A stretch of 35,749 bases of DNA from an uncultured bacterium. Lineage in GTDB: Bacteria > Patescibacteriota > Gracilibacteria > Absconditabacterales > Absconditicoccaceae. The stretch's first letter is position 1; every line of letters begins with the position of its first letter. This document shows, one piece after another, positions 1 through 35,749 of this stretch. A program made the position numbers and the translations under genes. The notes beneath the pieces were generated by a model. That model had not been told where the DNA came from. It did not search any database and saw nothing but the letters and a program-made list of their open reading frames with translations. The stretch is taken from positions 1 through 35,749 of the forward strand of contig CAMJDC010000006.1 of assembly GCA_946404285.1 (NCBI GenBank). Direction: 5' to 3'.

Positions 1-1
1 A

Positions 2-2851
2 CCAGAAATTCATTACAGTATGGTTTATGATAAAGAAAGTCATGAATACTATATTCTGGCCGATGCTTTACTCAAAAAATTCTACAAAAATCCAGAAGAC
101 TATATTTTGGTAAATAAAGTTAAAGGTTCAAAATTAGTATGAACATTCTACATTCCATTATTTGAGTATATAAACAATTCTAAGCTTCCTGCTGAATATA
201 AAGATAGATATTTTCAGATGATACCTTGAGATTATGTAAGTACAGAAGATTGAACAGGTATCGTACATATTGCGCCTACATTCTGACAGGAGGACTTTGA
301 AGTGGTTGCAGATTTATTCTGAGCTGATAGAGCTTTAGATTGGCTATTTATAGCTGTGAATGAATATTGAGAGTTCGATGAACAAGTGCCAGACTACCAA
401 TGACAAAGCGTTTTAACTGTGAATAAAGATATAATTGACCGCTTAAAAGCAGAAAGAAAATTAATCAAATCTGAGTCAATAACACACTCTTATCCTCATT
501 GCTGGAGATGTCATACACCTTTGATTTCCAAAGCAATGTCATCATGGTTTATCAAAGAACAGCAAATGAATACTGCTACACTCGTTGATGCAGAAAAGAT
601 TAGATTCGTGCCAGAAAGTGTTTCAAATAGATTTGTAAATTGACTAAAACAAGCTCCGGATTGGAATGTGGCGAGAAATAGATATCGATGAAGTCCATTG
701 CCAATATGGGCGAATGTAGATGATCCTTTGGATACTTTCTCTCTTTCTACTCTAGAAGAAATGTATCAACTCACTCGTTCATGATCTAAAAATTTGACTA
801 AATTTGTATTTATTCGTCATGGATATACAGATTTTAATCCAACTCGTACACAAGATTCGCGTGGGGATTTGGCACATTTAGATGAAAAATGACAAGAACA
901 AGCAGAACATATTAGACAAGAATTGCAATATTTAAATGCAGAATCTGAAAAAATATTGCTTATTTCTCCTATGGAAAGAGCTCGAGAAACTGCATTACCA
1001 ACTATGAATGATTGGTTTTCTTCAGAACAGGTAAGTGAAATTAGAAAAAAATATGAAGAATATCAAGCAAAATATAGAGAATTGCGAGATTCTAATCAGA
1101 TTATTGAGTATCTTCAGAATCCAGAAAATGATACATTGTTTGATCTTTGAAATGGAGTTTGGTGAGATTTTCGTGCATGTGAATATCTAAAAGTCTCATT
1201 ACAATGAAAATATGAAGAACCATGATTGCAAATAAATCATCCTACTGATTCACCAATAATTCCATGAGATGAATCTATAGATCAAATGTCAAGAAGAGCA
1301 TGAATTATGATTCATAATTTATCAGAGAAATTTGCTACTAAAACTGTAGTAATAATTTCTCATGCTGATCCTATTTGGTGAATGAGATCAACGTTTAGAC
1401 CACTTATTTATGCTAGAGATAAAGCTAAGTATTATCCAAAAAATTGAGAGATAAACGTTCATTATCGAGATAATGATACCAAAACAGAGGTTAATCTTCA
1501 TAAACCATACGTAGATACATATTGGGGAGTGAAAGATTGAAAAACTTACAAGAGGATCCCAGAGGTGATGGATTGCTGGTTTGAATCATGAGCTATGCCA
1601 TTTTGACAGGATCATTATATCTGACAGAAAGAGAAAGAAAGTCAGAGTTATACTGCGGATTTTATTGCCGAATGACTAGATCAGACTAGATGATGGTTCC
1701 GTTCATTACATATTCTAAATCATGCAATCAAATGAAATAATGCTGCAAATAATATCGTAGTAAACTGACTAGTTCTCGCAGAGGATGGAAAGAAAATGTC
1801 AAAGAGTTTGAGGAACTTCCCAGATCCTCGTGGTTTGATAGAGCAGTGGTGATGAGATGCATATAGAATTTATGTATTAAGTGCGCCAGTAGTTCGTGCT
1901 GAGCCTATGAGATTTAGTGAAAAATGAGTAGAGCAGTCATTCAAGGATTATATTCTCCCACTTCAGAATGTATATAATTTCTTTGAAACTTATGCTAAAA
2001 TCGACCAATGGAAATCAGACTGAAATCAGATTTTTGCAATGCGTGATGATAGTGAAATCTCTGATTATAAAGAATTAGTAGAGCAGTTAGTTCGTGTAAA
2101 TCCAGATATAATTCTGACTTCAGATAATGATAAATGAGAAGCCGTTAAATCATTAATCAATAAATATACACCAAAAGCCAAAGATATCGAAATTAAATCA
2201 GCAGATTTATCGGATTATTTTGATTTAGTTAAATGATTTGAAGCTAAACGTGTATTGATTCTTGCATCAGATGACCAGATTAAATCAATATGGAATGCTA
2301 TATCTTGAAAAACTGATAAATCACTAGAAAAATGAGAGATTCTTTCACTTGTAACATATAAAATCACAAATGATTTAGATGCATGGTTGTTATCAGAATT
2401 ACACCAGACTTTAATTAAGGAAGATCAGTTGCTTCAAGCGTATGCTCTCGATGATGCTATTAAAACAACACTTGAATTCTTAGATAAACTAACAAATCGA
2501 TGGTTGCGTCGTAGTAGAAGAAGATTTTGGGCAAACTGAATGGACGCGGACAAAAATGCTGCATATTCAACTTTGTATACGGTTCTCAGGACTTATTTGC
2601 AAATGTTGGCTCCATTCATACCATTCATTACTGAAAAGTTATGGCAAAAGTTGGCTGAATTTTCTCCAGAAAATGTGGATTCAATTCACCTTACATATCG
2701 ACCAATGGCTTCAGAATTATATATTTCTAGAGATTTGATGGAAGAAATTGCTCAAGTTCGTAAGATTATCAAGTTGGCACTATTTGTTCGTGCTAAAAAT
2801 AAGGTGGCAATTAAGCAACCACTTCAAAAATTATCGGTTAAAATGGAATAA
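2..2851 (+). CDS. ileS: Isoleucyl-tRNA synthetase with inserted histidine-phosphatase domain (5' partial)
   Basis: Class I synthetase that charges tRNA-Ile in the cytoplasm. The reading frame enters from the left edge and runs 949 codons to TAA once TGA is read as glycine. It shows the end of the CP1 editing domain (GTGIVHIAP, SYPHCWRC, KAMSSWF), the RNRYWGSPLPIW segment (its W is CGA, its G is TGA), DCWFESG, the KMSKS loop (GKKMSKSLRN) and the anticodon-binding part (RRSRRRFW, HLTYWP). The HIGH-containing N-terminus lies outside the window. About 230 residues of a histidine-phosphatase fold sit between PLPIW and the HKPYVD strand, where ordinary IleRS has a short Zn-ribbon-like element. The C-terminus stops right after QPLQKLSVKME, so the usual ELNVK-containing tail of roughly 120 residues is missing; other frames downstream do not restore it. 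Track ORFs 419, 923 and 2540 are pieces of this gene. Confidence 0.96.
797..1480 (+). other. Histidine phosphatase (phosphoglycerate-mutase-like) domain inside IleRS
   Basis: Domain boundaries are approximate. In order it has the RHG motif (FIRHGYTDFN), a linker HLDEKGQEQAEHIRQEL typical of the family after the first strand, SPMERAWETA (W is CGA) and the second catalytic histidine in VVIISHADPIWGM. The two histidines and two arginines of the phosphate pocket look intact. The acid residue is less certain; the glutamate of FRACEYL is a candidate. It reads through in frame from and into recognisable IleRS sequence, so it is an insertion, not a separate gene. A role for the phosphatase, such as acting on aminoacyl-adenylate by-products, a nucleotide or a 3-phosphoglycerate-like compound, cannot be read from the sequence. 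Confidence 0.88.
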
Positions 2852-2903
2852 AATTCTATAAAGAATATAGTTCATCTTAAGAATTGACTTTTCGAACAAT
2901 TCC

Positions 2904-2931
2904 TTGATTTTTGTTTAGAAATATATATGAT
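2904..2931 (+). promoter_or_regulatory. Promoter for the ncRNA
   Basis: TTGATT and TATGAT separated by 16 bp, placing the transcript start near 2938, just before the structured segment. Confidence 0.6.
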
Positions 2932-2936
2932 TCGAG

Positions 2937-3036
2937 TCCTCATGTAACTCTATATGCCCCACAGATGTGGTGTTGTCCGGAAAGCACTGCGTGGGGACCG
3001 TTTCGCTCCTCCTCGTTATACGGGGAGGAGTTTTTT
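2937..3036 (+). ncRNA. Structured small RNA of about 100 nt, possibly SRP RNA-like
   Basis: A promoter, a GC-rich block in otherwise AT-rich DNA and a strong terminator define a roughly 100-nt transcription unit with no ORF. CCCCAC (2957-2962) pairs with GTGGGG (2991-2996) and encloses an inner hairpin holding GTCCGGAA. The GUCCGGAA string and the size recall domain IV of small bacterial SRP RNA. However, the AGCAG side of the symmetric loop is not clearly present and the 5' and 3' ends do not pair as one long helix, so the family call is weak. That it is an expressed small RNA is better supported than its identity. Confidence 0.5.
3006..3036 (+). terminator. Intrinsic terminator of the ncRNA
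   Basis: CTCCTCCTCG and CGGGGAGGAG form a 10-bp stem with one G-U pair around a short loop, followed by six T. Confidence 0.9.
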
Positions 3037-3043
3037 GTAATTA

Positions 3044-3074
3044 TAAAAAAGAATCTCCGGTAGAGGAGATTCTT
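3044..3074 (-). terminator. Intrinsic terminator for the 3097-3441 gene
   Basis: On the reverse strand AAGAATCTCC pairs with GGAGATTCTT and is followed by a T run. It lies just after the stop codon of the reverse gene and faces the ncRNA terminator. Confidence 0.85.
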
Positions 3075-3096
3075 ATTAATAAAATATGATTTTTGA

Positions 3097-3441
3097 TTAT
3101 TTTTTCATAGTAAGAACTTTTCTGAGTCTACCTCTAGTCCATCAGTTTGCAGGTACGTAAACCATTTCAGAACCTCCGGATGGAGTCTTGATAAATCTAT
3201 ATCCATCAGGATCTACTCTAAGTCTAGTTTCCCAACAAACTTTTCTACCTCTAAGAAACCAGTGATAAGTATTTCATTTGGGGTTAGTCATTACTCCGAT
3301 AGCTCCCCAGTCTTTACCATCATTTAAATCTAATCTTCTTTTTGGATATTCAAATCTTTTAGCTCATTTAGTCCTACTAGCTTGTTTTTGGAGTTGAGCT
3401 TTTTTCTTGGCAATACCTTGTTTATTTGTTCTTGATGCCAT
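3097..3441 (-). CDS. Small basic conserved-looking protein, function unknown
   Basis: 114 residues, read with TGA as Gly, starting MASRTNKQGIAKKKAQ. The N-terminal third is very rich in Lys, Arg and Gln. The rest alternates strand-like segments with many aromatics and glycines (YHWFLRGRKVCWE, DPDGYRFIKTPSGG, VYVPANGW) and ends in a basic tail RGRLRKVLTMKK. No signal peptide or membrane segment is seen. The composition suggests a nucleic-acid or ribosome-associated protein, but I recognise no family. It is monocistronic, has its own terminator and lies directly downstream of tRNA-Thr on the same strand, so the two may share a transcript. Not in the ORF track because of in-frame TGA. Confidence 0.8.
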
Positions 3442-3476
3442 TTTTAATATTAAGTGTAATAAAAGTCTGAATGGTC

Positions 3477-3549
3477 AGCTGGCAACGAGGATCGAACTCG
3501 TGACCTCACCCTTACGAGGGGTGCGCTCTACCGACTGAGCCATGCCAGC
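3477..3549 (-). tRNA. tRNA-Thr (anticodon CGU)
   Basis: A 73-nt cloverleaf without encoded CCA. The acceptor stem GCTGGCA/TGCCAGC, a D arm with GGTAGAGCG, the anticodon stem-loop CACCC-CTCGTAA-GGGTG and the T arm GAGTTCGATCCTC are all present. The loop gives CGU, which reads ACG threonine codons. Confidence 0.97.
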
Positions 3550-3567
3550 ATTTCTCTGACAAGAGAA

Positions 3568-3595
3568 ATTATATTAAATGAATAGGTATTTTCAA
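3568..3595 (-). promoter_or_regulatory. Promoter for tRNA-Thr
   Basis: TTGAAA and a perfect TATAAT separated by 16 bp on the reverse strand, about 20 bp upstream of the mature tRNA. Confidence 0.75.
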
Positions 3596-3610
3596 GTGGA
3601 ATTTATTCTC

Positions 3611-3638
3611 TTGCAACGAATTATAAATTTTTTATACT
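3611..3638 (+). promoter_or_regulatory. Promoter for the truncated uvrB
   Basis: TTGCAA and TATACT with a 16-bp spacer. It places the transcript start near 3645, downstream of any room for a full-length UvrB, which supports the short gene as a genuine unit. Confidence 0.65.
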
Positions 3639-3678
3639 TAATTTTTGTAGAAAATCCTTTTTTTTGAAAATATCGTGG

Positions 3679-4488
3679 ATGATGAGTAAAACTAAATATT
3701 CAAATCAGCTTTCTCAATTTATGCAAAAATTACCAGAAGAACTTGAGAATTTATCTCAATCTGAGCCAGGTGATGCTTTTTTGGATCATATGCTCAAAAA
3801 GTTTGATGAACATATTTCAAAATGAGGTAAAATTTTGCTAATTACATTAACCAAAAAATCGTCGGAAGAGATTACAAATTTTTTGATTTCAAAATGATAT
3901 AAGGCTTTCTATCTTCATTCTGAGGTGGAAACTATGGATAGGTGGGAAATTATCAAAAAATTGAAAACGTGAGTGATAGATATTATAGTTTGAGTAAATC
4001 TTTTGCGTGAAGGAATAGATTTACCTGAAGTAACACTGATTGCTGTGCTTGATGCAGATAAAGAATGATTTTTGCGTTCAACGACGTCTCTTACTCAGAT
4101 AATTTGACGTGCAGCCAGAAATCCAAATAGTGAAGTGATATTGTATGCAGATAGTTTTACTGAATCAATGGTGAAATCATTATGGGAAACTTATCGTCGT
4201 CGCACGATTCAGAATAATTTTAATATTGAGCATCATATTACTCCAAAAGCAGCGCATTCAAACGTTAAAAATCTGGAATCTGTAAAAACTGACGAGGAGT
4301 TGGTTCAACAACAGAATTCTAAATTTACTCGTGGAAAAGTTAAACGTTTAAAAAGGATGACAAAAGCAGAAAAAAATCTGATTATGAAAGATTTGAAAAA
4401 TCAGATGGATGAAGCTATCAAAGAATGGAGATTCGAGGATGCTGCAGTTATTCGTGATCAGATTAAAGAATTAGAAGAGGGAGAATAG
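3679..4488 (+). CDS. uvrB: UvrB C-terminal half (helicase domain 2 plus UVR motif), lacks the ATPase N-terminus
   Basis: 269 residues, ending in TAG. From about residue 45 it matches the second RecA-like domain of UvrB: ILLITLTKKSSEEIT, YLHSEVETMDRWEI, VGVNLLREGIDLPEVTL, DADKEGFLRS, QIIGRAARN, ETYRRRTIQ, then the UvrC-binding UVR motif at the end (EWRFEDAAVIRDQI). Absent are the Walker A domain, the damage-recognition beta-hairpin and domain 2. A promoter lies only 40 bp upstream and the tRNA gene 130 bp upstream, so the missing half is not in this window. Full UvrB is about 650-700 residues. It cannot hydrolyse ATP alone. It may be a relic, a split partner of a UvrB N-terminal half coded elsewhere, or a UvrC-docking protein. 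ATG-ATG at the start; either could be used. Confidence 0.9.
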
Positions 4489-4497
4489 TTTAAAATA

Positions 4498-5016
4498 TTA
4501 CCAAAATGGGTTGTAGATTCCTATAGTTATAAAATTTAATTCATAACCGAAAAATTTACTTCGAAATGTGTGAAATTTTAGACTAGATTTCTGACTATCG
4601 ATTTTTTTTCGTTGTTCATCAGAAATAACCCTTTGTTTTAATAAAACTTCAACTTTTTTAACGTTTTCCTTTATGGTATCTAGATTATCGATATATTCAA
4701 AGTGTCAGCTTCAGAACATAGTTCTGATTAGGGCAAAACATGGATCGTATTTTAGAGATTGTTGTTCGGATAGAGAATATTGAGCTTTCGCTAGTAAATA
4801 GATAACTTCATCAACAGAAGTAGTCAGATTTTGTTTTGCTTTTTTAACATTTTTTAGTGCTAAACGGTGTAGAGGAAAAAATATCAAAATGCTAATTGCA
4901 TATATTAATACAACGATTCATGCAACCATTCACCAAGTTCATTCGGTATGGAAAAAAAAGTTTATTCGCTCTATGTATACATTTCGTATGTCGTTTAGCT
5001 TATCTAGAAATTCCAT
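4498..5016 (-). CDS. Membrane-anchored protein with one TM segment, unknown
   Basis: 172 residues beginning MEFLDKLNDIRNVY. One hydrophobic segment at about residues 28-52 (GMVAGIVVLIYAISILIFF) is followed by a basic patch (HRLALKNVKKAKQ) and a long, probably helical cytoplasmic region (VDEVIYLLAKAQYSL, DTIKENVKKVEVLLKQR). The layout resembles LemA-type or small coiled-coil membrane proteins, but no diagnostic motif is seen. It converges on uvrB with a 9-bp gap and lies just downstream of tilS (22-bp gap) on the same strand, so it is probably cotranscribed with it. Confidence 0.82.
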
Positions 5017-5038
5017 TTAACCAACACAAAAAATAAAA

Positions 5039-6358
5039 TTATTTCCAAATATTCTTCCACATATGAATAACCTTTCCATCTTTTATTGCAAGAGGAATCC
5101 AATCTCTCCACCACATTGGAATTTTTTGATTCAATGCCCAACGGCTTCGTTTCTTCCCAGCAAAAATATCTCAATCCTTTGGTAGTCTAACTTCTCATCA
5201 AATCAATTCATCTCTTGGAATTTGTAAATCAAATCCAAAAAATCTGATATTCTCCATTGATTCAATTTTAAGCGTTATATTTTTTTCAGAATTATTTTTT
5301 CTTTTCCAAAAATCTTTTTTAGCTTTCGTGATGAAAAGCTGTTTTTCGTGGATGAAAAAGTAAACTCATCAAATGTATTTATACCCATTATCTCAATTAT
5401 TCAACCAATTCTTCCACTCATTAACTACAGTCGCAGAAGTCTGAATTTTTAACGTGTGGAAAAGATCAAAAACATCATTCTCATTACATTTCGAAATATT
5501 TTTTTTCCATAAATATGAAAATTCAGCGTTCCATAATGGAAAACTTGGCATGATTTTAAAACTTTCATTCAATTTACTATCTTCAATATTTTCTAACTGT
5601 TTATAGATTCACGCAAAACTTTCCAAAAATTTATTCTCATCTCAATTTTCAGTTCAGTATGTAGAAATTGGATTTAAAATCTGGTTCCTAACTCGATTTC
5701 TTTTGGAAACTGAAACATCTTGGTTAGTTTTATCTTCAAAAAATGGAATTCATACTTCATTACAAATATTCAAAATTTCAGATTTCGTGCTGTTTAATAG
5801 TGGACGACAAACTTTACATTCATTTGGAAGTAAGTGATGATTTTCTACTTCACGCATATTCAGAAAACCGTTGATTCAAGCACCACGCATTAAATTTAAG
5901 AGCGTTGATTCGACTCTATCATTCAAGTGATGACCGAGAAAGATATATGAAGCTTTTGTGGATTTTTGTAACGATGAGAACTGGGAATATCTTCGATTTC
6001 TGAGTGAATTTTCATCGCAGTTTCATCACTCTCTTTCATATAGATGAAAATCTAAACCAGAAAAAAGATCTGACATAAATTTGGCTTCATCTTCACTTTC
6101 AGGTCTGATTTTATGATTACAGTGTGCAATATGAACTTTATTTATATCTAACCCATTCTTATGATAAAAAAACAAAACCTGACTTGCTACAATCATACTA
6201 TCTGCTCCTCACGAAATCGCTAAAATTATATCTTTATCTTTCAATTCCAGACTATTCAAAAGTTTAGTCAGCTTTCCCTGTAATTTTAAAAATAATGAAT
6301 CTTTTGGATATTCAACGAATAAATCTGTATAATGTTTCATCAAGTTTTCTTTCCCCAT
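5039..6358 (-). CDS. tilS: tRNA(Ile)-lysidine synthetase
   Basis: 439 residues. It converts C34 of the CAU-anticodon tRNA-Ile to lysidine with ATP so the tRNA reads AUA. The N-terminal PP-loop is clear: AISGGADSM near residue 48, HCNHKIRPES, GHHLNDRVEST, MRGAG, and RPLL before the KRNWVRNQILNP element. The C-terminal domain ends KKWSRWALNQKIPMWWRDWIPLAI, typical of TilS. Several Trp are CGA. AUA codons are frequent in this genome, which fits the need for the enzyme. The start is uncertain: ATG at 6358 would be nearly leaderless for the promoter at 6366-6393; the in-frame ATG at 6340 (MKHYTDLF) is the alternative. Confidence 0.95.
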
Positions 6359-6365
6359 GGTGAGT

Positions 6366-6393
6366 ATAATAAAGAAAGAGAGAAATATAACAA
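6366..6393 (-). promoter_or_regulatory. Promoter for tilS
   Basis: TTGTTA and TATTAT with a 16-bp spacer. The predicted start lies at or just before the first ATG, implying a leaderless mRNA or use of the internal ATG at 6340. Confidence 0.5.
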
Positions 6394-6405
6394 GGTGAAA
6401 AAGCT

Positions 6406-6993
6406 CTATTCTAATATAGAAAGTACTTCTTTTTTATAATTTTCTTTTCAAATTCTATAAGAATAATGCTTAATCAAAAATATTTTGTATGATTCTCATA
6501 AATACTTATCTAATAATTTGTATGTTTTACTTCCTAGAGCAATTAATTTTAAGCTGCTTCATAAATATGATATTTCTTGTTTAAAGTATTCTATGTTTTC
6601 TTCTACTATATTAGGATTTTTTTTAAGATAAGATGACACTTTATTAGAATCTACCTCAGGATATTTTTTAATTAAGTCTGTAATATAAGAACCCCAAAAT
6701 TTTGTGTCTTTTAAAGCATACCTTAGTTTGTAATCGTTCTGTAATGAGTACCCACTATGAAAATTAGACCAATCAATACTATCGTTAAATCATTTATTTC
6801 AGTGAGTGTTTGATAAATTTAATCAAACAAACACATATCCAGTGTTTAAAATCTTTAATAAGTTGGAATCATTAACTCGCGTCATATCATTAGTATTCGA
6901 CCTAGGAGTTGTAGTTTGTTTTCATCGAACAGTCCAACTTCAAACCTTTCAGTATAATGATTTCATTTTTTCATATACTTGTTTCTCTAGCAT
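6406..6993 (-). CDS. Uracil-DNA-glycosylase-like protein (putative)
   Basis: 195 residues from the ATG at 6993. The pattern YVFVGLNLSNT near the N-terminal third, then FWGSYITDLIKKYPEVDS, then LKLIALGSKTYKLL and a late HYSYR resembles the uracil-DNA glycosylase superfamily: motif 1 GxN, a TDxxK segment, the LG strand and a C-terminal HxS motif. Similarity was judged by eye, so base-excision activity is an inference. An in-frame ATG at 7071 would add 26 residues, but that would leave only 13 bp to the divergent gene, and a weak TTGACT-N16-TTTATT promoter sits in that extension. The body is rich in AT-ending codons and uses TGA for Gly like its neighbours. Confidence 0.72.
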
Positions 6994-7084
6994 TGTTAGC
7001 TCATAAGAATAAATCCTTGCTCTTGTATTAGTCAAGGAAAAAAATAGAAATAAAGCACGTTTATTATACATTTTGATACAGAAA

Positions 7085-7588
7085 ATGAAAGACCAAACAT
7101 TTGAAATAAAAGTAGGAGATTTGCTCAATCAAGTTGCGGTTGATGAGATGACTTTTGAAAATAAAAAGACAAATCTGATTCCGAATCTTAATGAAGATTG
7201 AATCTCAGGTAAAATCAGACTTTCATGAATCGATGACGAAAATGTTTTAGTTGAAATCGAAGAATTGGAATGTGCATTGAATGAAACTTGTGATTATTGC
7301 ACAAAACCTTTCAAAAGAAAAATTGAAATCCAATGATATTCTAGCAGATTTACTCTCAATAAGGAAGAAATAAATTATGCTAATGATGAAGTTCTTTTTT
7401 TTATCGATGAAAAAACTGCTACAATTAATATTGAAGAGATGATTTATCAGGCTGTAGAATTGGAAACTCCATTTGTCTTATATTGTCCAGATTGTGCTAA
7501 AAAACATGAAAATATGGCAGAAGATGAAATTGATGAATCAGATTTTGATTTAGGATGAGAATGATGAAATATAGTATTTCACAAATAA
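7085..7588 (+). CDS. YceD/DUF177-family protein with a CxxC pair
   Basis: 167 residues, starting MKDQTFEIKVGDLLN. The family is linked to 23S rRNA accumulation and, in many bacteria, lies next to rpmF (L32). Key features are the central EELECALNETCDYCTKPFKR, a strand-rich middle, and the later YCPDCAKKH, giving two CxxC pairs that could bind zinc. The acidic C-terminus (MAEDEIDESDFDLGGEGG) is typical of the family. Here the next gene is mltG, 24 bp downstream, not rpmF. First gene of a forward cluster of three; upstream is a divergent reverse gene. Confidence 0.85.
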
Positions 7589-7612
7589 TTTTAGATTTTT
7601 AATTGTATAAAA

Positions 7613-8680
7613 ATGGTTCAAAGAAACGTAAGTTTTAATTATTCAAATCATAGAAGAAAGAAGAAAAAGGGATGAAAAAGACTAATAATTCTTATCATAT
7701 TGTTGGTGTTGTTTATTATTTGATGGATAAAACTATCTCCAAAGGATATTAATTTAGATGGAGTAAAAGTTTCGATAGTAAAATGAAATACGATTTCGAA
7801 ATTTTATGAAGTTTTGGATAGAAATCAGACTTTTTGGATGAAAATGTATGTAAAACGTCATCCGAGTGAAGTACCTAATATTGTCGAGTGAACTTATGCA
7901 TTTAGCGGAACTTATTCTCAAAAGGAGTTTTTGGAACATATTGCTAAATGACCTGAAAAGGAATATATCACATATACAATACTTGAATGATGGTCAATCT
8001 ACGATATAGATGCAGATTTAACTGAAAAATGATATATTAATCAGTGAGAGTATATTTCATATGTAACAAATCCTGCAAAGATTTCGGAATTATCTGAAAG
8101 GTACGAATTCTTTGATTCAAGCTTAAATTCATTAGAGTGATTCTTATATCCAGATACATATTATATAGATGGAAAAATGGAGTTTATAAAACAATTAGTT
8201 TCAATTCAGTTGAATACATTTAATTCAAGAGTTTGGGCTGATTATAAAGCAGGTTTTGATAATGTAAGGAATAACTATGGACTCTCGGTGTATGAGGTGA
8301 TAACTCTTGCTTCAATAGTTGAAAAGGAAGAAAAGAATGATGATAACAAACCAACAGTAGCATGAATTTTCTACAATAGGTTAAGAGACTGAATATTATT
8401 ATGAGCTGATATTACGCTTTGTTATGGATTGGCTCAGCCATATAGTGAATGTACTCCAAATGTTATTGTTAAGCATTTAGATGATACAAATAATAGATAT
8501 AATACTCGTGCACTTGCGTGACTTACTCCAACTCCGATTTGAAATCCATCTGTTTCTACAATTGAGGCTGTATTGTATCCAAATCAGACTTCATATTTGT
8601 TTTATCTTCATTGAGCAGATTGACAAATTCATTATGCAGAAACAAATGCAGAACATGAACAGAATAAAAAATATTTATAA
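7613..8680 (+). CDS. mltG: Endolytic murein transglycosylase MltG
   Basis: 355 residues. MltG cuts nascent glycan strands at the outer face of the membrane and ends peptidoglycan chains. A basic N-terminus (HRRKKKKGGKR) and one TM segment at about residues 24-40 anchor it. A LysM-like region follows (EGTYAFSG, YTILEGWSIYDI). The YceG catalytic domain has LEGFLYPDTYY, ASIVEKEEK with the catalytic Glu near residue 235, GIFYNRLRDGILLGADIT and NTRALAGLTPTPIGNPS. Many of these glycines are TGA, so the track sees only two fragments. It lies between the YceD gene and the patatin (12-bp gap), in an apparent operon. Confidence 0.97.
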
Positions 8681-8692
8681 TTTTTTAAAATA

Positions 8693-9469
8693 ATGGCAGA
8701 AAACAAAAAATATATTCTAGTTCTTTCGTGAGGATGATCTAAATGATTTTATTCCTTATGAATACTTAAAGCATTAGAAGAAAGCTGATTAGAATCACAA
8801 ATTGATGCAATTTTTGGAGTGTCTGCATGAGCAATGATTGCTTGTTATTGGGCAACATGACTAAAAGCTGAGCAAGTTTATTCTAAGCTTTTGGATAATA
8901 TTGGATTCCTTAGTGCAAAAAATTTGAAAATGCCACCAGTAACAAGTATTCTTCAAGAAAAAACTGTACAAAAAATGTATAAAAAGCATCTTCCTATGAT
9001 GTTTTCAAAGTTGAAAAAGAAAGTATATATTTGAGCGACAGATTTAACTACAGGTAAATATAAAATATTTCATACATGAGAGTTAATTCCTCCATTGATG
9101 GGAAGTATTGCATTGCCAGTAATATTTCCTCCAGTTGAATTTTGAGATTATTTGCTTGCAGATGGGTGAATTATTGATAATTTTCCAGTTTTGCGTGCGA
9201 AGAAATTATATCCAGAACATGAAGTAATCGGGGTAACAGTTTCTTCCTACAAGAAACACCAAAAAATTACAAATTTACTTTCAAGTGCAATGGTTTCACG
9301 GAATTTAGTTTTATCAAAAGATATTGAGTGAAATATTAAGGCAACAGATCATCTCTTTTGTAAAAATACAGGGATTTCTACTGCAGAAACGGATAAAGAA
9401 AAATTAGCTCATCTTTATGAGGTTTGATATAAAGATGGAATGAAATATTTTAAAAAGCTGAGAAAATAG
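8693..9469 (+). CDS. Patatin-like phospholipase (RssA type)
   Basis: 258 residues. Ser-Asp lipid acyl hydrolase of the patatin family. The oxyanion loop GGGSKG (residues 13-18), the nucleophile elbow GVSAGA (about residue 45) and the catalytic-Asp motif DGG (about residue 156, LADGGIIDNFP) are complete. In the first two motifs most glycines are TGA, so the gene is invisible under the standard code; this is one of the clearest proofs of recoding in the window. No signal peptide is seen, so a cytoplasmic or membrane-surface role is likely. It is the last gene of the forward cluster and its stop codon lies 5 bp from the convergent nudix gene. Confidence 0.95.
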
Positions 9470-9474
9470 TTTGT

Positions 9475-9882
9475 TTATTTAATACATTTAAAGAATTTGG
9501 CTCATTTCTCAAAAATTTTCTTGTCTGTGGAATATGAGAGTATTTTTTCTATTTTATTATAATTACCGGAAATTACTCAATCTACGTCAGGGAAAAGCTC
9601 ATCTGTCATTTTTTCTTTTACACGCATGGCAAAATATTGAACTTGAACAATTCATTCAAAATTTAGATATTCTGTTGTACCTAAATCTCAAACAATTTGG
9701 CATTCTAATCCAGTTTCTTCTAGTACTTCACGTAATGCGGCTTGTTCAGCATTTTCTCCTGGATCAATATGTCATTTAGGTAAAGATATATCATTATGGC
9801 TATTTCTTTTGACTGCAAAGAAATTTTCACCATCAAAGACTATTCATCATGCCTTTTTTACTACTCAATTTTTTCAGTTCAT
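9475..9882 (-). CDS. Nudix hydrolase
   Basis: 135 residues. The complete Nudix box is present, GHIDPGENAEQAALREVLEETGLE, matching GX5EX7REUXEEXGU, and it sits early in a short single-domain protein. Upstream is the usual GGIVFDGENFFAVKR strand pair. Substrate cannot be told; candidates are damaged nucleotides, diadenosine polyphosphates or NDP-sugars. It starts MNGKNGVVKKAGG, with TGA for several glycines. It lies 80 bp downstream of murI on the same strand and may be the last gene of the holA-murI operon. No clear terminator separates it from the convergent patatin gene. Confidence 0.93.
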
Positions 9883-9962
9883 ATTGGTGAAAATTATATA
9901 AATTTTTATTTACGGTAGGTATAATAAAAAGCTGATATTTTTTTTCAAGTAAAATTGAAAAT

Positions 9963-10787
9963 TTATATGTTTAAATGAATGAATTCGAAATTATGTTTGT
10001 TTATGGCTTGTTTACTATCATCTGGAAGCTTGATTATAATATTTTTTACAAAGCTTTCCAAAATCTGAGCGTTTCATGTGGAGTAGAATCTGTTTTCTTT
10101 TGTTCCTTCATGATTTTCTTGTTTGGCCAAAACTCTTTGTGTCTGTAATGCAACTGCTGGAGCTGGATTTATAATTGTGATTTTATTTCATACTTTTTTT
10201 TCATCTAATATTTTTTGCATTATTGGTATAAGAAAAGGGTAGTGAGTGCATCAAAGGACGATATGGTCAACATTTGCATCTATCATTGGAGTTAGATATT
10301 TTTCCAATAATTCTTTAGCTTCTTCTCCTTCAGTTTTGTTTTGTTCAACAAGCTCGACTAGTCAATCTCCGATTTGTTCTATTACTTTTACATTTCACTG
10401 AAACTGAGTTAAAGTCCTATGATATAATGCTCATTTAAAAGTTCATGCTGTGGCTAAAACTCAAACTGTTCATGTTTTGGAATGAAGAATTGCGGGTTTT
10501 ATGGCAGGTTCCATTCATACAAATGGGATAGGATATTTTGATCTCAAAACTTCTATAGCAGCTGCTGTGGCTGTATTACATGCAACTACGATTAAATCGC
10601 AGTTTCATTGTTCAATTAAAAAATTAGTCAGTTTTCTACATCTATCTTGTAATTCTTCTGGAGATTTTCTTCAATATGGACAATATGCAGAATCTGCTAT
10701 GTAACAAAAATTTTGATCTGGCATTAGTTTTGCTAGCTCTTTTCGTACGGATAATCATCATAGTCACGAATCGAATATTCAAATCAT
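9963..10787 (-). CDS. murI: Glutamate racemase
   Basis: 274 residues. It makes D-glutamate for peptidoglycan. GIFDSGLGGLSV with the N-terminal Asp-Ser, ADSAYCPYG, VVACNTATAA with catalytic Cys70, GVLATAGT and the second catalytic Cys in VLGCTHYPFLI are all intact. The start ATG directly follows the TAA of the deaminase gene (TAA ATG), indicating translational coupling. Together with mltG and the SLH protein it shows that the organism makes its own cell wall. A diverged paralogue lies two genes upstream. Confidence 0.97.
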
Positions 10788-11273
10788 TTATTCGTTATAT
10801 TGGTATGAAAGTAAATTGTATTCTTCTGTATCATATTTAGCTATTCCATTTTCATGCCAAAGAAAGAAATGTTTTATTCATGTATCTAATGCCATTTTTG
10901 AACAAATCGTACAATATGGTTTTCATGATTTGGACATATTTCACTCTTTATCCAAACGCATAAAATATAAATCTGCACCTTCGATTTCATTTGGATGATT
11001 TTTTAACGCATCCATAATAGCTCTTTGTTCTGCATGAATGCAGCATGTTTTGTCTGTAACCTTTCTGTGATAAGAATTTTTATCGCAAGTACACCTTCTT
11101 TGTGATTCTAGATTGTGTGGTGGAGTATTTCGTCATTGTCAGATAATTATATTATTTTTTACAATTATGCATCCACATTTAGACCTCTCACAAGTAGCAT
11201 TTTGTGCGATTTTTCAAGCCAACTGGAAATATTGTTCAGCTTTTTTGGATTCTTCTCAAGTTAGAATTTGCAT
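10788..11273 (-). CDS. Zinc-dependent deaminase, dCMP/cytidine-deaminase type
   Basis: 161 residues. The CDA-fold zinc site is visible as CIHAEQRAI (HAE, catalytic Glu, about residue 79) and PYCTICSKMAL (about residue 120). An N-terminal helix (EESKKAEQYFQLAGKIAQNA) is followed by the SKCGCIIVKNN strand. Extra cysteines and histidines in the CTCDKNSYHRK stretch could form a second zinc site, as in dCMP deaminase or ComEB proteins. The likely role is deoxycytidylate or nucleotide salvage, but the substrate is uncertain. It is immediately upstream of murI with no gap and 24 bp downstream of the MurI-like gene. Confidence 0.88.
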
Positions 11274-11297
11274 AGTGGTTTTATATTTAAGTAAATT

Positions 11298-12110
11298 TTA
11301 AATCTCTTCTATTTGTACTTCTGCATTTTTTCATCTTTGTAGTAGCCGTATTAATTGTTTATTACGAGTTAAAAATTCTGAAGGTTGATTTATTCGTACG
11401 TTAACTCAATATTTTCAATCAGAATTTTTTACTAAATTATTGAAACATTCTTCAATTATAGAAAAATCGTGAAATCTAATCTTGTGAAAATTGAAAAATG
11501 ATTTTATTGCTCTTTGCATACGAAAATAGTGGTAATGCATAGGCAAAATCGTATCTATGTATGCATCCTTAAAGTAACGCAAATCATTTTTCATTGTGCG
11601 GATTAAATATGGGTTATGAACTCACAAATCGTTTATATTCATTGTCCATGAATGTGCAGATTTTACTCGATAATGGAATGGATAACTGAATTTTTTAATT
11701 GATTTTTGTTCATCTGTTGGATTGTAGTTTTTTTCTTCTTTTTCAAAGAATTCTTGTACTTTTCAGCTTGAACCAAAATCTGATAAAATTCAGATTTTAC
11801 CTACTAATGAATGTTTGAATGCATATTCATGTAAATATTTCTCGAATAATGGTAAAACTTTAAATGAAAGTTTTTTGTCTGAATATTTTAAAGCTAGTTC
11901 ATAAACAGGATCTACGATGATTATTTCAGCTCATTTTTCTGTTAAAAACTCTCAGGCTTTTTCAATGCAATCTAATACATAATTCAAAGATTTTTCTCAA
12001 TATGGAAAATTAGTCTGGTCACAGTAGATTAGATATTCATTATCATAACGTGTCAAAAATTTGAATATAGACAAAGTATCAATTCATGAACTAATTATCC
12101 CTATTTTCAT
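11298..12110 (-). CDS. Degenerate MurI paralogue lacking both catalytic cysteines
   Basis: 270 residues. By eye it aligns with MurI through much of its length: GIISSGIDTLSIFKFL against GIFDSGLGGLSV, YCDQTNFPYGEKS against YIADSAYCPYGRKS, VGKIGILSDFGSS against TGTVGVLATAGT, and DTILPMHYHYF against DHIVLGCTHYPFL. The first catalytic Cys region reads IIIVDPVYELAL and the second Cys is replaced, so racemase activity is not expected. The fold is probably kept. It could be a regulatory or heteromeric partner of MurI, or bind another ligand. It overlaps the end of the upstream secreted-protein gene by 10 bp and lies in the same operon as murI. Confidence 0.8.
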
Positions 12111-12703
12111 GCTAATTGTTTTTTTAGATAAATGTATGTAGGTACTACGTCCATTATATCATCTAGATTTTTTGCATTTAATACATGAGAAACGTTTCGC
12201 ATTTGTTTTTCGAGTTGTAATTTTCTTGTGGAAATTTTGCTTGTGTCTCAGGATCATACACTGTTAATAAGTGCATAGTATTCTACTTCTAATTCTGAAT
12301 AATAGGTTTTCATTGGAGTTTGTAATATTTGGTAATATTTTTCAAAGAAATTTGATTCAAAAACATCTATTGATCTAATGATTTGAGCTCTATAGCTAAT
12401 CAATTCTAAAAGATCTGTTTTTTTCTTTTCTAATACTTCATTTCGGTAATATACATCATCTCATTGATCTATATAAGAACGAATGGTGAGTATTTCATCA
12501 TATTTTTTTAAAGCTAAATTATATAATGTATCTAGATATGACTTACATTTTTGGGTTCATTCTTCATTTTTTAGGAATAATGTTACATTTTTTTGTTCAA
12601 ATTTACAGTAAATCTTGTCTTGTAAATATCAAAAACTCTGACTAGACAACATAGTCATAAATACTAACAACAAGAATATTCCAAATTTACGCATTCTTTT
12701 CAT
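12101..12703 (-). CDS. Secreted helical protein, unknown
   Basis: 200 residues. An N-terminal signal peptide or anchor is clear (MKRMRKFGIFLLLVFMTMLSS followed by QSFGYLQDK). The mature part is Lys, Glu and Tyr rich and mostly helical (DTLYNLALKKYDEILTI, EVLEKKKTDLLELISYRAQII, TRKLQLEKQMRNVSHVL), suggesting a coiled coil. Two cysteines near the N-terminus of the mature part could pair. The last codons LAGK use TGA as Gly and stop at TAG inside the next gene, overlapping its start by 10 bp. Located between holA and the MurI-like gene; no family recognised. Confidence 0.8.
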
Positions 12704-12763
12704 TTTGAGTAAAATATGTTCAACCGTTTTATAAATAATTATACAAAAAAATCAAATAGTGGA

Positions 12764-13789
12764 CTAATTTTGGAGTAAGACTTTTTTTATTGTGAAAAAA
12801 TAGTTTTCAGGTTGTGCATTCCCGTTTTTAATATCATAATCTATATCTACAATACTCTTGAATAAAGTCTGAATTAGATTTCTTTTTTCTTTTAGAAGTT
12901 TTAATTTTTTTGTGATATTCATCATTGCTCGTGGGTTTTGTTTTAGTTCTTCAGCTATTTCTTTTGAATTTGTAATTCAGTGGTCTGCATAATCTAATAC
13001 GAATAAATAATTTCTAAGTCACCATGCAAATGAACCATTTACTGCATTTCGGTCTAGTCCGTCATCTTGTAATCATTGAATGAATTTTATGGCAGATTTT
13101 GCATCGGTTAGAGCTAAATCTAGAAGTTGAAAAATATCTTCTTCTATCATTCCAAAACAAACTTCATCTACTACTTTTGGAGTTATTTCTTCATTGTAAT
13201 ATTTTTTCCAATACCTTAGCTTATCTATTTCAGATTCTAAACGGAATTGGTCATTTCATACTTTATGAATTAATGTTTCGATTACTTTGGAATTCAGATT
13301 TAAATCTTTTGATTCTTGAGTAATGAAATTTGATAATTCGTAATCTTTGAGAGGGACGAAAGATTTTAATATTTTTTCTGATTGATTTTTAGGGGGATTG
13401 TCTTTATCTAGTTTATCAAATCGTTTATAAAAACGTCCACGTTTATCAGGTTTATAAGAAACACATACTAGTACGACTTCACTAGGAAGTGGATAATTCA
13501 TTATATCTTCAGTTAATTTTTCAATTTCTTCGGCTTTAATAGCGTTAGATTTTTCTGTATCTAAGGGAATTCCGTATAATATTATCAATTTTTTTGTAAC
13601 AAAAAATCATCAACTAAAAATAGTCTGTTTTATTTGACCATAATCTCGATTTTCACGGTTAAATACAAAAACACTATCTGTTCCGTTTTTTTCAGCAAAT
13701 GCATTCTTCCGTTTTTTTAATTCTTTATTTAAAGTATAACTATTTTCTCACGTAAAAAGGAAAATTTTTTTGGAAGTTCCTTCAGCCAT
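12764..13789 (-). CDS. holA: DNA polymerase III delta subunit
   Basis: 341 residues. The delta subunit opens the beta sliding clamp in the clamp-loader complex. The N-terminus KIFLFTGENSYTLNKELKKW matches the family's opening strand and helix. It is followed by TIFSGGFFVTKKLIILYG, the VVLVCVSYKPDKRG segment, the DLNLNSKVIETLIHKVGND helical lid and the C-terminal GLRNYLFVLDYAD, which corresponds to the LR-L helix of HolA. Sequence conservation is low, as usual for this subunit, but the order of segments fits. First gene of a reverse operon leading to murI. Confidence 0.87.
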
Positions 13790-13825
13790 ACAGATTAAAA
13801 CTGGTAAATAAAATTCAGTACTTTC

Positions 13826-13853
13826 ATTATATTAATTTATTATTTAAAAGCAA
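13826..13853 (-). promoter_or_regulatory. Promoter for the holA-murI operon
   Basis: TTGCTT and a perfect TATAAT with a 16-bp spacer, 37 bp upstream of the holA ATG. Confidence 0.7.
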
Positions 13854-13880
13854 TCAATAAGCTTGTGTGGTTTTTTAATG

Positions 13881-13908
13881 TTGACTTTGTTGGAAGTTTG
13901 ATTATAAA
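13881..13908 (+). promoter_or_regulatory. Promoter for the 4-TM protein
   Basis: TTGACT and TATAAA with a 16-bp spacer. It lies downstream of the ORF-track start at 13865, so the real start codon must be further in, at 13937. Confidence 0.65.
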
Positions 13909-13936
13909 TATAGTATGTAAACAAAAATTTAAGTAT

Positions 13937-14290
13937 ATGGTTATATTTTTGCTTTGGTTAGGATTAATTTGTTGCGCTGTAGCAAATGGTTTAATTTATG
14001 ATCGAGTGCAAGCACCAGAAATCAATCATTATTTGCTGATTGTAGGATGTGTTGCTGCAATTCTTCTCGCAATTCATCGTATCTATACTAGACATTGGGA
14101 AGCTATTGAAGATGAACATTCTAAACATAGTTGGGTGTTTATTTCGTCGACAATTGTATCGGTAATTGTTGGTGTTTCATCGCTCTTTGCAGTTCATGTT
14201 GGGGAAGTTTCCTGGGGATTCCCTTTTGGATGTTTTACGGCATTTGTACTGTTTACTATAGCATCGTTGAAGGAGAGAAAGTATGTTTAA
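13937..14290 (+). CDS. Small membrane protein with four TM segments, no UGA codons
   Basis: 117 residues from MVIFLLWLGL. Four hydrophobic segments are seen: residues 1-17, 30-48, about 66-86 and about 92-110. A His, Glu and Lys rich loop lies between segments 2 and 3 (IYTRHWEAIEDEHSKHSW). The protein ends in a basic tail KERKYV. The track start at 13865 is rejected because a promoter overlaps it. None of its seven glycines is TGA, although TGA is the main Gly codon in nearby genes. It is monocistronic, with its own promoter and terminator. No family recognised. Confidence 0.82.
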   Translation: MVIFLLWLGLICCAVANGLIYDRVQAPEINHYLLIVGCVAAILLAIHRIYTRHWEAIEDEHSKHSWVFISSTIVSVIVGVSSLFAVHVGEVSWGFPFGCFTAFVLFTIASLKERKYV

Positions 14291-14295
14291 AAATT

Positions 14296-14327
14296 ATTAG
14301 CGGTCCATGTGGGGTCGCTAATTTTTT
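14296..14327 (+). terminator. Intrinsic terminator after the 4-TM gene
   Basis: ATTAGCG pairs with CGCTAAT and is followed by six T. Confidence 0.85.
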
Positions 14328-14420
14328 ATAATGACTTATTTTATATTTGTTTATCTCTTGCTTTTTATATTTGAAAATTTACCCTAATGATATAGTCAGA
14401 TTTTATCTCTTAATTTATGG

Positions 14421-14933
14421 ATGATGAAAACTGTTCTTATGATTATTGCGAATAATGGGTTTCAGGATCATGAATTTTCTGCAACTTATGAAGCCCTGCA
14501 ACAAGCTAATGCTCAAATTACTATCGCTGCATGAAGAAAAGGGCAGTGTGTGTGAGTTTTTGGACAAAAAATGGAGGCAGTTTATGAATTATCGGAGGTA
14601 AAGTGAGATAAATTTGAGATGGTGATATTTATTTGATGATGAGGTTGTTTGACGCAGTATTTGCATAATTCCGATTATTTGCGTATAGCACAGGAGGCAA
14701 AAAAACTCTGAGCAATTTGTATAGCTCCTATGGTAGTGAGTGAAAGTGGGGTATTTAACTGAAAAATAGTAACTTCACGAGATGATGAATGATTACAAAA
14801 AAAGTTTATAGAAAATTATGGTGGAGTGCGAAAAGATGAAGTGGTAGTTCGTTATGGAAATATAGTTACAGCAAATGGTCCGGAAGCAGCAGAAATGTTT
14901 GGAAAAGAATGTGTTAAATTGTTAGAAGAATAA
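14421..14933 (+). CDS. DJ-1/PfpI family protein
   Basis: 170 residues (169 if the second ATG is used). Flavodoxin-like fold with the nucleophile elbow AICIAP near residue 100, the Glu in the early strand region (FQDHEFSATYEAL) and MVIFIGGGGCL before it. VTSWDDEGL and GGVWKDEVVVRYGNIVTANGP match the PfpI pattern, where W is encoded by CGA at both sites. Family members act as protein or nucleotide deglycases, chaperones or, in PfpI, proteases; YajL-type deglycase is the safest label. Followed 6 bp downstream by the first palindromic repeat. Confidence 0.92.
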
Positions 14934-14939
14934 AAAATA

Positions 14940-15027
14940 GTCATTCTGAGCGTTAGCGAAGAATCTTAGGTGATGACAAATTTAACACACAAGATTCTTC
15001 ATTTCGTTACACTACATTCAGAATGAC
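14940..15027. repeat. Palindromic repeat element, copy 1
   Basis: GTCATTCTGA and TCAGAATGAC form the ends of an 88-bp imperfect inverted repeat with inner arms GAAGAATCTT and AAGATTCTTC. It lies between convergent genes (DJ-1 and tatD) and can form a long hairpin in either strand. A second copy is at 19990-20069. Confidence 0.85.
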
Positions 15028-15036
15028 AGTAAATAA

Positions 15037-15837
15037 TTATAAATTATATAGTAGTTTTGTATTCTCTTCAACAATTTTTTCCAAATCATCTTCTTTGATA
15101 TTTAATAATTCACATAATTTTTCATAAACATAGGTTACGTAGGCTGGTTCGTTCTGTTGGCCACGCATAGTTTGTGGGGGAAGAAATGGGGCGTCTGTTT
15201 CAGTCAGAATTTTTGCAGTTTTGATATTACGGATTGATTTGCGAATTTTTTCAGCACTTGGATATTCGATTACATTTGTACAACCAATTCGTAGGTTTGG
15301 GAAAGTCATTTCACATTCTTCTAGTTCATCTATTCCATATCACCAAGCGTGAAAATAGATTTTTAAATCTGAAAAATCTTTGAGGACTTCCATAGTTTCA
15401 TGGAATCCATCACGAGAGTGAATCATCAATGGTAAATTTAGCTTTCTAGCAAGTTCGGCTTGTAATTTTAAAGCATTTTGTTGAACTTTTACAGTTGGAT
15501 TCTCTGAAAAATGGAGATCGATTCCGCATTCTCAAATTGCTACGATATGATTTTTGTTTTTTTCATATAAGGTTTCCAAATTATTCAAAAGTGGTAAAAA
15601 ATCTGATTTATTTTGAGGGATATCACACGGATGCCGTCAGATTGCTGTTTTTACTATTAAATTTGGGAAATCTTTAATTGATTCTTTTGCCATTTGAATT
15701 CATTTTTGATTATATTCATTATTTGCTCATGCATTAACTAGAATTTTTCATCAGATTCTTTCAAAATTTTCTAAATATTTTTTATAATCTCAAAAAAGTT
15801 GGTTTGTATTTAAGTGGGTGTGTGTATCAATTATCAT
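15037..15837 (-). CDS. tatD: TatD family metal-dependent DNase
   Basis: 266 residues. TIM-barrel hydrolase with the full set of metal ligands: DTHTHL at the N-terminus, IGECGID, MIHSRD, the FHAWGYG site (FHxF/WxG) and ETDAPFLPP. The early strand reads AIGWHPCD with W encoded by CGG. Family members degrade DNA exonucleolytically or trim modified ends such as D-aminoacyl-tRNA. The gene lies 66 bp downstream of relA/spoT on the same strand and may be cotranscribed. The track shows only its last 90 codons. Confidence 0.95.
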
Positions 15838-15903
15838 TATTTAAATATTTTATCATATTAAAATCAAAAGATATTTTTCAATCTCTGAAGATTTATAAGG
15901 CAA

Positions 15904-18156
15904 TTATCTCAATTCTTTACTAATAACTTCAATTCATGAATCATTTTGGCGAATACCTGCTAATAAGAAGCCGATTTTTGCAGGATTAGAGATATCTCAT
16001 TCAATGATAGCCATAGTCATTTTTCAGTCAAGTTTCTCAAGTTCAAACTTGAAAATTGGAATAGAAAATGTACTAAATAAAGCAATTATATCGATAATAC
16101 TCATTTCTTTTTGGGAAAAATTCAACTTAATATGTAATGTATAATTTGTAGATTTTTCGTTTTCTTTCCAATGTGCTTCCAATAATGATGAATAAGATAA
16201 TGTTTTGAGGGCTTTGCATTTTAATGTATGAATTTTTATTCAATCACGACCAGATTTAGCAATGATTTTATCTCAAATATTTGGTTTACATTCAGGACAG
16301 AATACACAATGCAGTAATTTATCGTTATCAACGATTACGTCAGAAGATTTAGTTTCACCGGATATTGCAGCAGTAATTTCAGATTTTAATTCTTTTTGTA
16401 GTGTGTTTGCGTCAGTTATTAAAGTTTTTCATTGAGTTTCTCTCTGTAAATTAGGATATGCAGCACGTACTATACTTCAATATGTTTCTTGTTTATCAAG
16501 GACTTGTAATAATCTTCTTTCTACTTCTAAAGGTTCTCACAATTTTTGTATTAAATCGGCATCAGAGCGAAACATAGGAAGTCATAAATTTTTGAGATAT
16601 TGATTTAATCCATCGATAGCTTCATCCAAACGAGCTTCTCTTTCTTGCATACGAACATATTTAATCAATTGTCCACGTGCAGATGGAGTGTGTAAATAGT
16701 CAATCCAATGTTTTACTGCTGAATAACGATTTTTGAATGTATTAATTTTTATAATATCTCATGTTTTTACAACGTAAGAAAGTGGTCTAATTTGACCGTT
16801 AACTATAGCATTTTTAAATTTAAGTCAGATTTCTGAGTGAATGCTAAATGCAAAATCTAATACAGAAGAACCTGTTGGTAGTTCTTTTATATCTCATTTT
16901 GGAGTATAAACGAAAATTGTTTTGTCCAAAATCTCAATATTTAAAGCGTCTTTGAACTTTTCTTTGTCGTCGGACAATTGGTAATCTGAAACGATTTGTT
17001 GTAAACGTTGTATCCATTGTCATTGTTGAGAAGGTGCGATTACACTTGCATTGCTTTCTGCATAAGCAAAATGAGCAGCGACTCAAAATTCTGCAACTTC
17101 ATCCATTTTTTTAGTTCTGATTTGTATTTCAACTGGAAAACGAAACATTCATAAAATTGTAGTATGAATACTTTTGTATCAGTTGAACTTTGGAATAGCA
17201 ATATAATCTTTAATTTTTTTGATAAGCGGGGTGTAATATTTGTGAATAATTCAGAGTATCATATAACAATCAGTTACAGTTTCAGTTACCACACGAAAAG
17301 CTAGTAAATCCATAATTCTACTTACGTCTTCTGTATGATATTTTTTGTCCATCTTTTCAAAAATCCTGAATGGACTTTTGATTCTTCATAGTACTTTGAA
17401 ATCTTCAATTCATTCTTTTTTTAAAATATCAGTCAGATTTTTTATTCATCTATTGAGAAATTTAGATCCATCTTGAAATTGTTTAGTCAAATATCACATA
17501 ATCTCTTCAAATTTCTCTGGATAAAGTACACGAAAAGATCAGTTTTCAAGATATAATTGGTAATTATATAGTCAAAGTCTTTTGGCTAAAGGAGCATAAA
17601 TTTTTAGGGTTTCGGTGGCTATCTTAATTCTTTTTGCTTCTTCTGGGTGATATTGTAAAGTTTGAATATTATGTATACGATCTGCAAATTTTACAAAAAT
17701 GACACGTAAATCTTTGGCCATAGCAAGAAATGTCTTTTTTATGGTCTCTAAGTCACGTTCTTCTCATTTATATCTAACACTAGACACTTTTACTAGTCAT
17801 TCACAAATATCTGCAATTTCCTTTCAGAATAATTTTTCTATATCTTCATATGTATAATCTGTGTCTTCAATGACGTCGTGAAGAATACATGATTGAATGG
17901 AAACAACGTCAGGTTTAATCTCCATAAGAAATTCTGTGGCTCTAAGTGGGTGGATTATATATGGTTCTCAAGATTTACGATAAACTCATTTATGAGCTTC
18001 ACGAGTAAATTCATAAGTTCTAACTATTTCATCAATTTCTTCAGGTTTGAGATATTTTCTAGCTTTACTCAAAATATTCTCCAAGACGTCAACTGGATTT
18101 TCTTCATGGCATAATTCGTAGTTGAAGAATTCTTGAAAACTTTGTAGGTCTTCCAT
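15904..18156 (-). CDS. RelA/SpoT bifunctional (p)ppGpp synthetase/hydrolase
   Basis: 750 residues. It controls the stringent response. The N-terminal HD hydrolase domain keeps SGEPYIIHPLRAT, CILHDVIEDT and FVKFADRIHNIQTL. The synthetase domain has GRIKSPFRIFEKM, RIMDLLAFRVV, IAIPKFNGYKSIHTT, VEIQIRTKKMDEVAEFGVAAHFAY. A TGS domain (TIFVYTPKGDIKELPTGSSVLDFAF) and a C-terminal zinc-finger/ACT-like part with CVFCPECK follow. Both active sites look intact, as in SpoT or Rel proteins. Own promoter upstream. Presence of a long Rel protein in a reduced CPR-type genome is worth noting. Confidence 0.96.
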
Positions 18157-18183
18157 GATAGAATTATGGAGTAAAGTGTTTTA

Positions 18184-18211
18184 AGAATAGACAAAATTTT
18201 TTGACTTGCAA
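18184..18211 (-). promoter_or_regulatory. Promoter for relA/spoT
   Basis: TTGCAA and TATTCT with a 16-bp spacer, 27 bp upstream of the ATG. Confidence 0.6.
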
Positions 18212-18292
18212 GTTAAAATTTGAGTTTTTAATGTGAGAATTATTTTGGGGTTGTGCTTATGGTTTATAGTATCTTTTTTCAAAAAAAAACTA

Positions 18293-18320
18293 TTGAAAAA
18301 AAAATGTAAATTTTTATATT
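18293..18320 (+). promoter_or_regulatory. Promoter for the 18382 gene
   Basis: TTGAAA and TATATT with a 16-bp spacer. An alternative TTGGGG-N16-TAGTAT lies about 40 bp upstream. Confidence 0.5.
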
Positions 18321-18381
18321 CCTATGCGTAATTACTTAAATAGTTTTCAGCTATTTTTTAGTTTATACTGAAATTTGAAAA

Positions 18382-18846
18382 ATGGATCAGTGAAACAAGG
18401 AACAGATTTTTTTGTTGCTATCTAATATTGAGGAGAATAAGAAGATGATACCTACTTTTTCAGATATGTGTGAGCATCCTTTATTATGAAGTAGGTTTTC
18501 AGCAATGAAGTGAAAAGAAAAATCTGAGATTCAAGATTGTATAAATGAATATATTCAAAACAGGATTCAATCTTTAGGTAAAACTAAATGATGACAGCTT
18601 TTTCAAAGATTTTATGAATCAGAAAATGAACTTTTTTGGAAATTTAGAGAGTTAAACGAAAATGATAAAACAGCTTCAACAAAAGAGTTTCAGAAGGTAT
18701 GAAAGCAAGTAGAACAAGAAATGTTTCGTCTAGAATGAATTTTAACGGACAGAATGCTCAAACAAGAGAAGTGATTAGATAAGGTTATGGATTCATTCTA
18801 TAATATTATATATACATTTTTCCCTAGATATAACGCAATTCAATAA
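18382..18846 (+). CDS. Hypothetical cytoplasmic helical protein
   Basis: 154 residues, starting MDQGNKEQIFLLLSNIEENKK. Charged and mostly helical, with no membrane segment or recognised motif. The Phe-rich middle (QLFQRFYESENELFWKFRELNEND) and the C-terminal FYNIIYTFFPRYNAIQ may form a small helical domain. It uses TGA for Gly throughout, so it is native. It precedes ybaB by about 90 bp; no terminator separates them, so they may be cotranscribed. The gap holds a 23-codon ORF at 18856 that I do not support. Confidence 0.72.
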
Positions 18847-18937
18847 TTTGGAGGAATGAATCAGAATAAAAATTACTTGCATAATTTAAATGAAAAATTA
18901 TATATAGGCAGTTATTTATATTATTAAAGATATTACG

Positions 18938-19303
18938 ATGTGAATGCCAAATCTTAGAGACATGCAAAAATATAAAGAAATGTATTCAAAATATAAACAA
19001 CTTGATAAGAAATTAAAAAGTTTGGTTATTAGAGCAAAGGAATGAAAATTTATGGAAGATGGAGAAGAAAAGGATCAAGTGATGATTGATATTTCTGGAG
19101 AAATGAAGTTAAAAGATCTTAAAATAAATGATCCTTCATTGTTAAATCCATCAAGGAAATCAGAGTTAGAAAATTTATTAATTGTTGCTATTCAGAAAGC
19201 TCAGAATAAAGCACAGGAGGTAGTAGCTCAACAAACAAAGGATATTCTTTGAGTAGATTCAAATGATTTGGCTGGAATGTTGGAAGGTGCTTGATTATGA
19301 TAA
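18938..19303 (+). CDS. YbaB/EbfC family nucleoid-associated protein
   Basis: 121 residues if the ATG TGA ATG start is used (MGMPNLRDMQ), 119 from the second ATG. A helical N-terminus (MQKYKEMYSKYKQLDKKLKSL) is followed by the family's strand region (DQVMIDISGEMKLKDLKINDPSLLNP), helix (KSELENLLIVAIQKAQNKAQE) and a Gly-rich end LEGAGLG. The usual partners dnaX and recR are not adjacent. The track ORF starts late and stops early because of TGA. Confidence 0.88.
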
Positions 19304-19325
19304 GATAAATTATCCAAAATATAAA

Positions 19326-19353
19326 AAACATCCATGAGTTGGATGTTTTTTTG
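19326..19353. terminator. Bidirectional terminator between ybaB and the rubrerythrin gene
   Basis: AAACATCCA and TGGATGTTT form the stem. A T run follows on the forward strand and an A run precedes it, so it also works for the reverse strand. Confidence 0.88.
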
Positions 19354-19372
19354 TTTTTTGATATGGGTTTAA

Positions 19373-19957
19373 TTAGAAATCTTCATTCATTTTTACGTAA
19401 TATCCTTGGTCATGTCCACATAATGGGCAAACTTTTGGAGGCTCTTTTCCTTTCCAAACATATCCACATTTTGTACAAGTCCAGTAAGTTTCTTCATCTC
19501 TCTTGAATACCAAGTCATCTTTTACTAAATCGTGAAGTTTTTTGTATCTTTCTTCGTGGTGTTTTTCTGCTACCATAATAGCTTTAATTCTAGCTGCAAA
19601 TTGTGGATATCATTCTTCTTCCGCAACTTTTGCAAATTCAGGATACATATCAGCCCATTCTTCATATTCACCAGCAATTGCTGTTTCTAGATTCATTTTA
19701 GTGTCTCCAAATTTAATCATAGTTGTAGTTTCTATATCGATGTATGGCATTTCAACTCATTCTTTTTCTACAAATTCCTGCATCATTTTGAATAACCACT
19801 CAGCATGTTCTTTTTCTTGTTCGGCTGTTTCAAGGAATACATTTGCAATTTGTAAATATCATGCTTTTTTCGCTACACTAGCATAGATTGTATAACGATT
19901 TCTTGCTTGTGATTCTCATGCGAAAGCTCTTGCTAAGTTTTCTAATGTTTTTTTCAT
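19373..19957 (-). CDS. Rubrerythrin
   Basis: 194 residues. Non-haem di-iron peroxidase that removes hydrogen peroxide in anaerobes. The ferritin-like four-helix part carries the metal ligands in ESQARNRY, ETAEQEKEHAEW, IAGEYEEWADMYPEFAKVAEEEG and VAEKHHEERY. The C-terminal rubredoxin-like domain has CTKCGYVW and CPLCGHDQ, which bind one iron. It is consistent with an anaerobic or fermentative life style. Monocistronic, between a bidirectional terminator and palindromic repeat copy 2. Confidence 0.97.
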
Positions 19958-19989
19958 TGTTAAGTTAGTAAGGAAATAAAATGCATTTT

Positions 19990-20069
19990 GTCATTCTGAA
20001 TGGAACGTAGTGGAATGAAGAATCTTATGTGTTGTATGCTAAAGATTCTTCGTTAATGCTCAGAATGAC
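19990..20069. repeat. Palindromic repeat element, copy 2
   Basis: GTCATTCTGA and TCAGAATGAC bound an 80-bp imperfect palindrome with inner arms GAAGAATCTT and AAGATTCTTC, the same terminal and inner motifs as copy 1. It lies between yidC and rubrerythrin on the reverse strand and may act as a terminator for yidC. Confidence 0.85.
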
Positions 20070-20076
20070 ATTAGAA

Positions 20077-20892
20077 TTATTTGCTTGGTTCGATTATAGT
20101 TGGTTGATTTTTATGAAATTTTTCATTCCATTTAGCTTTAAGTATGGCTCTATATCTTCGTGAAAATTGGCAAATGCTGAATAGACAAGAAGTCAAAAGA
20201 TAAAGTCCAACGGCTGAATTTAATCAGAATACCATTAATCACATCATCAAACTCATTCCAATATTCATACCTCACATCATCTTTGTCATATCTGGCATTG
20301 TAGCACCTGGAACTTTTGGCATAGATTTCTTGTTTTGAGTGAGCTGAGTTAGCTGCATTTGTATGTAATATAGTGCTGTAACGATGATTGTTAGTACTCG
20401 ATTTCTACTAGTGAATAAATCTATTCATAGGAACATATGGTTTATGCTTCCAGCCTCCAAATATTTCTGTCCAAAACTGTAGAAGAAACTGTATAACCAA
20501 TCTACATCTGCAGGAATTCATCCATTTTGAGCGATAACTCGAATAACTCTATAAAGTCAGATGAAAACAGGGATTTGAATAAGCATTGTTAAACAACCCT
20601 TGAATGGTCATTTTCACTCAGTTTTGAAGAGTTTCATGGTTTCTTCACTAAGTTTCTGAGGGTCATCAGCATATTTCTTTTGCAATTCTTCTACTTTTGG
20701 TTGAATATTACTCATTCATTGAGTCATATTGTTTGATGCAGCTGATGATTTGTACATTAATCATCTTACGAGTAATGTTAGTGCGACAATGGCAATCCAA
20801 AGTTGTCATCCAGAGATAGCTAAAAATATTACTAGAATATTGAACACTGGACGGTACAATATCTGTGTTACCAATATATTCCAAATATTCAT
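20077..20892 (-). CDS. yidC: Membrane protein insertase YidC/Oxa1
   Basis: 271 residues, the short Gram-positive type without the large periplasmic domain. It inserts membrane proteins with or without SecYEG. It shows the typical KSSAASNNMTQGMSNIQPKVEELQKKYADDPQKLSEETMKLFK cytoplasmic coiled hairpin (read in parts), GCLTMLIQIPVFIGLYRV, and the last TM region MMGLMVFGLNSAVGLYLLTSCLFS. Many membrane glycines are TGA. Downstream of frr with a 32-bp gap on the same strand. Confidence 0.94.
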
Positions 20893-20924
20893 TATTTATA
20901 TAATAGAAATAAAATCTGATTTTT

Positions 20925-21473
20925 TTAAACTTTTAAAACTTCTTCAGTTTTTCATTTTACTAGTTCATCGATTTTTGTGTTCATCTTTTTGGTTAAATCA
21001 TCGATATTTGATTCATTTGCTTTATGTTCATCTTCTGAAATCTCTTTTGCAGTGAAAGATTTTTTGGTATCGTTCATAGCATCTTGTCTGATTTTTCTGA
21101 TATTTCATTTAGTGTCTTCTCACATTGCTTTAATGTTTTTTGCAATTTGTTCTCTTCTTTCTTGTGTAAGTTGAGGAACTTTCACTAAGATGTGAGAACC
21201 TTGATTGTCTACTCATACTCATAAATCTGCTTCATAGATTGCATTTGCAATGTGTTTTGATGAAGATTTGTCCCATGGCTCAATTTTAATAGTTGAATGA
21301 TCAAGTGCTGTAATGAGAGCGATTCCATTCATTTTCATGGTACCATAGTCTGTTTCTACGTTCAGATTTTCTACTAATCACGTAGTCGCTCTTCAGACTT
21401 GCATTCATTTGAATTCGTTTTCTAAGTAAGCAATAGCTTTTTCCATTTGCTGTTGGTAGGCGTTTATATCCAT
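20925..21473 (-). CDS. frr: Ribosome recycling factor
   Basis: 182 residues, close to the usual 185. It splits the post-termination ribosome together with EF-G. Diagnostic segments are VGRATTGLVENLNVE, IEPWDKSSSKHIANAI, VKVPQLTQERREQIAKNIK, and the C-terminal helix NIRKIRQDAMNDTKKS through DDLTKKMNTKIDEL. First gene of the frr-yidC unit, with a promoter at 21524-21551. Confidence 0.97.
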
Positions 21474-21523
21474 AATCTTTTTGATAATATAAAAGATAGA
21501 AAATTGATTTCTCAATTACTTAA

Positions 21524-21551
21524 TCTATAGGAAAAATCATTTCGTTTGCAA
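21524..21551 (-). promoter_or_regulatory. Promoter for frr-yidC
   Basis: TTGCAA and TATAGA with a 16-bp spacer on the reverse strand, about 50 bp upstream of the frr ATG. Confidence 0.6.
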
Positions 21552-21581
21552 TATTATTTTAGATAATATTTTTAAATGGAA

Positions 21582-23378
21582 TTAATTGTTTTCATCAGTC
21601 AGGAATCCTCATGATTGAATAGACCGTAATTTATGATAAATTCAGTTTTCATTTTGAATTAGGACGTTATGACTTCATTTTTCTACGATTTTTCAGTTAT
21701 CCATTACTATAATTTTGTCCATCTTGGCTATAGTCGAAAGTCTATGGGCTATTACGATGCAAGTTTTATTTTTCATTACTTCATCCATTGCGTCTTGTAT
21801 GTATTTTTCAGATTCGGAATCTAGTGAAGAAGTAGCTTCGTCCATTACTAAAATATTTTTGTTTTCTAAAATTGCTCTAGCAATAGCGATTCTTTGTCTT
21901 TCTCATCATGAAAGTTTGATTCATCTTTCTCATACATAACTTTCATATCCATTTTTTAAGTTTGTTATAAAATCGTGACATTTTGCCATCTTTGCAGCAG
22001 CAATGATTTCTTCTTCATTTGCATTAGGTCTTCAATATGCTATATTCTCTTTGATAGTTCTATGGAATAGAATTGGATCTTGTGGAACCATGGATAGTTG
22101 TCCTCTTAGAGAATCTTGTGTAACTTGTGAAATATCTTGTCAGTCTATGAGAATTTTTCATCATTGAATATCGAAAAATCTGAATAATAACTTGATGAGA
22201 GTAGTTTTTCAGCTTCCAGATGCTCAGACTATGGCAATTTTTTCTCCAGGTTTAATAGATAGGTTTAATCATTCAAATACATTTTTTCATTCGATATAAC
22301 TAAATGTTACATTTTCAAAATCTATTTTTCCATTTCAGATTTTTAATTTCTTGTTTGTATGGTCTTGAATTTCGTGTGGTGTGTTAAGTATTTCAAGCAT
22401 TTCTGTAGATTCTCATAGGGCTCTACTCATGGCTTTGAGAATGTATCTAATGTTGGATAATTGGTTAGAGATTCTCATCACATATAGTTGGACTAAGATT
22501 ATTACAGATGCAGATACCAATCATGCTCCCCATGCTTTTATGGCAAAGTATATAGATCAAATGCTGAATATGCTTGCAGTCATTCCACTTGCGAAAAAAG
22601 ATCGTTCTCCTCGTGTCCATTGTTTTTTCTTTACTTTCATTCGTCACGTTAAAGTTTCTTTAAATCTTTTAAATTCGTAAGGTAATGATGCGAAAACAGA
22701 AACATTAAAATTATTGATAATAGAATCTGATAGTTCTCATGTAGCCTTTGAATTTTGTTCATTCGCCTCTATTTCATACTTTTTAGTTATATTGAAAAAT
22801 ATAATTTGTATGGTAGTATACACCATAACGAATCATAGAAACATGAGTCAGATTGTTATACTTTCTCTCATGACTATAATTATTGTCATTGGTATGAATA
22901 TAATCATATTTAGTATCTGAAAAATGAATATATCCACTACCGTTTCATATGATCCAGCTAATTTGCTTATTTTTCTAATTAAAGATCATGATAAGTTATT
23001 TGAAAAAAATCTATACGAATGTCTGTGTATGTATTGGAAACATTCTTCGTAGATATCTTTAGTGGCATCATTTTCGAATTTTATCATTGGAAATCAAACT
23101 AGTCTTCGTGCTCAATTATTTGTTAATTCTAGTATTAGAAGTATCAGTAAAACTTTTAAAAGCATCGTAACAAGTTCTGGTTTTTCGATTCATGTCATAG
23201 ATACGATATCCACAAGTTTTGTTTGATAAATAGGAGCTATTATGGATATTCAGGCAATTATTATACTTCACAATAAACTTAGAAAGATTAGCCACTTGTA
23301 TGGTTTACTCTTTTTTATAAAGTACTTTATTACCATTCGTAAAATTATTTTATTCTTATTGTTTTCAATTGTTGTCAT
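21582..23378 (-). CDS. ABC transporter, fused membrane and ATPase domains (exporter, MsbA/multidrug type)
   Basis: 598 residues, a half-transporter that should dimerise. The N-terminal half has about six TM segments ([66 protein letters not shown] and others). The ATPase half has Walker A GASGSGKTT (about residue 385), a Q-loop MVPQDPILF, the signature [15 protein letters not shown], Walker [13 protein letters not shown] and the H-loop IAHRLST. It ends LWSIQSGGF with W as CGG, a common ending of exporters. The substrate is not evident. Upstream lies a leader peptide and mutually exclusive hairpins, suggesting attenuation. Confidence 0.95.
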
Positions 23379-23410
23379 TTTTTGAAATATTAAGGATTAA
23401 AAATTGTGCG

Positions 23411-23483
23411 TAAAAAAAGCTGCACCTTTCTTCATGCAGCTTGATGTATTTAATCCTATCAAAAAACTACTTATACATCAAGC
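23411..23483 (-). promoter_or_regulatory. Attenuator: antiterminator hairpin overlapping a terminator
   Basis: On the reverse strand GCTTGATGTAT (23483-23473) and ATACATCAAGC (23449-23439) form an 11-bp perfect stem. The following hairpin AAGCTGCA/TGCAGCTT plus seven T is a terminator. The two share AAGC, so they cannot both form fully. The terminator ends about 30 bp before the ABC transporter ATG. Confidence 0.75.
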
Positions 23484-23524
23484 TCATGGTATAAAACAAA
23501 GCAATATCGTTTTTTTAGTCGCAT
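23471..23524 (-). CDS. Candidate leader peptide of 17 residues
   Basis: ATG to TAA within the leader of the ABC transporter. Read with CGA as Trp it is MWLKKWYCFVLYHELDV, holding two Trp in the first six residues and a run of aromatics. Its stop codon lies at the inner edge of the 5' arm of the antiterminator hairpin, so a ribosome that finishes the peptide would block that hairpin and let the terminator form, while a ribosome stalled earlier would allow readthrough. No clear Shine-Dalgarno is seen. Placement supports a regulatory ORF; expression is not proven. Confidence 0.55.
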   Translation of the reverse strand: MRLKKRYCFVLYHELDV

Positions 23525-23602
23525 TTTACATTGATTTGTAATAAAATAAATAATTATTCACTAGAGTATACGAATTATAATCTATTTTGTGACAAAAATA
23601 TG

Positions 23603-24811
23603 TTAGAAATATTTTCTTCATTTTAATTCATCTGGGAAATGTTGATTATTCATTTTGATAGTTCAGTCAGCTTGACGATTTTCTGGATGGTCGTGGGCAT
23701 ATTCATATCATTTTCCGTATCATAATTCTCACATTAATTTTGTTGGTGCGTTGCGAATTTGCATTGGAACAGGAAGGTTTCAATATTTCTCAACATCTTT
23801 CATAGTTTCTCTATCTATTTTATCACATATATTATTTTTAGGGGCTTTTCAGAGATATAAGGCCAACTGAAATAAAAAGACTCTACATTCGGGCATTCAG
23901 ATTTTTTGTACAGCGTCATATACTTGATTGGCTAATAGTAAAGCATTATTATCAGCAGGTCATATATCTTCACTTGCGAAACGTAATAAACGACGGGCAA
24001 TATAACGAGGATCTTCTCATCAAACTAGCATTCTTTGAATCCAATAGCAAGCAGCGTGTGGGTCACTATCACGTAATGATTTGTGAATTGCGGAAATTAT
24101 ATTGTAATGTTCTTCTCAGTCACGGTCGTAGTACATTGGTTTCCCAAATGCTTTTTGAATTATTTCATCATTAATTTTTCAGTCAGTACTAAGCATTATT
24201 GAAGATTCGAGTAGATTACAAGCGTTTCTTAAATCTCAATTAGCTAGATTTGCGATAGTAGTCAGATTTTCTTCTGTGATTTCAATATTTGGATAACGAG
24301 AATGAATCTTTTCTTGATTGTTGTGAAAAAATGTAATAATGTCTTCAGGTTTTAATGCTTCGAAAACTATAACTTTTGCACGAGAAAGTAAGGCGTTATT
24401 AATTGTAAAACTTGGATTTTCAGTTGTAGCTCAAATAAGAGTAATTAGTCCACTTTCTACAAAAGGAAGTAGAGAATCTTGTTGAGCCTTATTTCGGCGG
24501 TGAATTTCATCCAAAAATAGGAGAGTTTTCTTTCAATATGCTTTGTTCTTTTCTGCGTGTTCTAGAATCAGGTTTAGGTCTTCTTTTTTGCTTTTTACTC
24601 ATGAAAGTTCAAAAAAATCTGCCTGTAATTGGTGGGAGAGTACATTAGCAATTGTAGTCTTTCCGCATCCAGGGCTTCACCAAAAAATCATTGACGGAAC
24701 TTGTCAGTTTTCGAGAAATTTTTGGATTGATAATTTAGTTTGTTCCTGTCAGACCACTTCATTAAGGGTGTTTGGACGTAGATAATATGCTAAAGGTTCG
24801 TTATTTGGCAT
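23603..24811 (-). CDS. rarA: Replication-associated recombination protein RarA (MgsA)
   Basis: 402 residues. AAA+ ATPase of the clamp-loader family acting at stalled forks. [13 protein letters not shown], Walker [11 protein letters not shown], Walker [16 protein letters not shown] (W is CGA, where relatives have F), [10 protein letters not shown] sensor 1, [12 protein letters not shown] sensor 2, then the C-terminal [27 protein letters not shown], and the ending PDELKGRKYF with TGA as Gly, just as RarA usually ends. Under the standard code the gene is shattered. Promoter at 24845-24872. Confidence 0.96.
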
Positions 24812-24844
24812 ATGGATTTTGTATATTGGTAAATCGTTAATTGT

Positions 24845-24872
24845 AATATAGTATTTTTTTTTGTAAATGCAA
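24845..24872 (-). promoter_or_regulatory. Promoter for rarA
   Basis: TTGCAT and TATATT with a 16-bp spacer on the reverse strand, about 34 bp before the ATG. Confidence 0.6.
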
Positions 24873-24889
24873 AAATATTAGATAATATA

Positions 24890-24925
24890 AATTTGAAAAG
24901 GGATGACAAGGAAACTCGTCATCCC
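24890..24925 (-). terminator. Terminator for the 24959-25603 gene
   Basis: GGGATGAC and GTCATCCC form an 8-bp stem, followed on the reverse strand by TTTTCAAATTT. Confidence 0.8.
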
Positions 24926-24958
24926 CTAAGTACAGAACAGTAATGAAATAGTTAGAAG

Positions 24959-25603
24959 TTAGAATAGTTCTACTGTAATATTTGCTTTGAAAACAGTAAG
25001 AATACTATTTGTTAAGCGTTCTATGAATCCTTCATTATCTTTTTTTTCGAAGACTTCTTTGACTTTCATGAAAAGTGTCTTATCTGTGCGAATCCAGTCT
25101 TTTTTCTTTGCCTGAACATTTTTCATGTTATTATCATTTTCTAGCCAATCTTCAAATGTTGGTTTCTCTGACAAAAGAAAACATTCAAAATATCCAATGT
25201 CATGTCCGGTCTTTGTGAATAATACTTGATGTGTTAGCCACAATTTGACGATACTCTTGAGATTTTTCTCAGGTAGATTGGGACAGCATATATATGGAAG
25301 CAAATCATTTCCGACTTGGATGTGCCGTCCGCTGACTAGTTCCTTGCGTCTTTCTTTTTCTTTTTCGAAGTCTTCAGCTTTGTGTTCGAAGAAGGATTTT
25401 GCAATATCCTCAGTGAGGATTTGAGAGAGAATCGAAGTTAATTCTACTTCGTAATTTGGTTCTTGTATTTCTTTTTGATTTTTTGGATACTTGTGCGATA
25501 TTTGATATTCGCGTGGATCCATTCGCTTATGACATTGTACTCTTCCGGATATATTTAATCCGTTGGGTACTTGTAGTCTAAAGTTTACAAAATGATAGTT
25601 CAT
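24959..25603 (-). CDS. Hypothetical protein with no UGA codons
   Basis: 214 residues, starting MNYHFVNFRLQVPNGLN. Charged, no membrane segments. An HxxHK-rich stretch and a helical Lys and Glu run (FFEHKAEDFEKEKERRKEL) are followed by LPYICCPNLP and KTGHDIGYFECF. No family recognised. All seven glycines are GGA and none TGA; local codon choice (GTC AGC GGA CGG CAC ATC) is more GC-rich than in neighbours. It has a near-consensus promoter, a possible operator and its own terminator. These features suggest an acquired gene. Whether its CGG is Trp or Arg is open. Confidence 0.78.
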   Translation of the reverse strand: MNYHFVNFRLQVPNGLNISGRVQCHKRMDPREYQISHKYPKNQKEIQEPNYEVELTSILSQILTEDIAKSFFEHKAEDFEKEKERRKELVSGRHIQVGNDLLPYICCPNLPEKNLKSIVKLWLTHQVLFTKTGHDIGYFECFLLSEKPTFEDWLENDNNMKNVQAKKKDWIRTDKTLFMKVKEVFEKKDNEGFIERLTNSILTVFKANITVELF

Positions 25604-25650
25604 AAAAAAAAGTTTTTAGAGTTTGAGTTAATTAAGGATAAAACGTAGTA

Positions 25651-25671
25651 GTTACTGTTAACTGTACAGTG
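25651..25671. promoter_or_regulatory. Possible operator over the transcript start of the 24959 gene
   Basis: ACTGTTAACTGTACAGT contains a palindrome CTGTACAG and a tandem ACTGT repeat, lying directly downstream of the -10 element. No regulator identified. Confidence 0.35.
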
Positions 25672-25672
25672 A

Positions 25673-25700
25673 TATATATTTATTTTTAATAAAATGTCAA
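25673..25700 (-). promoter_or_regulatory. Promoter for the 24959 gene
   Basis: A perfect TTGACA and TATATA with a 16-bp spacer on the reverse strand. Confidence 0.7.
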
Positions 25701-25722
25701 GTTGGAAAATATTTATATTATG

Positions 25723-25774
25723 AAAAAGCCTGACCACTATTGTACGCTTTCGTACAATCATCTGCCAGGCTTTT
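25723..25774. terminator. Long hairpin terminator
   Basis: AAAAAGCCTG pairs with CAGGCTTTT outside an inner stem ATTGTACG/CGTACAAT. A and T runs flank both sides, so it can end the reverse 25824 gene. Confidence 0.85.
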
Positions 25775-25823
25775 GGTATCTGATATAATCAGATTTTTTA
25801 TAAATGTTTTTTGTGTCTGTGAA

Positions 25824-26129
25824 TTAAGCTGCAAGTTGGTAATGAACATAAGGAACATGAAGAGCTTCTTCTGTAGATATGTTTTTGCAGTTTTTAAGCG
25901 ATTCTACTATTTTAGTATCTCTATCTTTTAATGTTTCCTTTAATTGAATTAATGTATGTTCATTGGCATTAACCATAGGTTGGTTAAATAAACGAAGTTC
26001 TTTGTCTTCTCTACGATGTAATCTAGCTTCATCTCTTCTATCATCTAATGTATGTTTAGATTCAGATGGAAGCATAGGTACAGTAATTGGAGAAACTCCA
26101 GCTAATTCACGTTGTTCGTATGTAGTCAT
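25824..26129 (-). CDS. Small hydrophilic hypothetical protein
   Basis: 101 residues, starting MTTYEQRELAGVSPITVPML. Rich in Arg, Asp, Glu and Leu, probably helical (HTLDDRRDEARLHRREDKELRLF, LIQLKETLKDRDTKIVESLK). One glycine only, so code use is uninformative. It starts 30 bp after the SLH protein stop codon on the same strand, so it may be the second gene of that operon; a strong hairpin terminator lies 50 bp downstream. No family recognised. Confidence 0.68.
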   Translation of the reverse strand: MTTYEQRELAGVSPITVPMLPSESKHTLDDRRDEARLHRREDKELRLFNQPMVNANEHTLIQLKETLKDRDTKIVESLKNCKNISTEEALHVPYVHYQLAA

Positions 26130-26159
26130 TTGTAATAGATTAAGAGGTAAATAGGTAAG

Positions 26160-27665
26160 TTATGATATCTTCATCATGTCTTGAAAGTCTGTCCGTAAGG
26201 AAGATAATGCATTATTCGATGAATCACAATTTTGATTTCATCAGTTATTAGTGAAGAAGTTGATTATTTTAGATCAGCTATTTGGATTCTTAAATCCAAA
26301 GTAATCTACAATAAGTTTTGCCGTTTCTCATCTAGTTATCAGCTGTTGTCAGTTTCCTGCAACGATAAGCTGGTTTTTAGAAGCAATCGATAAAACGGAA
26401 GTAACTTCTCGCTGAGAAAGTGTTCTATTAGGCACGAAAGAAACTCATTCTTGTGTCTGAGAAAGTAGTGGATTACACACTTGAGACTCAAGGCAAAACT
26501 CAAGATATGGAGAGAATGGTGAAGTGTATGAAGCATTCAGCAGATTGGTTAAGTAATAAAAGTTGTTGATAGTAGGTTGAGAGTCGGACTGTCTCATCAG
26601 AGCTCTCGCTATCATAACGACAAAATCTTTATTCTCGATTTTGGCGTCTGGGTAAAATTTCCCGTTAACTCATCAAACGATTCAGAGCTTAGCAAGAAGT
26701 TGAATTTCATTTTGATAAGGTGATCAACTAATATCACTAAATACTGCTAAAGATCATTCATTTAGCTCTAATCAGAAGGCTGATACCACCAATTCTGCCA
26801 TTTCATCTTTGCGTAAAGTTTCTTTACTTTGCCGAGATAGATTAGGAATATTTTTGATAGAGTCAGAATTTTTATTCTTTATTTCTCTCAAAATATCCTT
26901 GGCTTCCTGTGGAGTAATAAATGCATCAAGGCGAAGTTTTCACTCCGCATCTTTCAAAGCAAACGATTGAAGGAATCATAATTCATACGCTGAGTTAACT
27001 CTTTTCATAACTCCAGGATCTATAGAGGTCTCTGAAAAATAGAAATTAGTCGTTAACCCTACTAGGCTGCTTGGCTCATATCAGAGCTGGACGCGATAAG
27101 CATCCATCACTACCCTAATGAAATCACTTACGCGTACGTAATTATGAGGATAAAACTTATTGCTAGGCTGAATTATTCCGTTGGAATAAAGTATAGTTAT
27201 AGCGTCTTGATAAGAAGAGGTCGAAATGTCTTGATAGACAGACGGCAGAATATAACTATTAGCAAAACTGAGTTGCATATTATTTCATGCCACATTCGTT
27301 GTCGAAGGATCTTCATATCAAGAGGCAACCTCATCTCAGAGGGCAGTAGTATCTTCGTTTCATGGAAGATTTACTGTCAAAGAGCTGGTACTATCATTAT
27401 TCCCTACAAGTTTGTTCCATCATCAGATAGCTCGCTCAGCAACGGATTTTTCAACTCCGGCAAAGGTTTTCTCCTGATCCTCTTTTCACTGAAGGTCTTT
27501 TATATGAATATTTTCTGCATATTGAGGAATATCTTCATAATTGCTAGTCGCAAAGGTTTCGTTTCACGATAAGCAAGAGAATATATATCCTACTCAGAAA
27601 AGAACCATCACAAATGCTACAATCGTAAGAAATCACGAAGATTTCTGATTTTTGCTTGTGTGCAT
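26160..27665 (-). CDS. S-layer homology (SLH) domain surface protein
   Basis: 501 residues. A cytoplasmic basic start (MHTSKNQKSSG) precedes a signal anchor (FLTIVAFVMVLFGVGYIFS). The mature part is Asn, Ser and Thr rich. SLH-like repeats are visible: FYPHNYVRVSDFIRVVMDAY, then FSDISGSPYQNEIQLLAKLGIVGGVNGKFYPDAKIENKDFVVMIARAL (read in parts), and a third weaker one at VPNRTLSQREVTSVLSIA and RGETAKLIVDYFGF. SLH domains bind cell-wall polymers or pyruvylated glycans. Likely a surface or attachment protein, of interest in a host-associated organism. Many TGA glycines. A 178-nt leader separates it from a perfect promoter. Confidence 0.9.
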
Positions 27666-27849
27666 ATAGTGTAAAGTTTAGGGAAATAAATCGGTAATTT
27701 GTGTGTAGAACCAATTTATTCCGACAGCACTGAAGATAATTCTGATTGAGTTTAAGCTTAATTGTTTGATCGATCACTCAACCAAAATCAAGTCTTTCAG
27801 TACTGTAACTTTTAGTCATTATTTCCCTTTCATAAATAATGACATATAT

Positions 27850-27877
27850 ATTATATGTCTTTTTTTAAATTTGTCAA
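27850..27877 (-). promoter_or_regulatory. Strong promoter for the SLH gene
   Basis: TTGACA and TATAAT, both perfect, with a 16-bp spacer. The transcript would start near 27843, leaving an unusually long 178-nt leader that contains a possible upstream start ATG at 27819 behind AAAGGGAAATA. Confidence 0.8.
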
Positions 27878-28042
27878 ATTTTTTAAGACTTTTTTATTTC
27901 ATCATATTTAGCGAGGAATATTAGAGAAAGAAACACTAGTTATATATAGGAAATAAATAATTATATTTCATGAATTTCATAAATCAAACACTTAATTAAA
28001 TTTTCACCGTTAGAATAGAAACAAATATTTATAGAAAAATAC
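27878..28042. other. AT-rich spacer
   Basis: Between the two strong divergent promoters. I see no gene, RNA structure or repeat here. Confidence 0.5.
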
Positions 28043-28070
28043 TTGACATTAAATATAATATTTATATATT
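28043..28070 (+). promoter_or_regulatory. Strong promoter for the DUF5662 gene
   Basis: A perfect TTGACA and TATATT at 16 bp (TATTAT at 18 bp also possible). The leader carries a CTCCAG/CTGGAG hairpin around 28112-28155. Confidence 0.7.
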
Positions 28071-28186
28071 ATAGATGCAAAATAAAGAATAAAAGAAATA
28101 TAAAAATAGTAGCTCCAGATACTAACATATATTACAGTAAAGCCTCAGCTGGAGAGAAGGTAAAAAATAAATATTAAATATTAGAT

Positions 28187-28687
28187 ATGGAACCATACGA
28201 TTCTAGCGCAGATACCAACAAGCATCGTAAGTTCGTTCGCATGCTTATGTACGGACTTGCAAAGGATATCATGGAACGGGCTGACCACCATGATGACTCC
28301 AAATTAGATCACCCAGAAAAGGAACTTTTCGACGAGTTCACTCCTAAGCTCAAAGGGTGTACCTATGGCTCTCCCGAGTACAAGGAGTTTCTGTTAGGGT
28401 TAAAAACGGCTCTTGATCATCACTATGCGGTAAACAGACACCACCCTGAACACTTCCCTGATGGAATGAACGAGATGAACCTCGTAGATCTCGTCGAATT
28501 AATTTGCGACTGGTTCGCAGCAACGATGAGACACGACGATGGAGACATCTACAAGTCACTTGAAATCAACAAGGGTCGTTTCCACATGGATGAACAGACG
28601 GTTGCACTCCTCAAGAATACGGTCGATACGTATTTCAGAGGCTTCAACCACAAGGACTATGATGACCTAAAACTCCTTGATGACTAA
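28187..28687 (+). CDS. DUF5662-like protein, recently acquired standard-code gene
   Basis: 166 residues. The pattern HHDDSKLDHPEKELFDEF, then LDHHYAVNRHHPEHFPDG, then LVDLVELICDWFAATMRHDDGD matches the DUF5662 family as I recall it, whose conserved His and Asp suggest an HD-like metal site. Family members are common in phages and mobile DNA. The gene is far more GC-rich than its surroundings, uses C-ending codons heavily, has no TGA among eight glycines, and has CGG at a site where arginine fits (MERADHHD). It has its own promoter and terminator. All point to transfer from a standard-code donor. In this host CGG would insert Trp there. Confidence 0.8.
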   Translation: MEPYDSSADTNKHRKFVRMLMYGLAKDIMERADHHDDSKLDHPEKELFDEFTPKLKGCTYGSPEYKEFLLGLKTALDHHYAVNRHHPEHFPDGMNEMNLVDLVELICDWFAATMRHDDGDIYKSLEINKGRFHMDEQTVALLKNTVDTYFRGFNHKDYDDLKLLDD

Positions 28688-28692
28688 CCATA

Positions 28693-28726
28693 CTGGTCCG
28701 AGAATCTCTCGAGACCAGCATTTTTT
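28693..28726 (+). terminator. Terminator of the DUF5662 gene
   Basis: CTGGTC pairs with GACCAG around an inner AGA/TCT pair, followed by six T. Confidence 0.9.
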
Positions 28727-28913
28727 AATTAATTTAAATTAGACTTTTTATCACTTCACATTATAAACAGAAAATTATAGAACTAAGTCATTTGATATGT
28801 TCATATGTAAACTTATTCATTTTAATTTAATGTATTATCGTCTAATTTATTTTTTTAGGGTTTAGAATTTGATTATCTAATTTTATAGTATGAATAAGTT
28901 GAAATTTTTGAAT

Positions 28914-28939
28914 AAAAAAAACTAACCATTTCTGGTCAG
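28914..28939 (-). terminator. Terminator of the ribosomal protein operon
   Basis: On the reverse strand CTGACCA-GAAA-TGGTTAG (one G-U pair) is followed by eight T, just after the rplA stop. Bases 28740-28910 hold no gene that I can see. Confidence 0.8.
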
Positions 28940-28963
28940 CTTTTTATTTTGTGTAATTGTTTA

Positions 28964-29644
28964 CTAATATGCAATCACTACTGCAGGACTCATAGTTGTA
29001 CTTAATACAACTTTCTTAACTAATTTACCTTTAACACCAGTTGGTTTGTTTTCTTCGATAGCAGCAAGTAGAGCATTAACATTATCTACTAATTTAGCAT
29101 CATCAAAAGAAACTTTTCCAATTCCTGCGTGAATGTTTCCTGTTTTATCAAGTCTGAATTCGATTTTTCATTTTTTTACTTCTTCTACTGCTTGAGTAAT
29201 ATTCATAGCAACAGTTCCAGCCTTTGGACTAGGCATTAAACCTTTAGGTCCGAGCTGTTTAGCAACTGGAGCTAAATCTCTAATGTGTTCAGGAGTAGTA
29301 ATCAAAACGTCGAAATCCATCTTTCCAGCTTTGATATCGTTTAATAGATTTTCAAACCCAGCGATATCTGCACCAGCTTTTTTAGCTTCTTCAACTTTAT
29401 CATCACTTACGAATACAGCAACTTTTTTAGTTTTACCTGTTCCGTGTGGAAGAATAGTTGTAGCTCTAAGCATTTGATCGTTGTACTTAGGATTTGCATT
29501 AGTTTTGATAGCAATGTTCACAGTTGCATCAAATTTAGCATAATTAGTTTGTTTAACTAATTTTACAGCTTCTTCAACGCTGTATTGCTTTTGACTGTCG
29601 ATAGCTTTTTTAGCTTCAACATACTTTTTTCCGTGTGTTGGCAT
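28964..29644 (-). CDS. rplA: 50S ribosomal protein L1
   Basis: 226 residues, full length. It forms the mobile L1 stalk near the E site. MPTHGKKYVEAKKAID, the YNDQMLRATTILPHGTGKTKKVAVF region, LGPKGLMPSPKAGTV and the C-terminal GKLVKKVVLSTTMSPAVVIAY are typical. Only one of about fifteen glycines is TGA (KKGKIEF), far below neighbouring non-ribosomal genes, hinting at avoidance of UGA in highly expressed genes. Ends in TAG. Downstream of rplK with a 94-bp gap that can fold into hairpins. Confidence 0.98.
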
Positions 29645-29738
29645 AATTACAATGAATAATAGAATAAAAGTGGTCTATAGCGAAAGTTTTTACTTTCTGC
29701 CACAGTAATATTTCATTTCTCTGTGGAGATTAGAAATC
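29645..29738 (-). promoter_or_regulatory. rplK-rplA intergenic hairpin region
   Basis: The reverse strand has CCACAG/CTGTGG around an AT-rich loop and an AAAGT/ACTTT pair before the rplA start. L1 often binds its own mRNA here in bacteria, but no match to a known L1 site was confirmed. Confidence 0.35.
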
Positions 29739-30182
29739 TTATTTTAAATCACAATCAACTCACATATTTCTAGCAGTTCCAGCAATAATTCTGATTCATT
29801 CTTCAACGCTGTTTGCATTTAAGTCATCTTTTTTGATTTCGTAGATTTCTTCCAAATCTGCTCTTGAAAGCTTTCCAACCTTGTTTTTATTAGGTTCTCC
29901 AGAACCTTTAGCTAGATGTAACTTCCATTTAATCAATCCAGATGTGATAGGAGATCAGATTTCTACTTGGAAAGTTCTATCAACAAAGATTGTTAATTTA
30001 GTTTTAATTTTAACATCTGTTGGAGCGAACTTTTTCATATAATCCATAGTTTTATCGTTGAACTCTTTAATGAATTGACCGATATTTACACCGTTTGCTC
30101 AAAGCATAGGTCCAAGAGGAGGAGCTGGTTGAGCTTTTCCGGCAGGAATCTCAAGATTGAGAATAGTTTGCACTTTTGCCAT
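29739..30182 (-). CDS. rplK: 50S ribosomal protein L11
   Basis: 147 residues. L11 forms the GTPase-associated centre base. [45 protein letters not shown], and the C-terminal GIRIIAGTARNMGVD are standard. Four of its thirteen glycines are TGA. Start MAKVQTILN. It lies in the conserved nusG-rplK-rplA order but is separated from nusG by two non-ribosomal genes. A structured leader precedes it. Confidence 0.98.
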
Positions 30183-30344
30183 TTTTCAAGCTTAATAATC
30201 AAATAAATGTTTAGTTTTCCTATGCTTGGACAGTCTAACAAATGTGTTTGCATTTGTAGAAGCTAGACATTCTGAGGTAGAAGACTCAGGCCAGCTAAGG
30301 AGATATTTGAGTAAATTACTCAACTTAATTAATAGGGTAGTATA
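30183..30344 (-). promoter_or_regulatory. Structured leader upstream of rplK
   Basis: 162 bp without a gene. It contains CTGAG/CTCAG around 30272-30289 and a stem ACAAATG/CATTTGT at 30238-30257 extended by TCTA/TAGA. This looks like an RNA leader for ribosomal-protein control, though no known family was matched. Confidence 0.4.
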
Positions 30345-31172
30345 TTATTCAATTAGCCCTCATATTATGTCTCATAATCATAATTCTTCATTATCTTCAT
30401 TTTCATCAATTTCGATATTTTCAGTGTCTTCATCTTCGTGATATTCAGGGATGCATCTCCTGCAAGGGTCAGTTAATCCTCTTTCGTATGCATCTTTAAC
30501 TGTACCTTCATAGACTGTTTTACTATTTGAGAATGCAGGACAATCCTGATCTACGTGATATTTTTTACTATGTTCAGCCCAGTATACTGTTCCAGATGGA
30601 CTTACTTGTAATACTTCTTTTTCAGCTCTTTCTAGTCATTCCATAGAGACAGGATTCCGGTCATAACTAGCTAGTCCAGCGATAGCTAGAGCAGCGATAG
30701 CAATTCATCATACTAATCATTTTGATCTTTTATCTAAGTCTTTGTCAGTGAATATTAATATAATAATAGGTAGGAAAGCTATTACTGAAAGGATAGTTCA
30801 TAAGTTATTCCACAACCAGAATTTTGTTTTGTTCTTTTCTGATGCAGGATCAATATGATTTGCTTTCTTCCGTAATAATGAACCGATTATTACAAATATC
30901 AAATCTAGTACGATACAAATTATCAAGAATGTTGTGATATCTAATCCACTGAACCAATTGATAACCTCTGTCAGTTTTAATATTCCGATTACTTCAAATG
31001 CAATTGCAATAACCCAACAGATGATAGCCCAAACTCTTTTACAAGTGGCTCTTTTTTTTGGGTCTCCAGTTTGTTCAATTTTGATAATCTTTCCGTGTTC
31101 ATCTTTCCCATAAACTTCATTGTTTTCTGTTTCTTCACTTTGAACTTTAACATACTTTTTTTTGATTGCCAT
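30345..31172 (-). CDS. Membrane protein with four TM segments and a C-terminal Cys/His zinc-binding-like tail
   Basis: 275 residues. A Lys and Glu rich cytoplasmic N-terminus (MAIKKKYVKVQSEE) is followed by TM pairs (WAIICWVIAIAFEVIGILKL, TFLIICIVLDLIFVIIGSLL, then GTILSVIAFLPIIILIF and GLVGGIAIAALAIAGLA). The C-terminal domain reads VYWAEHSKKYHVDQDCPAF and ERGLTDPCRRCIPEYH, resembling the short HxxxxC...CxxC motif found in many bacterial surface and Ada-like zinc modules. An acidic tail ends EELGLGDIIGGLIE. The track shows only the first 124 codons. It is inserted between nusG and rplK, an unusual place. Confidence 0.85.
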
Positions 31173-31183
31173 GTTTAGTTTGG

Positions 31184-31900
31184 TTAGTGAATAAATAATG
31201 ATTTAAGATAGTCCTTGCTGTAATGGTATTTGTCTGATGGTACTTGTAGTAATCGAGTATCACCATCAATTTTAATTACCATTATAACCCAAGTATCTTT
31301 GAACATAGAGAGGTTTATATAACTTACTCTATCTCCAAATAATTGGTTCTGAAGGATTTCGGATTCTGTTACCATTTCATAAACGTTTCCTCCAAGTGTT
31401 TCAACTGTATCTTTAAAGTCTAGATAACTTCAGTAATAAGCGAAGTAATTTCATTTTGCATCCTGTAATGTGTATTTAGGTTTTTCTCATAAGATACTTA
31501 CAATATCTAGAGTTCCGAAATATTCAGTAGTACCAGGAAGTAATTTTACGTCATCTGAAGTTAAACTTACTGAATTAGTGGATTCATATGTGATTGCATT
31601 TTGTGAATTTGGATTGTTTGTTCAGTCTTTGGAATATGAATTTATTGAATCAGATGTGTCTTTGTCATTATATGAATCTGAAGTTGAATTACTTGAAAGA
31701 TCTATTAATTTTTGTTCATTTGATCAAATATTTTTGTTTGCATTGTCTCATGTCGATTGATTATTCGTGATTTCGTTTCAGATTTTGTTGGTATTTTTGA
31801 AAATTTCAGTTTTTTTCATGTATGTCAGCGAGTATACGAGAGATAGACTCAGAAACAGAAATATTAATGATCGTGATATTACTTTTTTATTTTCTATCAT
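31184..31900 (-). CDS. Membrane-anchored protein with Asn/Ser-rich linker, unknown
   Basis: 238 residues. One TM or signal segment near the N-terminus (SLIFLFLSLSLVYSLTYM), a low-complexity linker rich in Asn, Ser and Asp (NEITNNQST, SSNSTSDSYNDKDTSDSINSY) and a C-terminal globular part (TLDIVSILGEKPKYTLQDAKGNYFAYYGSYLDFKD and SMFKDTWVIMVIKIDG, read in parts). The architecture is that of a tethered extracytoplasmic domain. It starts 25 bp after nusG and ends 11 bp before the 4-TM gene, so the three are surely cotranscribed. No family recognised. Confidence 0.84.
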
Positions 31901-31925
31901 GATAGGGAATATGCTTGATAAAACT

Positions 31926-32504
31926 TTATTGAGCAATTTCCACAGTATCAATTCAAACTGTTGTAGGTGTAAGCTGACCTAACCATTCAACACTTACAGT
32001 TATCAATCATTTTTCGGCGTCAACTGATATAATATTTCATTTCATATCTTTAAAATCTCATGATTTGATTTTTACTAAGTCTCATTTTTTGAATGGAACT
32101 TTGATATCAGAAGAATCTTCGGACGCTTTTATTTGTTGCATCATTTGGTTAAATTCTTCATCTGTAAGTGGAACAGGATGAGTATCTGCTCATACAATCA
32201 ATCTTACTCATGGAGTGTTTCTGATTACATACCATATTTTGTCATTCATTCTAGATTTGAAGAATAAGTAACCTGGATATAATCTTTTTTGTTTGATGAC
32301 TTTTTCTCATTTCTTTACTGATACTTCGTTTATTTTAGGGTTTAATATTTCGATTACGTCATCTTTAAGTCATTGTCTAACAACTCTTTCTTTTAAGTTT
32401 TCGAGAACAAGATCTTCTTGACCAGAGTTTACACTTAGTACATATCGTCTAAATGTACGATCTTCAATCTGCTTTTTGATTTCTACTGTATTTGTTTCTT
32501 GCAT
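31926..32504 (-). CDS. nusG: Transcription termination/antitermination factor NusG
   Basis: 192 residues. It binds RNA polymerase and suppresses pausing. The NGN domain shows RWYVLSVNSGQEDLV, LYPGYLFFKSRMNDKIWYVIRNTPGV and IVGADTHPVPL; the W of WYV is encoded by CGA and is invariant in NusG, strong proof of CGA=Trp. The C-terminal KOW domain has FKKGDLVKIKSGDFKDMKGNI. Downstream of secE with a 61-bp gap, in the classical secE-nusG order. Confidence 0.98.
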
Positions 32505-32565
32505 GATAATTAGTGAAGAGAATAAAAATCTTTACCAAATTCTAATTTTCAACTATTAAATTTTA

Positions 32566-32757
32566 TTAAAGAGTTTCAGTCATAAATTGGTAGAAAATTT
32601 TGTATCCTTCACTGAAAATGTAGTCAGCAAGTACAAAGTATAAACCAGTTACGATAACTACACCAAAAATAGCACTAGTTAGAGTAACGTACATTTTTAA
32701 GTCTGGATGTTTTAGACTTTTTACTGTATCCAAACTGTCATAAATAAAGTCAAGCAT
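32566..32757 (-). CDS. secE: Preprotein translocase subunit SecE
   Basis: 63 residues, single TM segment (TLTSAIFGVVIVTGLYFVLADYIF) preceded by an amphipathic helix and SLKHPDLKMYV, typical of minimal SecE. First gene of the operon with nusG. Its three glycines are not TGA. Confidence 0.93.
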   Translation of the reverse strand: MLDFIYDSLDTVKSLKHPDLKMYVTLTSAIFGVVIVTGLYFVLADYIFSEGYKIFYQFMTETL

Positions 32758-32803
32758 TCCATAATTTTATAATAATAAAAAACGCGAATGTTTACGATGA
32801 ATG

Positions 32804-32831
32804 TTTATAAAAATTTTTGTATAAAATGCAA
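32804..32831 (-). promoter_or_regulatory. Promoter for secE-nusG operon
   Basis: TTGCAT and TATAAA with a 16-bp spacer, about 47 bp before the ATG. Confidence 0.6.
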
Positions 32832-32862
32832 GAGAAATCTGAGTTTAATTTATATTTTTGAA

Positions 32863-32889
32863 TAAAAAATGTGGTAGAATATACCTACC
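32863..32889 (-). terminator. Terminator for the 32912 gene
   Basis: GGTAG and CTACC around a 7-nt loop, followed on the reverse strand by ACA and six T. Confidence 0.7.
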
Positions 32890-32911
32890 GCGTAAATTGT
32901 TTTAAATCGAG

Positions 32912-33193
32912 TTATATAGGGATGCCTGGAATATACCCCTCTGGCACTTCGATTGTGAGTTTGCCGCCATGGTTTTTGCATTTGAAAATTTTTTCCCAGT
33001 CTCTATGGCTTTTTTCTACTAAGATTTGGAATTTGTTTCCCGTGAGGGATACTTTCCGACCAGATACAATGATGTTCTTTAGATCTGTTGTTTTGAGTAC
33101 AATAGCAACAAAAGAGGAACATTCATTAAAATAATTTTTTTGCATTTTCTCGGTAGATAAAACTGCTCCGAGTCGTAGTACATTTTGGTTCAT
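32912..33193 (-). CDS. Small hypothetical protein with GC-rich codons and no UGA
   Basis: 93 residues, starting MNQNVLRLGAVLSTEKMQKN. Probably a compact beta-rich fold (FVAIVLKTTDLKNIIVSG, KVSLTGNKFQILVEK, GGKLTIEVPEGYIPGIPI). Glycines are GGA, GGT, GGC and GGG, never TGA; CTC, GGC and GTG codons stand out from neighbours, and both CGA and CGG occur. Own promoter (TTGACT-N16-TATACT) and terminator. It is similar in style to the 24959 and DUF5662 genes. No family recognised. The forward track ORF at 32871 is its shadow. Confidence 0.75.
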   Translation of the reverse strand: MNQNVLRLGAVLSTEKMQKNYFNECSSFVAIVLKTTDLKNIIVSGRKVSLTGNKFQILVEKSHRDWEKIFKCKNHGGKLTIEVPEGYIPGIPI

Positions 33194-33270
33194 AATTTTT
33201 TTAAATTTTATTGATTACTTATATTTTTACTTATGTTGATTGTTTGTAAAAATAATTTGAACGATGCTTT

Positions 33271-33298
33271 AGTATATATTTTTTATATAAAAAGTCAA
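33271..33298 (-). promoter_or_regulatory. Promoter for the 32912 gene
   Basis: TTGACT and TATACT with a 16-bp spacer, about 78 bp upstream of the ATG. Confidence 0.7.
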
Positions 33299-33312
33299 GT
33301 AATTTATTTTAC

Positions 33313-33340
33313 TTGAAACTTGTAAAAAAAATCCTACACT
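33313..33340 (+). promoter_or_regulatory. Promoter for the DUF4012 gene
   Basis: TTGAAA and TACACT with a 16-bp spacer, back to back with the reverse promoter. Confidence 0.6.
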
Positions 33341-33398
33341 CTTGTTCGTGAGAATAATTAGATTTCTCAATTTTTGGTGGATTTAGAAAATATTATAA

Positions 33399-35018
33399 AT
33401 GGTAGAAAAACAGTTTTGAATAGAAGAAATTCAGAAAAAAAGGAGGCAACTCCCTCCAGTGCAGTTTTTCATATATTCGTTATTATTCCTAATTTTTTTC
33501 CGAATCTTTAGTTTGTACTCAAATATTACAAATATACTTTTTGGATGATCAGCCTTAGATATTTTTACTAAAGATTTACAAACTTTATCAATTTATTTTC
33601 TCCCAATCGATAAAGAAGTTTCTCACGAATTGTATACATTGGATACGATAGTTCAGTCGTATGTGAAGTGAGAAAATATTTTCAAAACAAAAAAGCCAGA
33701 AATAGAAGAAGTGCGATATTACATTATTAATAATCAGAATTATCTTTCTTCTCTATGATTTCAGCGTTATGAATCATTAATGAAATTTTTGTCAGATTTG
33801 TATGACCATCGTGAAGAGGCTTATAAACTTTTATGAGAAAATCAGCCATATAATTATTTAATACCATTACAAAATGGAAATGAAAAACGTCCAAATTGAT
33901 GATTTTTTGGTTCGTTTGCTTTTGTGACTTTGAGTGGCTGACATATTGAAAATTTAGAAGTAATAGATTCATATTTGGCGGATTATATTGCACCAAAATC
34001 TAGATTGTATTTGCCAGAATGGTATTCGAAATATTTCTGAGAGAAACAACTTGGATTTGTAGCAGGGAATAAATTCTGATTTACGGATATGGATTGAAAA
34101 AATCTGAAAATTTTGTACGAAAAGGCTTTCAATGAGGATTATGAAATGGATAAGGTAAGAGAGATGTATAGTGGCGAGCAACGAAGACTTTTGCATGATA
34201 AGTATATAAAATGAGTAATTTTCCTTGATTCAAATTTACTTGAGGAGTTGTTGCCGTGATTTAGTGACAAGATGAGAGAATGGCAGTTTATTAACGCTTC
34301 AATTGATATAATTCGTGGAGAAGAACGTGGAAATAAAAAAGAACTTTATATTGCGGAAGTATTGGATTATTTCTTTAAAAATTCTACAACTATTGCAAAA
34401 AATTTGATAAATAATCGGGATGAGGTTTTAAACAAAAGGTATATTCAGATTTATCTTTCTGATATGTTTGTTAGTCAAGAATTCAGGGATATGATTGCTA
34501 GAAATAATTTGAATACGAGATTTGAATGATGAAAAATTTATGCGCGAGATGTGAATATTGCAAATAATAAATCAGATGATTTTCTTACGAAACGATTGAA
34601 GCTTTATTCGTCTACGTGAGCATTGATTACTTCACAGCAGAATGAAGTACTTTCTCTTGCAAATTTGCCGGTAGGAGAGTATCAGCTCGTAATTGATTAT
34701 TATTTCTTCGTGCCAGAAAGTTATAGAAATTTTATTCGTTGATTGGAGCAGAAATATCAAATTGGGATTACTCCAAGAGAGGAAGGAATTTTGGTGCTTA
34801 GTCCAGTAAATCATTATGATTGAAACCCTGAACGTTTGTGGCGAGAAAAATGAATGGTTTACTATCCGCGAAATATGGAAATTACTTCAGTTTGATGAGA
34901 TGTGGAAGATATAAATTATTTTAAATCTGATTTTGCTCAGGGATTGAATTATACTTTGCGTACGGTGAAAACTGAGGATCAGAAGCAGGCGGTGATTAAT
35001 TTTAGGATTAAACCGTAA
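33399..35018 (+). CDS. DUF4012 family membrane-anchored protein
   Basis: 539 residues. A cytoplasmic basic start (EEIQKKRRQLPPVQ), one TM segment at about residues 22-40 (FFIYSLLFLIFFRIFSLYS) and a large external part. The family hallmark is RPNGGFFGSFAFVTLSGGHIENL near residue 165 (read in parts), matching the DUF4012 pattern of R-x-x-GGF-x-GS-x-x-x-V-x-x-x-x-G. DUF4012 proteins are frequent in Patescibacteria and Actinobacteria and are thought to work at the cell surface. Many TGA glycines. A large single gene flanked by its own promoter. Confidence 0.85.
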
Positions 35019-35098
35019 TAAATAATTTATAAATTTTTGTCTTTACTTTTAAATAAAATTTGTTATCTATTTTGAGCAAACATAAAATTCAAATTATC

Positions 35099-35269
35099 AT
35101 GAAACTACATGTATCTTATTGTTACGTCAAAAAAAGGGTTCCCATTTTCGATGATGTAATCATTGAAAGAGAGGAATTTAAAGAAGAAGACATTAATTTA
35201 ATGAAAACTGTCTTAAAAAAACGTCTTCAAGCAGATTCTCTTGCTATAATTTCATGGCATTGGCTATAA
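35099..35269 (+). CDS. Small hypothetical protein
   Basis: 56 residues from MKLHVSYCYVKKRVPIF. Charged helix in the second half (EREEFKEEDINLMKTVLKKRLQ) and a Trp-rich end ISWHWL. No glycine, so code use tells nothing. The track start at 35060 is a TTG; the ATG at 35099 is preferred. A good terminator follows. No family recognised. Confidence 0.6.
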   Translation: MKLHVSYCYVKKRVPIFDDVIIEREEFKEEDINLMKTVLKKRLQADSLAIISWHWL

Positions 35270-35284
35270 TCATGCAATGGTTAT

Positions 35285-35316
35285 AAAGGGAGGTGGGGAA
35301 TACTCGCCTCCTTTTC
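35285..35316 (+). terminator. Terminator after the 35099 gene
   Basis: AAAGGGAGG and CCTCCTTTT form a stem with a wobble pair, followed by further T. Confidence 0.8.
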
Positions 35317-35353
35317 CAAATGGATTAAAAATAATTTTAATATTTGTGTAGTA

Positions 35354-35749
35354 TTATATAATACTTTCTATAAAAGAAATCATATCGTTAATTTTTGGTG
35401 TATATTCTCAGTGGAGTTTTGCTTGCATATTTTCTGTTTGATTATATAAGTCTTCAGATAGTCCTACTCAGAGTATGAAATCTTTTCTTGATTTTGGACA
35501 TGGTTGTACAGAAAAATAATCACAGATGATTTTCTTCCATTTTTTGATAGATTCTTCGTTTATATCTTTGGTTGGAAATTTATATTTAGTGAAAAAATCG
35601 ATAAAATCTTGTCGATAAGTGAGTTTTGAATACAAAATATCATCTTCTAATATTTTTAATGAATATATGAAAACACCATCAGAAATTTTTGGTGTGTAGA
35701 TATTGTGTTTTTCAGAAAATTTATCCCTATTTTCATCTATGAATGAATG
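35354..35749 (-). CDS. Hypothetical protein, 5' end outside window
   Basis: 131 residues of the C-terminal part. Hydrophilic, Lys, Asp and Ile rich (FIDENRDKFSEKHNIYTP, SIKKWKKIICDYFS, KSRKDFILGVGLSEDLYNQ). Two TGA glycines (ILGVG, LHGEY). No membrane segment or recognised motif; ends in TAA. It converges with the 35099 gene, separated by that gene's terminator. Confidence 0.75.

Follow-up and report, generated by a model that had tools for sequence, protein, structure and literature searches.

What does the DNA between rarA and the neighbouring ABC exporter gene do? We addressed this question in the window, by which we mean the whole 35,749-nt stretch analysed, from an uncultured member of the Absconditabacteria, or candidate division SR1. 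Gene order on the minus strand is rarA (24811–23603, encoding the MgsA/RarA AAA+ ATPase), the leader element, the exporter gene (23378–21582), and the ribosome-recycling factor gene frr, which was identified by eye. rarA lies outside the element and ends at its promoter. The gene under putative control encodes a half-transporter of 598 aa with a TMD and an NBD (MsbA/Sav1866/ABCB type); it scored below every specific NCBIfam cut-off shown, so no substrate can be named. Genes in this genome are open only when TGA is read through as Gly. In alignments of the exporter and rarA, columns where the window has CGA or CGG show CGR (39) and TGG (22) codons in relatives, columns where it has TGG show CGR (24) and TGG (20), and no CGR codon falls in AGR/CGY (Arg) columns. 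Judged by these alignments, CGA and CGG are Trp codons in the window's genome, in agreement with PMC8629427.

An earlier note had placed a leader-peptide attenuator at 23411–23602; the interval is correct, and every part that it named is present on the minus strand. An additional part lies inside the interval and was missed by that note, as was the presence of the element before other gene families. It stands at 23594–23568: a conserved ECF-type promoter, TGTCAC-N16-CGTAT (TGTCACAAAATAGATTATAATTCGTAT in the window), found with exact spacing before orthologous exporters. Downstream of it, a 17-codon ORF (23524–23471) encodes MWLKKWYCFVLYHELDV in the code with TGA as Gly and CGA/CGG as Trp, with CGA at codons 2 and 6 as described. 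Arm 1, the 5' strand of the antiterminator (23488–23473, CATGAGCTTGATGTAT), comprises codons 13–17 and the first base of the stop codon, so that the arm does meet the peptide stop; the UAA starts directly after the last paired codon bases. Arm 2, the 3' strand (23449–23433, ATACATCAAGCTgCATG), contains AAGCTGCA, which doubles as the 5' strand of an intrinsic terminator (arm 2:arm 3, 23442–23412) of the form AAGCTGCA-TGAAGAAAGG-TGCAGCTT, with a 10-nt loop, followed by a T run. The exporter start codon lies 3' of this terminator, at 23378. The hairpin had been put at 11 bp and the segment that it shares with the terminator at AAGC; hairpin and sharing are real, but the core is 12 bp (AGCTTGATGTAT/ATACATCAAGCT), extending beyond one bulged G via CATG/CATG to 16 pairs in total, and the shared segment is the longer AAGCTGCA.

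We interpret the element as a ribosome-mediated transcription attenuator controlling an ABC exporter of resistance type, with a probability of roughly 0.83. This reading draws on the parts themselves, their conservation and covariation, the mutual exclusivity of the two hairpins as seen in folding models, and the promoter motif. The window holds an intrinsic terminator, a mutually exclusive antiterminator overlapping it, and an ORF that covers the deciding strand. The transcript would start from the ECF-type promoter and encode the 17-codon peptide. In normal translation, the ribosome would stand over codons 13–17 as RNA polymerase transcribes arms 2 and 3; with arm 1 covered, arm 2 would pair with arm 3 and transcription would end before the exporter. 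If the ribosome stalled within the first eight or so codons, or if none were loaded, arm 1 would pair with arm 2, the terminator would be blocked and the exporter would be transcribed. The model presupposes coupling of transcription and translation. Such a device very probably allows the transporter to be made only when ribosomes stall, as under antibiotic poisoning. The direction proposed in the earlier note, with early stalling favouring antitermination and completion of the peptide favouring termination, is thus retained, strongly supported by conservation, duplex statistics and folding.

Folded alone, the window's leader RNA forms the 16-bp antiterminator without the terminator (−36.3 kcal/mol; z = −3.5, with none of 200 shuffles as good), and its arm 1:arm 2 duplex has z = −4.5 (none of 300 shuffles as good). 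Ensemble folding was then performed with part of the RNA hidden: either arm 1, or everything beneath and 5' of a ribosome stalled at codon 6. With the ribosome at codon 6, the predicted terminator probability in the window was 0.00 and arm 2 was paired upstream with a probability of 0.85; with arm 1 hidden, the terminator probability was 1.00. The corresponding mean terminator probabilities over 21 leaders were 0.42 and 0.95. Before synthesis of arm 3, arm 2 was mostly paired upstream in all 21 leaders (0.58–1.00). At equilibrium, L059, L164 and L179 favour the terminator despite a stalled ribosome, and these leaders would therefore need kinetic folding.

The relation of the leader to its neighbours was assessed in relatives. 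Exporter orthologs in the same Absconditabacteria family are 44–75% identical. In front of 12 of them, in 12 further genomes, promoter, ORF, arm 1, arm 2 and terminator are all kept, and the genes upstream of these exporters are mostly unrelated. This bears on a more ordinary explanation, namely that the hairpin is merely the terminator of rarA, with a chance ORF, a chance palindrome and an exporter promoter further downstream. The terminator is indeed a textbook one and follows rarA; however, rarA relatives of 91–92% identity in three genomes (G003, G004 and G006) have neither a leader behind them nor a close exporter ortholog, whereas exporter orthologs behind other genes do have a terminator. 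The promoter motif precedes the leader in all of them, and shuffles and conservation rule out chance, which leaves this explanation scarcely credible. In G004 (L030), rarA leads directly into frr, and the intergenic sequence matches what lies beyond the exporter in the window. The promoter-leader-exporter block (21530–23602 in the window) is missing there, and judging from this match, the G004 gap is an empty site for a cassette gained or lost. Another arrangement is seen in G005 (L017), where an exporter without attenuator starts 34 nt downstream of the promoter; no leader was found at the exporter orthologs L016, L017, L054, L057 and L058. Given this joint presence and absence in relatives, and the promoter without attenuator in G005, leader and exporter form one unit in which the leader is optional. 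A further ABC exporter with the promoter (L133) has no detectable terminator.

Attenuators of this kind occur family-wide, before exporter, ABC-2, GNAT, MFS and ABC-F genes. All 22 arm-carrying leaders possess a terminator. For these 22, the most stable pairing of arm 2 with upstream RNA was set against 300 dinucleotide shuffles per leader: in 20 leaders at most six of the 300 shuffles matched the arm 1:arm 2 duplex energy, and pairing was weak in L053 (z −1.0) and L181 (z −1.5). An ATG ORF at the expected place, running through arm 1, is present in all 21 intact leaders, against 1.7 expected (sd 1.3), an expectation that is truly somewhat higher, as the start window was chosen after inspection of the data; nor are the 21 leaders 21 independent events, as several are homologous. 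The ORFs start about 45 nt after the −10 element, and in 15 of the 21 a codon boundary coincides with the start of arm 1. Codon-position differences gave a clear translation signal in the GNAT pair only (4/4/11). In longer leaders the stop codon lies 11–46 nt beyond arm 1, so the ribosome would have to act while crossing arm 1 or standing between the arms.

The earlier note had proposed comparing orthologous leaders for covarying stems and a conserved peptide. The stems do covary and the ORF is kept in all intact leaders; the peptide is conserved within groups of leaders only, with little sequence common between groups. Antiterminator pair columns show compensating A-U/U-A/G-C changes and the terminator shows A-U/G-C swaps, counted on hand-anchored arms, a procedure that leans towards structure. 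A MAFFT alignment misplaced arm 1, as loop lengths vary greatly, hence the anchoring by hand. The arms of L059 (CTCCGAC/GTCGGAG) and those of L175, L179 and L181 (ATAGAGAGG/CCTCTCTAT) are unrelated in sequence and follow the same architecture. Mutually exclusive terminator and antiterminator with conserved structure would also suit a riboswitch or a protein-binding leader, in which a ligand or RNA-binding protein would choose between the two states and the ORF would be incidental. What is conserved, however, is only the three arms and the ORF through arm 1; arms and loops are freely replaced, which leaves no aptamer. At the gathering score, an Rfam search of the window returned only a tRNA and no leader or riboswitch family; a match to OmrA-B (24 bits against a cut-off of 40) was rejected, as it is explained by the hairpin before the T run. 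We regard a ligand- or protein-set leader as very unlikely.

Two local variants were observed in addition. In four exporter leaders of genus g13 (L048–L051), an extra helix joins TTTCTCC, immediately 5' of the leader start codon, to GGAGAAA, immediately 3' of arm 1. This helix covaries (CTCCGA/TCGGAG vs. CTCCT/AGGAG) and may be a trap for arm 1 in the untranslated leader. The leader at the ABC-F locus L112 (G019) is shortened; it keeps terminator and arm 1, lacks an ATG ORF and seems to have decayed from a copy of the g13 leader.

What stalls the ribosome was considered via the peptides and the target genes. In the earlier note, the reassigned Trp codons were the sensor, and CGA at codons 2 and 6 is indeed a suitable place for a ribosome short of Trp-tRNA to stall in a genome that reads CGA/CGG as Trp. 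Trp is, however, absent from 11 of the 21 leader peptides and elsewhere stands anywhere from codon 2 to codon 31; the leader of L045, the nearest ortholog with the same attenuator (exporter 75% identical), contains none. Attenuators of Trp biosynthesis have a conserved run of regulatory codons and a biosynthetic target, neither of which was found: the genes behind these leaders are exporters, ABC-F, GNAT and MFS genes, and not genes of Trp biosynthesis or uptake. We thus abandon the Trp codons as sensor and consider Trp starvation a very unlikely signal. Cys is enriched in leader peptides (3.9% vs. 0.7%) and at first resembled a sensing signal. In GNAT and ABC-2 leaders its codons fall within TTGCTAT/TTGCTGT, a stretch of RNA pairing with arm 1, and this pairing explains the enrichment in those leaders alone.

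Because the same device precedes ABC-2, GNAT, ABC-F and MFS genes, the signal is most likely translation slowed by ribosome-targeting antibiotics rather than Trp. The ABC-F protein of L110 resembles ribosomal-protection proteins (403 bits vs. an NCBIfam cut-off of 380), and its leader resembles that of the exporter L052. The two ABC-2 leaders L175 and L179 share the peptide MNNF.F..SI..TP.N..FCD with the MFS leader L181. No leader was found at the ABC-2 loci L193 and L194, and no clear one at the ABC-F loci L186 and L187. In both of these ABC-2 cases the ATPase gene lies about 2–3.5 kb downstream of an attenuated exporter on the same strand (L194 on G044 contig C22, L193 on G046 contig C123), and each locus is perhaps one resistance island. 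What these genes encode suggests either ribosome-targeting antibiotics or translation stress in general. An attenuator that responds to starvation or growth rate, with any slowdown of translation opening the gene and no drug specificity, would account for the scarcity of peptide sequence common between groups, since stalling would then require no specific motif, and for a window leader that would read through without any ribosome. Against it stand the conservation of peptides within groups, such as the ABC-2/MFS peptide, and the resistance-type targets. This possibility is less likely than a drug signal but deserves more weight than Trp starvation; it overlaps with the preferred explanation, and both may coexist. 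A drug-slowed or drug-stalled ribosome is the best reading of the signal that we can infer.

The leaders are of two types. In GNAT and ABC-2 leaders, a segment around codons 3–10 pairs with arm 1 (z −2.3 to −6.0; L148, L162, L164, L167 and L189), and this pairing is absent from the window leader (z −0.3). The trp leader is a four-segment device; GNAT and ABC-2 leaders share this layout, whereas the window leader has three segments. Because of the extra segment pairing with arm 1, the three-segment type should, on these folding predictions, read through when untranslated and the four-segment type should not.

The promoter motif was examined across the family. TGTCAC-N16-CGTAT has 88 matches in 49 family genomes, compared with about nine for a reversed control pattern; outside the family it is about as common as the control, and it thus appears confined to the family. 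In the window's genome it precedes the exporter, a GNAT pair (C9), an ABC-2 ATPase gene (C24, with a variant −10), a gene for a single-TM protein (C38) and an ECF sigma gene (C14, with spacing 17). The first three carry a leader ORF and attenuator; the single-TM and sigma genes carry none. The sigma gene (L002:1632-2183, G000 contig C14) encodes 183 aa with Sigma70_r2 and r4_2 domains, and TGTCAC-N17-CGTTAT lies 125 nt before its start. Six other genomes have similar motifs 68–82 nt upstream of ECF genes, making seven of the 11 inspected sigma loci with an intact ORF, and this placement suggests autoregulation. The best NCBIfam matches of the sigma protein are SigY and BldN-type, below cut-off except for the ECF superfamily model; several ECF-type genes exist in the family. 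A bipartite promoter of fixed spacing before several genes including a sigma gene is the pattern of an ECF regulon, and from the form of the motif, its fixed spacing and its occurrence before sigma genes we infer that an ECF sigma factor reads it. ECF41 promoters (TGTCACA-N16-CGTC; PMC3426412) have a nearly identical −35, equal spacing and a similar −10. The sigma protein here differs from ECF41 factors (PMC3426412) in that its 183 aa hold regions 2 and 4 only, without the C-terminal regulatory extension of that group.

The same promoter precedes two further kinds of gene. Single-TM proteins (MKLxEYF..., 420–495 aa) lie directly behind it in many genomes (L163:687-2162 on G000 contig C38; homologs L107, L109, L111, L118–L120, L125, L157, L165, L168, L170, L172, L173, L177 and L182); they have no significant Pfam or NCBIfam match, and by eye look like a membrane anti-sigma or FecR-like protein. 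S-layer-like proteins have the motif with a long 5' leader (L106, L143, L149, L154, L169 with an SLH domain, L171, L178 and L180), and no comparable attenuator was noticed at these loci. As the motif stands upstream of S-layer-like genes, regulation by the presumed ECF factor may extend to the cell surface.

Judged from these genomes, an ECF regulon and ribosome-sensing attenuators of individual genes appear to be combined. We lean slightly towards a two-layer response, in which the sigma factor would turn on resistance-type genes, each gated by its own attenuator, a movable cassette that exchanges arms, peptide and target (ABC exporter, ABC-2, GNAT, ABC-F or MFS) with the logic kept, in three-segment leaders open when untranslated or four-segment leaders closed.

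Among the closest known systems is bmrCD of Bacillus subtilis, where translation inhibitors cause read-through at the BmrB leader (PMC4191407). There, as predicted here, a leader peptide precedes an ABC drug exporter, and in both cases an antiterminator overlaps an intrinsic terminator; here, in contrast, the promoter is ECF-type, the ORF is shorter and ends before the terminator, and the device serves several gene families. B. subtilis belongs to another phylum with another genetic code, and the likeness is one of architecture, with no sequence relation expected. In streptococci, the MsrDL/msrD and mef(E)/mel leaders (PMC10314930, PMC4335068) place an upstream ORF and a premature terminator on ARE ABC-F or efflux genes, and the vga(A), vmlR and lmrC leaders are attenuators of the same logic (PMC12421871). 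The leaders of L110 and, in decayed form, L112 likewise precede ribosome-protection-like ABC-F genes; drug and stalling residues are established in the known cases, and the likeness here is architectural, with no peptide homology claimed. Ribosome-mediated attenuation also takes part in the actinobacterial WblC/WhiB7 regulon, which confers resistance to ribosome-targeting drugs (PMC12421871). There the regulator's own mRNA is attenuated, whereas in the present family it is the target genes that bear attenuators, under a regulator that appears to be an ECF sigma factor. In our literature searches we found no account of leader-peptide attenuation from Absconditabacteria or the Candidate Phyla Radiation. 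The mechanism is thus known from BmrCD and MsrD; what is new is the phylum, the association with an ECF-type promoter and a device common to unrelated resistance-type genes.

If this reading is true, these bacteria, with their small, recoded genomes and their dependence on hosts, encounter ribosome-targeting compounds frequently enough for a regulated multi-gene response to be retained, and they couple transcription to translation. An ECF sigma factor and ribosome sensing at individual genes, two layers of control generally treated separately, would be joined, and the leaders would allow resistance genes in uncultured genomes to be found from DNA alone.
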